Shown: positions 1-64,000 of the stretch, in pieces | Position numbering within the stretch: position 1 is the stretch's first letter | Layout of the letters: each line of letters opens with the position of its first letter | Assembly (NCBI RefSeq): GCF_000421225.1 | Contig: NZ_ATWL01000004.1 | Coordinates: forward strand, 235,499 to 299,498 | From: Ruania albidiflava DSM 18029 | GTDB taxonomy: Bacteria > Actinomycetota > Actinomycetes > Actinomycetales > Beutenbergiaceae | Direction of reading: 5' to 3' | DNA length: 64,000 bases | Notes under the pieces: generated by a model | Seen by the model: the letters and a program-made list of their open reading frames with translations, nothing else | Databases searched by the model: none | Told to the model about the DNA's origin: nothing | Position numbers and translations under genes: made by a program

Positions 1-26
1 ACCAGGGTGTCGTCCACCAGGAACAC
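1..26 (-). CDS. Start of a TM0106-type RecB-like nuclease (fragment, tentative)
   Basis: A GTG at position 26 (minus strand) opens a frame reading MFLVDDTLV before the left edge. A good ribosome-binding site (GAGGAGA) lies about 5-12 bases upstream, at 31-38. The opening residues resemble the start of actinobacterial TM0106-family RecB-like nucleases as I remember them. Nine codons are too few to prove identity, so treat this only as the likely start of a leftward gene. Confidence 0.3.
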
Positions 27-828
27 GGGTTCTCCTCGATCGATGCTGCACAACGGGACGGTCGACAGGCTGCCCGGCCGCTCTCAGAATCGAGGCTATC
101 GGTGCCCGCTGACACCCTGCCGCGTTCCCCTCGCCCGACCGGCAGGTGGCAAGGACCTCACCGAGCGCACCGACCTCCTCGGCGGAGACGCCCAGCCCGT
201 AGGCGTCCTTGACCAGGACCTGCTGCACCACGTACGCACAGTGGAAGCCGGCGTCCGGGGGCAGCCAGGAGGCGGCGTCGTCAGCCTGCTTGTCCTGGTT
301 CACCTGACCATCGACCGGGATGAGGTTGGCCGGGTCGTTCGCGAACTGCAGGGCCAGCGAGGCCGGCCACTCCGCCGCACCCTTGCGCCAGGCGTCCGCC
401 AGTGCCACCACGTGGTCGATCTGCACGGCAGTGCTGGTCTGCGGGCCGCGGCGGAACTCGACCAGGTGACCGGTGTACGGGTCGGTCAGGGTGCCGCTGA
501 CCACCACGCACGGTACGACCGGGTCGAGGTGGACGTCGGTGAGCCAGCTGCGCAGCACGTCGTTGCGGGTGTCGCAGCCGTTGCCGTCCACGTCCGCCCA
601 CGGCGGTCCGAAGAAGTCCCGGTCGTAGTCAGCCAGCGGGAGCGGGGCCCGAACGGTGAGCGTGGGCAGTGCCGCCCGGGCGCGCTCCAGGTGACCCGCC
701 GGTACCGGCCACGGTGGCGCCTGCCGCACATGCTGCCACCACCGGGGCAGCAGCAGCGCTACGGCAAGCACGAGCACGGCGGCCACCGCCCCGGTCACCA
801 GGAGACGGGCCGGCGAACGGACAGGCAT
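1..828 (-). CDS. HNH endonuclease family protein (DUF1524-like), membrane-anchored or secreted, 3' end irregular
   Basis: From ATG 828 the protein has a hydrophobic segment at about residues 8-27 (signal peptide or anchor). An extracytoplasmic domain of the actinobacterial DUF1524/GmrSD C-terminal type follows: DYDRDFFG near 67, DGNGCDTRNDVL near 81 and the His-Asp core QIDHVVALADAWRKG near 136-150. Homologues usually end soon after the conserved stretch near residues 195-229 (HCAYVVQQ... to LATC). Here the frame stays open for about 47 more unlike codons and runs off the left edge, across the presumed start of the next gene. The true 3' end may therefore have shifted frame, or simply lacks an early stop. 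Nuclease activity on DNA is inferred from the family only. Confidence 0.65.
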   Translation of the reverse strand, partial: MPVRSPARLLVTGAVAAVLVLAVALLLPRWWQHVRQAPPWPVPAGHLERARAALPTLTVRAPLPLADYDRDFFGPPWADVDGNGCDTRNDVLRSWLTDVHLDPVVPCVVVSGTLTDPYTGHLVEFRRGPQTSTAVQIDHVVALADAWRKGAAEWPASLALQFANDPANLIPVDGQVNQDKQADDAASWLPPDAGFHCAYVVQQVLVKDAYGLGVSAEEVGALGEVLATCRSGEGNAAGCQRAPIASILRAAGQPVDRPVVQHRSRRTRVPGGRHPG

Positions 829-1203
829 CGCACCAGCCTCTCGGTCTGTCCGCACCAGTGCTACCAGGCTCGGGGAGGGCTGTGGACAGGCGGACGTCGT
901 CGCTCGTCTAGCTATCCACAGGCCGGATGGACGACGGGTGATTTTTCCTGGACCGAGCGGGTGAGGAGAGGGTGAGGCCAGCCACGGAGGTGCCCGTCCC
1001 GGCGGGCTGTGCTACACCCGGCCGACAGGCGATAAACCGCACCGTTGCAACGATTTGAGCCCGCGGCGACGGTACGTCCTCCGGACCGCCGCCGAGCAGG
1101 GGTGTCGGCGGCGGGAATCTGGTGTGATCGGGGTGACAACGAAGCGGCAGGACGAGGCCGCCGACCCTATGTAACTGTAGGAGAGCGACGCGATCACCTT
1201 GGG

Positions 1204-1229
1204 CTGGCGACTCCCCCGCGCCAGTTTTT
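1204..1229 (+). terminator. Intrinsic terminator-like hairpin with T5 tail
   Basis: CTGGCG (1204-1209) pairs with CGCCAG (1219-1224) around a 9-base loop and is followed directly by TTTTT. T-tails are rare in this window. No gene ends just upstream on the plus strand, so it may close a small unannotated transcript starting in 830-1200. Confidence 0.4.
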
Positions 1230-1249
1230 CTGCCTTGGTTCACGTCGCG

Positions 1250-1279
1250 GCGGCGCCGTCGATCAGTCGACGGCGCCGC
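1250..1279. repeat. 13-bp perfect inverted repeat, 4-base loop
   Basis: GCGGCGCCGTCGA (1250-1262) and TCGACGGCGCCGC (1267-1279) flank the loop TCAG. This is a very stable hairpin on either strand. It lies just upstream of the presumed VIT1 promoter and downstream of the T-tailed hairpin, so it may insulate the gene from read-through. Confidence 0.5.
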
Positions 1280-1320
1280 TCCTCCCCGCGTGAGGTTCGA
1301 CCCTGGTCGTTGCTGCCTGG

Positions 1321-1326
1321 AAGAAT
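1321..1326 (+). promoter_or_regulatory. -10 box for leaderless VIT1-like gene
   Basis: AAGAAT ends 7 bases before ATG 1334. The same spacing recurs at many genes in this window. It favours 1334 over the in-frame ATG at 1325 as the start. Confidence 0.4.
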
Positions 1327-1333
1327 GACCGGC

Positions 1334-2416
1334 ATGCCCACCGACCATCCCGTGGCTGCGCCGCGCCCTGCTGAGCTCCGCCGGTGGCGGCGGTACCTGG
1401 CCGAGGAACGCGCTGAGGCCGCCGTGTACACACAGCTCGCGGCTCGTCGGCAGGGGGAGGAGCGGGAGATCCTGCTCGCCCTCGCACGGGCCGAGAACCG
1501 GCATGCCGCACACTGGGAGAAGCTGCTCGGTGAGCATGCCGGCCGGCCGCGCAAACCGGCCATGCGCTCCCGGCTGCTGATCGCCCTGGCCCGCCGGTTC
1601 GGGTCGGTGTTCGTGCTGGCCCTGGCCCAGCGCGCCGAGTCCCGCTCCGACTACGGCGAGGACGACCACGCCACTGCCGCGATGGCCGCCGACGAGCAGA
1701 TCCACGAGGAGGTGGTCCGCTCCCTGGCGGTCCGCGGACGGGCACGGATCTCCGGCACGTTCCGGGCGGCCGTGTTCGGGATGAACGACGGTCTGGTGTC
1801 CAACCTCGCCCTGGTGCTGGGCATCGGCGCCTCCGGGGTGGCCACCGGCACGGTGATGCTCACCGGGCTGGCCGGGCTGCTCGCCGGCGCACTGTCCATG
1901 GGAGCAGGGGAGTACGTGTCCATCCGCTCCCAGCGGGAGCTGCTGGAAGCATCGACGCCGAGCGACTCCGCGCACCAGGCGGTCGGCGACCTGGACGTGG
2001 ACGCCAACGAGCTCGCCCTGGTCTACCGCGCCCGCGGCATGTCCGCCACCGAAGCCCAGACTCGTGCCGAGGAGCGCCTGGCCACGCACAACCCGGCCCT
2101 CCCCCCGGTGCGCACCGCTGCGCACTCCCTGGAGGAGATCGGCTCAGCCTGGCAGGCGGCTGCGTCCAGCTTCTGCTTCTTCGCCTCCGGTGCGATCATC
2201 CCGGTGCTGCCCTACCTGTTCGGGATGACCGGCTGGCCGGCGGTCGCCCTGGCCGCCGGCCTGGTGGGTGCGGCGCTGGTGGTCACCGGGGCGATCGTGG
2301 GGGTGCTCTCCGGGGCACCACCGCTGCGGCGGGCACTGCGTCAGCTTGCGATCGGCTGGGGTGCGGCCGCGGCCACGTACCTGCTCGGCCTGGCGTTCGG
2401 CACCTCGTTGGCATGA
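1334..2416 (+). CDS. VIT1/CCC1-family transporter with N-terminal rubrerythrin-like domain
   Basis: 360 residues. Residues about 15-130 form a ferritin/rubrerythrin-like helical domain with Glu/His pairs (YLAEERAEAAVY, RAENRHAAHWEKLL, ADEQIHEEVV). A VIT1/CCC1 membrane domain follows, starting with the family motif FGMNDGLVSNLALVLG, then SMGAGEYVSIRSQREL and paired C-terminal hydrophobic segments. Family members move Fe2+ or Mn2+ out of the cytoplasm, and the ferritin-like part probably senses or delivers the metal. The gene stands alone with its own promoter. An alternative ATG lies at 1325. Substrate choice (iron or manganese) cannot be read from the sequence. Confidence 0.88.
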   Translation: MPTDHPVAAPRPAELRRWRRYLAEERAEAAVYTQLAARRQGEEREILLALARAENRHAAHWEKLLGEHAGRPRKPAMRSRLLIALARRFGSVFVLALAQRAESRSDYGEDDHATAAMAADEQIHEEVVRSLAVRGRARISGTFRAAVFGMNDGLVSNLALVLGIGASGVATGTVMLTGLAGLLAGALSMGAGEYVSIRSQRELLEASTPSDSAHQAVGDLDVDANELALVYRARGMSATEAQTRAEERLATHNPALPPVRTAAHSLEEIGSAWQAAASSFCFFASGAIIPVLPYLFGMTGWPAVALAAGLVGAALVVTGAIVGVLSGAPPLRRALRQLAIGWGAAAATYLLGLAFGTSLA

Positions 2417-2478
2417 CGTCGGTCACCACTGGCCGCTGAGCGGACGTGGCACCCCCGTCGAGGTGCGACGCTGGAACC

Positions 2479-3048
2479 ATGACAGATCAGCCGCAGGGCG
2501 AACGGTGGGTAGGAGTCAAGGAAGCCTCGGACGCGTGGGCTGATGCCGCCACCGAGACTCTCCTCGAGGTGGCCGGGCACTATCGCGGTGTCATCACCTA
2601 CGCAGAGCTGGCCGAACAGGTCCAGGCGCGCACCGGGCTGCGTACCCGTGCCTCGTTTCGCAGCTGGATCGGTGCCGTGCTGGCTGCGGTCGTGGCCCGT
2701 TGCCACGCCCAGCACCTGCCGCCGCTGACCTCGCTGGTGGTGCACCGTGCCGATGGTCAGCTCGGCCCCGACGAGGCCACTGTGCAGGCCCGGCTCACCT
2801 GCTACTGCCGCTTCGCCGAGGACGTCCCCGCCGAGGTGGTGGCCGCCGCTGAGGCGGCACAGCGCGCGAAGGCAGACGAGGCTCGCGCCGAGCAGGAGGC
2901 CGAGGCTGCCCGGCGGCGCAGCACCAGGACACGCCGTTCGCACCGGCGCAGCTCACCGCGCAGCACCCCCGCCGAGGACGCACCCCGGATCTGCCCGCAC
3001 TGCTTCGTGCAGCTGCCGGCGTCCGGCATCTGCGACGAGTGCGGCTGA
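2479..3048 (+). CDS. Hypothetical protein with C-terminal zinc ribbon
   Basis: 189 residues. The N-terminal half has a conserved-looking block (about 25-95: VITYAELAEQVQARTGLR, then FRSWIGAVLAAVVARC) that I have seen in uncharacterised actinobacterial proteins. A charged, probably coiled or disordered linker (about 130-175, Ala/Glu/Arg-rich) follows, and then a CPHC...CDEC zinc ribbon at the extreme C-terminus. The start is ATG 2479, with a possible -10 GACGCT six bases upstream (2467-2472). A DNA- or RNA-binding role is possible from the ribbon but unproven. Confidence 0.6.
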   Translation: MTDQPQGERWVGVKEASDAWADAATETLLEVAGHYRGVITYAELAEQVQARTGLRTRASFRSWIGAVLAAVVARCHAQHLPPLTSLVVHRADGQLGPDEATVQARLTCYCRFAEDVPAEVVAAAEAAQRAKADEARAEQEAEAARRRSTRTRRSHRRSSPRSTPAEDAPRICPHCFVQLPASGICDECG

Positions 3049-3061
3049 CCGGCGCCGCTCC

Positions 3062-4108
3062 TCAGTGTCCGGCCAGCGCCCGGCGCAGCTGCGGGGCGAG
3101 GTCGAATCCGTCCGCACCGGTCAGCTCCGGTGCCGGGGTGAACTTGCGCTGCTCACCAGGCTCTACAGCGGCCACCGGTGAGCCGTGCGCCAGCACCTGC
3201 TCACCCGGGGTGAGCTCGCGGATCGCGATCGCTGCCACCCGGTTCGGGTACTCCCGGGCGAACTCCCGGTAGATCTGCGGGTCGTGCTGACCGTCATCGC
3301 CGACCAGCACCCACCGGATGTGGGGGAACTCCGCCGCCAGCCGACGCAACGCCACCCGCTTGTGCTCCTGCCCGGAGCGGAACCAGCCGGTGTTCGTCGG
3401 CCCCCAGTCGGTGAGCAGCATCGGCCCGGCGGGGAAGCCGTGGCTGCGCAGGAACTGCACCAGCGTCGGCATCACGTTCCACGCCCCGGTGGACAGGTAG
3501 AACAGGGGTGCGTCCGGGTGGTCGGCCAGGGTGCGCGAGTACAGGCTGGCCATCCCGGGCACCACGTGCCGGGCGCTGCCGTGCCGCACGAACGTGTTCC
3601 ACAGCGCGATCAGCGGCCGCGGCACCAAGGTGACCAGCGCCGTGTCGTCGATGTCGGAGACGATGCCGAGCCGAGCCTCGGCGGAGACGATCCGCACCCG
3701 AGCAGCCTTCGGCGGGGCCGCCTTGGCCAGGATCTGCACGTCGTGCCAGCCCGGCTGCAGCCCGTGGTCGCCCACCATCAGGTCCAGGTAGCCGCTGCGG
3801 TCGGTCACCGTGCGGTGCTCGGTCTGACCGATGCGGACCACCACCGGCAGGTAGGAGACCGGTGCGGTCACGTACGAGCGCCAGCCCCGGCGGGCCACCA
3901 GGTCCTCCTCCAGCGAGACACCACCGAGCGCGTCCTGCACCGGGTGCTGCCGGCCCAGCACCACCCGCCCGAGCACGCGTACGAAGTCGGCGTCGCCATA
4001 GCCGATGTAGCTGATCGTGCGCGGCCGCCAGCCACGCTTGCGCAGGAACGGGATGAGGCGGCGGTGGAAGCCGTCCTCGAAGCGGGCGGCCGCATGCGTC
4101 GCTGACAT
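3062..4108 (-). CDS. APP1/DUF2183-family phosphatidate phosphatase-like protein
   Basis: 348 residues. The C-terminal half carries the HAD-like core of the APP1 (DUF2183) family: GIVSDIDDTALVT with the DxDxT nucleophile motif, LFYLSTGAWN, and late acidic residues in VLVGDDGQHDPQIY. In yeast, App1 dephosphorylates phosphatidate; the bacterial substrate is unknown. The N-terminal 140 residues form a beta-rich domain typical of bacterial members (YIGYGDADFVRVLGRVVLG). ATG 4108 was chosen because a -10 box TAGCCT (4116-4121) ends 7 bases upstream; the frame itself continues further upstream. The gene lies downstream of the two-component operon but has its own promoter. Confidence 0.82.
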   Translation of the reverse strand: MSATHAAARFEDGFHRRLIPFLRKRGWRPRTISYIGYGDADFVRVLGRVVLGRQHPVQDALGGVSLEEDLVARRGWRSYVTAPVSYLPVVVRIGQTEHRTVTDRSGYLDLMVGDHGLQPGWHDVQILAKAAPPKAARVRIVSAEARLGIVSDIDDTALVTLVPRPLIALWNTFVRHGSARHVVPGMASLYSRTLADHPDAPLFYLSTGAWNVMPTLVQFLRSHGFPAGPMLLTDWGPTNTGWFRSGQEHKRVALRRLAAEFPHIRWVLVGDDGQHDPQIYREFAREYPNRVAAIAIRELTPGEQVLAHGSPVAAVEPGEQRKFTPAPELTGADGFDLAPQLRRALAGH

Positions 4109-4115
4109 GTCGACC

Positions 4116-4121
4116 AGGCTA
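4116..4121 (-). promoter_or_regulatory. -10 box for leaderless APP1-like gene
   Basis: On the minus strand TAGCCT ends 7 bases before ATG 4108, consistent with transcription starting at the start codon. Confidence 0.4.
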
Positions 4122-4183
4122 GGCGAGGCCCGCCGTGGCATGAACTGCGACCGACCGCCTCCAGCGAACCGTGCCCAGACATG

Positions 4184-4220
4184 GGTTGAGGCCGGAGCAG
4201 GGGGTACACCGGCCTCAACC
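4184..4220. terminator. 12-bp inverted repeat, possible terminator
   Basis: GGTTGAGGCCGG (4184-4195) and CCGGCCTCAACC (4209-4220) form a perfect stem around 13 bases. It lies between the end of the response regulator gene and the APP1-like gene, so it could block read-through from the two-component operon. Confidence 0.4.
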
Positions 4221-4339
4221 AACTGCGCTCCGTTGCGCAGGAACTAGATCCATCGTGGCTCAGATCACGTTGCAGGTCAGCCCCTGGAGCCCGATTTTCA
4301 GGCAACGATTCGATCACGATTACTGAAACGTCAGTATTT

Positions 4340-4355
4340 CCGCAGGATCCTGCGG
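4340..4355 (-). terminator. 16-bp perfect palindrome immediately after the response regulator stop
   Basis: CCGCAGGATCCTGCGG begins one base after the TAG stop on the minus strand and is followed by an A-rich stretch rather than U's. It may be a terminator or processing hairpin, or a protein-binding palindrome. Confidence 0.35.
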
Positions 4356-5021
4356 CTAGGTCAGACCAGCCTCGCGGGCGACGATCGCAGCCTGCACCCG
4401 CGAGCTGCAGCCCAGCTTGGCCAGCACCCGGGAGACGTGCGTCTTCGTGGTGGCCTCGGTGATCACCAGGGTGGTAGCGATCTCCTGGTTGGACAGTCCG
4501 CGGGCGACCAGGGCGAGGACGTCCTGCTCCCGCTCGGTCAGCCCGGTCAGGGCACCACCGTCTGGTTCCGGTCGGTGCACCTGCTCGACGGCGCCCGGTT
4601 GGGATGAGGCGAAGGCGGCCAGCAGCCGCCGGGTCACCTCGGGCGCGACCACCCCGTCGCCAGTGGCGACCCGGTGCACCGCTGCGGTCAGCTCGGCCGC
4701 ACTGGCCGACTTCAGCAGGAAGCCAGCGGCTCCGGCCCGCAGTGCGGAGAACACGTACTCGTCCAGGTCGAAGGTGGTCAGCACGAGCACCGCCGCCAGG
4801 CCTTCGGTGACGATCTGGGTGGTGGCCTCCACACCGTCCAGCCGGGGCATCTGGATGTCCATCAGCACCACGTCCGGGCGCAGCGCCCGGGTATTGGTTA
4901 CCGCGGCGTGCCCGTCCCCGGCCTCGCCGACCACCTCGATGCCCGGGTCGGCCTCGAGGATCAGCCGCAGCCCCGCCCGCACCGCCGCGTGGTCCTCGGC
5001 GAGCAGCACCCGCACAGTCAT
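4356..5021 (-). CDS. NarL/FixJ-type response regulator
   Basis: 221 residues. The receiver domain (1-120) has the acidic pocket near residues 8-9 (LLAEDH), the phosphoacceptor Asp in DVVLMDIQMPRLDG, Thr in LVLTTFD and Lys in GFLLKSA. A LuxR-type helix-turn-helix follows (LTEREQDVLALVARGLSNQEI, TTKTHVSRVLAKLG). ATG 5021 overlaps the kinase stop by four bases (ATGA), so the pair is translationally coupled. It is the obvious output partner of the adjacent kinase; the regulated genes are unknown. Confidence 0.93.
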   Translation of the reverse strand: MTVRVLLAEDHAAVRAGLRLILEADPGIEVVGEAGDGHAAVTNTRALRPDVVLMDIQMPRLDGVEATTQIVTEGLAAVLVLTTFDLDEYVFSALRAGAAGFLLKSASAAELTAAVHRVATGDGVVAPEVTRRLLAAFASSQPGAVEQVHRPEPDGGALTGLTEREQDVLALVARGLSNQEIATTLVITEATTKTHVSRVLAKLGCSSRVQAAIVAREAGLT

Positions 5022-6238
5022 CGCCCCTCCTGTCCGCGCGCCGGCGCCGGGACCGGCAGCCGGGCCAGCACCTGCCACCGGCCCCCGCGCAGGCCGGCGG
5101 ACAGCTCACCGCCTGCTGCGCGTGCCCGCTCGGTCATGATCGCCAACCCGAGCCCAGAACCCAGGTAGGTGGGCCGGGGCTGGTGAGCTCCGCCGTCCGA
5201 GATCGGTACCACCGGCTCGACGGCGTTGCTCACCTCGATCCGGATGCTTCCCTCCTCGGGGGTCACCGTGACCGCTGCAGGCCCCTGGCCGTGCTTGGTC
5301 GCGTTCGTCAGGGCCTCCTGCAGGATGCGGTACCCGGCCTGGTCCACGCTGGTGCTCAGCGCAGGCAGGTCCGGGCAGCTGATCGTGGCGCCGTGCTCGC
5401 CGACGAGGCGCTCGCGGGCAGCGCGGTCACTGAGCCGGGACGGAGCGCGCTGTGGTTCGGTGCCGCGCAGCAGCTCGATCATCGTGCGCATCTCGGTGAG
5501 CGCCTCCAGGCTGAAGGAGCGCACGCTGGACAGGGTCTCCCGCTCGGCCGGTGCGGGGTCGGCCACCAGGGCGGCCTCGGTGCGCAGCGCGATCGCAGAG
5601 AGGTGACCGGCCACGGCGTCGTGCAGGTCCCTGGCCATCTGCTCCCGCTCGTCGCGGGCGGTCTCCTCGTGGCGCAGCTGGGCCAGGTGGATGTGGTCCT
5701 CGGCACGCACCTGCGCGAGCTCGGCCAGTTCGCGCTGCTGCCGCACCGACCGGCCCCACCACAGCGGCGTGCCGAGCACAGCGAAGGATTGCAGACCGAG
5801 GAATACCGCACCGCGGGGCCCCTGCAGCAGCAACCAGCCGAGGATCGTCAGCAGCCCGACCGTGACTGCGACCATGGAGATCAGGCGACGCAGCGCAGTG
5901 GCTGACCCGACCAGCGCCAGGGTGTAGATCAGGTCGATCAGCACCAACATCACGCCGATGCTGCCGCCGATGAGCAGATCGGCTGCGAATACCACCGCAC
6001 CGGCCAGCAGCACCACTCCCGGGGCGCGGAACTTCACCAGCATCAGGGCGCAGCCGGCCAGCAGCAGCACAGCGTGCCACCACTGCGGGACGCTCACCCA
6101 ACCGACGTCGGTCATCATGCCGCCGAAGCCGAAGGCGAGCACCAGCAGGCCGACCGTGAGCACTGCGCCGGCGTCCACCGCCGCCTGGCGCTGGGGTGTG
6201 AGGCGCAGGCGGGCCCACAGGGCGGTCAGGTGGTCCAT
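5018..6238 (-). CDS. NarL-type sensor histidine kinase (HisKA_3)
   Basis: 406 residues. The N-terminal half has about five to six hydrophobic segments (roughly 20-165) and no obvious extracellular sensor domain, so sensing is probably within the membrane. The dimerisation box is REQMARDLHDAVAGHLSAIA with the phosphoacceptor His. The ATPase domain has the N-box ILQEALTNATKHG and the G-box GSGLGLAIMTERARAAGG. Start ATG 6238 sits 6 bases after a -10-like GAGAAT (6245-6250, minus strand). It forms an operon with the response regulator through an ATGA overlap. The gene is divergent from the MFS transporter across a region with a long inverted repeat. Confidence 0.92.
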   Translation of the reverse strand: MDHLTALWARLRLTPQRQAAVDAGAVLTVGLLVLAFGFGGMMTDVGWVSVPQWWHAVLLLAGCALMLVKFRAPGVVLLAGAVVFAADLLIGGSIGVMLVLIDLIYTLALVGSATALRRLISMVAVTVGLLTILGWLLLQGPRGAVFLGLQSFAVLGTPLWWGRSVRQQRELAELAQVRAEDHIHLAQLRHEETARDEREQMARDLHDAVAGHLSAIALRTEAALVADPAPAERETLSSVRSFSLEALTEMRTMIELLRGTEPQRAPSRLSDRAARERLVGEHGATISCPDLPALSTSVDQAGYRILQEALTNATKHGQGPAAVTVTPEEGSIRIEVSNAVEPVVPISDGGAHQPRPTYLGSGLGLAIMTERARAAGGELSAGLRGGRWQVLARLPVPAPARGQEGR

Positions 6239-6244
6239 GCGGTC

Positions 6245-6250
6245 ATTCTC
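6245..6250 (-). promoter_or_regulatory. -10 box for leaderless histidine kinase gene
   Basis: GAGAAT on the minus strand ends 6 bases before ATG 6238. Confidence 0.35.
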
Positions 6251-6350
6251 GCCTGCAAGCGGGTGCCGGTGGAATGCGACGAAAGGCGGAGTGCGGTCCG
6301 CCCGCCCCTGTGCCACCAGGCCCCGGCGCCCTCGCCCGTCGCCCCTGCGA

Positions 6351-6413
6351 CTGAGGCACTTTTGTGCGTTCGAGGTAGTCCTGCGCTGCCTCAGACGCGC
6401 AAGAGTGCCTCAG
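6351..6413. promoter_or_regulatory. 19-bp imperfect inverted repeat in divergent promoter region
   Basis: The left arm at 6351-6369 (CTGAGGCACTTTTGTGCGT) and the right arm at 6395-6413 match in 17 of 19 positions as an inverted repeat, with a 25-base spacer. It sits between the divergently transcribed kinase and MFS genes, next to the MFS -10 (6429-6434). It is therefore more likely an operator or DNA/RNA fold than a terminator. Confidence 0.5.
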
Positions 6414-6428
6414 TGCGGTGCGCGGCCG

Positions 6429-6434
6429 TAGCAT
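6429..6434 (+). promoter_or_regulatory. -10 box for MFS transporter operon
   Basis: TAGCAT ends 8 bases before ATG 6443 and 5 before an in-frame GTG at 6440, so the mRNA is leaderless or nearly so. Confidence 0.4.
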
Positions 6435-6442
6435 CAGCAGTG

Positions 6443-7771
6443 ATGACTGCCTCCCCGACCTCGCTGCCGGGACGTTCCTGGCTGGTGGTGGTCATCGTCG
6501 GACTGGTCGGCCAGCTCGCCTGGACGGTCGAGAACATGTACCTGAACGTGTTCGTCTATGACGTGATCAGCACCGACCCCACCGTGATCGCCACGCTCGT
6601 GGCTGCCTCCGCGATTGCCGCCACCGCCGCCACGATGCTGATCGGCGCAGCCTCGGACCGGGTCGGCCGCCGCCGAGAGTTCATCGCCGGCGGCTACGTG
6701 CTGTGGGGCCTGACGACCGCCACGTTCGGCTTCGTCCAGCCCGAGCACGGTGCAGACGCCGCCCGCAGCGTGGCCCTCGCGGTGGCAGCGATCATCGTCC
6801 TGGACTGCGTGATGTCCATCTTCGGCTCCGGTGCCAACGATGCCGCCTTCCAGGCGTGGGTCACCGAGTCCACCACACCAGCCAACCGTGGCCGCGTCGA
6901 CGGAGTGCTGGCGATCATGCCGCTGATCGGCATGCTGGTCGTCTTCGGCGCCCTGGACCCGCTCACCCAGGCGGGCCAGTGGCGGCTGTTCTTCGGCATT
7001 GTCGGGGCGGTGACGTCTCTGGTCGGGGTGCTCGCCTGGTTCCTGGTCCGAGACTCCGGTCACGTGCAGAGCCCGCCGGACGGCTACCTGGCCTCGCTCG
7101 TGCACGGGGTCCGACCGAGCGCCGTCCGGAGCCATCCACGTCTGTACGTGCTGCTGACAGCCTGGGCAGTGGTCGGCACCAGCACTCAGGTGTTCATCCC
7201 GTACCTGATCATCTACATTCAGCAGTACCTGAAGCTGGAGACCTACGCGATCGTGCTGGCCAGCGTGCTCATCGGTGCTTCGGTGGTCAGCGTGCTCGGC
7301 GGCCGGGTGATCGACCGGATCGGCAAGAGCCGCGCAATCCTGCCGGCGGTGATCGTGATGATCGTCGGTCTGATCGGCGTGTTCACAGTGCGCAGCATGC
7401 TGCCACTGATCCTCTGGGGGATCCCGATGATGGGCGGCTTCATGCTCTCTTTCGCCGCCATCGGCGCCAGCGTGCGGGACGCTACCCCCACCGACCGGGT
7501 CGGCATGGTGCAAGGGCTGCGGATGGTCGCCGCCGTGCTGGTGCCGATGGTGATCGGACCGTTCATCGGCGCTGCGGTGATCACCGGCGCGAATGAGACG
7601 TACGTGGATCTCGGGGTGGTCAAGCAGGTGCCCACCCCGTGGATCTTCGCCGCCGCGGCGATGGTGGCGGTGCTGGTCGTGATCCCGGTGCTGGCGTTGC
7701 GCCGGTTCCCGGAGCGGCCGAACCTCGGCGCCCAGCGCCAGCAGGCCGTAGTGGAAGGTGCTGCGCCATGA
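6443..7771 (+). CDS. MFS transporter, probable glycoside importer
   Basis: 442 residues with about 12 hydrophobic helices. It has the MFS loop 2-3 signature ASDRVGRRREFIAGG (near 72-86) and an acidic/basic pair GRVIDRIGKSR in the second half. The first membrane segment region contains WTVENMYLNVFVYD. Its last bases overlap the next gene by ATGA, so it is coupled to a GH2 glycosidase and then DUF2804. The encoded glycosidases lack signal peptides, which suggests that this protein brings intact glycosides into the cytoplasm. The sugar specificity is unknown. Start alternatives: GTG 6440 or ATG 6443. Confidence 0.88.
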   Translation: MTASPTSLPGRSWLVVVIVGLVGQLAWTVENMYLNVFVYDVISTDPTVIATLVAASAIAATAATMLIGAASDRVGRRREFIAGGYVLWGLTTATFGFVQPEHGADAARSVALAVAAIIVLDCVMSIFGSGANDAAFQAWVTESTTPANRGRVDGVLAIMPLIGMLVVFGALDPLTQAGQWRLFFGIVGAVTSLVGVLAWFLVRDSGHVQSPPDGYLASLVHGVRPSAVRSHPRLYVLLTAWAVVGTSTQVFIPYLIIYIQQYLKLETYAIVLASVLIGASVVSVLGGRVIDRIGKSRAILPAVIVMIVGLIGVFTVRSMLPLILWGIPMMGGFMLSFAAIGASVRDATPTDRVGMVQGLRMVAAVLVPMVIGPFIGAAVITGANETYVDLGVVKQVPTPWIFAAAAMVAVLVVIPVLALRRFPERPNLGAQRQQAVVEGAAP

Positions 7772-9786
7772 CCATGCTCACCCGCTGGGGCCGGGAGCTG
7801 GACCGGGACCACCCGTTGCCCGAGTACCCGCGCCCCCAGCTCGTGCGCGGCGACTGGGCGAACCTCAACGGGCGGTGGTCCTATGCCATCACTGCGTTCG
7901 CTGATGACGGCGGAGCCCGGCCTGGTCGGTCCGCCGCACCTGGCGTTGCGCCAGCGGTGGCGGATCCCACCGTGCCTCCGGCGCGCTGGGACGGGACGAT
8001 CGTAGTGCCGTTCTCCCCGGAGACGCCCCTGTCCGGGGTCGAGCGCACCGTCGGTGCGGACCAGACGCTCTGGTACCACCGCACCTTTGCACCACCCCGC
8101 CCGTTGACCGACGGGGAGCGGCTGCTGCTGCACTTCGGGGCAGCGGACCAGTCCTGCCGCGTGGCGGTGGACGGAGTGGAGGTCGGCGGGCACACCGGCG
8201 GCTACCTGCCGTTCACCCTGGACCTGACCGCCGTCGTCCGCAGCAGGGGCGCCGGATCTGGTCCGGTGGCCGGCCCGCACGAGCTGGTGGTCGCCGTCCG
8301 GGACGTCACCGACGCCGCCTGGCTGGCCCGCGGCAAGCAATCCAGGACTCGCGGGGGCATCTGGTACACCCCGCAGTCGGGCATCTGGCAGACCGTCTGG
8401 TGCGAGATCGTCCCGGCGGTGGCCATCGAAGGGCTCACCCTGACGCCTTCCCTGGACGACGGCACCGTCGAGGTCACGGTGCACTCCGAGCACGCCGCGC
8501 CCACGGACCTCGCCACGATCCGCGTCACCGCCCCCGGGAGCCCCGCAGCCTCGGTGAGCCGTGCAGCCCCGGTGACCTCCACCGTCATCCCGGTGAACAC
8601 TCCCTCCCCCGTGCTGGTGCCGGGACCGGTGCAACTCTGGACTCCGGAGCGGCCTGCCCTGTACGACGTGCAGGTCGAGCTCGGCACCGACCGGGTGGTC
8701 AGCTACGTGGGGATGCGCTCCTTCGGGCTCGACACCGACGACCGTGGCCACGCGCGCCTGCTGCTGAACGGTCGCCCCTACCTGCAGGTGGGCCTGCTGG
8801 ACCAGGGCTACTGGCCGGACGGCGGCTACACCGCACCCTCGGAGGCGGCACTGGTCTACGACATCCAGCTCGCCAAGGATCTTGGCTTCACCATGCTGCG
8901 CAAGCACATCAAGATCGAGCCGCTGCGCTGGTACCACCACTGTGACCGGCTCGGCATGCTGGTCTGGCAGGACGCCGTCAACGGTGGGGCCAGGTACCGG
9001 CCCGGGGTGATCACCACCCCGGTGGCTCCCGTGCCGCACCGGCGGGATACGAACTATGCTGCGTTCGGCCGGTCGGAGGCCGCCGGGCGCAGCCAGTTCG
9101 AGAACGAGCTGACCGCGATGATCGAGCACCTGCGCAGCGTGCCCTCGCTGGCCCTGTGGGTGCCGTTCAACGAGGGCTGGGGCCAGTTCGACGCCGCTCG
9201 GATCGCCGGGCTGGTTCGCCAGCTGGACCCGACCCGCCCGATCGACCATGCCAGCGGCTGGCACGACCAGGGTGCCGGAGACCTGCACAGCCTGCACATC
9301 TACTTCCGGCCGGTGCACCTGCCGAAGGCGCCGCGCCGCCGCTGGCCCCGCTGGGTGGACGGGCACCTGCTGCGTCGCCCTCCGGTGCGGGCCGTCGCGC
9401 TCACCGAGTACGGCGGGTACAGCCTGGCCCTGGCCGGGCACACCTGGGGTGAGCGGACCTTCGGCTACCGGCACCTGCGCACCGCGCGCGAGCTCACCGA
9501 GGCGCTGCGCACCTTGCACCACAAGCAGATCGAGCCCGCGGTCCGCCGCGGTCTGGCCGCCACCGTGTACACCCAGCTGACCGACGTGGAGGACGAGGTG
9601 AACGGCCTGGTCACCTACGACCGGGACGTGGTGAAGGTGCCGGTCGCAGAACTGCGGGAGATCACCGACCGGCTGCGGGCCGTCGCTGCGGAGATGGGCA
9701 GCCACCATCAGCCACACTCGGGGCAGGCGACCGAGCGGTCACCTGAGCCGGGCGAGACCGGCAGCACACGACAAGGAGACCACTGA
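7768..9786 (+). CDS. Glycoside hydrolase family 2 protein (beta-galactosidase/glucuronidase type)
   Basis: 672 residues, no signal peptide, so cytoplasmic. The N-terminal sugar-binding jelly roll (about 15-230) is followed by an Ig-like domain and a TIM barrel. The catalytic pair is visible: the acid/base in VPFNEGWGQFD (E469) and the nucleophile in LTEYGG (E547). GGIWYTPQSGIWQTVW is the usual GH2 sandwich motif. It is shorter than LacZ (about 1000 residues) and close in size to glucuronidase or compact galactosidase/mannosidase members. ATG 7768 overlaps the MFS stop and the 3' end overlaps DUF2804, so the three are one operon. The exact sugar cannot be assigned. Confidence 0.9.
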   Translation: MTMLTRWGRELDRDHPLPEYPRPQLVRGDWANLNGRWSYAITAFADDGGARPGRSAAPGVAPAVADPTVPPARWDGTIVVPFSPETPLSGVERTVGADQTLWYHRTFAPPRPLTDGERLLLHFGAADQSCRVAVDGVEVGGHTGGYLPFTLDLTAVVRSRGAGSGPVAGPHELVVAVRDVTDAAWLARGKQSRTRGGIWYTPQSGIWQTVWCEIVPAVAIEGLTLTPSLDDGTVEVTVHSEHAAPTDLATIRVTAPGSPAASVSRAAPVTSTVIPVNTPSPVLVPGPVQLWTPERPALYDVQVELGTDRVVSYVGMRSFGLDTDDRGHARLLLNGRPYLQVGLLDQGYWPDGGYTAPSEAALVYDIQLAKDLGFTMLRKHIKIEPLRWYHHCDRLGMLVWQDAVNGGARYRPGVITTPVAPVPHRRDTNYAAFGRSEAAGRSQFENELTAMIEHLRSVPSLALWVPFNEGWGQFDAARIAGLVRQLDPTRPIDHASGWHDQGAGDLHSLHIYFRPVHLPKAPRRRWPRWVDGHLLRRPPVRAVALTEYGGYSLALAGHTWGERTFGYRHLRTARELTEALRTLHHKQIEPAVRRGLAATVYTQLTDVEDEVNGLVTYDRDVVKVPVAELREITDRLRAVAAEMGSHHQPHSGQATERSPEPGETGSTRQGDH

Positions 9787-10799
9787 TGACCGGGAGCAGC
9801 CTGTTGATGCGGGAGCGGGAGCTGACCGAGGAGGTCTCGCTCACCCTGCCCGATGGTCGGTTGAACCGCGGCGCCATCGGCTGGGCACGCCAACCGCTCG
9901 TAGACACGGCCGGCATCGGGCGTGGCCGGGGCCGGAACAAGCGCTGGGAGTACTGGGGCGTGGTCACGCCCACCCACCTGCTCGGGCTGACCGTCTCGCA
10001 CATCGACTACGCCGCCGTGCACGAGCTGTGGCTGCTGGAGCGTGCTACTGAGCGCAGCTGGGGGCAGAGTGCCACAGTGGTCCCGCCACGCGGGGTGCGG
10101 CTGCCGGCGGTGTGCGAGGGCGGGCCGGCGCGGGCATCGGCGAAGAACCTTGCGCTGGCCGTCGATGAGGTCGACGGCGGGACTCGCCTGCGTGCGAAGG
10201 CTCCGGGGGTGCGGGTGGACCTGGTGGCGGCTCGCCCGGCCGGGCACGAACGTCTTGCCGTGGTGGTGCCGTGGAGCTCCCGCCGGTTCCAGTACACGGT
10301 CAAGGACGTGGCCCGCCCGGTGACCGGCACGATCTGGCTCGACGACGTAGCCCATGAGGTGCCGGAGGGGGAGTCCTGGGCGGTGCTCGATCACGGGCGT
10401 GGCCGGTGGCCGTATGCCGTCTCCTGGAACTGGGGTGCTGGCTCCGGCATCAGCGACGGTCGAGTAGTCGGGCTGCAGGTGGGTGGCAGGTGGACCGAGG
10501 GCACCGGGTCTACCGAGAACGCGGTGCTGGTAGACGGCCGGCTGCACAAGCTGCACGGCGAGCTGGAGTGGGACTACGACCTGGCCGTCGACCGGCCGTG
10601 GCGGGTCAGCGGGCGCGGCCTGGACGCCCAGTTCGAGGCGTTCTACACCAAGCGCTCCCGGACGGAGCTCGGTGTGCTGTCCTCCCGCACCGACCAGTGC
10701 TTCGGGCACTGGTCCGGCTCGGTGCGTACCGGTGCCGGCGAGATGATCACCTTCTCCGGGCTGCTGGGCTGGGCGGAAGAGGTGCACAACCGTTGGTGA
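9786..10799 (+). CDS. DUF2804 family protein
   Basis: 337 residues. It recalls the DUF2804 family through GRLNRGAIGWARQPL near the start, RNKRWEYWGVVTP, and the central and C-terminal blocks SWNWGAGSGISDGR and DQCFGHWSGSV. The family has no established biochemical role that I know. The start ATG overlaps the GH2 stop by one base (TGATG). Co-translation with an MFS transporter and a GH2 enzyme implies a part in handling the same imported glycoside or a lipid-linked form of it. No signal peptide or membrane segment is evident. Confidence 0.8.
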   Translation: MTGSSLLMRERELTEEVSLTLPDGRLNRGAIGWARQPLVDTAGIGRGRGRNKRWEYWGVVTPTHLLGLTVSHIDYAAVHELWLLERATERSWGQSATVVPPRGVRLPAVCEGGPARASAKNLALAVDEVDGGTRLRAKAPGVRVDLVAARPAGHERLAVVVPWSSRRFQYTVKDVARPVTGTIWLDDVAHEVPEGESWAVLDHGRGRWPYAVSWNWGAGSGISDGRVVGLQVGGRWTEGTGSTENAVLVDGRLHKLHGELEWDYDLAVDRPWRVSGRGLDAQFEAFYTKRSRTELGVLSSRTDQCFGHWSGSVRTGAGEMITFSGLLGWAEEVHNRW

Positions 10800-10860
10800 C
10801 CGGTGCTGGGTGCGGACCGGTGCGGGGTGTTCCGCGGCTGCGGAGCGACGGGTGCAGGGC

Positions 10861-10866
10861 TACTGT
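10861..10866 (+). promoter_or_regulatory. -10 box for leaderless CDF transporter gene
   Basis: TACTGT ends 6 bases before GTG 10873. Confidence 0.45.
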
Positions 10867-10872
10867 GCCTAG

Positions 10873-11844
10873 GTGAGCCAGCCCCAGCCCGCGGACCCGG
10901 GAGCAGGTGCTGGCACGCCGTCGGAGCACCACCTGAGCCTGACGGTGATCCGCGCCTTCGCCGCCAACGTGCTGATCGGCGTGGCCAAGACGGTGGCCGC
11001 GGTGCTCACCGGTGCGGCGTCCATGGTTGCCGAGGCGGCGCACTCCTGGGCGGATGCCGGTAACGAGATCTTCCTGATGACCGCCGAGCGCCGTGCCGCG
11101 CGCCCGCCCGATGCTGAGCATCCGACTGGGTACGGGCGGGAGGCCTACGTCTGGTCGATGCTGGCCGCGCTCGGGCTGTTCCTGGCCGGTGCTGCGGTCT
11201 CGATCATGCACGGCATCCAGGAGCTGGTTGCACCGGAGCCGGCGTCGAACTTCGTGATCGCCTACGTGGTGTTCGCCGTCGCGTTCGTGCTCGAGGGCAT
11301 CTCCTTCGCGCAAGCGTTCCGGCAGATGCGCCGGGGCGCCCAGGAGGCCGACCGTGACCTGCTCGAGCAGGCGCTCACGACTTCCGACCCCACGCTGCGC
11401 GCCCTGTTCGCCGAGGACTTCGCCGCCGTGATCGGCATCGTGGTGGCCACCGGCGGTGTGCTGGCGCACGACCTCACCGGCTCGCCGGTGCCGGACGCGA
11501 TCGGCTCCATCCTGGTCGGGCTGCTGCTTGGCGTCGTCGCGCTCGTGCTGTTCGACCGCAACCGAGACTTCCTGGTGGGGGAGGTGCTGGACCCGGCGAA
11601 GCGGGAGCTGGTAGTCGCGGGGCTGCGCGAGCATGCCGAGATCGACCGGTTGACCATGCTGCACGTGGAGTACGTCGGACCGCGCAAGGTGCTCCTGGTG
11701 GCCCGAGTAGACCTCGTGGGAGACGCCCCCGAGCACGAGCTGGGTGAGCGGCTCCTTCGCCTCGAGCGGGAGCTGGAGAGCCGGCCCACGGTGGCGCGTG
11801 CCATCCTCAGCCCGGCCACGTCCGGTGAGGCGGAGCTCATCTGA
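10873..11844 (+). CDS. Cation diffusion facilitator (CDF) family transporter
   Basis: 323 residues starting at GTG. Residues about 20-200 have six hydrophobic helices, with the metal-site motif VAEAAHSWADAGNE in TM2 and an acidic/His segment DAEHPTGYGREAYVWSML before TM3. A cytoplasmic C-terminal domain follows (about 215-315). CDF proteins export Zn2+, Co2+, Mn2+ or Fe2+ in exchange for protons. The asparagine two positions from the TM2 Asp differs from the HxxxD layout of zinc-only members, so the metal is left open. The -10 six bases upstream suggests a separate leaderless transcript. It interrupts the glycosidase block but seems functionally unrelated. Confidence 0.88.
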   Translation: MSQPQPADPGAGAGTPSEHHLSLTVIRAFAANVLIGVAKTVAAVLTGAASMVAEAAHSWADAGNEIFLMTAERRAARPPDAEHPTGYGREAYVWSMLAALGLFLAGAAVSIMHGIQELVAPEPASNFVIAYVVFAVAFVLEGISFAQAFRQMRRGAQEADRDLLEQALTTSDPTLRALFAEDFAAVIGIVVATGGVLAHDLTGSPVPDAIGSILVGLLLGVVALVLFDRNRDFLVGEVLDPAKRELVVAGLREHAEIDRLTMLHVEYVGPRKVLLVARVDLVGDAPEHELGERLLRLERELESRPTVARAILSPATSGEAELI

Positions 11845-11920
11845 GTGCCGTCTCTCGGAGCCGCGTGCGCACGAACGGGTTCGATCAGCGCCCAGCGAAA
11901 ACCCGAACAACTGGTCGGGA

Positions 11921-11950
11921 TTGGTCTTTCCGGCGCACGCTGAATACGCT
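11921..11950 (+). promoter_or_regulatory. Promoter of leaderless GH42 gene
   Basis: TTGGTC (11921-11926) and TACGCT (11945-11950) are spaced 18 bases apart, and the -10 ends 6 bases before ATG 11957. Confidence 0.45.
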
Positions 11951-11956
11951 TTCCCC

Positions 11957-14194
11957 ATGGCCGACGACGTCACCGACCCCACCTCCGATGCACCAGCCGC
12001 ACCAGACACACCGGCACAGTCCGACGCGGAAGCCGCGGAAGCCGTGACTGACGACGACGCCGCGCCGGTGGCCGAAGGCACCGCTTCCGCGGAAGCACCG
12101 ACCGAGGCTGCTGCGGACGCGCCGACGGAACCGGCCGCTGAGGACTCGACCACCACCGCCGAAGTTCCCGCCAAGCCCGCCCCCACCAAGCCCGCCACCC
12201 CGGACTGGCCGATCGGACTGAAGGTGCTCGGCTACGGCGGCGACTACAACCCCGAGCAGTGGCCGATGGCCACCCGCCTGGAGGACATCGAGCTGATGCG
12301 CGAGGCGGGCGTGAACATCGTCAGCCTGGCGATCTTCGCCTGGGCCAGCATCGAACCTCGCGAAGGCAGGTACGAGTGGGCCTGGCTGGACAACATCATG
12401 GACCGGCTCGCCGCCGCGGGCGTCAAGGTGGCCCTGGCCACCGCCACCGCCTCCCCGCCGCCGTGGCTGACCATGAAGCACCCGGAGATCCTGCCCCGGA
12501 CCGCCGAGGGTGTGGTGCTCCACCAGGGCGGCCGGCAGTCCTATGCGCCGTCCTCCACCGTCTACCGCGACTACGCGGTGAAGATGGCCAAGGCGATGGC
12601 CGAGCGGTACGCCAAGCACCCGGCACTGGCCCTGTGGCACATCGACAACGAGGTCGGCTGTCACGTGCCGCACGACTTCTCCGAGTCGGCCGTGCGGGGC
12701 TTCCGCACCTGGCTGCGCCGCAAGTACCGCACCATCGAACGGCTGAACGAGGCTTGGGGCACCGCGTTCTGGTCCCAGCGCTACGGCGCGTTCAAGGACG
12801 TGCTGCCCCCGCTGGCCGCACCGACCTACGCCAACCCGAGCCAGCAGCTGGACTTCGCCCGGTACTCCTCGGACACCCTGCTGGAGTACTACCGCAAGCT
12901 GCGTGACGCCGTCCGCCCGATCACCCCGGACGTACCGGCCACCACCAACTTCATGGTCAGCCTGAACACCAAGTGGATGGACTACTTCCGCTGGGCGCAG
13001 GAGGTGGACGTGATCGCCACCGACCACTACACGATCGCTGCGGACCCAGAGCGGGAGATCGACCTGGCGCTGGCTGCGGACATGACCCGCGGCGTGGCGC
13101 AGGGCAAGCGCTGGATCCTGATGGAGCACTCCAGCGCCGCGGTGAACTGGCAGCCGCACAACCGGGCCAAGGGCCCCGGCGAGATGCTGCGCAACTCGTT
13201 GGCGCACGTGGCCCGCGGCGCCGATGCGGTGATGTTCTTCCAGTTCCGAGCCTCCAAGGCCGGTGCGGAGAAGTTCCACTCCGCCTTGGTGCCGCACGCC
13301 GGCCGGGACTCAGCCATCTGGCGGGAGTCGGTGCGCCTGGGCGACGTGCTCACCGCGCTCGCACCGGTGGCTGGCAGCACCGTGCGGGCCAAGGTGGCCC
13401 TGGTCTTCGACTACCAGGCCTGGTGGGCCACCGAGCTGGACTCCCACCCGAGCGAGGACGTCCGCTACGGCGACCGCATCCGGGCGCTGTACCGGGAGCT
13501 GTGGTACCGGGGTGTGGCCGTGGACGTGCTGCCCCCCACCGGCGACCTGTCCGGCTACGACCTGGTGCTGGTGCCTACGCTGTACCTGGTCACCGACGAC
13601 GGCGCGGCCAACATCGCTGCCGCTGCGGAGAACGGCGCCACGGTCGCGATCACCTACTTCTCCGGCATCGTCGACGAGAACGACCAGATCCGCCTGGGCG
13701 GCTACCCGGGCGCCTTCCGGGACCTGCTTGGCGTGCGCACCGACGAGTTCTTCCCGCTGCTGGCCACCGAACAGGTCACCCTGGACGACGGCACCCGCGC
13801 CGATGTGTGGACCGAGCGGATCGAGACGACCACGGCCGAGGTGGTGCGTACCTTCACCGACGGGCCGCTGCCCGGCGGACCGGCGATCACCCGCAACGCG
13901 GTCGGGCAGGGCGCCGCCTGGTACGTCGCCACCCGGCAGGACGAGGCCGGTACGGCGGCGCTGATGGACTCGCTGCTCGCCGAGTCCGGGGTGCAGCCCG
14001 AGGCGGACGTGCCGCGCGGGGTGGAGGCGGTGCGGCGCAGGAGCGAGGACGGCACCGGCTACCTGTTCCTGCTGAACCACACCGAGGAGCAGGCCCAGGT
14101 GCCCGCGAACGGCACCGACCTGGTCACCGGCGCTGCCGTGGACGGGTCGGTCACCCTGGCCGCGGGCGCGATCGCCGTGGTGCAGGAGCCCTGA
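11957..14194 (+). CDS. GH42 beta-galactosidase with acidic, disordered N-terminal extension
   Basis: 745 residues. Residues 1-84 are an Ala/Glu/Asp/Pro/Thr-rich tract without a signal peptide, followed by the GH42 core from about 90 (VLGYGGDYNPEQWP). The acid/base is in LWHIDNEVGCH (E232) and the nucleophile in WILMEHSSAAVNW (E390). The trimerisation domain (about 480-670) and a C-terminal beta domain follow, giving roughly the usual 690-residue core. It should hydrolyse short beta-galactosides in the cytoplasm. The start is supported by a leaderless promoter, so the extension appears genuine. It stands between the CDF gene and a convergent small membrane protein, with a 17-bp hairpin after the stop. 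Confidence 0.92.
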   Translation: MADDVTDPTSDAPAAPDTPAQSDAEAAEAVTDDDAAPVAEGTASAEAPTEAAADAPTEPAAEDSTTTAEVPAKPAPTKPATPDWPIGLKVLGYGGDYNPEQWPMATRLEDIELMREAGVNIVSLAIFAWASIEPREGRYEWAWLDNIMDRLAAAGVKVALATATASPPPWLTMKHPEILPRTAEGVVLHQGGRQSYAPSSTVYRDYAVKMAKAMAERYAKHPALALWHIDNEVGCHVPHDFSESAVRGFRTWLRRKYRTIERLNEAWGTAFWSQRYGAFKDVLPPLAAPTYANPSQQLDFARYSSDTLLEYYRKLRDAVRPITPDVPATTNFMVSLNTKWMDYFRWAQEVDVIATDHYTIAADPEREIDLALAADMTRGVAQGKRWILMEHSSAAVNWQPHNRAKGPGEMLRNSLAHVARGADAVMFFQFRASKAGAEKFHSALVPHAGRDSAIWRESVRLGDVLTALAPVAGSTVRAKVALVFDYQAWWATELDSHPSEDVRYGDRIRALYRELWYRGVAVDVLPPTGDLSGYDLVLVPTLYLVTDDGAANIAAAAENGATVAITYFSGIVDENDQIRLGGYPGAFRDLLGVRTDEFFPLLATEQVTLDDGTRADVWTERIETTTAEVVRTFTDGPLPGGPAITRNAVGQGAAWYVATRQDEAGTAALMDSLLAESGVQPEADVPRGVEAVRRRSEDGTGYLFLLNHTEEQAQVPANGTDLVTGAAVDGSVTLAAGAIAVVQEP

Positions 14195-14203
14195 GACAGA
14201 AGC

Positions 14204-14246
14204 TGCTCGTCGATCTGGTCACCCAGCGGGACCAGATCGACGAGCA
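14204..14246. terminator. 17-bp perfect hairpin between convergent genes
   Basis: TGCTCGTCGATCTGGTC (14204-14220) and its perfect complement (14230-14246) flank a 9-base loop. It begins 10 bases after the GH42 stop and ends 8 bases before the stop of the convergent DUF6458-like gene, so it can act as a shared bidirectional terminator. No T-run follows, which is usual in high-GC actinobacteria. Confidence 0.7.
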
Positions 14247-14254
14247 ACTTCGGT

Positions 14255-14491
14255 TCAGTAGCCGCGGTCGCGGGGGTCTCCGGTCTCCGGCGGCCGGTGC
14301 TGCACCGTGTTGATGTGGTGCGTGCGGGACCGCTGCGCGTTGATGACGAGCGCCAGGATGATCGCGAGCACGCCAGCGGCCATGCAGATGTAGCCGACCA
14401 CGGTCAGGTCCACCACGTCCCAGCTGTCCTTGACCGCAAAGCTGAGGATCGCCCCGACGACGATCAGGAAGATTCCACCACCGACACCCAT
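14255..14491 (-). CDS. Small two-helix membrane protein (DUF6458-like)
   Basis: 78 residues. It opens MGVGGGIFLIVVGAILSFAV, continues with DSWDVVDLTVVGYICM, and has a second helix GVLAIILALVINAQRSR. A short charged tail ends with PPETGDPRDRGY. This layout matches the small DUF6458-type proteins common in actinobacteria; their function is unknown. ATG 14491 was chosen because a purine-rich ribosome-binding site (GAGAGGA) lies upstream; the open frame begins earlier but without family similarity. Confidence 0.75.
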   Translation of the reverse strand: MGVGGGIFLIVVGAILSFAVKDSWDVVDLTVVGYICMAAGVLAIILALVINAQRSRTHHINTVQHRPPETGDPRDRGY

Positions 14492-14647
14492 CGCGACGAC
14501 CGTCCTCTCTGGCGGGCACCCTGCGGCGCCCTGGACCGCCCATCCTCGTGCCATCACGTCACCGGCGCATCCCGGGTAAGGGTGACCCGCCGTCCTGAAC
14601 ACTGCGATAACGTGAGCCAGAGCACTTCCTTGGGAGAGAGGACCCTA

Positions 14648-17257
14648 GTGCTGTCTGCGGTCGACGCTGCCCCGCGCCAGCTGCGTCTGGAGCGAGATGA
14701 CGATGCCACCTGCCTGGGTGTCGCGAACCCGATGATGAGCTGGCGGCGTCCGGCCGGAGCGGGGGCGCAGCAGGCGGTGCAGGTGCGCTGGACCGATGCC
14801 GGTGCCGGCGGCGAGCGGCGCACCTGGCGGGTGGAGACCGAGGAGTCGGTGTTCGTGCCCTGGCCGGGGGAACCGCTGCGCAGCGGGCAGCGCGGCTCTC
14901 TGCAGGTTCGTTCTGAGCACGACGGCGGAGTCTCCCCGTGGTCCGAGCCGTTGCGCGTCCATGTCGCACCCCTGGCCCCTGCCGACTGGACGGCGCAGTT
15001 CATCACACCGGCCGTCGGTGGTGGTCTGGACGACCCGGCTCCGGTGCTCACCGGCCAGCTGCTCGTCGAGCCCGGCCTGGTGCACGCCCGGCTGCTGCTC
15101 AGCGCACTGGGTACGGTGCGGATGCTGCTGAACAGCCGCCCGGTGGGCACCGATGTGCTCACCCCGGGCTGGACCAGCTACCAGCACCGGCTCCGGTTCC
15201 ACGGCTACGACGTGACCGACCTGCTCACCGTGGGCCGCAACGACCTGCACGCCACTCTCGGCAACGGCTGGTACCGGGGCGCGCTCACCTGGGACCTGCG
15301 CCGGGACCTGTACGGCGAGCACCTCGCGCTGCTCGCCCAGCTGGAGCTGAGCTACGCCGACGGGCGCACTGTGCTGCACGGCACCGACGAGACCTGGCAG
15401 GCCCGCACCGGGCCGGTGCGCAGCGACGACCTGTACGGCGGGCAGCACACCGACCTGCGCCGGCCCAGCCCGGAGGGGGCACCGCAGCCGGTGCGCACTC
15501 TGCCAGTGGACCTGACCCGGTTGGTCGCCCCGGAGGGGCCGCCGCCGCGGATCACCGAGCGCATCCCGGCCCGCAGCCTCACCCAGCGGGAGCCGGGACG
15601 CTACATCGCCGACTTCGGGCAGAACCTGGTCGGCTGGGTGCACCTGGCCGACGTGCCGGGCCCGGAGGGGCCGAGCAGCCCGGACCAAGGTGCGGGACCG
15701 GCGGAGGCGACCTCCGCCGTCGTGCGCCTGCGGCATGCCGAGGTGCTCGCCGACGGCGAGCTGTGCACCCGCCCGCTGCGCCACGCCGCCGCCACCGACA
15801 CCTACGACCTGCCGCCCGGCCGCAGCGACCTGGCGCCGACGTTCACCGTCCACGGCTTCCGATACGCCGAGGTGACGGGCGCGGGCAGCCTGCGCCCCGA
15901 GCAGGTCACCGCCGAGGTGGTCGGCTCCGACCTGCGCCGCACCGGCTGGTTCGGGTGCAGCGAACCGCTGGTGAACCAGCTGCACGAGAACATCGTCTGG
16001 TCGGCCCGCGGCAACTTCCTGGACGTGCCCACCGACTGCCCGCAGCGCGACGAGCGCCTCGGCTGGACCGGCGACATCCAGGTGTTCGCCCGCACGGCGG
16101 CGTTCCTGTTCGACACCGGCGGCTTCCTCTCCTCCTGGACGCGGGACCTGGCCGCCGACCAGCACGGCGACGGTGGCGTGCCGGTGGTGGTCCCGGACGT
16201 GCTGCGCGACGACAACACGATGGCCACCGGGTGGGCCGACGCCGCAGTGGTGGTGCCCTGGGTGCTGTACGAGCGTTACGGCGACCGGGACGCACTTGCC
16301 CGGCAGCTGCCGTCGATGCGCGCCTGGGTGAACCGGATGGCCAGCGAGCTGGACGACCGAGGGCTGTGGACCACCGGCAAGCAGTTCGGCGACTGGCTCG
16401 ACCCGACCGCCCCACCGGAGGACCCCTCTGCCGCAGCGGCCGACGTGCACGTGGTGCAGCAGGCCCACCTGGTCCGTTCGGCGGTGCTGGTGATGCACGC
16501 GCTGCGCCAGCTCGGCCAGGACACGCTCGCCGACCACTACGAGGACCTGGCGGACACCGCGCGAGCCGCGTTCCAGACGCACTACGTCAGCGACGGCGGA
16601 CTGGTCCACTCCGACTGCCCCACGGTGTACGCGCTCGCGATCCGGTTCAAGCTGCTCGCCACGGCCGAGCAGCAGGCGTTCGCCGGACGCCGGCTCGCGG
16701 AGCTGGTGCGCCAGACCGGCGGCACGGTGAGCACCGGCTTCCTCGGTACCCCGCAGGTGCTCGATGCTCTGGCCCAGACCGGGCACGCCGACCTGGCGCA
16801 GGAGATGCTGCTCACCACCGAGTGCCCGTCCTGGCTCTACCCGGTCACCATGGGGGCCACCACGATCTGGGAGCGGTGGGACTCGCTGTTGCCCGACGGC
16901 ACCGTCAACCCGGGGCAGATGACCTCGTTCAACCACTACGCCCTCGGCGCGGTGGGCGACTTCCTGCACCGCCGCATCGCCGGGCTGGCGCCCCTGGAAC
17001 CCGGCTACCGGGCGGTGGAGGTGAACCCGATCATCGACGGCCCGATCGACAGCGCCTGGGCGGTGCACGAGACACCGTACGGGAAGGTCACGGTCTCCTG
17101 GGAGCGGGACGAGGACGGTGTCACCCAGCTGGAGGTGGACATCCCGGCGGGCACCACCGCCCGGGTCTACCCGCCCTCGAACCGGTCCAGCGGCCCGAAG
17201 GGCAGGTTCCGGGGTGCAGTGACGGTACCCGCCGGCACGCACAGCTTCACCGGCTGA
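14648..17257 (+). CDS. Alpha-L-rhamnosidase, GH78
   Basis: 869 residues without a signal peptide. The N-terminal beta-sandwich domains (about 15-400) include LGNGWYRGALTWDLRRDLYG. The (alpha/alpha)6 catalytic barrel starts near 440 with the GH78 hallmark DCPQRDERLGWTGDIQVFAR (D463 onward) and continues with YPVTMGATTIWERWDSL and SFNHYALGAVGDFLHRRIAG. A C-terminal beta domain closes the protein. It releases terminal L-rhamnose from glycosides in the cytoplasm. Start GTG 14648 has GGAGAGAGGA five bases upstream; GTG 14612 is a weaker alternative. It faces away from the DUF6458-like gene and ends convergently with the PBP-linked membrane protein. Confidence 0.92.
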   Translation: MLSAVDAAPRQLRLERDDDATCLGVANPMMSWRRPAGAGAQQAVQVRWTDAGAGGERRTWRVETEESVFVPWPGEPLRSGQRGSLQVRSEHDGGVSPWSEPLRVHVAPLAPADWTAQFITPAVGGGLDDPAPVLTGQLLVEPGLVHARLLLSALGTVRMLLNSRPVGTDVLTPGWTSYQHRLRFHGYDVTDLLTVGRNDLHATLGNGWYRGALTWDLRRDLYGEHLALLAQLELSYADGRTVLHGTDETWQARTGPVRSDDLYGGQHTDLRRPSPEGAPQPVRTLPVDLTRLVAPEGPPPRITERIPARSLTQREPGRYIADFGQNLVGWVHLADVPGPEGPSSPDQGAGPAEATSAVVRLRHAEVLADGELCTRPLRHAAATDTYDLPPGRSDLAPTFTVHGFRYAEVTGAGSLRPEQVTAEVVGSDLRRTGWFGCSEPLVNQLHENIVWSARGNFLDVPTDCPQRDERLGWTGDIQVFARTAAFLFDTGGFLSSWTRDLAADQHGDGGVPVVVPDVLRDDNTMATGWADAAVVVPWVLYERYGDRDALARQLPSMRAWVNRMASELDDRGLWTTGKQFGDWLDPTAPPEDPSAAAADVHVVQQAHLVRSAVLVMHALRQLGQDTLADHYEDLADTARAAFQTHYVSDGGLVHSDCPTVYALAIRFKLLATAEQQAFAGRRLAELVRQTGGTVSTGFLGTPQVLDALAQTGHADLAQEMLLTTECPSWLYPVTMGATTIWERWDSLLPDGTVNPGQMTSFNHYALGAVGDFLHRRIAGLAPLEPGYRAVEVNPIIDGPIDSAWAVHETPYGKVTVSWERDEDGVTQLEVDIPAGTTARVYPPSNRSSGPKGRFRGAVTVPAGTHSFTG

Positions 17258-17286
17258 CCGCCCCCCCCGCCACCCGGCCCCGCAAG

Positions 17287-17326
17287 GTCACGAGGATCCG
17301 GTCACCCGTGACCGGATCCTCGTGAC
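17287..17326. terminator. 19-bp perfect palindromic hairpin between convergent genes
   Basis: GTCACGAGGATCCGGTCAC (17287-17305) and its perfect complement (17308-17326) are separated by only two bases. The stop codon and last codons of the leftward membrane protein lie inside it. It serves both the rhamnosidase transcript and the leftward operon. Confidence 0.7.
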
Positions 17327-18187
17327 GACCGACAGCACCGCTGTGCCCGCCACCGCCACCAGCGCCGCCAGGAGCACCGACGGTCCGGCGAACGCCGGTT
17401 CCAGGGAGAGGGTGAACAGGTCGACCCCGGCCAGCAGCCACTCGTCCGGACTGTCCGCCCGCCGGTAGCCGACCAGGTACTGCAGCGTGGTGTCTGCGGC
17501 CGGGAGGACCCACAGACCTGCCAGGGCCGCCGGCCAGGTGCCCCGAGCCGGCCAGGACCGCAGCCCGCACCAGATGAGGGCCGCCGCCACCAGCAGCGCC
17601 GGCAGCCACCGGAGCAGCAGGTAGGCCTCGGTCGACCATGGCTCGGCGTGGGGTACCCAGAGCTTGGCCCAGGTGCCGATCGCTGGTGCGGCCAGGCTGA
17701 GCAGCAGCGCCGCCCCAGGCCGGGACACGCGGATCATCAGCACCAGCACGGCCAGGGCGAGCACGGCGCAGCCCACCGACCACACGACCAGGGCATGGTG
17801 GTAGCTCTGCTGCGGACCGTCGTCGACCGCTGCGCCCAGCACCAGGCCGGACTGCACCATGAGGAACGTCAGTGCGAGGGCATGCCCGGAGGCCGCCCAG
17901 AACGCGGTGGTCGAGCGGTGCGTGCCGGCCAGGCGGCGCAGCACCAGACCGGTCAGGGTGCTCCCGGTGACGAGCAGGGAGGTGAGCAGCAGAGCCACAT
18001 CGTCGGCCAGGGGTATCAGCAGCACCGGTGAGGGACCCGACAGGCTCGGCACCGAGCGGGCACCCGAGATCCACCACGGCAGGAGGCCCACCAGGGGAAG
18101 GAACGTGCCCGCCAGCACGACCACCCAGGGGCGGGGCACCAGGGTCGACAGCTTCGATCCCGGCGACAGGGGCGGTGCCGTGGTCAT
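17288..18187 (-). CDS. Polytopic membrane protein coupled to the penicillin-binding protein
   Basis: 299 residues with about eight hydrophobic segments and no recognised family. The N-terminal region reads RPWVVVLAGTFLPLVGLLPW, and a cytoplasmic or loop segment contains YRRADSPDEWLLAGVD. ATG 18187 overlaps the penicillin-binding protein stop by four bases (ATGA), so the two are translationally coupled. The protein may anchor or assist that lipoprotein. The last residues (RIRSRVTGSS) are encoded by the terminator palindrome, so the C-terminus probably carries no function. Confidence 0.65.
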   Translation of the reverse strand: MTTAPPLSPGSKLSTLVPRPWVVVLAGTFLPLVGLLPWWISGARSVPSLSGPSPVLLIPLADDVALLLTSLLVTGSTLTGLVLRRLAGTHRSTTAFWAASGHALALTFLMVQSGLVLGAAVDDGPQQSYHHALVVWSVGCAVLALAVLVLMIRVSRPGAALLLSLAAPAIGTWAKLWVPHAEPWSTEAYLLLRWLPALLVAAALIWCGLRSWPARGTWPAALAGLWVLPAADTTLQYLVGYRRADSPDEWLLAGVDLFTLSLEPAFAGPSVLLAALVAVAGTAVLSVVTRIRSRVTGSS

Positions 18188-20088
18188 GCCAGCCCGCTGA
18201 GGAAGCGTTGCACCAGGGCACCGGCCACCCCGGCGCCGTGCCCGCCGCCCTGGACGAGGACCGCCACGGCGAGATCGTCCTGGTAGGCCATCATCCAGGA
18301 GTCCACCCGGTAGTCCTCCCCGGAGCCGGCCTCTGCCGAGCCGGTCTTGGCGTGCACCGGCGCGCCGGGCACCTCCTGCAGCTCGGTCCCGGTGCCGCCG
18401 GTGACGACCGCACGCATCATCTCCGCGAGCTGGGTGGCCTCATCGTCGGTCAGGGGCTCCTCGGCTGCCGCCGGCTGGTCAGCGACCTCCTCCGGGCCGA
18501 GCACGAGCACCGGCGAGAGGGTGTCTGCGGCCGCCACCGATCCGGCCACGGTGGCCATCGTCAGCGGTGAGCCGAGCACCCGGCCCTGGCCGATCGTGGA
18601 CTCGGCGAGCTCGGCGTCGCCCATCTCCGCCGGCACCGCCCCGGTGAAGCCCGGCTGCGGACCCCCCGGCTCCGCCGCCATCCCCAGGGACCGGGCTGCT
18701 GCCGCGAGCGCAGCTCCGGACAGGTCGCTGCGGGCGTTGATGAGCGCGGAGTTGCAGGACTGCGCGATCGTCTCGGTGAGCGTGATCTCGCCGAGGAACT
18801 GGTGCGGGTAGCCGGGGTAGTTGCCGATGCTTCGGCCACCGACCTGGGCCCCGTCGGTGCAGTCCAGGACGGACTCGGGTGTGTACCCGGCGCGGAGCAG
18901 GGCGAGCGCGGTGACCACCTTGAAGGTCGAGCCAGGGGCGAGCTCCGCCGCCATCGCCATGTCCAGCCCGTCGGCAGCGGGGCTGCTGGCTGCGGCGAGC
19001 ACCTCGCCTGTCGACGGCTGGAGGGCGACCAGCCCGGCCGGGGAGTCGACGTCTGCGAGGACGTCCTCGGCGTCGGACTGGATGGCCGCATCGAGGCTGA
19101 GGGTCACATCGGTGCCCGGTACGGGTGGGGCCTCGAACAGCACCTCCTCGGCGCTGTCGGACTCGGCGACGACGCGCACACCCGGGCGCCCCCGCAGTGT
19201 CGCGTCCAAGTCGGCCTGCAGCCCGGACAGGCCGACGAGGTCACCTGCTACCACGGCACCGTCGGACCCCTCGACCACCTCCGCAGTGGCGGCGCCCGCG
19301 CGGCCCAGCAGCGGGCGCGCCCAGGTGCTGGTCGGCGCCAACGGGAGCTCGTCAGCGATCGCCCGCGCCCCGGGGATCGCGCCGATCGCCTGCTCGTCCG
19401 CCTCCTCGGCACGCAGCACGATCGCCTCCACGAAGGCTCGGGGGCCGGCCGCCAGGACCTGCTCGGTGTAGCCCTCCAGGTCGAACAGCTCCGCCAGGCG
19501 GTCGGCGCTCTCGGCGATCGCATCAGCATCGGCGAGGAGCGTCTTGTCGATCCCGATCCGGCGGACCGGCCGGAGGGTGACGATCGCAGCCCCGTCCCGG
19601 TCCAGGATCTCGCCGCGGCCGGGCTGCTCACGCTGCAGGACCAGGTGGGCCCCGTCGGTCAGGCCGTCGCTGACCAGCGCCGCCGACCACACCACTGCCC
19701 AGCCGTCCTCCTGGGCGGTGAGCTCCGCATCGGTGCGGTAGTCCCAAGACTCCGCGACGCCGGGCAGCTGCCAGGACCAGTCCAGCGACGCCTGGTAGCG
19801 GCTGTCTGGCTCCATCTCGGTTATGTCGCTGACCGCCACGGTACGCGGGACGTCCGTCAGCGTGCCGAGCAGGTCCGGCAGGTCGGGGTCGGTGCCCGCC
19901 CATCGGACGTTCTCGCCCTCGCCGGTCGCCAGTGCTGTGGCGAGGTCGGCGGCCAGCAGCTCGACCTGCTGCGGCACCGGCGCGGGCTCCTCGCTGGTGT
20001 GGCAGCCGGAGGTCAGGAGGGTGGCAGCGGCGAGCAGTGCTGCGATGCTTCGACGGCGTCGGGCCTGGGTGGGGCCATGGCTTGTCAT
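18184..20088 (-). CDS. Penicillin-binding lipoprotein (transpeptidase) with NTF2-like domain
   Basis: 634 residues. The signal ends in a lipobox LLTSGC, so it should be a lipid-anchored extracytoplasmic protein. A MecA-N/NTF2-like domain (about 35-150) precedes a dimerisation region and the transpeptidase fold. All three active-site motifs are present: STFK (S387, K390), SCN (S444) and KTG (K581, KTGSAE). It should cross-link peptidoglycan. I chose ATG 20088 over 20097 because a -10-like GAAGAT (20096-20101, minus strand) ends 7 bases upstream. It is divergent from a LysR-beta-lactamase pair, which suggests shared beta-lactam or cell-wall control. Confidence 0.9.
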   Translation of the reverse strand: MTSHGPTQARRRRSIAALLAAATLLTSGCHTSEEPAPVPQQVELLAADLATALATGEGENVRWAGTDPDLPDLLGTLTDVPRTVAVSDITEMEPDSRYQASLDWSWQLPGVAESWDYRTDAELTAQEDGWAVVWSAALVSDGLTDGAHLVLQREQPGRGEILDRDGAAIVTLRPVRRIGIDKTLLADADAIAESADRLAELFDLEGYTEQVLAAGPRAFVEAIVLRAEEADEQAIGAIPGARAIADELPLAPTSTWARPLLGRAGAATAEVVEGSDGAVVAGDLVGLSGLQADLDATLRGRPGVRVVAESDSAEEVLFEAPPVPGTDVTLSLDAAIQSDAEDVLADVDSPAGLVALQPSTGEVLAAASSPAADGLDMAMAAELAPGSTFKVVTALALLRAGYTPESVLDCTDGAQVGGRSIGNYPGYPHQFLGEITLTETIAQSCNSALINARSDLSGAALAAAARSLGMAAEPGGPQPGFTGAVPAEMGDAELAESTIGQGRVLGSPLTMATVAGSVAAADTLSPVLVLGPEEVADQPAAAEEPLTDDEATQLAEMMRAVVTGGTGTELQEVPGAPVHAKTGSAEAGSGEDYRVDSWMMAYQDDLAVAVLVQGGGHGAGVAGALVQRFLSGLA

Positions 20089-20095
20089 GGCCGTC

Positions 20096-20101
20096 ATCTT
20101 C
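20096..20101 (-). promoter_or_regulatory. -10 box for the PBP operon
   Basis: On the minus strand GAAGAT ends 7 bases before ATG 20088, with a possible -35 TTAGAC 18 bases further upstream. Confidence 0.35.
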
Positions 20102-20159
20102 GGTACCGGCCGGCGGCATGTCTAAGCGCAATGTGGCATCGTGTCATACCGAAAGTGCA

Positions 20160-20165
20160 TAGTGT
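20160..20165 (+). promoter_or_regulatory. -10 box for leaderless LysR gene
   Basis: TAGTGT ends 6 bases before ATG 20172. The whole divergent gap is only about 80 bases, so one regulator site could control both directions. Confidence 0.4.
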
Positions 20166-20171
20166 GGCGGG

Positions 20172-21065
20172 ATGGACCTGCTCAGACACGCCCAAGCGTT
20201 CGTCGCCGTAGCGGACGAGGAGAGCTTCACCGGCGGAGCGGAGGCCTGCGGCCTGCCACAGCCGGTGCTCAGCCGCCGGGTGGCGGCGCTGGAGCGGAAG
20301 CTCGGCGGGCGGTTGCTGGAGCGTGGGCCGCGCGGTGCGAGACTCACCCCGCTGGGTCGCCACCTGCTGCCGTTCAGCCGCGACCTGGTCGCCCGCGGCG
20401 AGTACCTCACCGAGGCCGCCCGGGCCTACCTGCTCGACGACGTCCGGGCCGCACTGCCCGACTATGCCGATCCGCGCAGCCTTGCCGAGCTACGCCGCCA
20501 GCTCAGTGCCGCCGGAGTGCACCTGGTCTTCGACGAGGTGCCGCCGCACCGCCGGGAGAGCGAGCTGGCCGAGGGCCGCCTGCAGCTCGCGCTCACCCCC
20601 GCACCGATCGACCGCGCGCACCTGCGGGTGCCGCTGGGCGCCGCGACCGCCGGCAGGCACCCCCGCGGCCGCCGGGTGCACCTGAGCGCGCTGCGCGCCG
20701 ACCCCGGCAGCGCCCAGCCCCCGCCCCGGCTGCTGATCCTGCCCGAGGAGGACGTGCCGCACGTGCGCGACCTCCTGGTCCAGGACGCCTACAGCGCCGG
20801 GCTGGGGCGAGACCAGGTGCTGGTGGGTGTGGTCACGGCGGAGGCGCTGACCGCCGTCCACGAACGGGGTGACGTGCTGGTCTGTGCCGAGGTGGAGGCG
20901 GCCCGGCACGAGCTGGTGTTCCGCGAGCTGGTTCCTCAGGTAGCCCGCGGCTACCGGCTGCGGTACCGCGAGGACCACCCGTCCGGTCGGGTGCTCGCCG
21001 AGGCGATGCCGGCAGCGGTGCAGCTGGTCGCAGCAGCGCTCGGTGGTCAGGTGATCGACCGATGA
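20172..21065 (+). CDS. LysR-family transcriptional regulator
   Basis: 297 residues. The N-terminal winged helix (1-60) has the LysR pattern AFVAVADEESFTGGAEACG, VLSRRVAALERKLGGRLLER and LTPLGRHLLPF. The effector domain (about 90-290) is Arg-rich and poorly conserved, so no ligand can be proposed. The gene overlaps the downstream beta-lactamase-like gene by ATGA and is divergent from the penicillin-binding protein. The order resembles AmpR/beta-lactamase systems, in which a LysR protein senses cell-wall fragments; transfer of that role to this locus is inference. Confidence 0.88.
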   Translation: MDLLRHAQAFVAVADEESFTGGAEACGLPQPVLSRRVAALERKLGGRLLERGPRGARLTPLGRHLLPFSRDLVARGEYLTEAARAYLLDDVRAALPDYADPRSLAELRRQLSAAGVHLVFDEVPPHRRESELAEGRLQLALTPAPIDRAHLRVPLGAATAGRHPRGRRVHLSALRADPGSAQPPPRLLILPEEDVPHVRDLLVQDAYSAGLGRDQVLVGVVTAEALTAVHERGDVLVCAEVEAARHELVFRELVPQVARGYRLRYREDHPSGRVLAEAMPAAVQLVAAALGGQVIDR

Positions 21066-21976
21066 GCGTCCTCGGAGCCAGCCGGGAGGCGCTGGAGGTG
21101 GCGCACAGCATCTCCGACCGCTGGGCCGAGCTGGGGCTGCGTGGCGCGTTCCTCGCCCGGCACCTGGCCACCGGTGCCGAGCTCGGCTTCGCCGTCGACG
21201 ACGTCTTCCCGCTCGCCTCGGTGGTGAAGCTGCCGCAGGCGCTCGTGCTGGCCGACCGGATCAGTCGAGGACAGCTCGACGGCGCTATGCCGGTGCAGAT
21301 CGACCCGGTCCGCGGCACCCCCGGGCCGACCGGGATCGCCCAGTTCCGCCACCCCTGCACCGTGGCCGTCGCCGACCTGCTGTACCTCGCCGTCGCCGTC
21401 AGTGACAACGCTGCCAGCGACGCACTCTTCGACCTGGTGCCCGAGGAGGAGGTCACGGCCCAGCTGAGCAGCTGGGGTCACCACGACATCATCGTCCGGC
21501 ACCGGATGGTAGCCCTCTACGAGGCGGTCGCCCGCTGGTCGGAGAACGACATGCGGCTGGCGCTGCAGACGGCGGCCGGTGCCACCACTGCCGGCGGCGG
21601 GCACTCGTTGCCGGTGCTGGACGCAGTGGCCGGCAACGTCGCCACCGCGGCAGCGCTGGTCGGCCTGCTGGCCGACATCTGGACCGACCAGGTCGCCACC
21701 CCTGCGGCCACCGCCGGAGTCCGAGAGCTGCTCGGCACGCGCGTGACGGCCGACCGGCTCGGTCTCGAGCTGGCCTCGGACCGGATCCGGATCCGGTCCA
21801 AGACCGGCACCTTCCTGCACTCCCGGCACGAGGCGGGCGTCGTCGAGATCGGGGACGGCGACCGGATCGCGGTCGCCGCGCTGACCGAGTCGTCGGTGCC
21901 GGCGATGGTGCAGCCGGAGGTCGACCGAGCCATCGGCCGGGCGGCCCGGCTGGCGGTGGAGTGCCTCCGAGACTGA
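21062..21976 (+). CDS. Class A beta-lactamase-like serine hydrolase, no signal peptide
   Basis: 304 residues. It carries the class A trio SVVK (S53, K56), SDN (S114-N116) and KTG (K247, SKTGTF). The spacing from the active Ser to SDN (61) is near-canonical, but SDN to KTG is about 30 residues longer than in TEM-type enzymes. No signal peptide is visible and the protein starts MSVLGASREALEVAH, which is unusual for a resistance enzyme acting outside the membrane. It could be a cytoplasmic esterase or amidase of this fold. It is co-translated with the LysR gene. Confidence 0.8.
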   Translation: MSVLGASREALEVAHSISDRWAELGLRGAFLARHLATGAELGFAVDDVFPLASVVKLPQALVLADRISRGQLDGAMPVQIDPVRGTPGPTGIAQFRHPCTVAVADLLYLAVAVSDNAASDALFDLVPEEEVTAQLSSWGHHDIIVRHRMVALYEAVARWSENDMRLALQTAAGATTAGGGHSLPVLDAVAGNVATAAALVGLLADIWTDQVATPAATAGVRELLGTRVTADRLGLELASDRIRIRSKTGTFLHSRHEAGVVEIGDGDRIAVAALTESSVPAMVQPEVDRAIGRAARLAVECLRD

Positions 21977-21992
21977 CCGCGCCGCGCCGCAA

Positions 21993-22034
21993 GGTCACTC
22001 GAGGTCGGTCACCGGGGCCCGTTCGCGAGTGACC
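21993..22034. terminator. 9-bp inverted repeat between convergent genes
   Basis: GGTCACTCG (21993-22001) and CGAGTGACC (22026-22034) flank 24 bases between the serine hydrolase stop and the convergent glutamate dehydrogenase stop. The flanking CGCAAGGTCAC resembles the start of the 17287 hairpin. Confidence 0.4.
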
Positions 22035-22039
22035 GGGTG

Positions 22040-25000
22040 TCATCGGCGCACCAGCGAGCGCAACCCGCGCACCGCCACGGACACCGGCGCCAACCCCGCG
22101 GCCGAGTCCAGGTCGGACTCGCTGGGCAGCGACGTCTGCACCCGCTGCAGTGCCGCTCCGGCCCCCTCGGTCCACGCCGCCAGCCGTTCCGGGGCGCTCA
22201 GCGAGGCGTCGGTGCTGCGCTGGACGGTGTGGGTCAGGTCGGTGAGCGTGGTGTACAGGTCGTCCCGCACCGCGGCCCGGGCCAAGGCGTCCCAGCGGTC
22301 GTCCAGCGGTAGCGCCGCCACCCGGATGAGCAGGTTGTCGATACCGAAGTGCTCCGAGGTGGCGTAGTACAGCTCGGCCACCGACTGCGCCTTCTCCCCG
22401 GTCTCCCGGGAGAGCTCGACCACGTCCAGCAGGCCCAGCGCCGGGATCAGCGTAGAGGTCCGCTCGGCGAGCTCCTCCGGCAGCCCGGCCTCGACCAGCC
22501 CGTCCGCCAGCGCCGCACACCGCGCCCGCTCCTCTCCCTGCAGGAACTGCGGCAGCCGGCCCAGCAGCGTGCGCACCGGCTCGGCGAACGCCGTCACCTC
22601 TCGGGCGACCTCCACGCCGTCCGGGCGGTGCTGCACGAACCAACGCGAGCACCGGTCCAGCAGCCGGCGGAAGTCCAGGTACAGGCGGGTCTGCACCGCC
22701 GCCGGCACCTTGTTGTCCAGCGCCTCCACCGCATCGGTGTAGGACGCCAGGTCGAAGATCTCCCGGCCGGTCACGTATGCGCGGGCCACCTGCTCGCTGG
22801 ACGCGCCGGTCTCGTCGCTGGCGCGGTAGGCGAACGTGATGCCACCGCGGTTGACCATCGAGTTCACCACGGTGTTCACGATGATCTCCCGGCGCAGCGG
22901 GTGCGCCTCGATCTGCTCGGCGAACCGGTCGCGCAGCACTGTGGGGAAGTAGCTCATCAACGTGCTGTGGAACCAGTCGCCGTCGGCGATGTCGGTACGG
23001 GCCAGGTCGTCCTTCAGGGCCAGCTTGGCGTAGGCCACCAGCACTGCGAACTCCGGCTGGGTGAGTCCCCCCCCGGCGGCGTCCCGCTCGGCGATCTCGG
23101 CGTCCGACGGCAGGAACTCCAGCTCCCGGTCCAGGTCGCCGCGTTCCTCCAGCCAGTGGATCAACCGCTGGTGCACGGTGAGCATGGCGTGCGCCTGCGC
23201 CCGGGAGTTGCCCAGCAGCACGTTCTGCACGTAGTTGTCCCGCAGCACCTGCGCGGCGACCTCGTCGGTCATCGAGGCGAGCAGCTCGTTGCGTTCGTCC
23301 AGGCTGAGGTCGCCGTCGGCGATCAGCGAGGTGAACAGGATCTTCAGGTTCACCTCCCGGTCGGAGGAGCCCACCCCGGCGGAGTTGTCGATCGCGTCGG
23401 TGTTGATCCGGATCCCCTGCTGGGCGGCCTCGATCCGACCGAGCTGGCTGGCGCCCAGGTTTCCGCCCTCGACTACCACCTGGCAGCGCAGCTGGTTGCC
23501 ATCCACCCGGATCGCATCGTTGGCACGGTCCCCGATCTGGGCATGTGTCTCCGTGGAGGCCTTGATGTAGGTGCCGATGCCGCCGTTGTACAGCAGGTCC
23601 ACCGGGGCCTGCAGGCAGGCGTGGATCAGATCGGCCGGGCTGAGCTCCGTCACGTCCTCCGCCAGCCCGAGCACCTCGCGCACCTGCGGAGAGACCGGCA
23701 CCGTCTTGGCGGTGCGCGGGTAGACCCCGCCGCCCTCGCTGATCAACGAGTCGTCGTAGTCCGCCCAGGTGGAGCGAGGCAGGTCGAACAGGCGGCGCCG
23801 CTCGACGTAGGAGCTCGCCGCATCTGGGTCCGGGTCGAGGAACACGTGCCGGTGGTCGAAGGCAGCCACCAGCCGGATGTGCTCCGAGAGCAGCATGCCG
23901 TTGCCGAACACGTCGCCGCTCATGTCCCCGATGCCGACCACGGTGAAGTCCTCGGTCTGGCAGTTGCGGCCCATCTCCCGGAAGTGCCGCTTGGTGGACT
24001 CCCACGCCCCCCGGGCGGTGATGCCCATCTCCTTGTGGTCATAGCCGGCCGAACCACCGGAGGCGAACGCGTCGTCCAGCCAGAAGCCGTACTCGGCGGA
24101 GATGGAGTTGGCCAGGTCGGAGAAGGCGGCGGTGCCCTTGTCCGCGGCGACCACCAGGTAGGGGTCGTCCCCGTCGTGGCGCACCACCCGGTCCGGCGGC
24201 ACCACTTCGCCGCCCACGCGGTTGTCGGTGATGTCCAGCATGCCGCGGACGAACGCCGTGTAGGCGGCCTTGCCCTCGGCCAGCCAGGCGTCCCGGTCAG
24301 TGGCCGGGTCTGGGAGCTGCTTGGCCACGAACCCGCCCTTGGACCCGGTGGGCACGATCACCGCGTTCTTCACCATCTGCGCCTTGACCAGACCGAGCAC
24401 CTCGGTGCGGAAGTCCTCCCGCCGGTCGCTCCAGCGCAACCCGCCGCGGGCGACCGCACCGAACCGCAGGTGCACTCCCTCGACCCGGGGGGAGTACACC
24501 CAGATCTCCGCCATCGGCACCGGCGCCGGGATACCCGGCACCTGCCCGCAGGCCAGCTTGAGGCTGACGTGCTGGGGAGCTTCGCCGTCCGCCCCGGTCT
24601 GGAAGTAGTTGGTGCGCAACGTCGCCTCGATCACGCCCACGAAGGAGCGCACGATGCGGTCCTGGTCCAGGCTGGTCACCTGCTCCAGATCGGCGTAGAC
24701 CGCCGAGCGGATCTCCTCCTCGGCGCGCTCGCGGGCACCGGTGTCGTCCCCGGCGGGGTGGTCCGGGTCGAAGCGGGTCTCGAACAACCGCACCACCCGC
24801 CGCGCCGTCTGCGGGTTGGCCACCAGCGCCGACTCCAGGTACTCCACCGAGAACGTGGAGCCGATCTGGCGCAGGTAGCGGGCGATGGTGCGCAGCACCA
24901 CCACCTCGCGCCAGTCCAGACCGGCGGTGAGCACGAGCTCACCCAGGGCGTCCGACTCCGCCCGGCCCTCTCGGACCGCCAGCAGCGCTTCCTCGAACGC

Positions 25001-26857
25001 AGCGGAGACGGCCTCGTCCTCCGGCCAGTCCCGGCCGCTGCGCAGCCGCAGGCCGAAGTCGTACACGTGCTGCTGATCGTCGGCCTCGTCGGTGATCGTG
25101 TACGGCCGTTCGTCCAGTACGTCCACGCCCAGGTCGGTGAACATCGGCAGCACGTCGGTGAGGATCAGCGGTGCGGCGCGGTAGATCTTCACCCGCCGCT
25201 GCGCGGCGTCGTCGGGGTCCGGGACGTACAGGTGCACCCTGGTCTGGGTGCCGGTGAGCCCATCCAGCTGAGCCAGGTCGTGGACCGCGGCGGCAGCGCC
25301 GAAGTCCTCCTTGTACGCCTCCGGGAAGCCGCGCGTGAACCGCATCCCGGCATCCTCGCCGGGGCGGTCGTGCAGCTCGTCGAGCAGGTCCTCCTCCCAG
25401 GTGCGGGTGGCGGCAGCCAGCTGGGTCTGCAGCGCGCTGGTGTCCACGTCCGGGATCGAGGTGTCCCGCGGCATCCGGAGCACGAAGTGCAGCTGGGCCA
25501 GCGGCGACTCGCTCACCCGGGTGGTGTAGTCCACCTGCTCGGCCCCGAACGCCTCCCGCAGCATCGCCTCGATGCGCAACCGCACCGTGGTGTTGTACCG
25601 GTCCCGCGGCAGGTAGACCAGGCAGGAGACGAACCGGCCGAACTCGTCGCGCCGCAGGAACAGCTTCGAGCGGCGCCGCTCCGTCAGGTGCAGCACGTCC
25701 GCGGTGACCGCCACCAGAGTGTCCACGTCCGCCTGGAACAGCTCGTCGCGGGGGTAGCCCTCGAGGACGCCGAGCAGGTCCTTGCCGGAGTGGCTGCGGG
25801 CGGAGAACCCGGACCGGTCGAGCACCGCACCCACCTTGTCGGCCACGATCGGCAGCCGCAGCACCGACTCGGCATATGCGGCAGTGGTGAACATGCCCAG
25901 GAAGCGGCGCTCGCCGACCACCTGACCGTCGTCGTCGAAGGTGCGTATGCCGATGTAGTCCAGGTAGACCGGTCGGTGCACTGTGGCCCGGGAGTTCGCC
26001 TTGGTGATCGTCAGCAGGTGCGGCTCCCGAGCGCTGCGACGGGCTTCGGGGCGCAGCCGTGCGTAGACGTCCTGTCCTTCTGGGGCATGGCGCAAGATGC
26101 CCAGCCCGGTGCCGGGGACGGGGCGGAGCACCTCGTCGCCGTCCACAGTGTCCAGCCGGTACTCCCGGTAGCCGAGGTAGGTGAAGTTGTCCTCGGCCAG
26201 CCAGGACAGGAATCCCGCGGTGGGCTGCACCTCGGCCGGGTCGACCGTGGCCGGGACGCCGGCCGTCAGCTCCCGGGCGACCTGCTCGCACCGTTGCCGC
26301 ATCGGTATCCAGTCACCGACGGCGGAGCGGACGTCTGCGAGCACCTTCTCCAGCCGTTCGGTCAGCTGGGCACGGCTGCGCTCGGACATCCGGTCGACGG
26401 CGAACGTCATCCAGGACTCGACCATCTGCGTCGACGTGGACGGGCGTTGCGGACCTACCTGCTCCAAGGTGCCCTGCGCATCGCGGCGCACTGCCAGCTG
26501 GGGGTGGATCACCAGGTCGATCAGGTGGTCGGTGCCGGACAGCGCGGCCGTCACCGAGTCCACCAGGAACGGCATGTCGTCGGTGCAGACCTGCACGATC
26601 GTGTGCGGTGTGGTCCAGCCGTGCTCAGCCGTGTCGGGGTTGAAGACCCGGATCAGGGTCTGCTCCTCGGCGCGCTGCTCGGCCAGCTCCCGCATGGTGG
26701 CGACCAGCCCGGCCATCACCTCCGCCGGTCGTTCGGTCAGGTCCTCGGTGGCCACATGCTCCAGCATGTGGTGCGCGAGCTCGGTCCGGTCCCCACCTGC
26801 GAGGCGGCCGATCGCCTCGATGACCTCTTCCCGTTGCCACGTCGTCGAGGCGTTCAC
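22040..26857 (-). CDS. gdh: NAD-specific glutamate dehydrogenase, large (about 180 kDa) type
   Basis: 1605 residues, the size of the GDH180 (Bac_GDH) family. N-terminal ACT-like regulatory regions (roughly 1-650) include TIVQVCTDDMPFLVDSVTAAL. The catalytic region starts near 760 with GLRWSDRREDFRTEVLGL and KNAVIVPTGSKGGFV, followed by the GDFTVVGIGDMSGDVFGNGM-like Rossmann region and an all-helical C-terminal domain. It oxidises glutamate to 2-oxoglutarate and ammonia with NAD in the cytoplasm; family members in Streptomyces and mycobacteria are allosterically regulated. Start: GTG 26857, with TTG 26860 possible. It stands alone on the minus strand. Confidence 0.94.
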   Translation of the reverse strand: MNASTTWQREEVIEAIGRLAGGDRTELAHHMLEHVATEDLTERPAEVMAGLVATMRELAEQRAEEQTLIRVFNPDTAEHGWTTPHTIVQVCTDDMPFLVDSVTAALSGTDHLIDLVIHPQLAVRRDAQGTLEQVGPQRPSTSTQMVESWMTFAVDRMSERSRAQLTERLEKVLADVRSAVGDWIPMRQRCEQVARELTAGVPATVDPAEVQPTAGFLSWLAEDNFTYLGYREYRLDTVDGDEVLRPVPGTGLGILRHAPEGQDVYARLRPEARRSAREPHLLTITKANSRATVHRPVYLDYIGIRTFDDDGQVVGERRFLGMFTTAAYAESVLRLPIVADKVGAVLDRSGFSARSHSGKDLLGVLEGYPRDELFQADVDTLVAVTADVLHLTERRRSKLFLRRDEFGRFVSCLVYLPRDRYNTTVRLRIEAMLREAFGAEQVDYTTRVSESPLAQLHFVLRMPRDTSIPDVDTSALQTQLAAATRTWEEDLLDELHDRPGEDAGMRFTRGFPEAYKEDFGAAAAVHDLAQLDGLTGTQTRVHLYVPDPDDAAQRRVKIYRAAPLILTDVLPMFTDLGVDVLDERPYTITDEADDQQHVYDFGLRLRSGRDWPEDEAVSAAFEEALLAVREGRAESDALGELVLTAGLDWREVVVLRTIARYLRQIGSTFSVEYLESALVANPQTARRVVRLFETRFDPDHPAGDDTGARERAEEEIRSAVYADLEQVTSLDQDRIVRSFVGVIEATLRTNYFQTGADGEAPQHVSLKLACGQVPGIPAPVPMAEIWVYSPRVEGVHLRFGAVARGGLRWSDRREDFRTEVLGLVKAQMVKNAVIVPTGSKGGFVAKQLPDPATDRDAWLAEGKAAYTAFVRGMLDITDNRVGGEVVPPDRVVRHDGDDPYLVVAADKGTAAFSDLANSISAEYGFWLDDAFASGGSAGYDHKEMGITARGAWESTKRHFREMGRNCQTEDFTVVGIGDMSGDVFGNGMLLSEHIRLVAAFDHRHVFLDPDPDAASSYVERRRLFDLPRSTWADYDDSLISEGGGVYPRTAKTVPVSPQVREVLGLAEDVTELSPADLIHACLQAPVDLLYNGGIGTYIKASTETHAQIGDRANDAIRVDGNQLRCQVVVEGGNLGASQLGRIEAAQQGIRINTDAIDNSAGVGSSDREVNLKILFTSLIADGDLSLDERNELLASMTDEVAAQVLRDNYVQNVLLGNSRAQAHAMLTVHQRLIHWLEERGDLDRELEFLPSDAEIAERDAAGGGLTQPEFAVLVAYAKLALKDDLARTDIADGDWFHSTLMSYFPTVLRDRFAEQIEAHPLRREIIVNTVVNSMVNRGGITFAYRASDETGASSEQVARAYVTGREIFDLASYTDAVEALDNKVPAAVQTRLYLDFRRLLDRCSRWFVQHRPDGVEVAREVTAFAEPVRTLLGRLPQFLQGEERARCAALADGLVEAGLPEELAERTSTLIPALGLLDVVELSRETGEKAQSVAELYYATSEHFGIDNLLIRVAALPLDDRWDALARAAVRDDLYTTLTDLTHTVQRSTDASLSAPERLAAWTEGAGAALQRVQTSLPSESDLDSAAGLAPVSVAVRGLRSLVRR

Positions 26858-27061
26858 CAACTCACCATCTGTGTCGTCATGACCCTGATATCGGCGAGTC
26901 TAACCACGGCCGTCTCGTCCCGCCGGGACTCGGCAGGACGAGTCCGCACGCCTACCACGTCACCCTCCACCTGCAGGCTGCGAACATGCTCGGCCTGCTC
27001 GAGGTGAGCTGCTCGGTGGTGTGCTCGCCGCCGCTGGGCGCGGCGAGGGTGCCCGCGATCG

Positions 27062-27388
27062 TCAGTGATGTCCCCGCGGCGGCAGCTGCCAGACCTGCGC
27101 CAGACCGGTGTCGCCGCCGCTGTAGTCGTCGGCCACCTCGAGCAGCTCGGCCATCCGCGCCTGCCAGGCCACGTTCGCCGGATGCTCCCGCAACGCCTCG
27201 CGCATCGCCTGGTAGTCCTCGCACTCCACCAGGTGGAACAGGTGCCGCCCGTCTCGCCAGATCTCCCAGGTGTGCACACCGGCCGCCCGCAGCGCGGGGT
27301 CCAGGTCGTCCGGGATGCGTGCGTGCACCCGGTCGTAGGTGGCTTCTTTGCCCTCCTTGAGCACAGTGTGCAGAGCGATGCGTTCCAT
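27062..27388 (-). CDS. L-rhamnose/L-fucose mutarotase family protein (RhaM/FucU-2 like)
   Basis: 108 residues, the usual size of the DUF718 mutarotases. The motifs are HTVLKEGKEATYDRVHARIP, then WEIWRDGRHLFHLVECEDY with the family His, and NPANVAWQARM-like HPANVAWQARMAELL near the end. It interconverts alpha and beta forms of a 6-deoxy sugar. Start ATG 27388 has GGAGACCTG just upstream; the open frame extends further but without similarity. It is the last gene of the leftward five-gene pathway operon, whose other members suggest L-fucose, or possibly L-rhamnose, as the substrate. Confidence 0.88.
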   Translation of the reverse strand: MERIALHTVLKEGKEATYDRVHARIPDDLDPALRAAGVHTWEIWRDGRHLFHLVECEDYQAMREALREHPANVAWQARMAELLEVADDYSGGDTGLAQVWQLPPRGHH

Positions 27389-27443
27389 CAGGTCTCCTGT
27401 CGTCGTGTCGGTGCGTGCCAGGTCGACGGCGGTGCTCCCCAGG

Positions 27444-28394
27444 TCAGTGCGGCGCACCGAGGGCGGCCCACACCTGGGGCGGGATGGTCTCGGCGTACCG
27501 GGCCACGTTCTGCTGCACCTGCTCCGGGCTGCTCATCCCGAGCACCACCGCCGCAGTGGCGGGATGCCGCAGCCCGTGCTGGACCGCCAGCGTGGGCAGC
27601 GTGGTGCCGTGCTCAGCAGCCAGCGCAGCGATCCGGCGGGCCTGCTCGAGCACCTCGGCCGGCGCCTGCTGGTAGTCCATCGTCGCCTCGGTGGGCACTG
27701 TGGGCCGGGCGAGGATCCCGGAGTTGAACACCCCGGCGAGCACGACCGGCCGTCCTGCGGCGGCCTCGGCCAGCGCTTCGAACCCGTCCTGGCGCAGCAA
27801 CGTGTACTGGCCGGCGAGCATCGCAGTGTCCACGTCGAACCGGGCGAAGGAGTCGGTCACCGTCGCCGTGTCGTTCGTGCCCACGCCCACGGCGTGCACC
27901 ATCCCCTCGGCGCGCAGGTCGAACAGCGCCGCGAGCCCCTCCTCCAGGGCGCCGGGCACCCCGGAGACGTCCGGGTCGTGCAGGTAGGCCACGTCGATGC
28001 GGTCCAGGTCGAGCCGCTCCAGGCTCTGCTCCACCGACCGGCGGACACCGCCGGCGGTGAAGTCCCAGACCCGGTCCTGGTCGCCCGGCACCTCGAACAG
28101 GTCGTCGTCCCGAGGCAGCGGCGTCGCCCGTGGCACCAGCAACCGGCCGACCTTCGTGGAGAGCACGAACTCCGCCCGCGGCCGGTCGGCCAGCGCCCGG
28201 CCGAGCCGTCGCTCGGAGAGGCCCAGGCCGTAGTGCGGTGCGGTGTCGAAGTACCGGATGCCCGCGTCCCAGGCGGCGTCTACGCAGGCGCGGGCCTGTT
28301 CGTCGGTCATCGCCTGGTACAGGTTCCCCAGAGTCGCCGCACCGAAGCCGACCTCGGTCACCCGGAGACGGTCGGTGAGGTCACGCGTGCGCAC
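27444..28394 (-). CDS. Aldo/keto reductase, L-fucose dehydrogenase-like
   Basis: 316 residues from GTG 28394. It is an AKR TIM barrel with Asp and Tyr of the tetrad in YFDTAPHYGLGLSERRLG, the Lys in VLSTKVGRLL and the His in VAYLHDPDVSG. This subgroup contains D-threo-aldose 1-dehydrogenases, which oxidise L-fucose or D-arabinose to the lactone. The start overlaps the upstream lactonase by 14 bases. Together with the mutarotase, lactonase, SDR and FAH hydrolase, it fits the first oxidation of a non-phosphorylating L-fucose pathway. Activity on other 6-deoxyaldoses is equally possible. Confidence 0.88.
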   Translation of the reverse strand: MRTRDLTDRLRVTEVGFGAATLGNLYQAMTDEQARACVDAAWDAGIRYFDTAPHYGLGLSERRLGRALADRPRAEFVLSTKVGRLLVPRATPLPRDDDLFEVPGDQDRVWDFTAGGVRRSVEQSLERLDLDRIDVAYLHDPDVSGVPGALEEGLAALFDLRAEGMVHAVGVGTNDTATVTDSFARFDVDTAMLAGQYTLLRQDGFEALAEAAAGRPVVLAGVFNSGILARPTVPTEATMDYQQAPAEVLEQARRIAALAAEHGTTLPTLAVQHGLRHPATAAVVLGMSSPEQVQQNVARYAETIPPQVWAALGAPH

Positions 28395-29265
28395 GATCGC
28401 TCCCGGCCGGTGCCCGCCGGCCCAGCTGGTACACCCGGCGGGCGGTGCCGGCGCAGATCGCCGCCCGCTCGGTCTCGGTGAGGTCGGCGAGCAGCTCGTG
28501 CACTGCCGCCAACCACCGGGTCGCGCCACCGGTCAGCCGCACCACCGGCCAGTCGGTGCCGAGCAGCAGCCGCCCCGGGCCGAAGGTGGTCAGTGCCGTG
28601 GCCACCACCGGTTCCAGGTCTGCCGCCGTCCAGGTCTGGTGGTCGGCGCCCATGGTGATGCCGGAGAGCTTGGCCACCACGTTCTGCCGCTGTGCCAGCT
28701 CGGTCAGCGTGGCCGTCCACGCCCGCAGCGCCTCGCCGTCCAGCAGCGGCGGGTTGCCCAGGTGGTCGAGCACTAACGTCACCTGCGGGCAGGCATCGGC
28801 CAGGGCGACCGCCTGGTCCAGCTGGTCCGGGCGGAGCACCAGGTCCACCGCCAGGCGGGCGGCACCCACTGCCATGATGCCGTCGGTCAGGGTGAGCAGC
28901 ACCCGTGGGTCGGGGTCCTGGTGCGCCAGGTGCCGGATGCCCACCAGCGCGCCCGGGGCGTGGGACTCGATCGCGGCGAGCTGGCCGGGCACGTCCCCGG
29001 CCAGGTCCACCCAGCCGACCGCGCCGAGCACGCTGTGGTGGTCCACCGCCGCACACAGCGACCGGGTCTCGCCGGCACTGTGCGCGGACTGCACCAGCAC
29101 AGTGCCGGTGATCTGGTTCTCGGTGCGCACCTCGGCCAGGTCGGCCAGGGAGAAGTCCTGGTCGATCGCGGCCATCGTGTCCGGGTCGATCCACGGTTGC
29201 GGGGTGGCGCGCCGGTCCCACACGTGTGCGTGGGCGTCGATCAGCTCGGTCGGTGCTGCGCTCAT
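28381..29265 (-). CDS. Amidohydrolase_2 family, L-fuconolactonase-like
   Basis: 294 residues. It opens LIDAHAHVWDRRATPQPWID, the metal-binding HxH of amidohydrolase_2 proteins, and has LVLDHLGNPPL and LLLGTDWPVVRL, which supply the later His and the catalytic Asp. Relatives hydrolyse aldonolactones (L-fuconolactone, L-rhamnonolactone, 4-sulfomuconolactone). It starts 1 base after the SDR stop and overlaps the AKR start, consistent with translation as a unit. It should open the lactone made by the AKR. Confidence 0.88.
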   Translation of the reverse strand: MSAAPTELIDAHAHVWDRRATPQPWIDPDTMAAIDQDFSLADLAEVRTENQITGTVLVQSAHSAGETRSLCAAVDHHSVLGAVGWVDLAGDVPGQLAAIESHAPGALVGIRHLAHQDPDPRVLLTLTDGIMAVGAARLAVDLVLRPDQLDQAVALADACPQVTLVLDHLGNPPLLDGEALRAWTATLTELAQRQNVVAKLSGITMGADHQTWTAADLEPVVATALTTFGPGRLLLGTDWPVVRLTGGATRWLAAVHELLADLTETERAAICAGTARRVYQLGRRAPAGSDRAHA

Positions 29266-29266
29266 C

Positions 29267-30070
29267 TCAGGCCGGCCGCAACCGTAGGGCGTCCATCCCG
29301 CCGTCCACCGCGAGCGTCACCCCGGAGGTGGAGCCGGCGCGCGGGCTGGCCAGGTAGGCCACCGCCTCGGCCACCTCCTCCGGCTCGACCAGCCGGCCGT
29401 GCGGCTGCCGGGCCTGCAGGGCGGCGCGCTCCGCGTCCGGGTCGTCGGCAGCATCGAGCAGCCGGTTCACCCACGGTGTGTTCGCCGTGCCCGGGCTCAC
29501 GCAGTTCACGCGGATGCCTTCGCGCACGTGGTCGGCGGCCATCGCCCGGGTCAGCGCCAGCACCGCACCCTTGGACGCCGAGTACAGCGCCCGCTGCGGC
29601 AGGCCCGCGGTCGCGGCGATCGAGCTGACGTTCACGATCGCGGCGGCCGGTGAGGACCGCAGGTGCGGCAGCGCAGCCCGTGCGGTGCGCACCATGCCCA
29701 TCAGGTTCACGTCCAGCACCTTCTGCCACTGCTCCTCGGTCCCGTCGGCCACCGTGCCCTGCGCCCCGATCCCGGCGTTGTTCACCAGCACGTCCAACCG
29801 GCCCCAGCGCTCGATCACCTGCTCGACGGCGGTGCTCACGCTGGTCTGGTCGCTCACGTCCGCCTGCAGCTCCAGCCAGGTCGTCTCCGCCGCCTCGGCG
29901 GCGGTGCCCGAGGGGGCCGCTACGGCGGCCCGGTCCAGGATCGCCACCCGGGCTCCGCCGTCGTGCAACCGCTGCGCGACCGCAGCGCCGATCCCGGAGG
30001 CGCCCCCGGTGACCACTGCCACCAGGGCGGCAAACTCTCCGCTGCCCGTCTGCTGTGCTGGCGCGGTCAT
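29267..30070 (-). CDS. SDR-family dehydrogenase, 2-keto-3-deoxy-sugar-acid type
   Basis: 267 residues, a classical short-chain dehydrogenase. The cofactor site is TGGASGIG, followed by DVLVNNAGIG, the catalytic Ser in IVNVSSIAA and the Tyr-Lys pair in YSASKGAVLALTRAMA. C-terminal DGGMDALRLRPA closes the fold. The acidic LDR after beta-2 suggests NAD rather than NADP. By position between a lactonase and an FAH hydrolase, it probably oxidises 2-keto-3-deoxy-L-fuconate to the 2,4-diketo acid. Start ATG 30070 overlaps the FAH gene stop by one base. Confidence 0.9.
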   Translation of the reverse strand: MTAPAQQTGSGEFAALVAVVTGGASGIGAAVAQRLHDGGARVAILDRAAVAAPSGTAAEAAETTWLELQADVSDQTSVSTAVEQVIERWGRLDVLVNNAGIGAQGTVADGTEEQWQKVLDVNLMGMVRTARAALPHLRSSPAAAIVNVSSIAATAGLPQRALYSASKGAVLALTRAMAADHVREGIRVNCVSPGTANTPWVNRLLDAADDPDAERAALQARQPHGRLVEPEEVAEAVAYLASPRAGSTSGVTLAVDGGMDALRLRPA

Positions 30071-30930
30071 CAGCTGACCGCCTCCGCCGAGCCCATCACC
30101 GTGCGCTGCCGGCCCAGGCCCTCGATCTCCACCTCGACCACGTCCCCGGCGGACAGGTAGGGGAACCGGCCAGAGAGCGCCACCCCCTGCGGTGTGCCGG
30201 TGAGGATCACGTCACCCGGGTCCAGCGCCAGGTACTGGCTCAGGTGCCAGACGATGTAGTCCACGTCGAAGATCATGTCCGCGGTGGTGGAGTCCTGCCG
30301 CACCTCCCCGTTCACCCAGCTGCGCAGGCGCAGGTTGTTCGGATCCACCTCGTCCGCCGTCACCAGGTACGGGCCCAGCGGGGAGAACCCCGGAGCGGAC
30401 TTGCCCTTGCTCCACTGCCCACCGGAGACGGTGAGCTGGAAGTCCCGCTCGGACAGGTCGTCGGCGGTGACGAACCCGGCGATGTGCGACCGCGCCTGCT
30501 CGGGGGAGTCCAGGTAGAGCGCACGGGTGCCGATCACCACACCGAGCTCCACCTCCCAGTCGGTCTTGGTGGACCGGCGGGGGATGTCGACACCGTCGAA
30601 CGGGCCGGTGAGGGTATTGGCCGCCTTGAAGAACAGGATCGGCACGTCCGGCGGCTCCGCCCCGGACTCCGCCGCGTGCGCTGCGTAGTTCTGCCCGATG
30701 CACAGGATCGAGGAAGGGCGAGCGATCGGGGAACCGACCCGCAGGTCTCCGGCGCCCGGGACCTGCGGCAGCGTGCCCGCTGCCGCAGCCTGCGCGATCG
30801 TCTGCAGGCTGGCGGGGGAGAGGTGCTCGCCGCTGATGTCGCCGACCACCGGGCGCAGGTCGAACGTGGCCTCGTCGGTGACCAGGACGGGGATCTCCTG
30901 ACCCACCTCGCCGAGTCGGGCGAGCTTCAT
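30070..30930 (-). CDS. Fumarylacetoacetate hydrolase family, 2,4-diketo-3-deoxy-L-fuconate hydrolase-like
   Basis: 286 residues with the FAH fold: ILCIGQNYAAHAAESG, the metal ligands in DWEVELGVVIG, VTADDLSERDFQL and the C-terminal VILTGTPQGVALSGR. It starts at ATG 30930 with AGGAGGC upstream. In the L-fucose pathway of Xanthomonas and Burkholderia, an FAH-family enzyme cleaves 2,4-diketo-3-deoxyfuconate to pyruvate and lactate. Here it is the first gene of the leftward operon and diverges from a GntR gene. L-rhamnose pathways use the same enzyme type. Confidence 0.9.
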   Translation of the reverse strand: MKLARLGEVGQEIPVLVTDEATFDLRPVVGDISGEHLSPASLQTIAQAAAAGTLPQVPGAGDLRVGSPIARPSSILCIGQNYAAHAAESGAEPPDVPILFFKAANTLTGPFDGVDIPRRSTKTDWEVELGVVIGTRALYLDSPEQARSHIAGFVTADDLSERDFQLTVSGGQWSKGKSAPGFSPLGPYLVTADEVDPNNLRLRSWVNGEVRQDSTTADMIFDVDYIVWHLSQYLALDPGDVILTGTPQGVALSGRFPYLSAGDVVEVEIEGLGRQRTVMGSAEAVS

Positions 30931-30985
30931 ACAGCCTCCTAGCTGAGTGTGCCGGTCGGGTTGAGTGCAGCACCCACCGGCGAAG

Positions 30986-30996
30986 ACATCGGATGT
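30986..30996. promoter_or_regulatory. Candidate GntR operator in the divergent gap
   Basis: ACATCGGATGT is an 11-base palindrome (one central base unpaired) in the 145-base gap between the sugar-acid operon and the GntR gene. FadR-type regulators usually bind short palindromes of this size, often in their own divergent promoters. Confidence 0.45.
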
Positions 30997-31063
30997 ATCG
31001 GCGGCAACGCTACCTCTGCCCCGGGAAGTCGGCAACGAAGGGTCAGGATGCGGGACGCGAAGG

Positions 31064-31069
31064 TAGGAT
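31064..31069 (+). promoter_or_regulatory. -10 box for leaderless GntR gene
   Basis: TAGGAT ends 6 bases before GTG 31076. Confidence 0.5.
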
Positions 31070-31075
31070 GATGCC

Positions 31076-31795
31076 GTGGCAGTGACCGATACGGCAATCA
31101 CCACGATCAAGGACATGATCGTCTCCGGAGAGCTCAAACCGGGCCAGCGGCTGCCGCCGGAGAAGGAGCTCGGTGAGCGCCTCGGCCTGTCCCGGAACTC
31201 GCTGCGCGAGGCGGTGAAGTCCCTGGAGCTGATCCGGGTGCTGGACGTACGCCGCGGCGACGGGACGTACGTGACCAGCCTGCGCCCGGAGCTGCTGCTG
31301 GAGGCGATGAGCTTCGTGGTGGACCTGCACCAGGACGCCTCGGTGCTGGAGATCTTCGCGGTCCGCCGCATCCTGGAACCAGCTGCGGCCGAGCTGGCGG
31401 TGCCGCGGATCGCCGAGGCGGAGCTGGACGCCCTGGCCGCCGAGATCGACTCCCTGGGCCAGGAGACGTCGGTCGAGGCGCTGGTGGACCACGACCTGGC
31501 GTTCCACCACCGGATCACCGCGGCCGGCGGCAACGACTACCTGACCAGCCTGCTCGATGCGCTCTCCTCCTCCACCGCCCGGGCCCGGTTGTGGCGCGGG
31601 ATCACCGAGGACCGGGCGGTCTCGCGCACGCTGGCCGAGCACGCGGCGATCGTGGCGGCGCTGCGCCGGCGGGACGCTGACCTGGTGCGCGCCACCCTGA
31701 CCGTGCACATCGGCGGGATCGAGACCTGGCTGCGCTCCGCCGTCGACCCGGACTCTGACCCACCCTCGCCACCATCCCCACCCCACCTCCGCTGA
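31076..31795 (+). CDS. GntR/FadR-subfamily transcriptional regulator (FCD domain)
   Basis: 239 residues from GTG. The winged helix (about 5-75) has IVSGELKPGQRLPPEKELGE, LGLSRNSLREAVKSLELI and VRRGDGTYVT-like DVRRGDGTYVTSL. The FCD effector domain (about 90-220) has metal/ligand His residues in VDHDLAFHHRITAAGGN and LAEHAAIVAALRRRD. Such proteins repress sugar-acid catabolic operons and release on binding an intermediate. The divergent position next to the five-gene operon and the palindrome at 30986-30996 make it the likely regulator. Its TGA stop lies inside a dispersed repeat element. Confidence 0.92.
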   Translation: MAVTDTAITTIKDMIVSGELKPGQRLPPEKELGERLGLSRNSLREAVKSLELIRVLDVRRGDGTYVTSLRPELLLEAMSFVVDLHQDASVLEIFAVRRILEPAAAELAVPRIAEAELDALAAEIDSLGQETSVEALVDHDLAFHHRITAAGGNDYLTSLLDALSSSTARARLWRGITEDRAVSRTLAEHAAIVAALRRRDADLVRATLTVHIGGIETWLRSAVDPDSDPPSPPSPPHLR

Positions 31796-31851
31796 ATCCA
31801 TTCAGTAGATACTTGCTGCACGGAGGCGATACCGCGGGTATCGACCGGGCG
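31792..31851. repeat. Dispersed intergenic repeat, copy A
   Basis: This 60-base element aligns without gaps to 61098-61157. Shared parts are TGAATC..TTCAG, GATACTTGCTGC.CGG.G and GGTATCG. It contains two inverted repeats, CTGAAT/ATTCAG (31792-31805) and CGATACC/GGTATCG (31827-31843). It overlaps the GntR stop and precedes the nucleoside hydrolase-like gene. Confidence 0.6.
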
Positions 31852-31895
31852 TGGTAGCTGACGACCTGGCTGGTGGCACAGCGGCGCAGATGTAG

Positions 31896-31901
31896 CAGGA
31901 T
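31896..31901 (+). promoter_or_regulatory. -10 box for leaderless nucleoside hydrolase-like gene
   Basis: CAGGAT ends 6 bases before GTG 31908. Confidence 0.4.
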
Positions 31902-31907
31902 CAGGGT

Positions 31908-32882
31908 GTGCGAACACCGATCATCCTGGACGTGGACACCGGTATCGACGATGCGCTGGCGCTGCTGTTCGCCGCCCGGCACCCAGAGCTGGACCTGCGC
32001 GGGATCACCTGTGTGGCCGGGAACACCTCGCTGGCGAACGTGGTAGCGAACACCTGCGCCGTGCTCGACCTGGTCGGCGCGCGGGACGTGCCGGTGGCCG
32101 CCGGTGCGCAGCGGCCACTGATCGAACCGGCGCGGGACGCCGCGCACATGCACGGCGCCGACGGGCTGGGCAACCTCGGCCTGCCGGCCAGCGACCGACC
32201 GGTGGACGCCCGGCACGCCGTGATGCTGCTGCGTGACCTGCTCACCGAAGCGCCTGAACCGATCACGCTGGTGACCCTGGCACCGATGACCAACCTCGCG
32301 CTGCTGCTGCGCACCTACCCGGAGGTGGTCGACCGGATCGCCCGGGTGGTGTTCATGGGCGGTTCGGCCTCGGTGGGCAACGCCAGCGCCGTCGCGGAGT
32401 TCAACGTCTGGCACGACCCGGAGGCTGCGGCGATCGTGCTCGGCAGCGGCCTGGAGCTGACCATGTACGGGCTGGACGTGTTCAACGAGGTGGTGGTCCC
32501 GGCGGAGGAGGTGGACCGGCTCGCCGGCGCAGGCGACCCGGTGCTGCGGGCGGCCGGGCAGCTGCTCGGCTTCCGCGCCCAGCTGGGGGAGGCCGACGAG
32601 AGCGCGCTGCGCCTGGTCGGCGACGCCGGTGCGGTGTGCGCGCTGGTGGCCCCGGAGCTGGTGCGCACCCAGCGGTGGCCGGTGCAGGTGGAGCTGGCCG
32701 GCGGTTCCCGCGGGCAGACCGTGGTGGACCGGCGCACCCGCCTCGGGGAGGACCTGGTGCACGGGCTGGCGGGCACCGGTCCGCTGGTGGACGTGGCCCT
32801 GGGCGTGGACGTCCCGGCGATGGTCGACCTGTTCCTGCGCACCCTGGCCACGCCAGGTCGTCCTGCCGAGAGTGCGCTCTAG
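31908..32882 (+). CDS. Nucleoside hydrolase family (IUNH) protein, active-site His replaced
   Basis: 324 residues. The N-terminal calcium-binding loop DVDTGIDDALALL (residues 8-20) is intact, as are VTLAPMTNLALLL and VFMGGSAS...EFNVWHDPEAA. Family enzymes split nucleosides into base and ribose. The usual catalytic His next to the second calcium Asp is Gly here (LVGDAGAV, G238-D239). Activity on inosine or uridine may therefore be altered, or the substrate may be a different riboside. GTG 31908 follows a -10 by 6 bases. The gene is not coupled to neighbours; a dispersed repeat lies upstream. Confidence 0.82.
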   Translation: MRTPIILDVDTGIDDALALLFAARHPELDLRGITCVAGNTSLANVVANTCAVLDLVGARDVPVAAGAQRPLIEPARDAAHMHGADGLGNLGLPASDRPVDARHAVMLLRDLLTEAPEPITLVTLAPMTNLALLLRTYPEVVDRIARVVFMGGSASVGNASAVAEFNVWHDPEAAAIVLGSGLELTMYGLDVFNEVVVPAEEVDRLAGAGDPVLRAAGQLLGFRAQLGEADESALRLVGDAGAVCALVAPELVRTQRWPVQVELAGGSRGQTVVDRRTRLGEDLVHGLAGTGPLVDVALGVDVPAMVDLFLRTLATPGRPAESAL

Positions 32883-32918
32883 CGCACGCTGGGCAGGACG
32901 GCCCGGGACTGGGGGTGG

Positions 32919-33791
32919 CTACTTCTCGGTGAAGGTCACCTCGGACAGACCAGAGATCTCGATCTCGTCACCGTCGGCCAGGGAGACCGTCACCTCGGGG
33001 ACGCTGAAGCCGTCGTCCTCGCCGAGGATCTCGTTCGTCGCCGGCAGCCCCCAGTCGTCGTAGACCACGAAGTTGCCGCTCTCGCCATCGGCAGGGGTGG
33101 CCACGTAGTCGCCGGCGGCGATGTCCAGACCCACCACCCAGTCACCGGCCGACAGGGTGCTGCGCAGCTCGGTCTCCGCCGGGGTGAAGGTCACCTCGGA
33201 CAGGCCGGAGATCTCCAGCTGCTCGCCATCGGTGAGGGTCGAGGTCACCGACGGCACCCCGAAGCCCACCTCGCCACCGAGGATCTCGTTGATCGCCAGC
33301 GGGTCCTCCTCGCTCGAGGCGGACAGGTTGCCGCTCTGCCCGGCGCCCGGTTCGATCACGTACCGGCCCGGTGGTACGTCCTCGCCCACGGTGAAGGTGC
33401 CGGCCCCCAGTGTGGTCTGCTCCGCAGTGGAGTTGTCCCGACCGGCGGGCTCCACCTCCTCGTCCTGGTCGCCGGCCGCTCCTGCAGCGCTGTCTCCGCT
33501 GTCGGCAGCCTCGGCGGCGGACTGGTCAGCGGCCGGTTCGGCGTCCGGGGCGGAGTCGGAGCCGCCGCTGAACGCCTTGATCGCGATCACCAGCGCGACC
33601 ACGACCAGCAGTGCGGTGAGGATCTTGTGCCGGGCGAACCAGCTGCGCTTCTTCGGTTCCGGGGGCGGCACCGGCCCCTGCGGGGGGACGCTGCCGCTCT
33701 GGGCGGCACCGGCCGGTGGCTGCCCCGGTGTGGAGTAGCTCGGCGGTAGCTGCGAGTGCGTACCGCTGTGCTGCTGGTGTGGCTGAGACAT
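32919..33791 (-). CDS. Single-pass membrane protein with two tandem extracytoplasmic repeats
   Basis: 290 residues. A Pro/Gln/Gly-rich cytoplasmic tail (1-48) is followed by one helix (about 54-72, HKILTALLVVVALVIAI), an acidic Ala/Ser/Asp linker (75-125) and two homologous beta-rich modules. Module one contains VGEDVPPGRYVIEPGAG and ends LEISGLSEVTFTP; module two contains VVGLDIAAGDYVATPADG and ends IEISGLSEVTFTEK. The repeats are also visible in the DNA near 32930 and 33185. No named family recognised. It has GGAGG before ATG 33791. It lies back to back with the sensor kinase at 33965 and could be a surface sensor or binding protein. Confidence 0.7.
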   Translation of the reverse strand: MSQPHQQHSGTHSQLPPSYSTPGQPPAGAAQSGSVPPQGPVPPPEPKKRSWFARHKILTALLVVVALVIAIKAFSGGSDSAPDAEPAADQSAAEAADSGDSAAGAAGDQDEEVEPAGRDNSTAEQTTLGAGTFTVGEDVPPGRYVIEPGAGQSGNLSASSEEDPLAINEILGGEVGFGVPSVTSTLTDGEQLEISGLSEVTFTPAETELRSTLSAGDWVVGLDIAAGDYVATPADGESGNFVVYDDWGLPATNEILGEDDGFSVPEVTVSLADGDEIEISGLSEVTFTEK

Positions 33792-33952
33792 GAGAACCTC
33801 CGGAGAACGGGAACGTTGGTACGGCACCCAGCCAACGCCGTCGGGCCCCTCCCGGACCTCCCCCGGACGCCTGGACCTGGTTGGCCGATCGGCGGAGGTG
33901 GCGGGCCCGGTGCCCAGCCGGTCGGTGGAGGCGCACTGTCGGTGCCCGGCCG

Positions 33953-33958
33953 TACAGT
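33953..33958 (+). promoter_or_regulatory. -10 box for leaderless histidine kinase gene
   Basis: TACAGT ends 6 bases before GTG 33965. Confidence 0.45.
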
Positions 33959-33964
33959 GCCACC

Positions 33965-35182
33965 GTGACCGAGCAGCTGGAACCGGTGCCGCGGCCGCCG
34001 ATCTGGCGCACCGCGCTGCTCGTGCTGCTGTGCATGTTCGCGAGCCTGACCAGCTTCGTCTTCTCCGAGGTGGGTCAGGACCCGGTGCCGCTCGTCGGCA
34101 TGCTCGGCATCCTCGCCGCCCTGGTGCTGCCGGTCAGCCTGTGCTGGCGCCACCGTGCCCCCCTGGCCATCACGCTGGTCGTGTCCGGCGTCGCGCTGCT
34201 GCTGCCCCTGGGCACGTCGACGGCGTTGGTCGCCCTGGTCTCGCTGCTCACCTGGCGCAGCAGTCGCTGGGAGTGGCCGGCGACGGCGGCAGTCGCCGTG
34301 GCCACGGCCGTCACCTTCGTGCGGGACGTGCTGGCCCCCTCGGCCAGTGCCGCCTTCCTGCAGACGGTCCTCGCCCCGCCGGACACACCACCGGAGGCGC
34401 TGGTGCCGTTGAGCTGGTGGGTGGTGCCGATCGCCGTCGTGCTGACCGTGGGCCCGGCAGTCGGCATCGGGCTGCTGCGCCGCGCGAACAGAACCACCCG
34501 CCTGGCGGACGCCCGGGCCGCCAGCGCCGGCCGGCAACGTGCACAGCTCGGCGACGAGCTCGCCCGCCAGCGGGAGCGGGAACGGATCGCCCGCGAGGTG
34601 CACGACGTGCTCGGCCACCGGCTGTCCCTGCTGAACCTGCACGCCGGTGCGCTGGAGGTGAACGCCCGCGACGACGCGCAGCTCGCCCAGAGCGCCGCGC
34701 TGGTGCGGGCCAGCGCCGCCCGGTCGATGGACGACCTGCGCTCCCTGCTCGCCGTGCTCCGGGAGGATCCGGATGCTGAGCCCACGATGCGGGAACCATC
34801 GCTGGCGGACCTGCCGGCGATGATCGAGGAGGCGGTGGCAGCCGGTGCACCGGTGAGCTCGTCGGTGTTCCTGGACCGGGCCGAGACCGCCGACCCTGCC
34901 CTGGCTCGCGCCGTCTACCGGGTGGTGCAGGAGCTGCTCACCAACGCGCGTAAGCACGCATCCGGTGCGCAGGTGCGACTGAGCGTGCAGGGCGGACCGG
35001 CCGAGGGCATCTGCATCGACGCCCGCAACTCGTACCTAGGCGCGGGCGCCGGCCACGGCCCCGGCCAAGGTCTGCAGGGGGTGGCTGAACGGGTCGAGCT
35101 GCTTGGCGGGCACCTCGCCTACGGTCTGGACGACGGCGGGGCTACGTTCCGGGTCACCGTCACCCTGCCCTGGCGCTGCTGA
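33965..35182 (+). CDS. NarL-type sensor histidine kinase separated from its regulator
   Basis: 405 residues. About six hydrophobic segments occupy residues 15-190, with no large periplasmic domain. The phosphoacceptor box is RERERIAREVHDVLGHRLSL, the N-box VVQELLTNARKHASGAQ and the G-region GQGLQGVAERVELLGG. No response regulator follows. The nearest orphan NarL-type regulator is at 39727-40419, beyond a complete sugar importer. The gene starts at GTG with a leaderless promoter. Confidence 0.9.
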   Translation: MTEQLEPVPRPPIWRTALLVLLCMFASLTSFVFSEVGQDPVPLVGMLGILAALVLPVSLCWRHRAPLAITLVVSGVALLLPLGTSTALVALVSLLTWRSSRWEWPATAAVAVATAVTFVRDVLAPSASAAFLQTVLAPPDTPPEALVPLSWWVVPIAVVLTVGPAVGIGLLRRANRTTRLADARAASAGRQRAQLGDELARQRERERIAREVHDVLGHRLSLLNLHAGALEVNARDDAQLAQSAALVRASAARSMDDLRSLLAVLREDPDAEPTMREPSLADLPAMIEEAVAAGAPVSSSVFLDRAETADPALARAVYRVVQELLTNARKHASGAQVRLSVQGGPAEGICIDARNSYLGAGAGHGPGQGLQGVAERVELLGGHLAYGLDDGGATFRVTVTLPWRC

Positions 35183-35231
35183 TCGCTCCTGCTCCGGATG
35201 CGCACCTCAGCCAGATGGTGTTGTCTGGCTG

Positions 35232-35242
35232 TGATCTGATCA
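35232..35242. promoter_or_regulatory. Candidate operator upstream of sugar importer
   Basis: TGATCTGATCA is an 11-base palindrome with one central base, 33 bases upstream of GTG 35275. It may be the control site of the importer operon, but there is no local regulator other than the flanking two-component genes. Confidence 0.3.
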
Positions 35243-35274
35243 GCGGCGACCGGGCGCCGGGGAGGGAGAGACAC

Positions 35275-36537
35275 GTGCGACGACCGCAGGCAGCAGTGGC
35301 CGTGATGGCCCTGGGTCTGACGCTGGGTCTGGTGGCGTGCTCCGGTGAGTCCGGTCCACCGGTGCTCACCTGGTACATCAACCCCGACGACGGTGGTCAG
35401 GAGGAGATCGCGGCGCGCTGCACCGAGGAAGCGGGCGGGGACTACCAGATCCAGACCTCGTTGCTGCCCCGGGACGCCTCGTCCCAGCGGGAGCAGCTCG
35501 CCCGCCGCCTGGCGGCCAGCGACACCTCCATCGACATCATGAGCCTGGACCCGCCGTTCATCCCGGAGATGGCCGCCGCCGGCTTCCTCGCCCCGGTGCC
35601 TGACGACCTGCAGGACACCGACGACGTGGTGCAGGGCGCCGTGGACTCAGCCACCTGGGACGACGAGCTGGTCACCGTGCCGTTCTGGGCGAACACCCAG
35701 CTGCTCTGGTACCGGGAGTCGGTGGCCGAGGAGGCCGGGCTGGACATGGACCAGCCGGTCACCTGGGAGCAGATCATGGACGCCGCCGCGGAGACCGACA
35801 CCCTGCTCGGCGTGCAGGGGGCCAAGGCCGAGTCCCTGACCGTGTGGATCAACGCGCTGATCGCCTCCGCCGGTGGGGAGATCATCACCAACCCGGAGGC
35901 ACCGGCCGACGAGGTGCAGCTCGGCCTGGACTCCGACGCCGGCCGGGAGGCCGCGCAGATCATGTCCCGGATCGGGCAGGAGGGACTGGCCGGGCCCGGG
36001 TTCCCCACCGCGGACGAGAACGCCTCGATGAACCTGTTCGCCGGCGACAACGGGTCGTTCATGGTGAACTGGCCGTTCGTCTACCCGGCGATCTCGGACT
36101 CCGACCCTGACCTGATCGACGACATCGGCTGGACCATCTACCCCCAGGTGGAGGAGGGCACCGAGGCGGCCACCCCGGTCGGTGGCATCAATCTCGGGGT
36201 GAGCGAGTTCTCCGAGCACGTCGACCTGGCTTATCAGGCGGTGGAGTGCATCGTCCAGCCGGAGAACCAGTCGGAGTACTTCGTGACCAACGGCAACCCA
36301 CCGTCGTCGATCTCCGCCTACGACGACGAGGAGGTGGCCGAGGAGTTCCCGATGGCCGAGACGATCCGGGACTCCCTGGACCAGGGTGTGCCGCGCCCGC
36401 AGACCCCGTACTACAACGAGGTCTCCATCGGGCTGCAGGAGACCTGGCACCCACCGGCCGCCATCGATCCGGACACCACCCCGGCGAGCTCGGCCGAGTT
36501 CATCACGGCAGTGCTGCGAGACGAGAGGCTGCTATGA
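35275..36537 (+). CDS. lpqY: Sugar ABC transporter substrate-binding lipoprotein, LpqY-like
   Basis: 420 residues from GTG with GGAGGGAGAG upstream. The signal peptide ends in a lipobox LGLVAC (Cys about 22), so it is anchored on the outer face of the membrane. The mature part is a type I sugar-binding protein (VLTWYINPDDGGQEEIAARC, LDPPFIPEMAAAGFLAPV, VPFWANTQLLWYR, NWPFVYPAI). Its order with two permeases and an ATPase, and its size, match LpqY-SugABC, which recycles trehalose in mycobacteria; other alpha-glucosides remain possible. The stop overlaps the first permease by ATGA. Confidence 0.85.
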   Translation: MRRPQAAVAVMALGLTLGLVACSGESGPPVLTWYINPDDGGQEEIAARCTEEAGGDYQIQTSLLPRDASSQREQLARRLAASDTSIDIMSLDPPFIPEMAAAGFLAPVPDDLQDTDDVVQGAVDSATWDDELVTVPFWANTQLLWYRESVAEEAGLDMDQPVTWEQIMDAAAETDTLLGVQGAKAESLTVWINALIASAGGEIITNPEAPADEVQLGLDSDAGREAAQIMSRIGQEGLAGPGFPTADENASMNLFAGDNGSFMVNWPFVYPAISDSDPDLIDDIGWTIYPQVEEGTEAATPVGGINLGVSEFSEHVDLAYQAVECIVQPENQSEYFVTNGNPPSSISAYDDEEVAEEFPMAETIRDSLDQGVPRPQTPYYNEVSIGLQETWHPPAAIDPDTTPASSAEFITAVLRDERLL

Positions 36538-37496
36538 CCACCCCGGCATCTGCGGCCGAGAAGGCCACCCCCACCAACGGCAAGCGGCGGCGCGGCAGCG
36601 ACCGGTCCCGCTCGGAGGCCCGGCTGGGTTGGTACCTGGCCGGCCCGGCGTTCGTGATCATGCTGCTGGTCACGCTGTACCCGATCCTGCAGGCGCTCTG
36701 GGACTCGCTGTTCAGCCTGCGCCTGACCGCACTGGACGAGACCGAGTTCATCTGGTTCCGCAACTACCAGGTGGTGCTCGGCGACCCGGCGTTCTGGCAG
36801 TCGCTGTGGGTCACCGTGCTGATCACCGTGATCACGGTGGCCGTGGAGCTGGTGCTCGGCTTCATCCTCGCGATGGTGATGCATCGGGCGGCCACGCAGC
36901 TGCGCGGTATCGTCCGGACGGCGATCCTCGTGCCGTACGGGATCGTCACCGTGGTCTCGGCGTTCGCGTGGTTCTACGCCTTCGACATCAACTCCGGCGG
37001 CTACATCAACAACTGGTTCTCCTGGCTGCCGGGGATCACCGAGGACCTGAACTGGTTCGCTGCCCAGGGCACGTCCATGTTCGTGATCATCGCCTCGGAG
37101 ATCTGGAAGACCACCCCGTTCATCTCCCTGCTGCTGCTCTCCGGGCTGGCGCAGGTGCCCGGGGAGCTGGAGGAAGCGGCCCGGGTGGACGGCGCCACCG
37201 GCGCGCAGGTGCTGCGCCGGGTGATCCTGCCGAACATGAAGGCGGCGATCATGGTCGCGGTGCTGTTCCGGGCACTGGAGGCGTTCCGGATCTTCGACAA
37301 CGTCTACATCATGACCAACGGCGCCAACAACACCGAGGTGCTCTCCCTGCTCGCCTACAACACCTCGATCGGGCGGCTGGAGATCGGGCTGGGATCGGCG
37401 ATCTCGGTGCTGCTGTTCCTGTGCGTGCTGATCATCGCGTTCATCGCGATCAAGGGGTTCAAGGTGGACCTGGCCGGGACGAGGGGTGATACCTGA
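36534..37496 (+). CDS. sugA: Sugar ABC transporter permease, SugA-like
   Basis: 320 residues with six predicted helices. The cytoplasmic N-terminus is Arg/Lys-rich. The EAA loop that docks on the ATPase is ELEEAARVDGATGAQVLRRVILP. It is translationally coupled to the lipoprotein upstream (ATGA) and to the second permease downstream (TGATG). It forms half of the membrane channel of the trehalose/maltose-type importer. Confidence 0.88.
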   Translation: MTTPASAAEKATPTNGKRRRGSDRSRSEARLGWYLAGPAFVIMLLVTLYPILQALWDSLFSLRLTALDETEFIWFRNYQVVLGDPAFWQSLWVTVLITVITVAVELVLGFILAMVMHRAATQLRGIVRTAILVPYGIVTVVSAFAWFYAFDINSGGYINNWFSWLPGITEDLNWFAAQGTSMFVIIASEIWKTTPFISLLLLSGLAQVPGELEEAARVDGATGAQVLRRVILPNMKAAIMVAVLFRALEAFRIFDNVYIMTNGANNTEVLSLLAYNTSIGRLEIGLGSAISVLLFLCVLIIAFIAIKGFKVDLAGTRGDT

Positions 37497-38344
37497 TGGG
37501 TGGCATGTCGACGAAGCAGAGGATCGGCTGGGTGGTGATCACCGTGGTCGTGCTGCTGTGGTCGTTGTTCCCGGTGGTGTCGATCCTGATGACGTCGTTC
37601 AAGACCCAGGCCGGCCTGTTCTCCGGCAAGTTCCTGCCCCCGGAGTGGACCTGGGAGAACTACGCCACGATCCTCGCCCCGGGCGGCAGCGCCCAGGACC
37701 TGTTCCTGCCCTCGCTGCGCAACTCGATCGGCATCTCGCTGATCTCCACCGTGGTGGCAGTGGTGCTCGCCACCTTCTGCGCCTACGCGATCGCCCGGCT
37801 GGACTTCCGCGGGAAGAAGCTGATCCTGACCACCGCGCTCGCGGTCTCGGTGTTCCCGGTGGTCTCCATCGTGACCCCGCTGTTCAACCTGTGGCGCTCC
37901 ATCGGGCTGTACGACACCTGGCCCGGGCTGATCATCCCGTACCTGTCGTTGACGCTGCCGATCTCCATCTGGACCCTGGCGGCGTTCTTCCGGCAGATCC
38001 CCTGGGAGCTGGAGCAGGCGGCGCAGGTGGACGGCGCCACCCCGTTCCAGGCGTTCCGCAAGGCAGTGGTGCCGCTGGCCGCACCAGGGGTGTTCACCAC
38101 GGCGATCATCGCGTTCTTCATCGCCTGGAACGACTTCGTCTACGGCATCTCGCTGACCTCCACGAGTGCGGCGCGCCCGGTGCCGGCGGCACTGTCGTTC
38201 TTCACCGGCGCCTCCCAGTTCGAGGAACCGACCGGCGCGATCTCCGCTGCGGCGATCGTGGTGACCGTGCCGATCGTGATCGTCGTGCTGATCTTCCAGC
38301 GCCGCATCGTCTCCGGCCTCACCCAGGGCGCCGTCAAGGGTTGA
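37496..38344 (+). CDS. sugB: Sugar ABC transporter permease, SugB-like
   Basis: 282 residues with six helices, MalG type. The EAA loop is [20 protein letters not shown], and the C-terminus [14 protein letters not shown] is typical of this subunit. The start ATG 37496 overlaps the upstream stop by one base; ATG 37505 is an alternative. It pairs with the 36534 permease and the 38373 ATPase. Confidence 0.88.
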
Positions 38345-38372
38345 GGCCCGCTACCGATCGAAGGAGTCCCCC

Positions 38373-39665
38373 ATGGCATCGATCAGCCTGGACCACGTGG
38401 TCAAGACCTACCCGGACGGGTTCACCGCCGTGAAGGGAGTGAGCCTGGACATCGCCGACGGCGAGTTCGTGATCTTGGTCGGCCCTTCCGGGTGTGGGAA
38501 GTCGACGCTGCTGCGGATGATCGTCGGGCTCGAGGACATCACCGACGGCGAGCTGCGGATCGGGGAGAAGGTCGTCAACGACCTCGCCCCCCGGGACCGG
38601 GACCTGGCGATGGTGTTCCAGAACTATGCGCTCTACCCGCACCTGACGGTGTACGAGAACATCGCCTTCCCGCTGCGTCTGGCCCGTGGGCAGTTCAGCG
38701 ACAGCGAGGTGGACGAGCGGGTGCGGCGTGCCTCGGCGCTGCTGGAGCTCGACGAGCACCTGGAGCGCAAGCCGGCCAACCTCTCCGGCGGGCAGCGCCA
38801 GCGGGTGGCGATGGGTCGGGCGATCGTGCGCCAGGCGAAGGCGTTCCTGTTCGACGAGCCGCTCTCGAACCTGGACGCCAAGCTGCGCGGGCAGATGCGC
38901 ACCGAGATCGCCCGGCTGCAACGGAACCTGGCCACCACCACGGTGTACGTCACCCACGACCAGACCGAGGCGATGACCCTCGGTGACCGGGTGGCGGTGC
39001 TGCGCCGCGGGGAGCTGCAGCAGGTGGCCAGCCCGCGCGGGCTGTACGACCAGCCGGTGAACCTGTTCGTCGCCGGGTTCATCGGTTCCCCGCCGATGAA
39101 CTTCCTGCCCGGCATCGTCGAGGGAGACCGGATCCGGCTGCCGCTGGTGGACGTGCCGCTGGACGACCGGTTGCGCACTGCCGTGGGCGAGCGGGAGATC
39201 GTGATCGTCGGCATCCGCCCGGACGCCTACGAGGACGTGGACACCCTGGAACCGCACAAGGCCGAGGGCGGGGTCCGCTTCGAGGCGGACGTGGACGTGA
39301 CCGAGTGGCTCGGTGAGGTGCTGTATGCCTACGTGCCGTTCGAGACCCACGACGCGGTGCGGGAGAAGCTCGCCGAGCTGGACCGTGACCTGGACGGGGA
39401 GGGGATGCGCACCCAGCTGGTGGTCACGCTGGACTCGATGAGCACCGTACGCGCCGGGGACGCTGCTGAGCTGTGGTTCCACCCGGACTCGATGCACATC
39501 TTCGATGCCGAGACCGGCGACAGCCTCACCCGGGACGAGGACCGTGCCGCCGAGCTGGAGGAGGAGGCCAAGGAGCAGCGCCGCCGCGCCCTGGAGCGGG
39601 CGAAGCGCCGGGCCGAGCGGGAGGCGCAGGCTGCTGCGGACGGTGAGGAGCGCGCCAGCGCCTGA
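38373..39665 (+). CDS. sugC: Sugar ABC transporter ATPase, SugC/MsmK-like
   Basis: 430 residues. Walker A is GPSGCGKST (37-45), the Q-loop is in [10 protein letters not shown], the signature is LSGGQ (137-141) and Walker B is FLFDEP (158-163), followed by the D-loop and the His in [16 protein letters not shown]. The C-terminal MalK-type regulatory domain (about 245-370) is followed by an unusually long charged Arg/Glu/Ala tail of about 45 residues. It energises the importer. ATPases of this group often serve several importers, so it could also power the ATPase-less system at 52888-56153. Confidence 0.9.
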
Positions 39666-39714
39666 CGTTCCTCGTCCCCCGCACCGCGCGACCGCCGTCG
39701 TGGGTGCCGGCGCC

Positions 39715-39720
39715 TAAGAT
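39715..39720 (+). promoter_or_regulatory. -10 box for leaderless response regulator gene
   Basis: TAAGAT ends 6 bases before ATG 39727, so the regulator is transcribed independently of the importer operon. Confidence 0.5.
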
Positions 39721-39726
39721 CGCAGC

Positions 39727-40419
39727 ATGTCCACCGAGCCTCGCCCGCACCGTGTGCTGCTCGTGGACGACGACGCCATGGTCCGCACCGGTCTGCGGAT
39801 GATCCTGACCAGCGCCGACGACATCGAGGTGGTCGCCGAGGCCGGTGACGGCGACGAGGTGGTCCCGGCGGTGCAGGCGCACGCCCCGGACGTGGTGCTG
39901 ATGGACCTGGGCATGGCCCGCATGGACGGCATCAGCGCCACCCGGGCGGTGCGGGCGCTGCCGAACCCGCCGCAGGTGGTGGTGCTCACCTCCTGGGACC
40001 TCGACGACGCGGTGCTGCGCAGCATCGCCGCCGGCGCAGCGGGCTTCCTGCTGAAGACCGCCGGCCCGACCGAGATCATCGAGGCGGTCCGCGCCGTGGC
40101 GACCGGCGATGCCATCCTCTCCCCGCGCACCACCCGACGCCTGCTCGACCACCTTGCCAGCGACGCGGCCCAGACCGACCGACGCTCCGCCGTCGAGCTG
40201 GTGGGCCGGCTGAGCGAACGGGAACGGGACGTGGCAGCAGCGGTGGGGCACGGGCAGGGCAACGAGGAGATCGCGCGGAGCCTGTACGTCTCCGTGGCCA
40301 CGGTCAAGACCCACCTGGCCTCGGCGCAGGCGAAGCTCGGGGTGGGCAACCGGGTGCAGGTAGCCGTGCTGGCCGAGCGGGCCGGGCTGCTCAGCGCTCC
40401 TCGACGAACTTCCGGGTGA
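39727..40419 (+). CDS. NarL/FixJ-type response regulator
   Basis: 230 residues. The receiver has LLVDDDAMV, the phosphoacceptor Asp in DVVLMDLGMARMDG, VVLTSWD and FLLKTAG. The LuxR helix-turn-helix is LSERERDVAAAVGHGQGNEEI with VATVKTHLASAQAKLG. It has its own leaderless promoter. It is a candidate partner of the orphan kinase at 33965. The last 29 bases overlap the 3' end of the convergent oxidoreductase. Confidence 0.92.
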   Translation: MSTEPRPHRVLLVDDDAMVRTGLRMILTSADDIEVVAEAGDGDEVVPAVQAHAPDVVLMDLGMARMDGISATRAVRALPNPPQVVVLTSWDLDDAVLRSIAAGAAGFLLKTAGPTEIIEAVRAVATGDAILSPRTTRRLLDHLASDAAQTDRRSAVELVGRLSERERDVAAAVGHGQGNEEIARSLYVSVATVKTHLASAQAKLGVGNRVQVAVLAERAGLLSAPRRTSG

Positions 40420-41266
40420 CCGACATGTCCAGATCACCCAGGCCGTTCTCGACCAGCTCGGTGAACGCTGCGCGCAGCGCCGGCAGCAGCGCCGCGTTCG
40501 TGCCGGTCACCTCGGCGACGTCGGTGGCGAAGGTGAGGTCCTTGACCATGTACTTGGCCATCCCGGAGGCGGAGTACTCGCCGTCGACCACCTTCCGGTG
40601 CCGGGACCGCAGCAGCGTGCTGCCGGCGTAGCCGCCGCCGAGCAGGGTCCACATCTGCTCCAGGTCCAGACCGGAGCGCTCCGCCAGCACGCTGGCCTCT
40701 CCGATCGCCAGGATCGTGGCCGCGACCACCATCTGGTTGCACGCCTTGGCCACCTCACCGGCACCGAGGGGACCCAGGTGCACCGGGTTGCCGCACGGGG
40801 CGAGCAGCTCACCAGCCAGTGCGGCGTCCTCCTCGGTGCCGCCGACCATGATCGACAGCGTGCCCGCCTCGGCACCGTCCTGGCCGCCGGAGACCGGGCA
40901 GTCCAGCACCCGCACCCGGTCACCGCTGGCCGCCCGGAGCCGCTGGTCCAGCTCCCGTACCCCGGTGGCCGAGGAGGTGGACCCGATCATCACCAGCAGG
41001 TCACCGGCCTCGGCGAGCAGCCCGTCCGGACCGTCCAGCACCTCCTCCACCTCCGGCAGGTCCGGCAGCATGAGCAGCACTGCGTCCGCGGCGGCGCCGA
41101 CCTCGCGCGGCGTGCTCGCCCACGTGGCGCCGGCGGTGACCAGGTCGGGCTTCTCCCGCCGGGAGCTGATCACCACGTGCTTGCCGGCTTCGAGCAGGCG
41201 GCGGGTCATCGGCGCCCCCATGGCGCCGAGACCGAGGACTCCGATGGTGGGCTGCTGGGGGTCCAT
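40391..41266 (-). CDS. Beta-hydroxyacid dehydrogenase (HIBADH/GarR type)
   Basis: 291 residues. The Rossmann motif is GVLGLGAMGAPMTRRLLEAG, the substrate site DCPVSGGQDGAEAGTL, and the catalytic Lys lies in GEVAKACNQMVVAAT. Enzymes of this family reduce tartronate semialdehyde or oxidise 3-hydroxyisobutyrate and related short hydroxyacids with NAD(P). GTSRR-like SSRREKP after beta-2 suggests NADP. ATG 41266 has GGAGAG upstream. It is divergent from the 2-hydroxyacid dehydrogenase at 41394, pointing to related C3-C4 acid metabolism. Confidence 0.87.
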   Translation of the reverse strand: MDPQQPTIGVLGLGAMGAPMTRRLLEAGKHVVISSRREKPDLVTAGATWASTPREVGAAADAVLLMLPDLPEVEEVLDGPDGLLAEAGDLLVMIGSTSSATGVRELDQRLRAASGDRVRVLDCPVSGGQDGAEAGTLSIMVGGTEEDAALAGELLAPCGNPVHLGPLGAGEVAKACNQMVVAATILAIGEASVLAERSGLDLEQMWTLLGGGYAGSTLLRSRHRKVVDGEYSASGMAKYMVKDLTFATDVAEVTGTNAALLPALRAAFTELVENGLGDLDMSVTRKFVEER

Positions 41267-41393
41267 GATCTCTCCTGATCGTTCCGGGTGGGCGGGACTG
41301 CCGGCCATCCTACCGGCTGGCCAATATCTCGGACAGCGTCCAACCAGGTGGAAGGAGGCTAGGATCGGACCAGTCTCGATCGAAGGAGGAACG

Positions 41394-42443
41394 GTGCCGG
41401 AGAAGCTGCGCGTCGTGGTGGCGCTGGACCTGGCCGAAGAGCTCTGCGCCCGGATCGAGGAGATCGAGCCGCGCTGCGAGGTGGTCCGCGACCACCGGCT
41501 CTACCACCCGCAGCGGGTGGTCGCCGACTGGAGCGGCGACCCTGAGCACCGGCGTACGCACGAGGAGCAGGCCGCCTTCGAGGGGATGGTGGACTCCGCC
41601 GACGCGCTGTTCGGTGTGCCGGACGTGGACGCCGCCGCGCTCGCGCGCACTGTGGCCGCCAACCCGAGGCTGCGCTGGGTCCACACCACGGCGGCCGGCG
41701 GCGGTGGGCAGGTGCGTGCGGCGAACCTGGGCGCTGAGGCGCTGCAGCGCGTCACCTTCACCACCAGCGCCGGGGTGCACGGGGTGCCGCTGGCCGAGTT
41801 CGCCCTGTTCGGGGTGCTCGCCGGGGCCAAGGACCTGCCGCGGCTGCAGCAGCAGAAGGCCGACCGCACCTGGACCGGTCGCTGGGAGATGCGCCAGCTG
41901 GACGAGCTCACCGTGCTGGTGGTCGGGCTCGGCGGGATCGGCCGCGCCGCGGCCGCGAAGTTCGCCGCCCTGGGTGCCACCGTCTGGGGCACCACCCGGA
42001 GCGGGGAAGAGGTCGACGGCGTGGCTCGCCTGGTCCCGATCGAGGACCTGGTCTCGGTGATGGGGGACGTCGATGCGCTCGTGGTGACCCTGCCCGGCAC
42101 GGACCGGACCGAGGGGCTCATCGACGACGAGGTGTTCTCCGCAGCCAAGCCGGGGCTGATCGTGACCAACGTGGGCCGCGGGAGCGTGATCGACGAGCCG
42201 GCGCTGGTGCGCGCCCTGGACAACGGTCAGGTGTCCTTCGCCGCACTGGACGTGTTCGCCACCGAACCACTGCCGGCCGACAGCCGGCTGTGGGAGCACC
42301 CGAACGTCGTGGTCAGCCCGCACACTGCCGCACTGAACCACAGCGAGCCGGAGCGGATCGTGCGGCTGTTCGCCGAGAACGCCACCCGGTTGCTGGACGG
42401 CCGCCCGCTGCGCAACGTGGTGGACACCGTCGAGTTCTACTGA
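41394..42443 (+). CDS. D-isomer-specific 2-hydroxyacid dehydrogenase
   Basis: 349 residues from GTG 41394 with GAAGGAGGA upstream. The NAD domain has VVGLGGIGRAAAAKFAALGA and the catalytic Arg in NVGRGSVIDEPAL; the Glu lies in DVFATEPLPADSRLW and the His in VVSPHTAALNH. It reduces a 2-keto acid (glyoxylate, hydroxypyruvate or similar) to the D-hydroxy acid. It runs into the IclR gene 11 bases later, so the pair is one transcript and the dehydrogenase is a likely target of that regulator. Confidence 0.88.
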   Translation: MPEKLRVVVALDLAEELCARIEEIEPRCEVVRDHRLYHPQRVVADWSGDPEHRRTHEEQAAFEGMVDSADALFGVPDVDAAALARTVAANPRLRWVHTTAAGGGGQVRAANLGAEALQRVTFTTSAGVHGVPLAEFALFGVLAGAKDLPRLQQQKADRTWTGRWEMRQLDELTVLVVGLGGIGRAAAAKFAALGATVWGTTRSGEEVDGVARLVPIEDLVSVMGDVDALVVTLPGTDRTEGLIDDEVFSAAKPGLIVTNVGRGSVIDEPALVRALDNGQVSFAALDVFATEPLPADSRLWEHPNVVVSPHTAALNHSEPERIVRLFAENATRLLDGRPLRNVVDTVEFY

Positions 42444-42454
42444 GACCGGCGACG

Positions 42455-43261
42455 ATGGCAACCGGCCAGGGCCGCGACGGGGCGCACGAGTCCGGGCTGC
42501 ACCGTGACCCGGCTCCGGCGGTCACCCGCAGCCTGCGCATCCTCGGGCTGCTCGCCGATTCCAGCGGGACGGCACTCACCCTCTCCGACATCGCCCGGGC
42601 GCTGGGCCTGGCGAAGTCCTCCACGGCGAACCTGTGCCTGGCCCTGGAGCAGGGGGAGATGATCCAGCGCACTGCGGAGGGCTACCGGTTGGGTCGCCGC
42701 ACTGCTGAGCTCGGCGGTGCGTACGCGCTGGGGTTCAACCAGGTGCGGGAGTTCTTCGACGTGTGCGCCGCCTCCCCGGCGCTCGCCGGCCAGGTGGTGC
42801 AGATCGCCATGCTGGACGGCGCCGACGTGCTGTACCTGGCCCGCCACGAAGGCCGGGCACCGTACAGTCTCGGCACCCCGATCGGCTCCCGCCTGCCCGC
42901 GGCGCTCAGCGCCACCGGCAACGCCATCCTGGCCACCATGGACGAGCAGCAGGTCGCCGACCTGCTCGCCGGTGAGCAGGTCCGCGCGGTGGCCGAACCG
43001 GCCCCGCGGCACCTGGACGACCTGCTCGCCCGGGTGCGAGAGGTACGCCAGCGAGGCTACGCCGTCGACCGTGGGGAGTCCTTCGCCGGCGTCATCGGGG
43101 TGGCGGTGCCGTTGACGCCTTGGTCGCCCAGCGATCCGCTGCTGGCCATCGGGGCAGCCCTGCCGGCCGAGGGCACCGACGAGCCGACGGTGCACGAGGT
43201 CGCGGCAGCCCTGCAGGAGGCAGCCCGGCAGCTGACCAACCCGCTCGCCGTGCGCGCCTGA
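42455..43261 (+). CDS. IclR-family transcriptional regulator
   Basis: 268 residues. The N-terminal winged helix (about 20-85) has AVTRSLRILGLLADSSGTAL, LSDIARALGLAKSSTANLC and GYRLGRRTAELG. The effector domain (about 95-255) has LYLARHEGRAPYSLGTPIGS and GYAVDRGESFAGVIGVAVPL, the IclR ligand pocket region. It follows the 2-hydroxyacid dehydrogenase by 11 bases. A hairpin-containing 77-bp repeat begins 6 bases after its stop. Confidence 0.9.
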   Translation: MATGQGRDGAHESGLHRDPAPAVTRSLRILGLLADSSGTALTLSDIARALGLAKSSTANLCLALEQGEMIQRTAEGYRLGRRTAELGGAYALGFNQVREFFDVCAASPALAGQVVQIAMLDGADVLYLARHEGRAPYSLGTPIGSRLPAALSATGNAILATMDEQQVADLLAGEQVRAVAEPAPRHLDDLLARVREVRQRGYAVDRGESFAGVIGVAVPLTPWSPSDPLLAIGAALPAEGTDEPTVHEVAAALQEAARQLTNPLAVRA

Positions 43262-43267
43262 TCCCCA

Positions 43268-43344
43268 CCCGCGAACGCTCCCCTTCGCGGCGACACGCCG
43301 GGCGCGGGCCGCGAAGCAGGGCGTTCGTGATCAGGTGGGTCAGT
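43268..43344. repeat. 77-bp direct repeat, copy 1 (contains stop codon and terminator hairpin)
   Basis: Identical to 47431-47507 except one base (C/T at about 43285/47448). It contains an imperfect 20-bp hairpin (arms 43272-43291 and 43308-43327, mismatched in the middle) and, at its right end, the TGA stop and part of the last codon of the leftward epimerase gene. It acts as the terminator between the convergent IclR and epimerase genes. Confidence 0.9.
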
Positions 43345-44209
43345 GCATGGCGATGGTCTGCACGGCCCGCAGGTGATCCCGGATGAACCGGTTCGCATGG
43401 GCGGCCAGGTCGTCGGAGTCGACCCACAGGTTTCGCCAGATACCCAACGTGTTGGACAACGAGGCGCTCACGACTGCGCTCGAGAAGGATTCGAACACGA
43501 TCGGCCCGTCGAACCCCGATCGCGCCAGCGCGCGGAAGGCGCTGTCGAAGTCCACTGTGCCGGTGCCCAGGTAGCCCCTGTGGCTCTCGCCGATGTGGAA
43601 GTAGCGCAACCGGTCGCCGGCGTCGAGAATCGGTTCGAGCATCCCGGACTCCTCGATGTTCATGTGGTAGGTGTCCAGGTGCAGATGCACGTTCTCGTGG
43701 CCCACCTCCGCCAGGAAGTCCAGACCAGCGCGGGCAGTGTTGGCGATGTTGGTCTCGTACCGGTTCACGATCTCCAGGGACAGCTCCACGCCCGCGTTCG
43801 CAGCCGCGTCCCCGAGGCGGCGCAGTGCGGCCGCGGCGGTCGCACGGTTCCTTGGCGTGGCCGGAGTCAGGTACTTCTGCATCGCGGAGTAGATCACCCC
43901 GCACAACGCCGTACCCCCGGCCTCGGCGACGACGTCGATCGCCCGCAGCAGCAGGTCCTCACCGCGGCGCGAGGTCGCCTCGTCCTGGCTGGACAGGTCG
44001 GTCTGCGCCGACAAGCCCAGTGACGCGGTCATGGCTAGACCGTGCTCGTCCAAGACCCGCCGCACCTGCGCACCGTCGAAGGTGTGCGGGTCCATCAGTG
44101 GAACCTCGAGCAGGTCGAAGCCCGCGGCGCGCGCGCCGTGTGCGGCTCGGACGAGTCCTGCTTCGTCGAAGACGCCGGTGAAGACCAGACCATGGACACC
44201 GATCTGCAT
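43340..44209 (-). CDS. Sugar phosphate isomerase/epimerase, ketose 3-epimerase (DTE/DPE) type
   Basis: 289 residues, TIM barrel. It matches D-tagatose/D-psicose 3-epimerase organisation: the four metal ligands are in LSLEIVNRYETN (Glu), LHLDTYHMNIEE (Asp), YFHIGESHRGYLG (His) and PIVFESFSS (Glu). These enzymes epimerise free ketoses at C3 with Mn2+ or Co2+; related ones act on L-ribulose or on tetrulose phosphates. ATG 44209 has AGGAGGTCACC upstream. It is the last gene of a leftward ribose-type ABC operon whose ATPase is broken. Its stop lies inside the 77-bp repeat. Confidence 0.88.
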   Translation of the reverse strand: MQIGVHGLVFTGVFDEAGLVRAAHGARAAGFDLLEVPLMDPHTFDGAQVRRVLDEHGLAMTASLGLSAQTDLSSQDEATSRRGEDLLLRAIDVVAEAGGTALCGVIYSAMQKYLTPATPRNRATAAAALRRLGDAAANAGVELSLEIVNRYETNIANTARAGLDFLAEVGHENVHLHLDTYHMNIEESGMLEPILDAGDRLRYFHIGESHRGYLGTGTVDFDSAFRALARSGFDGPIVFESFSSAVVSASLSNTLGIWRNLWVDSDDLAAHANRFIRDHLRAVQTIAMH

Positions 44210-44258
44210 GGTGACCTCCTTGTGGAGTGCCGGTCGAGGCGTGCAGCCGCGAGCCGGG

Positions 44259-45371
44259 TTATTGAGGGTTGGTGGTGGTAGGCACGGGCAGGGTGGGGCC
44301 GTCCGCCCCAGATCCACGTCTGCGCAGCCGGGTGGGCAGGGCGTCGACGAGCGAGGCCCCGAGAAGCACCACTGCCAGAGCCAGGAACTGCAGCTGTGTT
44401 CCTGCGTTCCCGGGGACGACGATCAAGATCGAGGCATTCAGCCAGACGATCAGCAGTGCGGCCAGGAGCACACCGCTGAGCCGCCCGATGCCACCGGTGA
44501 TGGCCACGCCGCCGAGCACTGCGATCGTGATAGCCGGCAGGGCCATACCGGCTCCGCTGGTGCCGGCGTCCGGTCGGGCCGAGGCGAACTGTGCCACGGT
44601 GTAGATCGCGACCAGACCGCTGACCAGGCCGGAGGCGACGAACGCGAGCAGCTGCGTGCGGCGAGTCTGGATACCTGCCCACTGTGCCGCGGTCGTGTTC
44701 GTACCGATGGCGTACAGCGACCGCCCGTACGTGGTGCGGTTCAGCAGCAGCCAGGCAACCACTGCCACCGGGAGGACGAAGGTGAACATCCCGAGCGGCA
44801 CCAGCGGGAAGTACTGACCGATCACAGGCAGCTCGATCGAGTCCGCAGCGGAGTACAGCCCAGCGATCCGCGCACCGGAGATCGGGCTCGCACCGGTGAT
44901 CACCAGAGCGATCGACTGGTAGGCGTAGTACGTCGCGAGCGTGGTGATCAACGCCGGATAGCCAAAATAGGCAGTGAGCACACCGTTCACACCGCCGAGC
45001 AGCATGCTTGCCAGCAGCGCCACCACGACTGCCGAGGCCAGGGACCAGCCTGCGTTCACATACAGGATCCCGAAGATCATGCCGACGACGGAGACCATCG
45101 ATCCGACCGACAGGTCGATGCTGCCCCGGCCAGTGGTGATCACGAACAGCTCAGCGAGCGCAAGCAGTGCCAACGGCACGTAGTTGATCAGCGAGCTGGC
45201 CAGGTAGTCGGAGTTGAACGACCCGGTGGTGACACCTACCGAGTCCAGGATGGTCATCCCGATCAGCAGCACCAGGATCAACGCCAGCAGCAGCACGTTG
45301 CGGTCACGGAGGCCACCGCCCTCAGTCCACCGCCGGATCTGTGCAGCCAGGCTGCGGTGACGTGCGCTCAT
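44259..45371 (-). CDS. Ribose-type (RbsC family) sugar ABC permease, second copy
   Basis: 370 residues with about ten hydrophobic helices. RbsC-family features are ELFVITTGRGSIDLSVGSMV near 85-105 and GTNTTAAQWAGIQTRRTQLL in the cytoplasmic loop, followed by GGVAITGGIGRLSGVLLAAL. ATG 45371 overlaps the upstream permease stop by ATGA. Two permeases with one ATPase suggest a heterodimeric channel as in rhamnose and autoinducer-2 importers. With the ATPase truncated and no binding protein in view, transport probably fails unless parts are supplied elsewhere. Confidence 0.87.
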   Translation of the reverse strand: MSARHRSLAAQIRRWTEGGGLRDRNVLLLALILVLLIGMTILDSVGVTTGSFNSDYLASSLINYVPLALLALAELFVITTGRGSIDLSVGSMVSVVGMIFGILYVNAGWSLASAVVVALLASMLLGGVNGVLTAYFGYPALITTLATYYAYQSIALVITGASPISGARIAGLYSAADSIELPVIGQYFPLVPLGMFTFVLPVAVVAWLLLNRTTYGRSLYAIGTNTTAAQWAGIQTRRTQLLAFVASGLVSGLVAIYTVAQFASARPDAGTSGAGMALPAITIAVLGGVAITGGIGRLSGVLLAALLIVWLNASILIVVPGNAGTQLQFLALAVVLLGASLVDALPTRLRRRGSGADGPTLPVPTTTNPQ

Positions 45372-46378
45372 GGTGCTCTCCTCGCACGTTCCCGGAGCAG
45401 GTCTGTCCCCACGGCGATGATGATGAACAGTCCGACGAAGAGGAATGCCAGCTGGGACGGCCAACCCAGCTGGGTGACACCGGAGCGCACCGACTGCACC
45501 AGGAGGGCGCCCAGCAGGGTGCCGACCACAGAACCGCGACCGCCCATGATCGACGTGCCTCCGATGACGACGGCCGCGATGACCTCGAGCTCCTTGCCCT
45601 GACCGACCGACTGGTCCAGTGTCGAGGTGCCCGTGGCGATGGTGATGCAGGCGGAGAGACCGACCATCACTCCGGTGAGCGCGTAGACCCAGACCAGTCG
45701 AGGTCGGACCGCGATACCTGCCAGCCGGGCTGCTTCCTGGTCGCCGCCGATCGCATAGAGGTTTCGTCCGGGCCTGGTGTAGCGCAGGAACCACCAGGCC
45801 GCCGCGACAGCGACCACGGCGATGGCGAACGAGTGTGGGACCCCGAAGGTGGAACCGGCCGCGCCACGTCCGAACACGCTCAGCGTGCCGGGGATGCCGT
45901 TGACCGTCGAGGAGTCGAACACCCGGTAGCCGATGTAGAGGAACAGGTTCCAGGTGCCGAAGGTGATGATGATCGGGTGTACCCGCCCGTAGGCGACCAG
46001 CACCCCGTTGACCGTCCCGAGCAGCGCCCCGACCGCCATCGCGACCAGCACTGCGGGCAGGAGCGGAAGGTTCACCGTCACCAACAGCTTCGCAGTGATC
46101 ACGGCGCAGACCATGATCATCCCGGCGATGGAGACGTCGATCCCCGCTGTGATGATCACGAACGTCATGCCGATCCCCATCAGCGCTACTGGGGCGACCG
46201 CCACGAGCAAGGGGCCGATCGATCCTAGGGTGAGGAAGGACGGGGTGAACAGACCCAGCAGCACCCAGAGCACTGCGACCACCACGAGGAGCACGACCTC
46301 CTGACCGGTGACTACCGGCGGGAGGATGCGTCCGATCGCCTGGCGGCCCGCGGAAGGATCGGTCTCGGTGGCAGTCAT
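45368..46378 (-). CDS. Ribose-type (RbsC family) sugar ABC permease, first copy
   Basis: 336 residues, about ten helices. The RbsC motifs are GMTFVIITAGIDVSIAGMIM, GGDQEAARLAGIAVRPRLVW and GGTSIMGGRGSVVGTLLGA. The start ATG 46378 overlaps the ATPase stop by one base (TGATG) and the end overlaps the next permease by four, so it is fully embedded in the operon. The substrate is probably the ketose or polyol handled by the downstream epimerase. Confidence 0.87.
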   Translation of the reverse strand: MTATETDPSAGRQAIGRILPPVVTGQEVVLLVVVAVLWVLLGLFTPSFLTLGSIGPLLVAVAPVALMGIGMTFVIITAGIDVSIAGMIMVCAVITAKLLVTVNLPLLPAVLVAMAVGALLGTVNGVLVAYGRVHPIIITFGTWNLFLYIGYRVFDSSTVNGIPGTLSVFGRGAAGSTFGVPHSFAIAVVAVAAAWWFLRYTRPGRNLYAIGGDQEAARLAGIAVRPRLVWVYALTGVMVGLSACITIATGTSTLDQSVGQGKELEVIAAVVIGGTSIMGGRGSVVGTLLGALLVQSVRSGVTQLGWPSQLAFLFVGLFIIIAVGTDLLRERARRAP

Positions 46379-47430
46379 CAGCTCTCCTCTCCGACCTGAC
46401 CGGCGGCGATGGCCAGGACCTCTGCCTGGCTCGCCGTGGGTGGCAGCTCGGCGGTGATCGCTCCCGCGCGGAAGATGAGGATCCGGTCGGAGATCCGCAG
46501 TACCTCACCCAGGTCCGTGGTGATCACCAGCACGGCGGCACCCTCGTTCGCGAGGTCGGAGACGATCTGGTGGATCTCCTCCTTCGCGCCGACGTCCACC
46601 CCCTGGGTGGGTTCGGCGAGTACCAGCACCTCCGGTTGTTCCACCAGCTGCCGGGCGAGCACCACCTTCTGCGCGTTCCCGCCGGACATCGACCGCACCG
46701 GCACTCGCTCGCTCGGGGTCTTGATCGCCAGCCGGTCGATCAGCCGGCGGGCGATCGAGCGTTCTGCCCTGGGGCTGACCCAGCCGGGGAGCCGGGAGAG
46801 CAGGTTCAAGGAGCCGATGCCGATGTTGAAGGCGATCGACTGGAACGAGAAGGTGCCCTGCTGCGACCGGTTCGCCGGCACCATCCGGATGCCACGTTGC
46901 TTCGCGTGCGCAGGGGACCGCACTGCCCGTGTGCTCGTGCCGATGCGGACCGTGCCGCTGGCGCTCTTGCGGAGACCGTAGATCACGTCTCCGACCTCGG
47001 CGGCCCCGGAGCCGACCAGCCCGTACAGTCCGACGATCTCGCCCCGGTGCACCGTGAGGCTGACATCCTGGAAAGCCCCGTCCAGGGTGAGCTGTTCCAG
47101 GACCAGCATCGGCTCCCCGGCGGCTGCGGCACTGCGCACCCCCTCGGCAAGCTCACCGCCGACCATGCGTTCTGCGATGACCCGGACGCTCAGGTTCTCG
47201 ATCGGGTCGCACGAGACGGTCTGACCATCGCGCATGATCGTGACCTGGTCGGCGATCTCGAAGAGCTCGTCCAGGCGGTGCGAGATGTACACGATCGAGA
47301 CGCCGTCGCTGGCCAGCCGACGGATGACGTCGAAGAGGACGTCGATCTCGTTCTGAGTCAGGATCGCACTGGGCTCATCGAGGATGAGGATGCGGGCGTT
47401 CTCCAGGAGCGCCTTGGCGATGGAGACGAG
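46378..47430 (-). pseudogene. Sugar ABC transporter ATPase (RbsA/XylG type), N-terminus missing
   Basis: Only the last 350 or so codons of a normally 500-residue twin-domain ATPase remain. Homology starts abruptly at LVSIAKALLENARILILDEP (codon 47428-47430), i.e. just before Walker B of the first domain, then continues through YISHRLDELFEIADQVTIMR and the complete second domain (LYGLVGSGAAEVGD, MSGGNAQKVVLARQL, VLAEPTQGVDVGAKEEI). Walker A and the signature of domain one are gone, and the break coincides with the edge of the 77-bp repeat. The remaining frame has no proper start. An internal ATG at 47292 could make only the second domain. Confidence 0.88.
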
Positions 47431-47507
47431 CCCGCGAACGCTCCCCTTTGCGGCGACACGCCGGGCGCGGGCCGCGAAGCAGGGCGTTCGTGATCAGGTG
47501 GGTCAGT
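47431..47507. repeat. 77-bp direct repeat, copy 2
   Basis: Second copy of 43268-43344, 4163 bases away, with one mismatch. Hairpin arms are 47435-47454 and 47471-47490. Its right end contains the TGA stop of glpD and its left end touches the broken ATPase gene. Confidence 0.9.
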
Positions 47508-49236
47508 CCTCCAGGGGCACCAGCGGCACGAGGTCCTCGACCACCTGCCGGGCGGCCTCGGCCTCCGCGTCGGTGAGGGTGCTCAGCGCAACCTCCTCGG
47601 CCTCGGCGGCGGCGGTGTAGGAGGCGATCTCCTTCCGGGTCGTTTCCTCGTCCCAGCCGAGCAGGGGAGCCACGATCCCGGCGATCTCCTCCAGCGCACC
47701 CACTCCCCGGTCGCGCTGCTCGTAGAACAACCGGATCCGGCGCATCACCACGTCCTCCAGGTGCAGCGCACCCTCGTGCGTCACCGCCATCACCACCTCC
47801 GCGCGCAGGTACGCGGGCGCGGCTGCCAGCGGCTCGCCCAGCTCCGGGTCGTCGTCCACCAGGTCGGTGATCACGCTGAGGTCCGAACCGTACCGGCCGA
47901 GCAGGTGCTCCATCCGGGCGCGGTCCCAGCCGTACTTCGCCGCGATGCGTGGTGCCTGCCGGGTCAGCGCCTTCAGCCGCGGCGCCCCGACCAGCGGCGT
48001 CTCCGGGGTCACCGACGGGTTTGCCTTCGCCCGCACCTCCCCGAGCGCGTGGTCCACGGCATGCTCGGCCATCAGCCGGTAGGAGGTGAGCTTGCCTCCG
48101 GAGATCACCGTCAGCCCCGGCGCCGGCTCGACGATCACGTGGTCGCGGGACACCTTCGTGGAGGACCCGCCGTCGGTCGCGGGCTGCACCAGCGGCCGTA
48201 GCCCGGCGTACACCCCGATCAGGTCGTCGAACGTGAGGTCGGAGGAGAGCACGTCGTTGGCGTGCTCCAGGATGTAGTCCACGTCCGCCCGGGTGGCCAC
48301 CGGGTGCAGCCGGTCCTGCTCCCAGGGGGTGTCGGTGGTGCCGATGATCCAGTACCGCTGCCACGGGATGATGAACAGCACCGACTTCTCCGTGCGCAGG
48401 AACAGACCGGTGTCGCCCTGGATCCGCTCCTTCGGGATCACCACGTGGATGCCCTTGGACGCCAGCACCTTCAGTCCTTCCTGCCCGTCGGCCAGCGCCT
48501 CGGTGGACTCGGTCCACACCCCGGTCGCGTTGATCACGTGCCGGGCGTGGATGGTGTGCCGCTGCCCGGTCTCCAGGTCCACGACCTCGGCGCCGGTGAC
48601 CCGCCCGCCGGGCCCGTTGACGAAGTCCACCACCTGGGTGCGGGAGGCCGCGTGCGCCCCGAACGACTGCGCAGTGCGCACCAGCGTCATCACCAGCCGG
48701 GCGTCGTCCACGCGCGCGTCGTAGAACTCGATGCCGCCGACCAGCTTGTCCCGGCGCACGTCCGGGAAGAGCTTGCGCACCCCGTCCCGGGAGAGGTGCT
48801 TCTGCGTGGGCACCGCCTTGCCGCGCATGCCGACCACCGCCATCGCGTCATACAGCCCGATGCCCAGCGCGCTGTAGATGCGCTCGATCACCGGCTGCTT
48901 CAGCGGCCAGATGAACGGCTGCGCCTTGACCAGGTGTGGGGCGGTCCTGGTGAGCAGGATGCCGCGCTCGCGCAGCCCCTCCGCCACCAGCTTCAGGTCC
49001 AGCTGGTACAGGTAGCGCACCCCGCCGTGCACCAGCTTGGAGGACCAGGAGGAGGTGCCTGCGGCCCAGTCCTGCATGTCCACGATGCCGGTGCGCAGCC
49101 CGCGGGTGACGGAGTCCAGCACGATGCCGGCACCGGTCACCCCGCCACCGACCACCAGGACGTCGAGCGGCTCCTCGCCACTCATCGCGGCCAGGGCCTC
49201 GGTGCGGGTCTGGGTTGTCAACGCTGAACTGGCCAC
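47503..49236 (-). CDS. glpD: FAD-dependent glycerol-3-phosphate dehydrogenase (GlpD2 type)
   Basis: 577 residues, the length of actinobacterial GlpD2. The FAD motif DVLVVGGGVTGAGIVLDSVT is followed by GTSSWSSKLVHGGVRYL, HVINATGVWTE, GIHVVIPKERI, WIIGTTDTPWEQDRLHP and GVYAGLRPLV. It oxidises sn-glycerol-3-phosphate to DHAP at the membrane and passes electrons to quinone. Erythritol-phosphate dehydrogenases (EryB) are close relatives, so a polyol phosphate substrate is possible given the neighbours. Start GTG 49236 has CAGGAGAG upstream. The stop is inside repeat copy 2. Confidence 0.9.
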   Translation of the reverse strand: MASSALTTQTRTEALAAMSGEEPLDVLVVGGGVTGAGIVLDSVTRGLRTGIVDMQDWAAGTSSWSSKLVHGGVRYLYQLDLKLVAEGLRERGILLTRTAPHLVKAQPFIWPLKQPVIERIYSALGIGLYDAMAVVGMRGKAVPTQKHLSRDGVRKLFPDVRRDKLVGGIEFYDARVDDARLVMTLVRTAQSFGAHAASRTQVVDFVNGPGGRVTGAEVVDLETGQRHTIHARHVINATGVWTESTEALADGQEGLKVLASKGIHVVIPKERIQGDTGLFLRTEKSVLFIIPWQRYWIIGTTDTPWEQDRLHPVATRADVDYILEHANDVLSSDLTFDDLIGVYAGLRPLVQPATDGGSSTKVSRDHVIVEPAPGLTVISGGKLTSYRLMAEHAVDHALGEVRAKANPSVTPETPLVGAPRLKALTRQAPRIAAKYGWDRARMEHLLGRYGSDLSVITDLVDDDPELGEPLAAAPAYLRAEVVMAVTHEGALHLEDVVMRRIRLFYEQRDRGVGALEEIAGIVAPLLGWDEETTRKEIASYTAAAEAEEVALSTLTDAEAEAARQVVEDLVPLVPLED

Positions 49237-49660
49237 GGTCTCTCCTGTGCATTGCCCGACGGCGGAACTTGCCTTGCTCTCATCTCTGATCGTCCCGCGG
49301 GGCGCACTGACGTGCAATCACAGTGCACGAACGTGCGCTGGCGGTCATTGTCCGTGGGCAGACTGTCCAAGCGCGCCGTGGACCGTGGTCGCGGCGAGCT
49401 CCAGGGTGCGCAGCCGGTCGTCGGGGGAGGGGCTCAGGGCAGTGGCCGAGGGCGGCGCGGCGGGCGGGCAGCACCCGCGGCACCGTCACCAGCGAGCGCA
49501 CTGCCACCGGGTGAGCGACCGCAGGCTCCGGTGGCGGCGGTGCCGGACGCCAGCCGTGGGACAGCGCCCAGGTCTCCAGCGCGGCCGCGATGCCGCCGAC
49601 CGGCGCACCTGCTGCGATACCGTGGAGTCTTCAGGATGCCGCAGCGAAGGGGACGCGTCG
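49237..49660. other. 424-base divergent region with possible gene remnant
   Basis: Between glpD and the DeoR gene. The glpD-proximal part holds candidate operator half-sites (49302-49336). From about 49612 down to 49375 the minus strand has codon-like composition reading AALETWALSHGWRPAPPPP, and in another frame DDRLRTLELAATTVHGALG followed by a stop. This suggests a decayed, frameshifted C-terminal fragment of an unidentified gene. Confidence 0.35.
49302..49336. promoter_or_regulatory. Cluster of GTGCA half-sites upstream of glpD (candidate DeoR operator)
   Basis: Four related heptamers, GCGCACT, ACGTGCA, AGTGCAC and ACGTGCG, occur within 35 bases in both orientations, 66-100 bases upstream of GTG 49236. 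DeoR-family proteins often bind repeated half-sites, and one is encoded at 49661. Confidence 0.3.
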
Positions 49661-50479
49661 ATGACCGCACCAGGGTCTGGTCGGCACGTCTCCGCCCGTA
49701 ACCGAGCGAGGATGGAACGGCAGCAGACGATCGCCGCCTACGTGCTCGCCAAAGGGGTGGCCACCCCGAACGAGCTGACCGAGGTGGCCGGCGCGAGCCT
49801 GATGACCGTGCACCGGGACCTCGACGAGCTGGCCCGCCGCGGGCTGCTGCGCAAGTTTCACGGCGGGGTCTCTGCCCAGCCCTCCTCGGTGTTCGAGAGC
49901 AGCTCGGCCTACCGGCTGAATGTGCAGTCTGAGCACAAGGAAGCGCTCGCGGCCGAGGCGCTGAAACGGATCGAGTCTGGGATGTCCATCATGTTGGACA
50001 CGTCCTCCACCAACGTCTTTCTGGCGCGGCTGATTGCACGCCGTGAGATGGAGCTGACGGTGCTGACGAACTACCTGCCGATCCTGCAGACGCTGCGCAA
50101 CAGCGAGGGCGTGGACCTGATCATGATCGGCGGGAAGTTCAATCCGAACCACGATGCGTTCTTCGGTATGGACGCCGTCGCCATGACCGAATCGCTGCAC
50201 GTCAACCTCGCTGTGCTCAGCACGTCAGCGATGACAGCGGAACGGACCTTTCACCAGGACCAGGACATTGTGACCATGAAGCGAGCGATGATGGCTGCAG
50301 CGGACCGGCGCATCCTGCTGATGGACCCGACGAAGATCGAGCGCACCGCGCTGCACCGGCTGGCCCCGAGCGGCGCGTTCGACGAGCTGCTGCTCACCGA
50401 CCCTGGCGACACCGAATTCAGCCGCGCCGTTGCCGAGCACGTGCCGACTGTGCTGGTACCGCTGCGGGGCGACCGGTAG
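49661..50479 (+). CDS. DeoR/GlpR-family transcriptional regulator
   Basis: 272 residues. The DeoR helix-turn-helix lies at about 15-70 (RMERQQTIAAYVLAKGVATP, MTVHRDLDELARRGLLRKFHGG). The sensor domain (about 85-260) has the DeoR phosphosugar-binding pattern IMLDTSSTNVFLARLI, VLTNYLPILQTL, LIMIGGKFNPNHDAFFG and LMDPTKIERTALHRLAP. Such repressors respond to sugar or polyol phosphates. It is divergent from glpD and convergent with the FGGY kinase (2 bases between stops), so it is the natural regulator of the whole 47.5-61.0 kb region. Confidence 0.9.
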   Translation: MTAPGSGRHVSARNRARMERQQTIAAYVLAKGVATPNELTEVAGASLMTVHRDLDELARRGLLRKFHGGVSAQPSSVFESSSAYRLNVQSEHKEALAAEALKRIESGMSIMLDTSSTNVFLARLIARREMELTVLTNYLPILQTLRNSEGVDLIMIGGKFNPNHDAFFGMDAVAMTESLHVNLAVLSTSAMTAERTFHQDQDIVTMKRAMMAAADRRILLMDPTKIERTALHRLAPSGAFDELLLTDPGDTEFSRAVAEHVPTVLVPLRGDR

Positions 50480-50481
50480 AA

Positions 50482-52074
50482 CTAGTCGGACGGTGCCGGG
50501 TGCTCAGCAGAGCCGATGTGCGCGGCGAGCGCGTGCATCGATTCCCGTATCTGCGGGAAGGCCTCGATGTACCGGTCCACGAAGAAGCGGTACTGCTCGT
50601 GCCGCTGGGCATCGGGCTCGATCGTCTCGGCCGGGTGCACCATCGCCGCCGCAGCTTCCGGCACCGAACCGTAGAGCCCTGCACCGGTGGCGGCGAAGAT
50701 GCCCGCCCCCAGCACCGTCGCCTCACCCTCCCGGGTCAACGTGATCGGGACACCCAGCACATCGGCGTGCATCTGCATCCACGGACGGCTCCGGCTGACC
50801 CCACCGCAGGCCACGATCTCGTCGATCTGGTGCCCGGCTGTGGCGATCACCCGGCGGATGTGCTCAGTGCCGTAGCAGACGCCTTCCTGGATGGCCCGGA
50901 AGACGTGCTCGGGACCGTGGTGCAGGCTCAACCCCCAGATCATCCCGCGTGCCTGGCCGTCGCAGTACGGTGTGCGGTTGCCCTGGAAGTACTCGTTCAC
51001 CACGACGCCGTCCGCTCCCGGGGGCAGTGCGCGGGCACGTTCGGTGAGCAGGTCGTAGGCGTTCTGGCCGGACCGGTCTGCCTCGGCCACGACGTCCCGG
51101 GCGAAGTTGTCCTTGAACCACTTGAGTACCGAGCCGGTGGAGGACTGCCCGCCCTCCAGCGTGTAGCTGCCCGGCAGCACCGAGTCGGTGAACGCACCGA
51201 GGAACCCCGGTCCGGTCACCGGCCGGTCGGTCAGCCCGGTGAACACGTGCGAGGAGCCGGTGATCAACGCCATCGTGCCGGGGGCCAGGACGTTCAGACC
51301 GACCTGGCCGGACCAGGCGTCGATCGCCCCCTCGGCCACCGGCAGGCCCGGGGCCAGACCGAGATCCTCGGCAGCGGCGGAGGTCAGCTCACCGACCTGC
51401 ACCCCCAGGTCCAGCACCTGCTCAGGAAGCTTGGCAAAGACGTCACCGACACCGACGGCCTGGTACAGGTCGACCGGCCACCCACCGCGGTCCCGGTCGT
51501 AGTACATGCGGTGAGCCGCGGTGTTGATGTTCGTCGTCCACCGTCCGGTGAGGCGGTAGGTGATCCAGTCGACGGCGTCCACCAGGTAGGCCGCCTGGTG
51601 GTAGGTCTCCGGTTCGTTCTCCTTCAACCATGCGGCCTTGAACGGGTACCACTCGGCGCTCGCGGGCATGGTGCCGCCCCCGGAGCAGCGCCGGGTGTCG
51701 GCGTCGAGCTCGTCGGCACGCCGGGCCTGGTCGACCGCCCGCACGTCCATCCACATGATCGCTGGCCGCAGCGGTGAACCGTCTCGGTCGGCCGCCACCA
51801 GGGTGAGCGAGGTCGCATCACAGGCCAACCCGACGACCGCCCCGGGCATCACGCCACCCTCCTGCATCGCGCGGCGGGTGGCCTGACCGGCTGCGGCCCA
51901 CCAGTCCCGAGGGTCCTGCTCGGCCCAGCCGGACCTGGGGTAGCGGGTGGCGTAGGTGCCGGCGGCGGCAGCAAGGATGGTGCCGGTGGCGTCGATCAGC
52001 GCAGCCCGGCAGCTCTCGGTCCCGAAGTCCAGGCCGAGGACGAGCGGTCCTGCGGAGCGGTTGTCGATGGCCAC
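50482..52074 (-). CDS. FGGY-family carbohydrate kinase (ribulokinase-like)
   Basis: 530 residues. The FGGY ATPase fold is clear: LGLDFGTESCRAALIDATG, WMDVRAVDQARR, DAVDWITYRLTGRW, GEGAIDAW-like AEGAIDAWSGQVG, ITGSSHVFTGL, GGQSSTGSVLKWF and ACGGVSRSRPWMQMHADVLG. Family members phosphorylate sugars or polyols such as ribulose, ribitol, erythritol or glycerol; motif spacing looks nearer to ribulokinases than to GlpK. GTG 52074 has GGAAGGGG upstream. It is the last gene of the leftward importer-GDPD operon. Confidence 0.88.
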   Translation of the reverse strand: MAIDNRSAGPLVLGLDFGTESCRAALIDATGTILAAAAGTYATRYPRSGWAEQDPRDWWAAAGQATRRAMQEGGVMPGAVVGLACDATSLTLVAADRDGSPLRPAIMWMDVRAVDQARRADELDADTRRCSGGGTMPASAEWYPFKAAWLKENEPETYHQAAYLVDAVDWITYRLTGRWTTNINTAAHRMYYDRDRGGWPVDLYQAVGVGDVFAKLPEQVLDLGVQVGELTSAAAEDLGLAPGLPVAEGAIDAWSGQVGLNVLAPGTMALITGSSHVFTGLTDRPVTGPGFLGAFTDSVLPGSYTLEGGQSSTGSVLKWFKDNFARDVVAEADRSGQNAYDLLTERARALPPGADGVVVNEYFQGNRTPYCDGQARGMIWGLSLHHGPEHVFRAIQEGVCYGTEHIRRVIATAGHQIDEIVACGGVSRSRPWMQMHADVLGVPITLTREGEATVLGAGIFAATGAGLYGSVPEAAAAMVHPAETIEPDAQRHEQYRFFVDRYIEAFPQIRESMHALAAHIGSAEHPAPSD

Positions 52075-52133
52075 CAACCCCTTCCTTCCTGCTCAGCGCC
52101 GCGCTGCTGTGCAGCATGCGGCCGATGGTGCGG

Positions 52134-52847
52134 TCAGCCGACCGGGACCAGTCCCTCGTCGGTCACCCGGAAGCCGGCCTCGGCCACGATCCGTGGGTCG
52201 TCGGTGGTGAACCCGTCGGCGTCCAGCGCCACCGCCCGGCGCACCTGGTCGGGCGTGTCCACCGGCCACACGTCCACACGGAAGCCACGGTCGTGCGCCT
52301 GCCGGACGAACTCCGCTGTGACGGCAGCCAGGCCCACCAGCACCCGTCCGGCGCCGAGCTCGGCGGCCCGGTCGAGCACGGCGCCGGAGGCATCCTTGCT
52401 GATCAGTCCCACGCACACGTCCGGGAGGAGCTGGACCAGCCGGCCGACGCTGCCTTCGTCGAACGAGGTGGGCGCCAACCGTGCGATCGCCTCCGGACGG
52501 TCCCGCAGCACCGCCATCATCGGGTCGATCGCTCGCGGGTCCTTGATCTCCACCTGCAGCGACCCGGTGGTGGCGTCGAGCACCTCGGCGAAGGTGGGGA
52601 CCTGTGCGCCGTCGCCGGCGTCCAGCCCGCGGACCTGCTCGAAGGTGAGCTCGGAGACCAGCCCGGTGCCGTCGGTGGTGCGGTCCACCGAGGCGTCGTG
52701 GATCACCACGACCTGACCGTCGCGGGTCGCCCGCAGGTCTAGCTCGAGCTCGTTCACCCCGATCTCCAGGGCTGCGCGGAACGAGGGCAGGGTGTTCTCG
52801 GGGACCAGGGTGCAGGCGCCCCGGTGGCCGACGACAAACGTGTTCAC
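52134..52847 (-). CDS. Glycerophosphodiester phosphodiesterase (UgpQ-like), cytoplasmic
   Basis: 237 residues from GTG 52847, with GGAG upstream. GDPD motifs are VGHRGACTLVPENTLPSF, ELELDLRATRDGQVVVIHD (the Glu-Asp metal pair and the catalytic His), LQVEIKDP and FRVDVWPVDTPDQVR. No signal peptide, so it cleaves glycerophosphodiesters in the cytoplasm to glycerol phosphate plus an alcohol. It lies 40 bases after the substrate-binding lipoprotein and 59 before the kinase, the same company UgpQ keeps with UgpBAE. Confidence 0.92.
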   Translation of the reverse strand: MNTFVVGHRGACTLVPENTLPSFRAALEIGVNELELDLRATRDGQVVVIHDASVDRTTDGTGLVSELTFEQVRGLDAGDGAQVPTFAEVLDATTGSLQVEIKDPRAIDPMMAVLRDRPEAIARLAPTSFDEGSVGRLVQLLPDVCVGLISKDASGAVLDRAAELGAGRVLVGLAAVTAEFVRQAHDRGFRVDVWPVDTPDQVRRAVALDADGFTTDDPRIVAEAGFRVTDEGLVPVG

Positions 52848-52887
52848 ATCTACTCCGGTATCGGATGGTCGGGACGGCCGGCCGGGA

Positions 52888-54261
52888 TCAGCCGTACCAC
52901 TGCTCGTAGCTGTCCTGGATCTGCTCGGCACCATCGCGCAGACTGTCAGCGACCCCGTCGAACGTCGACTGCACGTCGGTGCTCTGGGCGGAGAGGATCT
53001 CCTGGATCCCGCTGATGATGGTGCTCGTGCTGTCGGTGACGAAGGTGCGTACCGCGTCGGTCGGCTCGGAGATCTCGAGCTGGTCCGCGGCAGCGGAGAA
53101 GTTCGGGTCCTCGGCCAGGACGTCGGCGAGCTCTGGTTCGTTCACCGCTTCGGTGACTACCGGCAGGTACCCCGTGCCCAGGGTCCAGGCGGCCGCGTTC
53201 TCCGGGCTGCCGAGGAACTTCAGCACCTCGAACGCAGCATCCTTGCGCTCCTGCGGCACACCCTTGAGCAGGGACCAGCCGTTGCCGCCGGTGGGCACAC
53301 CGGTGGTCACCTGGCTGGGCAGGAACGCGGCACCGACCTCGAAGTCGGCCTCCTCGTAGATCCCGCGCAGCGACGCGGTGGAACCAACGGTTGTGGCCAC
53401 CACACCTGCGCCGAAGTCGGTGGTCGGGCTCTGGGAGAGGTAGCCGAACTCGTCCTCGAAGATGAACTCCTGTGCCCAGTTGCCGGCGTCGACGGCGCCC
53501 TGCTGGTCGATCTGGATGTCCAGTCCCTCAGAGATCCGGCCGCCGAACTGCCAGATCATCGCCATGAACGGCCAGTCGTCGCTGGGGTTGAAAGCATGTA
53601 CGCCGATCGGTTTGCCAGCTGCCTGCACCTCTCGCAGTGCCGGGCCCCACTCGCGCAGCTCGTCCCAGGTCTCCGGGCCTCGGTCGGGCAGCCCGGCCTC
53701 GGCGAAGACGTCCTTGTTGTAGTACATCAGCGGGGTGGACCGCCCGTAGGAGAGCCAGTAGGTGCTGCCGTTGACCACACCTTCGTTGTACAGGGTCTCG
53801 ACGTAGTTGCTGCCGTTGAACTCGTCGTCGAAGTAGTCGTCCAGCGGCTCGAGCACGTCGTTGAGGAGGAACCGGGCCCACCAGGTGTCGGCGAACATCA
53901 TGATGTCCGGGACGCTCCCGGCCTGCAGGGCGGCCGTCAGCTTCGGTCCGGACTCCTCGTAGCCGCCCTGGAACTGCACCTCGGCGTAGATGTCCTCCTG
54001 GGAGTCGTTGAACTTCGTGACCAGCTCCTGGAGCACATCGCCGTTGTGGCCGCCGGTGGCGCTCCACATGACGATGTTCATCTCCCGGTCGGCGTACTTG
54101 GCTGGTGCGTTGAAGTCGACTTGGCCGAGCTCGGAGTCGCCGGTGTTCGCGCCACCGGCGCAGGAGGCCAGCAGCGGCGCGCTGAGGCCAGCGGCGCCGA
54201 GGCCGAGGAAGGCCCTGCGACTAGGGAGGGCGAGCGGTGAGCGCAGGTTTCGGGGGTTCAC
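52888..54261 (-). CDS. ABC transporter substrate-binding lipoprotein with twin-arginine signal (UgpB/AraN-like)
   Basis: 457 residues from GTG 54261 with AAAGGACG upstream. The signal is SRRAFLGLGAAGLSAPLLASC, carrying twin arginines and a lipobox Cys, so it is probably Tat-exported and lipid-anchored. The mature part is a family 1 binding protein (MNIVMWSATGGHNGDVLQEL, MMFADTWWARFLL, YNKDVFAEAGLP, GNGWSLLKGVPQERKDAA). Proteins of this type bind glycerol-3-phosphate, glycerophosphodiesters, oligosaccharides or arabino-oligosaccharides. The GDPD next door argues for a glycerophosphodiester ligand. Confidence 0.88.
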   Translation of the reverse strand: MNPRNLRSPLALPSRRAFLGLGAAGLSAPLLASCAGGANTGDSELGQVDFNAPAKYADREMNIVMWSATGGHNGDVLQELVTKFNDSQEDIYAEVQFQGGYEESGPKLTAALQAGSVPDIMMFADTWWARFLLNDVLEPLDDYFDDEFNGSNYVETLYNEGVVNGSTYWLSYGRSTPLMYYNKDVFAEAGLPDRGPETWDELREWGPALREVQAAGKPIGVHAFNPSDDWPFMAMIWQFGGRISEGLDIQIDQQGAVDAGNWAQEFIFEDEFGYLSQSPTTDFGAGVVATTVGSTASLRGIYEEADFEVGAAFLPSQVTTGVPTGGNGWSLLKGVPQERKDAAFEVLKFLGSPENAAAWTLGTGYLPVVTEAVNEPELADVLAEDPNFSAAADQLEISEPTDAVRTFVTDSTSTIISGIQEILSAQSTDVQSTFDGVADSLRDGAEQIQDSYEQWYG

Positions 54262-54312
54262 GTGAGCGTCCTTTCGCAATGGGTGATCAGGTGTGGAGGA
54301 GAGCGCCGCGCG

Positions 54313-55245
54313 TCAGCCCTTGACGGCTCCGGCGGTGAGTCCGCGGGCGATGTGCCGTTGGGTGAACAGGAACAGGATGAGCATGGGCAGGGCGACGATG
54401 ACCGTGCCGGCCATGATCGCGCCCCAGTTGGTGTAGCCCTCGGTGGAGCGCAGGTACAGCAGGCCGATCGGCAGCGTGCGCATCTCGACGGTGTTGGTGA
54501 CGATCAGTGGCCAGATGAAGTCGTTCCACATGTCCACCACCGCGATCACACCGACCGTGACCAGCATCGGCTTGCACATCGGCAGGACCACCTGGAAGAG
54601 CATGCGAAAGTGACCGGCGCCGTCAACCTTGGCTGCCTCGTTGATCTCCTTGGGCAGGGTCATCATGTACTGCCGGAGCAGGAACATGCCGAAGATGGAG
54701 CCGGAGCTCGGCAGGATCAGCCCCATGTAGGTGTTGATCCAGTTGAGGTTCGCGATCGTGATGTAGTTGACGATCAGAGTGACGTTGTTCGGCACCATCA
54801 GTGACCCGAGCATGAACAGGAAGAGCACGTTCTTCAGCGGGAAGCGCAGGTGGGTGAACGCGTAGGCCGTGAACGTGGCGTTCATCAGCTTCAACGAGGC
54901 GCCGATGCTGGTGACGATCAGTGAGTTGACCAGGAAGTTGTTGAACGGCGCCGCACGCCAGGCCTCGCCGAAGTTTTCCACGACCAGGGGCCACGGGAAC
55001 CAGTCCGGCGGGAACTGGTAGATGGCGGAGTTGTCCTTCACTGCCGAGGAGAAGACCCAGTACAGCGGCACGATGAACGTGGCTGCAGCGACTGCCAGGG
55101 CGATGTAGAGCAGGATCTTGCGCAGCGTGGAGTCCCGCATCGGACCGCCGGGCTTGCGCCGCGGGGTACGTGGGGCGGAGGCGGGGGACGGCGATGGTGC
55201 TGGGGTGTTCCGGCCGTGCGGTTGCGTCTGGGTGTCTGCGCTCAT
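54313..55245 (-). CDS. ABC transporter permease (UgpE/AraQ-like)
   Basis: 310 residues with a Pro/Arg-rich cytoplasmic N-terminus of about 40 residues and six helices. The EAA loop is LPKEINEAAKVDGAGHFRML and the C-terminus is TQRHIARGLTAGAVKG. ATG 55245 overlaps the upstream permease by ATGA. It forms the channel with the 55242 permease. No ATPase is encoded in the operon. Confidence 0.88.
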   Translation of the reverse strand: MSADTQTQPHGRNTPAPSPSPASAPRTPRRKPGGPMRDSTLRKILLYIALAVAAATFIVPLYWVFSSAVKDNSAIYQFPPDWFPWPLVVENFGEAWRAAPFNNFLVNSLIVTSIGASLKLMNATFTAYAFTHLRFPLKNVLFLFMLGSLMVPNNVTLIVNYITIANLNWINTYMGLILPSSGSIFGMFLLRQYMMTLPKEINEAAKVDGAGHFRMLFQVVLPMCKPMLVTVGVIAVVDMWNDFIWPLIVTNTVEMRTLPIGLLYLRSTEGYTNWGAIMAGTVIVALPMLILFLFTQRHIARGLTAGAVKG

Positions 55246-56153
55246 TGGTAGTGGACCTTGCGTTGCGAGTAGGCGTTCTGCAGGGCCGTGAGGGCCAGGA
55301 GGATGAAGAAGAGGACGACTGCTGCTGCGGCTCCGCCACCGGCGTCGGAGGCCTTGAAGGCGCGTTCGTACACGAACCAGGACAGCGTGGTGGTCGCGAT
55401 GCCTGGTCCGCCGTTGGTCATCACCGCGATCAGGTCATAGGCCTGGAACGTGCCGATCATGGTGATCACCATGACGAAGAAGGTGACCGGGGAGAGCAGG
55501 GGCAGCGTGATCCGCCGGAAGATGGTCCACCGGCCGGCGCCATCGATGCGGGCTGCCTCGTCGTACTCCTCCGGCAGCCCCTGCAGTCCAGCCAGGTAGA
55601 CGATGGCGACGAAGCCGGTGCCCTTCCACAGGTAGGCGATGATCAGCGCAGGCATCGCCCAGGCGGAGTCCGTGGTCCAGTGCGGCGAGCTGGCTCCGAA
55701 CCAGGAGAAGACCACGCGGGAGAGGCCATAGTTCGGGTCGAAGATGAACAGCCAGAGGGTGGCGACTGCGGCACCGCTGATCACGTACGGCGCGAAGGCA
55801 GCAGTGCGGACGATCCCGCGCAGGTGCAGCTTCTGGTTGATCAGCACGGCGAGCGCGAGCCCGATCAGCACGCTGCCGATCACCACAAAACCACCAAACA
55901 CCAGAGTGTTCAGCAGCACCTGGTGGAACTGCGAGCTGGTGAACAGGTTGATGTAGTTCTTCAGACCAACCCAGACCGGCGACCCGGAGATCATGTTCCA
56001 CCGCGTCATCGACAGATAGGCGTTGTACAGCACCGGCCAGTACTCGAAGGTGAGCACCATGGCGATGTTGGGCAGGATCAGCAGCGCGAACACCCCGTAC
56101 TCGCGTCGGTTGCGTCTGCGGCGCCCGCGCCGGCGCTCGATCGGATCCGGCAT
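55242..56153 (-). CDS. ABC transporter permease (UgpA/AraP-like)
   Basis: 303 residues with a basic N-terminus (IERRRGRRRRNRREYG) and six helices. The EAA loop is LPEEYDEAARIDGAGRWTIF. ATG 56153 is preceded by GAGGGGACG; the frame stays open upstream and TTG 56201 or GTG 56186 are less likely starts. It is the first gene of the leftward operon (permease, permease, lipoprotein, GDPD, kinase), under the promoter at 56256-56284. Confidence 0.86.
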   Translation of the reverse strand: MPDPIERRRGRRRRNRREYGVFALLILPNIAMVLTFEYWPVLYNAYLSMTRWNMISGSPVWVGLKNYINLFTSSQFHQVLLNTLVFGGFVVIGSVLIGLALAVLINQKLHLRGIVRTAAFAPYVISGAAVATLWLFIFDPNYGLSRVVFSWFGASSPHWTTDSAWAMPALIIAYLWKGTGFVAIVYLAGLQGLPEEYDEAARIDGAGRWTIFRRITLPLLSPVTFFVMVITMIGTFQAYDLIAVMTNGGPGIATTTLSWFVYERAFKASDAGGGAAAAVVLFFILLALTALQNAYSQRKVHYQ

Positions 56154-56227
56154 CCCGGGACCGTCCCCTCGAGGAGCGGAGATCACATCTTGGTGAGCCA
56201 ACGGACCTGCCTTCCTTGCCAGCGATC

Positions 56228-56247
56228 CCGTCCCACCGGTGGGACGG
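56228..56247. promoter_or_regulatory. 20-bp perfect palindromic operator candidate
   Basis: CCGTCCCACCGGTGGGACGG is perfectly symmetrical and begins 8 bases downstream of the leftward -10, i.e. over the expected transcription start. That is a repressor-like position. It is 75 bases upstream of ATG 56153. Confidence 0.6.
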
Positions 56248-56255
56248 TTGAGGAA

Positions 56256-56284
56256 CTCTAACCATGAAAAACGATGGATTGCAA
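56256..56284 (-). promoter_or_regulatory. Promoter of the leftward importer operon
   Basis: On the minus strand the -35 TTGCAA (56279-56284) and the -10 TTAGAG (56256-56261) are 17 bases apart, in an A/T-rich stretch. Confidence 0.5.
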
Positions 56285-56412
56285 GAGATCTAACAGTACG
56301 CCATCGTCGCTCCTGGGCCCGCGGAACGGTGGCAGGATGCCGAGCGAGCGTGACATCAGCGTGATTCCATGACTGAGCGGAGGTCGCGTGGCTGTCAGTT
56401 GGATGGCGACAG

Positions 56413-56440
56413 TTGCCGATCGTCATCAAACTGTGATAAA
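56413..56440 (+). promoter_or_regulatory. Promoter of the rightward rpiB-like series
   Basis: TTGCCG (56413-56418) and GATAAA (56435-56440) are 16 bases apart, and a run of seven A's follows. The expected leader to ATG 56569 is about 120 bases. Confidence 0.45.
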
Positions 56441-56568
56441 AAAATATCGTTCATCGCCAGCGTCGGTCGTCAGAGACCGGTGCCGGCGCGAGCGCAGGCG
56501 GCGCTGTGCGATGCCAGCGACTGTCCGGGCGCACTGCCGCACCGGCGAACACGATCAAGGAGGAACAG

Positions 56569-57033
56569 ATGGGCTGGCGCATAGTGGTCGGGTCGGACGG
56601 AGCCGGCTTCGGCTACAAGGAGGCGCTCAAGGCCGACCTGGGCGAGCACGAGCTGGTCGACTCTGTCGCGGACGTGGGTGTGGGCTCCACCGGAGAGCCG
56701 ACCCACTACCCGTCGGTGGCGATCGAGGCCGGCAGGCGGGTCGCCGCCGGGGAGGCCGACCGGGCGCTGCTCATCTGCGGTACCGGAATCGGTGTGGCGA
56801 TCTCCGCGAACAAGGTCCGGGGCATCCGCGCTGCGACAGCGCACGACGTCTACTCGGTGCGCCGTTCGGTGCTGTCCAACGATGCCCAGGTGCTCTGCCT
56901 CGGTGAACGGGTGATCGGTCTGGAGGTCGCCCGGGTGCTGGTCGATGAGTGGCTGAAGGTGACGTTCGACCCGCAGTCGCCCTCCGCGCCCAAGGTCGCC
57001 GAGATCGTGGCGCACGAAGAAGAGGCTGGATAG
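56569..57033 (+). CDS. RpiB/LacAB-family sugar-phosphate isomerase
   Basis: 154 residues, the size of RpiB. It shows IVVGSDGAGFGYKEALK, then DVGVGSTGEPTHYPSVA, the anion-hole motif LLICGTGIGVAISANKV, and NDAQVLCLGERVIG. The usual catalytic Cys lies in LLICGTG. Members isomerise ribose-5-phosphate, allose-6-phosphate or tetrulose-4-phosphates (EryI, DerI). The first residues differ from housekeeping RpiB (GAGFGYK instead of the common HAGFELK), so a specialised substrate is likely. ATG 56569 has AAGGAGGAAC upstream. It is the first gene rightward from the shared control region. Confidence 0.88.
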   Translation: MGWRIVVGSDGAGFGYKEALKADLGEHELVDSVADVGVGSTGEPTHYPSVAIEAGRRVAAGEADRALLICGTGIGVAISANKVRGIRAATAHDVYSVRRSVLSNDAQVLCLGERVIGLEVARVLVDEWLKVTFDPQSPSAPKVAEIVAHEEEAG

Positions 57034-57048
57034 CCACCGGAGCTCTGC

Positions 57049-57077
57049 GGACGTTCGCGCACCGTGCGCGAACGTCC
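57049..57077. terminator. 14-bp perfect hairpin after the rpiB-like gene
   Basis: GGACGTTCGCGCAC (57049-57062) and GTGCGCGAACGTCC (57064-57077) pair almost without a loop, with partial outer pairing through AGCT. It lies in the 77-base gap before the IMPase-like gene and could reduce transcription of the downstream genes. Confidence 0.6.
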
Positions 57078-57110
57078 GACAGCTCCGCAGGTCACGGGTG
57101 AAGGGCAGGC

Positions 57111-57941
57111 GTGGAACATCTGAGCGAGGCGCAGCTGGCGGTCGACGACGTCGAGGCGGACCAGCTGCTGGAGCTGGCCGTGGACGCCGCACGGCGCGGC
57201 GGCGGGCTCGCCGAGTCGGCACGCCGTGCAGGGGTGGACGTGGCCGCGACCAAGACCAACGACCTGGACGTGGTCACCCGGGCGGACATCGAGGTGGAGA
57301 ACCTGATCCGGGAGACCATCCTGGCCCAGCGACCCCAGGACGGCTTCCTCGGCGAGGAGACCGACGAAGTGCCCGGACATGACGACCTCACCTGGCTCGT
57401 CGACCCGATCGACGGCACGGTGAACTACCTCTACGGCGACCCGGGCTACGCCGTCTCGATCGCCGCCTACCGCAGGGGGACACCGCTGGTGGGGGTGGTG
57501 TACGGCCCCGCCCTGGACGAGCTCTGGGCCGCGCGCAGCGGCGGTGGCGCCACCCTGAACGGGCTCCCGGTGCGCACCGCCGGCTCGGTCTCCCCGGCAC
57601 AGCCGCTGCTGGCGACCGTCTTCGACTACGACCCGACCGCCCGGGTGCGGCAGATGCGCCGGCTGGCCGACTCGGCGGTGGTCATCCGCGACGTGCGGGT
57701 GTCCGGCTCCACCGCCTTGGACCTGTGCCGGGTCGCCGCCGGGCGCGTCGACGTGTTCTGCACCGACAGCGTGCACTGGTGGGACGTGGGCGCCGGGATC
57801 GTCATCGCACGCGAAGCCGGCTGCCAGGCCTGGGCCCGGCAGGACCCGGTCAGCCGACACGTCAGCTGTGTGGTCAGCAACCCCACAGTGTCGGAGTCGG
57901 TGCTCTCCTCTCTAGGCTACGCGGTGGTGCCATCCTGCTGA
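57111..57941 (+). CDS. Inositol monophosphatase family phosphatase
   Basis: 276 residues from GTG with GAAGG upstream. IMPase metal motifs are all present: GEETDEV (Glu), LVDPIDGTVNYLYGDP and VHWWDVGAGIVIAREAG. It should remove phosphate from a sugar or polyol phosphate such as inositol-1-phosphate or histidinol phosphate. Next in the rightward series, it lies 32 bases before the metallophosphoesterase gene. A phosphatase in a catabolic series suggests that a phosphorylated intermediate is dephosphorylated or recycled. Confidence 0.87.
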   Translation: MEHLSEAQLAVDDVEADQLLELAVDAARRGGGLAESARRAGVDVAATKTNDLDVVTRADIEVENLIRETILAQRPQDGFLGEETDEVPGHDDLTWLVDPIDGTVNYLYGDPGYAVSIAAYRRGTPLVGVVYGPALDELWAARSGGGATLNGLPVRTAGSVSPAQPLLATVFDYDPTARVRQMRRLADSAVVIRDVRVSGSTALDLCRVAAGRVDVFCTDSVHWWDVGAGIVIAREAGCQAWARQDPVSRHVSCVVSNPTVSESVLSSLGYAVVPSC

Positions 57942-57973
57942 GGGGCAGCCATCCGCCAACCGGAGAGAGTCGA

Positions 57974-58783
57974 ATGAAGATCCTGTTCATCGGTGACATC
58001 GTGGGCCAGCCCGGCGTCGACCTGCTGCTCGAGCACGTGCCGATGCTGCGGGACCGGCACCGGGTCGACGTGGTGGTAGCCAACGCGGAGAACATGAACC
58101 TCTCCGGGCCGCGTCCCCAGGACGGGTTCGGCATGCTGCCCGAGCAGGTCGAGGCACTGCAGGGCGCCGGAGTGGACGTCCTCACCTCCGGCAACCACTC
58201 CTGGGACGGGCCCCAGTACCGCGAAGCCCTCGCCCACCCGCGGGTCGTCCGCCCGGTGAACGTGCCGACCGGATGGGCCGGGCGCGGCAGCATCAGCGTC
58301 CCGGTCGGGGAGCGCACCCTGACGGTCGTGAACGTCACCGACGACTCGGCGATCCCCGAGGCCACCTCGCCCTACGCCGCGTTCGCCGGGCTGCGCCTGC
58401 CGCCTGGACCCGTCCTGGTCGACTACCACGGGGACCTCGTGTCCCGGAAGTTCGCCTTCGCGTTCGCCGTCGACGGGGAAGCGACCGCTGTGCTCGGCAC
58501 GCACACCCACGAGCCCACCCTGTGGGCGCACCAGCTGCCGAAGGGCACCGGTTTCGTCGCCGAGGTGGGTATGACCGGACCGCTGGGCGGGGTGCTCGGC
58601 ACCGAGCCGGAGATCTTCGCCCGCCAGGCCAAAGGCCTGGACACGAGTGACCTGCCGCCGGTCGGCCTGGCACCGGGCCCGCTCACCCTCGGCGCCGTGC
58701 TGCTCGACGTCACCCCGGAAGACACCGTCCGAGAGATCCGCCGGGTCGGGCTGGAGGGTGACCATGCCATGGCGATCGCCTGA
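57974..58783 (+). CDS. YmdB-family metallophosphoesterase (TIGR00282 type)
   Basis: 269 residues, the exact family size. Metal motifs are ILFIGDIVGQPG, VVANAENMNL, LTSGNHSWDGP, and the pair LVDYHGD with GTHTHEPT, then GFVAEVGMTGP near the C-terminus. B. subtilis YmdB hydrolyses 2',3'-cyclic nucleotides; most members are untested. In the usual motif NHIWD the second residue is Ser here. GGAGAG precedes ATG 57974. Its position among sugar-phosphate enzymes hints at cyclic phosphodiester cleavage, which is inference. Confidence 0.86.
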   Translation: MKILFIGDIVGQPGVDLLLEHVPMLRDRHRVDVVVANAENMNLSGPRPQDGFGMLPEQVEALQGAGVDVLTSGNHSWDGPQYREALAHPRVVRPVNVPTGWAGRGSISVPVGERTLTVVNVTDDSAIPEATSPYAAFAGLRLPPGPVLVDYHGDLVSRKFAFAFAVDGEATAVLGTHTHEPTLWAHQLPKGTGFVAEVGMTGPLGGVLGTEPEIFARQAKGLDTSDLPPVGLAPGPLTLGAVLLDVTPEDTVREIRRVGLEGDHAMAIA

Positions 58784-58821
58784 CCCGGCCCACCAGCCCT
58801 GCCACCGAAGGAGAGACCCCG

Positions 58822-59643
58822 ATGACGCTCAGCCCCCGCGGGAGCGAGCTGTACGACGCCTACGTGTTCGACCTGGACGGCACGATCTACCTCGGGGAGG
58901 ACCTGCTTCCCGGTGCGGCCGAGCTCCTCGGTGAGCTGCGCCGTCGGGACATCCCGGTGCGGTTCGTGTCCAACAACCCCACCAAGTCCCCGCAGCAGTA
59001 CGTGGACAAGCTCACCGGCCTCGGTGTGGCCGCTACCCTCCAGGACGTCACCAACACCGTGGTGGCGATGGTGCGCTGGTTGCAGGCCGAGCACCCGGGC
59101 AAGGTGGTCTACCCGATCTCCGAGCAGCCGCTGATCGACGCGCTGCACGAGGCCGGGATCGAGACCAGCGAGGACCCGGCGCGCATCGACATCGTCATCG
59201 CCTCCTACGACCGCACCCTGACCTACGCCAAGCTGCAGACCGCCTTCGACGCCATCTGGTTCCACCGCCGGGCCATCCTGGTGACCACCAACCCGGACCG
59301 GTACTGCCCCTTCCCGGGCGGCCGCGGAGAGCCGGACGCCGCCGCCGTGGTCGCCGCGATCGAGGCATGCACCGGCACCACGCTGGACACGAACGTCGGC
59401 AAGCCGGACCCGGCGATGGTGCGCGCCGCCCTGGCCGGGGTGGACGTGGACCTGAGCCGCACGGTGATGGTCGGCGACCGGCTCGGCACCGACATCGCCA
59501 TGGCCACCGACGCCGGGATGGCCAGCGCGATGGTCCTCACCGGTGACTCCACCGCCGCTGAGGCGAAGGCGCTGCCACGCGAGCAGCAGCCCACCTACCT
59601 GCTGGAACGCATCGACCACCTGCTACCCACGGAGCTGCCCTGA
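58822..59643 (+). CDS. HAD-IIA phosphatase (NagD/AraL-like)
   Basis: 273 residues. HAD motifs are YVFDLDGTIYLGE (Asp nucleophile), VRFVSNNPTKSP, the Lys in NVGKPDPAMVRAA and TVMVGDRLGTDIAMATDAG. The C2 cap gives NagD/AraL/PGP affinity. It dephosphorylates small sugar phosphates with broad specificity. GAAGGAG precedes ATG 58822 and its stop overlaps the next start (TGATG), so it is coupled to the AraM-like dehydrogenase, the same pair as araL-araM in Bacillus subtilis. Confidence 0.9.
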   Translation: MTLSPRGSELYDAYVFDLDGTIYLGEDLLPGAAELLGELRRRDIPVRFVSNNPTKSPQQYVDKLTGLGVAATLQDVTNTVVAMVRWLQAEHPGKVVYPISEQPLIDALHEAGIETSEDPARIDIVIASYDRTLTYAKLQTAFDAIWFHRRAILVTTNPDRYCPFPGGRGEPDAAAVVAAIEACTGTTLDTNVGKPDPAMVRAALAGVDVDLSRTVMVGDRLGTDIAMATDAGMASAMVLTGDSTAAEAKALPREQQPTYLLERIDHLLPTELP

Positions 59644-61019
59644 TGACTGAGTCCCCTGCGCCCGAGAGCACGCTGCAGGCGGCGCTGACCGAGGCCACCG
59701 ACACCCGAGTGATCGTCGCCGGCACCGACGTGCTTGACCGCACCGGCAACGTGTTCACCGAGGTGTTCGGGCCCGGAGCGCTCGCCCAGCCGGTCGCCGA
59801 CGAGAACACCTGGGCGGTCGCCGGTGACCAGGTCCGCAGCTCGTTGCAGCAGGCGGGCGTGGCACTGGCCGAGCCGTTCGTGCTGCCCGGCACGCCCACC
59901 GTCTACGCCGACTACCAGAACGTGGAGCGCATCCGCGAGCACCTGCGCACCCGGGACGGGGTCGCCGTGGTGGTCGGGTCCGGCACCCTGAACGACCTGG
60001 TCAAGCTCGCCTGCGCGGAGCTGGAGCGGCAGTACCTGGTGGTCGCCACCGCGGCGTCGATGGACGGCTATGCCGCCTACGGCGCCTCGATCACCGTGGA
60101 CGGCTTCAAGATCACCCGGTACTGCCCGGCCCCCGTCGCGGTGGTCGCGGACTACGGGGTGCTCGCTGATGCCCCGGCCCGGCTGACCGCCACCGGTGTG
60201 GGCGACCTGATCGAGAAGGTGCCCGCCGGGGCGGACTGGATGCTCGCCGACGCCCTGGAGGTGGAGCTGATCACCGACCGGGTCTGGCAGCTGGTGCAGG
60301 GGCCGCTGCGCGCCTCGATCGCCGACCCGGAGGCGCTGGCCGCCGGTGAGGTGGGCGCGATCAGCCGGCTCGCCGACGGGCTGCTGATGTCCGGGCTGGC
60401 GATGCAGGCGAACCAGTCCTCCCGTCCTGCCTCCGGTGCCGGCCACCAGTTCTCCCACCTGTGGGAGATGGAGGGCCTCGGGCTGGACTGGGAGCCGCCG
60501 CTCTCGCACGGGATGAAGGTCGGCCTGGGTACGGTCGCGCTGTGCGCGCTGTACGAGGTGGTGCTCCGCCGGGACCTGTCCACCCTGGACGTGGACGCCG
60601 CCGTGGCCGCCTGGCCCAGCTGGGAGCAGACCGAGGCCCAGGTGCGGGCCGCCGACCTGCCGGACTCGGTCACCGAGGCCGCAGTGGTCCAGTGCCGGGA
60701 GAAGTACGTGGATGCCGACCAGCTCCGGACCCGGCTGCAGAGCCTGGTCCAGCAGTGGCCGGCGCTCTCGGGGCGGCTGCGGGCCCAGCTGCTGCCGGCG
60801 GCGGACATCGAGCAGCGGCTGCGGGTGGTCGGGGCGATCACCCACCCGGCGCAGATCGGCATGGACCTGGACCGGTTCCGTGCGACCTACACCCGCGCCC
60901 GGTTGATCCGCTCCCGGTACACGCTGCTGGACGTGCTCTCCGAGGCGAACCTGCTGGACGACTGCGTGGCCGAGCTGTTCGCCCCCGGCGGTTTCTGGGC
61001 CGAGCGCCCCTGGTCCTGA
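59643..61019 (+). CDS. sn-Glycerol-1-phosphate dehydrogenase family (AraM/EgsA-like)
   Basis: 458 residues. The Fe-ADH_2 fold has [15 protein letters not shown] (NAD site), [18 protein letters not shown], the metal-binding Asp in [17 protein letters not shown] and the metal His pair in [14 protein letters not shown] plus [13 protein letters not shown]. It interconverts sn-glycerol-1-phosphate and DHAP with NAD(P)H. Bacterial members are about 400 residues, so the protein is slightly long at the C-terminus. It is the last gene of the rightward series. Here it may feed glycerol-1-phosphate from diester cleavage into glycolysis. Confidence 0.9.
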
Positions 61020-61031
61020 CCCGCCGCGCAC

Positions 61032-61088
61032 CCCGCGCCGCCCCACCCCACTCGCCGCCCCACCCCACTCGCCGCCCACGCGCCGCCC
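61032..61088. repeat. C-rich tandem repeat (about 17-bp unit)
   Basis: GCCGCCCCACCCCACTC occurs twice in tandem and is followed by two degenerate partial units, directly after the AraM-like gene. Confidence 0.5.
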
Positions 61089-61097
61089 CACCTCGGC

Positions 61098-61157
61098 GTG
61101 AATCGGTTCAGGCGATACTTGCTGCGCGGGGTCGTGCTCTGCGGTATCGCCCCGGCG
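61098..61157. repeat. Dispersed intergenic repeat, copy B
   Basis: Gap-free match to 31792-31851. TGAATCGGTTCA at 61099-61110 is a near-palindrome, followed by GATACTTGCTGC, and the 3' part runs into tandem units. Confidence 0.6.
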
Positions 61158-61197
61158 GGCCGGGTATCGCCCCGGCGGGCCGGGTATCGCCCCGGTG
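61143..61197. repeat. 20-bp tandem repeat, about 2.7 copies
   Basis: GGTATCGCCCCGGCGGGCCG is repeated almost exactly three times, the last copy being incomplete, continuing from the 3' end of copy B of the dispersed repeat. Confidence 0.6.
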
Positions 61198-61306
61198 CCG
61201 GCCTCGGGAGCGGCTCTGTCGGGAATCTTCTCCGGCTCGACGGCGTTGCTTGCGGTGGCAGGGCGGGCTCGCCCGCTGTCGTCGCTTCTCAAGGAGACCC
61301 CAGACC

Positions 61307-62287
61307 ATGACGCCCGTGCTCTCCCTGCTGGACCTCGCCGTCGTCGGACGTGAGCAGACCGTGCAGGAGGGGCTAGCCGGCACGGTGGCCCTGGCCCAGG
61401 CGGCCGAGCGGTGCGGGTACGAACGCGTCTGGTACGCCGAGCACCACAACAACCCGTCGATCGCTTCCTCGGCCACCAGCGTGCTGATCGCGCACGTGGC
61501 CGCGCACACCGAGAGCATCCGACTCGGCGCCGGGGGAGTGATGCTGCCCAACCATGCGCCGCTGATCATCGCCGAGCAGTACGGCACGCTAGCCAGCCTG
61601 CACCCGGGGCGGATCGACCTGGGACTGGGACGAGCACCGGGCACCGACCCGACCACGATGCGCGCCCTGCGCCGGGACGCCCGCAGCGCTGAGAGCTTCC
61701 CGGACGACGTCGCCGAGCTCGGCGCCTACCTGCGCGGCGAGTCGCTGCTGCCGGGGGTGAACGCGTACCCGGGCAAGGGCACCGACGTGCCGCTGTACAT
61801 CCTCGGCTCGTCGCTCTTCGGGGCGAAGCTGGCCGCGGCGATGGGGCTGCCGTACGCGTTCGCCTCGCACTTCGCACCCGCTGCGCTGGAGGATGCCGTG
61901 GCTGCCTACCGCAGCGAGTTCCGGCCTTCCGAACAGCTCGCCGAACCGTACGTGATCGCCGGGGTGGGTGCGATCGCCACGGACACCGGTGAGGAGGCCG
62001 CGGCTCAGCTGCTGACCGCCCAGCGGCGCCGGGTGCAGCTGCTGCTGCCGCCGGGGCGCACGCTCACCGACGAGGAGGCCGACGCCGTGCTCGCTTCTCC
62101 GCACGGCCGGCAGATGATGGACATGATGCGCTACACGGCCGTCGGTACCGCTGGGGAGGTCGGCACCTACCTGACCGCGTTCGCTGAGCACGCCCGTGCC
62201 GACGAGCTGATCATCGCCCTGCACGCCGACCAGGTGGACCAGCGCGTGCGCGCCGCGGAGATCATCGCCGAGGCGATGGCCGGCTGA
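61307..62287 (+). CDS. Luciferase-like (LLM class) flavin-dependent monooxygenase
   Basis: 326 residues from ATG 61307 with AAGGAG upstream. It opens [19 protein letters not shown] and has [40 protein letters not shown] and [14 protein letters not shown], typical of the common SSfam1 group of bacterial luciferase-like oxidoreductases. It uses FMN or F420, and the substrate is unknown. It is monocistronic and its stop touches the convergent gene. The leader region carries the tandem and dispersed repeats. Confidence 0.9.
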
Positions 62288-63325
62288 TCAGCGGAGCTCT
62301 CGGACGGTGCGCCAGCTCAGCGCCGCGATGATGGCGGAGACGAGCAGCCAGAGGCCGCCCCAGAGGGACGGGGTGCCGTCGAGCACGGTGATGACGTTAT
62401 AGCTGAGCACGCCGAGTGCGCCAGCGGTGGTCAACCAGGCGGTCCGTCGTGCCCGAACTGCACGGTCCTCCTCGAAGCGTTGGGCATAGGCGCGCGGTGG
62501 GCCGAACTCGGCCGGCAACGAGGTACCGGCGTCCTGTGCGTGCTCCTTCGCCTCCGCCAGGACGGTCGCGATGCGCGCGCCGGTCATGTCACCACGGGTG
62601 CGCAGCGCCGATCCCAGCGCTGCGAGCCACTCGTCGTCGGACAAGGGTTCCTGCGTGCCCGCTCGGCGCGGCTGCTCGCGCCACAGCTGGGCAACGATCC
62701 AGGCGAGCAGACCGTAGCCGACCATGGCCCCAAGTGCACCCAGTGGTGCGCGCGGCCCGAGCACGATCCCGTTGCCCACTGCGAACGTGCCCACTGTGAC
62801 GGCGACGCCGACCGCCCCGACCAGGACGGCCGCGATCACCCCGCCGGGGTGCGAGCGGCGTGCGCGTGCGGCCGTGAACGTGGCCTCGACCGCCCGCGAC
62901 GTCACCGCCAGCGCCAGCGGTGCGGCGAGCCCGGCGAGGGTGAACGGATCGCTCCACGACCACGTGATCAGCTCATAGACGAAGAACAACCCGCTGTACA
63001 GGCTCGCGATGATGAGGGTCTCGATGACCAGGTCCCGGCGGACGGCGGTCGGTGCGGCGGTCTGCTCCGTACCCTCCTCCCGCCACCGGGACCGGTGCTC
63101 GGCGGCCCACTCGTCCGGGTCTCCCAGCAGCGTCTGTGCCGGTTCTCCGGCGTCCGAGACCTGCGCGGCCGCCTCCTCCAGCGCCTCGACCACACGAGCC
63201 TCCAGCACATCGGCGATGAGCAGCGCTGCGGCGCCCCGGCGCGCCCAGTCGGTGTCCTCCGGTGCTCCGCGTGCTGCCCCCACGCGATCGATCGCCGCAG
63301 CCACGTCCGTTGCTTGCTGCCTCAT
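62288..63325 (-). CDS. Multi-pass membrane protein coupled to a PadR regulator
   Basis: 345 residues. A cytoplasmic helical N-terminus (1-95), then hydrophobic segments at about 100-125, 130-150, 165-190 and 195-215, a soluble stretch with LSDDEWLAALGSALRTRGD, and two C-terminal helices (about 295-340). Similar proteins encoded directly after PadR repressors are common in actinobacteria and are thought to be their main targets; none has a defined activity that I know of. ATG 63325 overlaps the PadR stop by four bases. Its stop abuts that of the convergent monooxygenase. Confidence 0.7.
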   Translation of the reverse strand: MRQQATDVAAAIDRVGAARGAPEDTDWARRGAAALLIADVLEARVVEALEEAAAQVSDAGEPAQTLLGDPDEWAAEHRSRWREEGTEQTAAPTAVRRDLVIETLIIASLYSGLFFVYELITWSWSDPFTLAGLAAPLALAVTSRAVEATFTAARARRSHPGGVIAAVLVGAVGVAVTVGTFAVGNGIVLGPRAPLGALGAMVGYGLLAWIVAQLWREQPRRAGTQEPLSDDEWLAALGSALRTRGDMTGARIATVLAEAKEHAQDAGTSLPAEFGPPRAYAQRFEEDRAVRARRTAWLTTAGALGVLSYNVITVLDGTPSLWGGLWLLVSAIIAALSWRTVRELR

Positions 63326-63681
63326 CGCTCACCCTTCTCTGCTGGGGAGGTGTCCATGGTCGGGTCCAAGGCTGCGACGAGGCGCCGCCAGGCGGTGCGT
63401 TCCTCACTGAGCCGGGCGCGGCCGGCATCGGTGAGGCGATAGGTGCGTCGGCCCGGCCCGCGCTCACCCTGCACCCAGGACGCGTCCACCGACCCTGCGG
63501 CCTCCAGCGAGGACAGCAGGGGATACAAGGAGCCGCCCTTGGGTCTGCCCAGACCGCGCTGCTCCAGCTGTTCGGCGATCGCGTACCCGTGCAAGTCTTC
63601 CTCCGCCAGGCAGGCCAGCACCCCGGTGCCGAGTGCGGCGCGCACCCACGGCAGTGGCCACTGCGGATCGAGATCATTCAC
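63322..63681 (-). CDS. PadR-family transcriptional regulator
   Basis: 119 residues from GTG 63681. The winged helix reads LGTGVLACLAEEDLHGYAIA, LGRPKGGSLYPLLSSLEAAG and GPGRRTYRLTDAGRARL, the full PadR-N signature. It has a perfect -10 TATACT overlapping a palindrome. The gene probably represses itself and the coupled membrane protein, a common arrangement for stress- or ligand-responsive PadR modules. Confidence 0.92.
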   Translation of the reverse strand: MNDLDPQWPLPWVRAALGTGVLACLAEEDLHGYAIAEQLEQRGLGRPKGGSLYPLLSSLEAAGSVDASWVQGERGPGRRTYRLTDAGRARLSEERTAWRRLVAALDPTMDTSPAEKGER

Positions 63682-63685
63682 GTAT

Positions 63686-63706
63686 CTAAGTATAGAGCGT
63701 ACTTAG
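63686..63706. promoter_or_regulatory. PadR autoregulatory operator and leaderless promoter
   Basis: CTAAGTA (63686-63692) and TACTTAG (63700-63706) form an inverted repeat spaced by 7 bases. It overlaps the minus-strand -10 TATACT (63689-63694), which ends 7 bases before GTG 63681. Confidence 0.6.
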
Positions 63707-63782
63707 TGGGCGGCGAGAATCGCCGACTAGGTGTACCCGGCCAGGAGGTTGGTAGCACTCGGCGGGTCTGGTTGACCTAGGA

Positions 63783-63838
63783 GGAGCCTCCGAGTGGGGT
63801 GTGGCTGTTCGAAGGCTGCACCACCACAAGGAGGCTCC
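63783..63838 (+). promoter_or_regulatory. Hairpin sequestering the transposase ribosome-binding site
   Basis: GGAGCCTCC (63783-63791) is the reverse complement of GGAGGCTCC (63830-63838). The right arm covers most of the Shine-Dalgarno AAGGAGG, which ends five bases before GTG 63839. A long read-in transcript would hide the site, while a short one starting inside would not. Confidence 0.5.
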
Positions 63839-64000
63839 GTGTCACACCATAATGCCCGCCTGACCTTCTATGGTCGGCGTCTGATCGTCGACCGTCACCG
63901 GGATGGTTGGAAGCAGGCCCACATCGCTGCCGCGATGGGTGTGTCCCGCAAGTGCGTCAAGACCTGGATCGACCGCTACCAGGCTGAGGGCGAAGGGGGG
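63839..64000 (+). mobile_element. IS481-family transposase, 5' end (cut by window edge)
   Basis: The 54 codons present read as an N-terminal helix-turn-helix of IS481/IS3-type transposases: GRRLIVDRHRDGWKQAHIAA, MGVSRKCVKTWIDRYQAEGE. The catalytic DDE domain is outside the window. GTG 63839 has AAGGAGG upstream inside a hairpin. The left terminal inverted repeat should lie in 63720-63800 but cannot be fixed without the right end. Confidence 0.8.

What the first reader, a model, noticed from the sequence alone, without database searches (positions are those of the whole stretch)
43268..47507. Broken ABC operon enclosed by a 77-bp direct repeat that carries a terminator
Seen: 43268-43344 and 47431-47507 match in 76 of 77 bases and are 4163 bases apart. 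Each contains a 20-bp imperfect hairpin plus the stop codon of a different leftward gene (epimerase, glpD). Between them lie an epimerase, two permeases and an ATPase cut exactly at the repeat edge (47430/47431). Removing one repeat unit would leave IclR and glpD convergent on a single terminator. Inference: a 4.16-kb segment was inserted or duplicated through recombination at a terminator, or a deletion ran from inside the ATPase to the repeat. Terminators acting as recombination seams would be an unusual way of exchanging catabolic modules.
Basis: partly seen in the sequence, partly recalled or inferred. Interest (0 to 1): 0.8.

Follow-up and report, generated by a model that had tools for sequence, protein, structure and literature searches.

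The report
Gene-loss scar sealed by copied hairpin
Compared with two sister species, this Ruania bacterium lacks the first part of a sugar-transporter ATPase gene and the next two genes, and a 77-base near-identical copy of the hairpin from the operon's other end sits at the break, likely copied there while the DNA was being repaired; it looks like ordinary gene loss rather than a new way of swapping genes.

Summary
In detail: 43268-43344 and 47431-47507 match in 76 of 77 bases and enclose an epimerase, two permeases and a headless ATPase. Two congeners, G003 and G007 (Candidatus Ruania gallistercoris), carry IclR > < epimerase-permease-permease-ATPase(complete)-SBP-DeoR < glpD in one piece, so the operon already lay beside glpD. 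The window lacks 2.6-2.7 kb: ATPase codons 1-149, the binding-protein gene and the DeoR gene, with no close counterpart elsewhere in the assembly. The repeat is one of at least 74 related palindromes of about 60 bp in this genome, 62 of them within 100 bp of a gene end. Copy 1 sits where G007 has a related palindrome; copy 2's place has none in G003 or G007. The pair is an outlier: 76/77, against at most 67/77 for the other 2555 pairs. Best reading: a deletion whose junction received a copy of the neighbouring terminator-like hairpin, probably by template switching, with 5 bp (TCAGT) and 1 bp of junction microhomology. Known kinds of event and element; modest interest.

The parts
42455..43261 (+). 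IclR-family regulator gene, left neighbour; converges on the epimerase
   Evidence: PF01614 and PF09339; orthologues face the epimerase in G003 (79%) and G007 (78%)
43268..43344 (.). Copy 1 of the 77-bp repeat: complete terminator-like palindrome between IclR and the epimerase; likely the source copy
   Evidence: related palindrome at the same place in G007 (L053 890-948, 42 bits)
43270..43329 (.). 60-bp palindromic core of copy 1 (family model R1)
   Evidence: 69.4 bits on +, 63.7 on -; it is one of the 41 sequences R1 was built from
43340..44209 (-). Xylose-isomerase-like TIM-barrel epimerase gene; stop codon lies in copy 1
   Evidence: PF01261; nearest NCBIfam model D-psicose 3-epimerase, under its cut-off; 82% to G003 and G007
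44259..45371 (-). ABC sugar permease 2, open
   Evidence: PF02653; 85% to G003
45368..46378 (-). ABC sugar permease 1, open
   Evidence: PF02653; 87% to G003
46378..47430 (-). 3' part of the sugar ABC ATPase gene: residues 150-499 of the G003 protein; most of the first nucleotide-binding domain lost, the second kept
   Evidence: longest start-to-stop frame begins at 47292 (304 aa; listed as P0002)
47431..47507 (.). Copy 2 of the 77-bp repeat, at the deletion junction; truncated on its left relative to copy 1's outer stem. Ambiguous bases: C47431 (also native ATPase) and TCAGT 47503-47507 (native glpD end)
47433..47492 (.). 60-bp palindromic core of copy 2 (family model R1)
   Evidence: 67.6 bits on +, 61.3 on -; it is one of the 41 sequences R1 was built from
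47503..49236 (-). glpD (FAD-dependent glycerol-3-phosphate dehydrogenase), right neighbour; stop codon lies in copy 2; start codon uncertain
   Evidence: PF01266 and PF16901; 87% to G003 and 85% to G007, where it lies just upstream of DeoR-SBP-ATPase on the same strand

Best explanation
The window carries a sugar ABC-transporter operon that, unlike its orthologues in two sister Ruania species, lacks the first 149 ATPase codons, the binding-protein gene and a DeoR gene, and at the break sits a near-identical copy of the palindrome from the operon's far end, which was likely copied there by template switching while the break was being repaired. Shown here: gene order in the relatives, no close counterpart of the missing genes in this assembly, a related palindrome at copy 1's place in G007 and none at copy 2's place in G003 or G007, and the outlier identity of the pair. 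Inferred: that the relatives' order is ancestral; that a repair or replication strand running out of the ATPase (1 bp of shared sequence) copied 43268-43344 and then rejoined at the glpD stop codon through the 5-bp TCAGT shared by the epimerase and glpD ends. The same two junctions would arise from a tandem duplication starting at copy 1 followed by a short-homology deletion. Inferred consequence: without the first nucleotide-binding domain, the binding protein and the 5' end of the operon, the transporter should be dead, while the copied hairpin probably ends glpD transcription. Two 76/77 direct repeats now flank the remnant and could let it drop out cleanly later.
For:: contiguous IclR > < epi-perm-perm-ATPase (500 aa in G003)-SBP-DeoR-glpD in G003 and G007; the window aligns in two blocks that stop at 47431 and restart at 47506 against G003 (47497 against G007); in the own assembly the best SBP hit is 28% identical, there is no DeoR hit at E<=1e-25, and the DNA search gives only short pieces at 66-87%, the 87% piece being the retained ATPase end itself. 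P0079, a fragment 97% identical to the window's ATPase over 63% of it, has 77 further residues upstream of the break, so a very close relative keeps that part of the gene. G007 has a 59-bp palindrome of the same family at copy 1's place, and R1 finds none (E<=1) between DeoR and glpD in G003 or G007; 76/77 for this pair, next best 67/77 of 2556 pairs; copy 1 has the full outer stem, copy 2 lacks its left arm. TCAGT is native at the glpD end in both relatives and at the epimerase end in G003.
Against: Microhomology at the left junction is only 1 bp, and TCAGT at the epimerase end is not present in G007 (TTAGT). In G003 the palindrome at copy 1's place is of another sequence (only a weak R1 match there, L052 5015-5064, 14.5 bits, E 0.16), so orthology of copy 1's place rests on G007 alone. 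Copy 2 could have existed downstream of glpD before the deletion and been made alike by gene conversion; 77 bp cannot exclude that. The assembly has 60 contigs and no reads were available. The remnant genes show no more amino-acid change than the intact glpD in the window lineage (replacement/silent 0.29-0.63 against 0.68 for glpD and 0.58 for IclR), so either the deletion is recent or the remnant still serves some purpose. Of the 7 congeners searched only two carry the syntenic cluster.
Confidence: 0.72

Rival explanations
1. Pre-existing palindrome plus ordinary deletion: the lineage gained a family member downstream of glpD, a deletion later ran from the ATPase into its left arm, and gene conversion made it match copy 1.
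For: At least 74 family members, 62 within 100 bp of a gene end, so a member downstream of glpD would be unremarkable; copy 2's left arm is cut, as a deletion end inside it would do.
Against: No R1 hit between DeoR and glpD in G003 or G007; identity to copy 1 extends through 15 of 15 flank bases, an outlier; needs three events.
Confidence: 0.17
2. Assembly error: reads were misjoined at the 77-bp repeat.
For: Draft assembly of 60 contigs; long palindromes are hard for short reads (recalled).
Against: A misjoin would be expected to leave ATPase-N, SBP and DeoR elsewhere in the assembly (98.5% complete), and no close counterpart is found; no R1 match lies inside the ATPase genes of G003 or G007; the copies differ at one base.
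Confidence: 0.06
3. Insertion or exchange: a 4.16-kb catabolic module was inserted between IclR and glpD by recombination at a terminator.
For: Flanking direct repeats; in the five other Ruania genomes the fetched glpD neighbourhoods (11.5-12.5 kb) hold neither the operon nor this IclR at over 40% identity, so the cluster may have joined glpD at some earlier time.
Against: In G003 and G007 the cluster lies there complete and without the repeat pair; protein identities to G003 are alike inside (82-87%) and outside (79-88%) the segment.
Confidence: 0.03
4. The palindrome is an active mobile element that inserted and caused an adjacent deletion.
For: Dispersed, fixed length (72 of 74 are exactly 60 bp), enriched in this genome (65 strict matches against 9 in G007 and 0-2 in six other congeners).
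Against: No Y1 transposase (PF01797) in any of 8 Ruania genomes, though other transposases were not sought; copy 2 carries copy 1's own flanks, which differ at other members; members differ by paired stem changes, as expected of old selected hairpins.
Confidence: 0.02

Closest known systems
Deletion junctions with templated (filler) insertions, as ascribed to microhomology-mediated template switching (PMC8421209, on human cancer genomes; only the start of its abstract seen, in the listing)
   Same: Loss of sequence, a short insert near-identical to a nearby stretch, microhomology at one junction
   Different: Here bacterial and seen once, in one assembly; the template is a long palindrome; the left junction has only 1 bp in common
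Families of dispersed stem-loop repeats in bacterial genomes (PMC2267715, abstract and found passages seen; REP, BIME and ERIC recalled)
   Same: Tens of copies sharing a hairpin, enriched in one lineage
   Different: Nearly all exactly 60 bp with long arms, mostly near gene ends, no Y1 transposase found in the genus
Terminators built of repeated words, such as paired uptake signals in Neisseria and Pasteurellaceae (PMC1852404, found passages including part of the abstract seen)
   Same: A repeated word forms hairpins at gene ends
   Different: No T-run follows the hairpin at the two copies here; the shared word is CGCGAACGC...GCGTTCGCG; no link to DNA uptake was tested
Inverted repeats placed at gene ends in E. 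coli, mostly parts of intrinsic terminators (PMC6060812, found passages seen)
   Same: Hairpin-forming repeats concentrated just after stop codons
   Different: There not presented as one sequence family in the passages seen; here one family with conserved outer and variable inner arm
Rhamnose/ribose-type sugar ABC transporter operons (RhaS, RbsA, AraG)
   Same: SBP, double-NBD ATPase, two BPD_transp_2 permeases, TIM-barrel epimerase in the relatives
   Different: The window copy lacks the SBP and the first NBD; the listed NCBIfam scores of these proteins are under the curated cut-offs, so the substrate is unknown

Membership tests
Deletion with templated insertion | Sequence present in relatives is missing at the site | tested here: met
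   2616-2700 bp missing against G007 and G003
Deletion with templated insertion | Insert is a copy of a nearby sequence, with direction known | tested here: met
   76/77, outlier of 2556 pairs; a palindrome at copy 1's place in G007, none at copy 2's in G003 or G007
Deletion with templated insertion | Microhomology at both junctions | tested here: inconclusive
   TCAGT (5 bp) right, C (1 bp) left
Rho-independent terminator | Stable G+C-rich hairpin at a gene end | tested here: met
   copies 1 and 2; family: 62 of 74 within 100 bp of a gene end, against 156 of 1480 random places
Rho-independent terminator | Run of T directly after the stem | tested here: not met
   none of the 3 terminator-like sites lies at either copy; sequence read. 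Not filed as a canonical intrinsic terminator; it may work like a terminator. The other family members were not scanned for it
Rho-independent terminator | RNA ends at the hairpin in vivo | not testable with these tools
   no RNA data
REP/BIME elements | RAYT (Y1 transposase, PF01797) in the genome | tested here: not met
   0 of 8 Ruania genomes; the search rings in 5 of 14 control genomes
REP/BIME elements | Conserved tetranucleotide at the foot of the hairpin (recalled) | not tested
   -
Insertion sequence or MITE insertion | Target-site duplication flanking the copy | tested here: not met
   copy 2 is flanked by the ATPase at codon 150 on one side and the glpD end on the other, with 2.6-2.7 kb missing; no shared flank seen
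Dispersed stem-loop repeat family | Many copies with shared, paired structure | tested here: met
   41 of the 42 members found aligned (one of 59 bp left out): 89.8% of cells paired; 42 cells changed on both sides against 24.3 in shuffles (0 of 500 reach it) and 5-21 in slid controls; the number of pairs with such a change does not exceed shuffles (6 against 5.6, 261 of 500)

The most novel reading that the evidence does not exclude
Long palindromic terminator-like hairpins act as preferred template-switch points in this lineage: when an operon breaks, the repair machinery copies the hairpin from the neighbouring gene end onto the break. That caps the truncated operon with a ready-made terminator and leaves direct repeats through which the remnant can later be lost cleanly, a two-step route of operon decay.
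Probability: 0.2. Interest if true: 0.55.

Novelty: new member of a known kind. Interest (0 to 1): 0.27.

Why it matters
It shows a well-resolved intermediate of operon loss: the headless ATPase, both junctions and the likely source of the inserted bases can all be read off against two relatives. It also draws attention to a family of at least 74 palindromes of about 60 bp, mostly near gene ends, in one Ruania genome, which may be its bidirectional transcript ends. It does not support gene exchange through terminators.

Tried and rejected
Insertion or module exchange: rejected by the complete syntenic clusters in G003 and G007. Misassembly: disfavoured, since no close counterpart of the missing genes lies elsewhere in the assembly. 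REP/RAYT mobility: no PF01797 in 8 of 8 Ruania genomes. Known RNA family: two hits, both far under the gathering scores and neither at the repeats, in 42000-48500. Decay of the remnant: replacement/silent counts in the window lineage 0.29-0.63 against 0.68 for glpD and 0.58 for IclR, no sign of decay. The idea that 59/60 identity of the cores is itself proof of copying: dropped, because other pairs reach 58/60; the claim rests on the 77-bp frame and flanks. An earlier comparison of 38 members by alignment (next best pair 85.9%) is replaced by that of 72. Literature: eight searches; among the titles and abstract starts listed I saw none on this palindrome family. One search returned no paper, four of the listings show only 10-12 of 28-51 papers, and the library holds open-licence papers only, so this is weak evidence of absence. 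Microhomology this short cannot separate one-step template switching from duplication followed by deletion.
Full report
Observation. The 77-bp direct repeat is real: 43268-43344 and 47431-47507, 76 of 77 bases, 4163 apart. Pfam and NCBIfam place the enclosed genes as a xylose-isomerase-like TIM-barrel epimerase, two BPD_transp_2 permeases and the later part of a double-domain sugar ABC ATPase. The NCBIfam scores listed are below the curated cut-offs, so the substrate stays unknown.

What the repeat is. BLASTN of the repeat against the own genome gives 53 rows (40 of 97 candidates scored), many of them the two strands of one palindrome. The common core is 60 bp: CGCGAACGC at one end, GCGTTCGCG at the other, arms of 22 bp. 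BLASTN finds it in only one of the seven congeners, one 23-base match in G006. A strict pattern finds 65 in this genome, 9 in G007, and 0, 1, 2, 0, 2 and 2 in G001-G006; the control pattern finds 0 in all eight. In the 51 genomes outside the genus it finds 0-11, some of them plainly not palindromes. A covariance model of 41 members returns 150 strand matches in this genome, which is the scoring cap, and 2-52 in the seven congeners, at lower scores where listed (E-values are rough and the 41 match by construction). From 70 fetched loci I collected 74 distinct members (up to 3 substitutions in the outer arms, at least 15 of 22 complementary pairs), 72 of them exactly 60 bp. On the alignment of 41 members, 89.8% of cells pair, and cells changed on both sides number 42 against 24.3 in shuffles and 5-21 in slid controls; the number of pairs with such changes does not exceed shuffles.

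Where the family lies. By a rough gene call on G+C at codon positions, 62 of the 74 have a coding-like frame ending within 100 bp and pointing at them, against 156 of 1480 random places in the same loci; 16 of 74 have this on both sides, against 14 of 1480. By a second version of the gene lie between convergent genes, 26 between tandem genes, 5 between divergent genes, 6 inside an open frame and 3 are unclear; 73 other adjacent gene pairs in the same loci (overlapping loci not removed) are 12, 48 and 13. An earlier count with other settings gave 19 convergent, 9 tandem, 0 divergent, 7 inside, 3 unclear of 38. These are therefore mostly hairpins of gene ends, likely transcript ends, although no T-run follows the two window copies and no RNA data were available.

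The order in the relatives. The window's ATPase fragment equals residues 150-499 of the G003 protein (84%). Nucleotide alignment of the window to G003 stops at 47431 and restarts at 47506 (47497 against G007). Between these points G003 has 2700 bp (L052 9245-11944) and G007 2616 bp (L053 5055-7670), where the window has 71 bp plus ambiguous ends. The SBP and DeoR genes and the ATPase 5' part have no close counterpart elsewhere in the assembly: best SBP match 28%, DeoR none at E<=1e-25, DNA only short 66-87% pieces, the 87% piece being the retained end of the ATPase itself. In the other five congeners no IclR match reaches E 1e-40, and the fetched glpD neighbourhoods hold none of the cluster at over 40% identity; G002 and G005 carry the operon elsewhere. 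So the cluster was probably beside glpD in the common ancestor of the window's species, G003 and G007. In a database of about 5.8 billion proteins, of which the 7998 candidates sharing most words were scored, a 320-residue fragment P0079 is 97% identical to the window's ATPase over 63% of the query and has 77 residues upstream of the break: a very close relative retains this part of the gene. Its source is not stated, and its last residues do not look like ATPase.

Which copy is new. G007 has a 59-bp member of the same family between IclR and the epimerase (L053 890-948, 42 bits), the place of copy 1. G003 has another hairpin there (best 80 nt -54.8 kcal/mol, against a mean of -42.5 and a lowest of -52.2 in 20 shuffles) and only a weak R1 match (14.5 bits, E 0.16). 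Neither has an R1 match (E<=1) between DeoR and glpD, the place of copy 2. Copy 1 has its outer stem complete, reaching to the stop codons; copy 2 lacks the left outer arm. Over the 77-bp frame the two copies agree in 76 bases while the next best of 2556 pairs agree in 67, and the 15 bases to the right of the core agree 15 of 15, against at most 13 elsewhere. So copy 2 is most simply a copy of copy 1 including copy 1's private flank.

Mechanism. Two junctions describe the product: ATPase codon 150 joined to the left edge of copy 1's sequence (1 bp in common), and copy 1's right edge joined to the glpD end (5 bp, TCAGT, in common; native at glpD in both relatives and at the epimerase end in G003, TTAGT in G007). 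Template switching during repair or replication makes both in one event; a tandem duplication of 43268-47431 followed by a short-homology deletion makes them in two. I commit to template switching as the likelier of the two, without a test that separates them. Prior presence of a palindrome at glpD plus conversion is the main rival.

Consequence and verdict. The remnant genes are open and show no excess of amino-acid change in the window lineage, so the deletion is probably recent. Loss of the first nucleotide-binding domain, of the binding protein and of the operon's 5' end should make the transporter inactive (inference from family knowledge). Kind of event and kind of element are both known; the value lies in the clarity of the scar and in the palindrome family.

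Noticed in passing
own genome, 74 places in 70 loci searched (L001, L002, L004-L008, L057-L088, L198-L228): A family of near-perfect palindromes of almost fixed length (60 bp) with paired changes in the arms, enriched in this Ruania genome (65 strict matches against 9 in G007 and 0-2 in six other congeners); function unproved.
   Followed up: partly
L076 1508-1567, L083 1501-1560, L088 1501-1560, L086 1509-1568: Some members have palindromic centres such as TGAATCGGTTCA or AAGCGCTT in place of the GACACGCCGG loop; these resemble LacI-family operators (recalled, not tested).
   Followed up: no
L195, L196, L197 downstream of glpD; L052 5030-5109: Other Ruania species have other palindromes at these gene ends (GATCTGG...GCCAGATCGACG type; a long hairpin in G003), as if species had their own repeated gene-end hairpins.
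   Followed up: no
L084 1501-1575 and L085 1280-1354: Two other family members share a 13-base identical flank run, the next candidate for a copied hairpin; it may be chance in G-rich flanks.
   Followed up: no
L052 13841-15900: In G003 genes like those of another sugar ABC transporter lie upstream of glpD, where the window and G007 have a DeoR-type regulator and glpK.
   Followed up: no
P0079, last 25 residues or so: The tail of this database fragment does not resemble the ATPase and looks like read-through into sequencing adapter (recalled resemblance).
   Followed up: no
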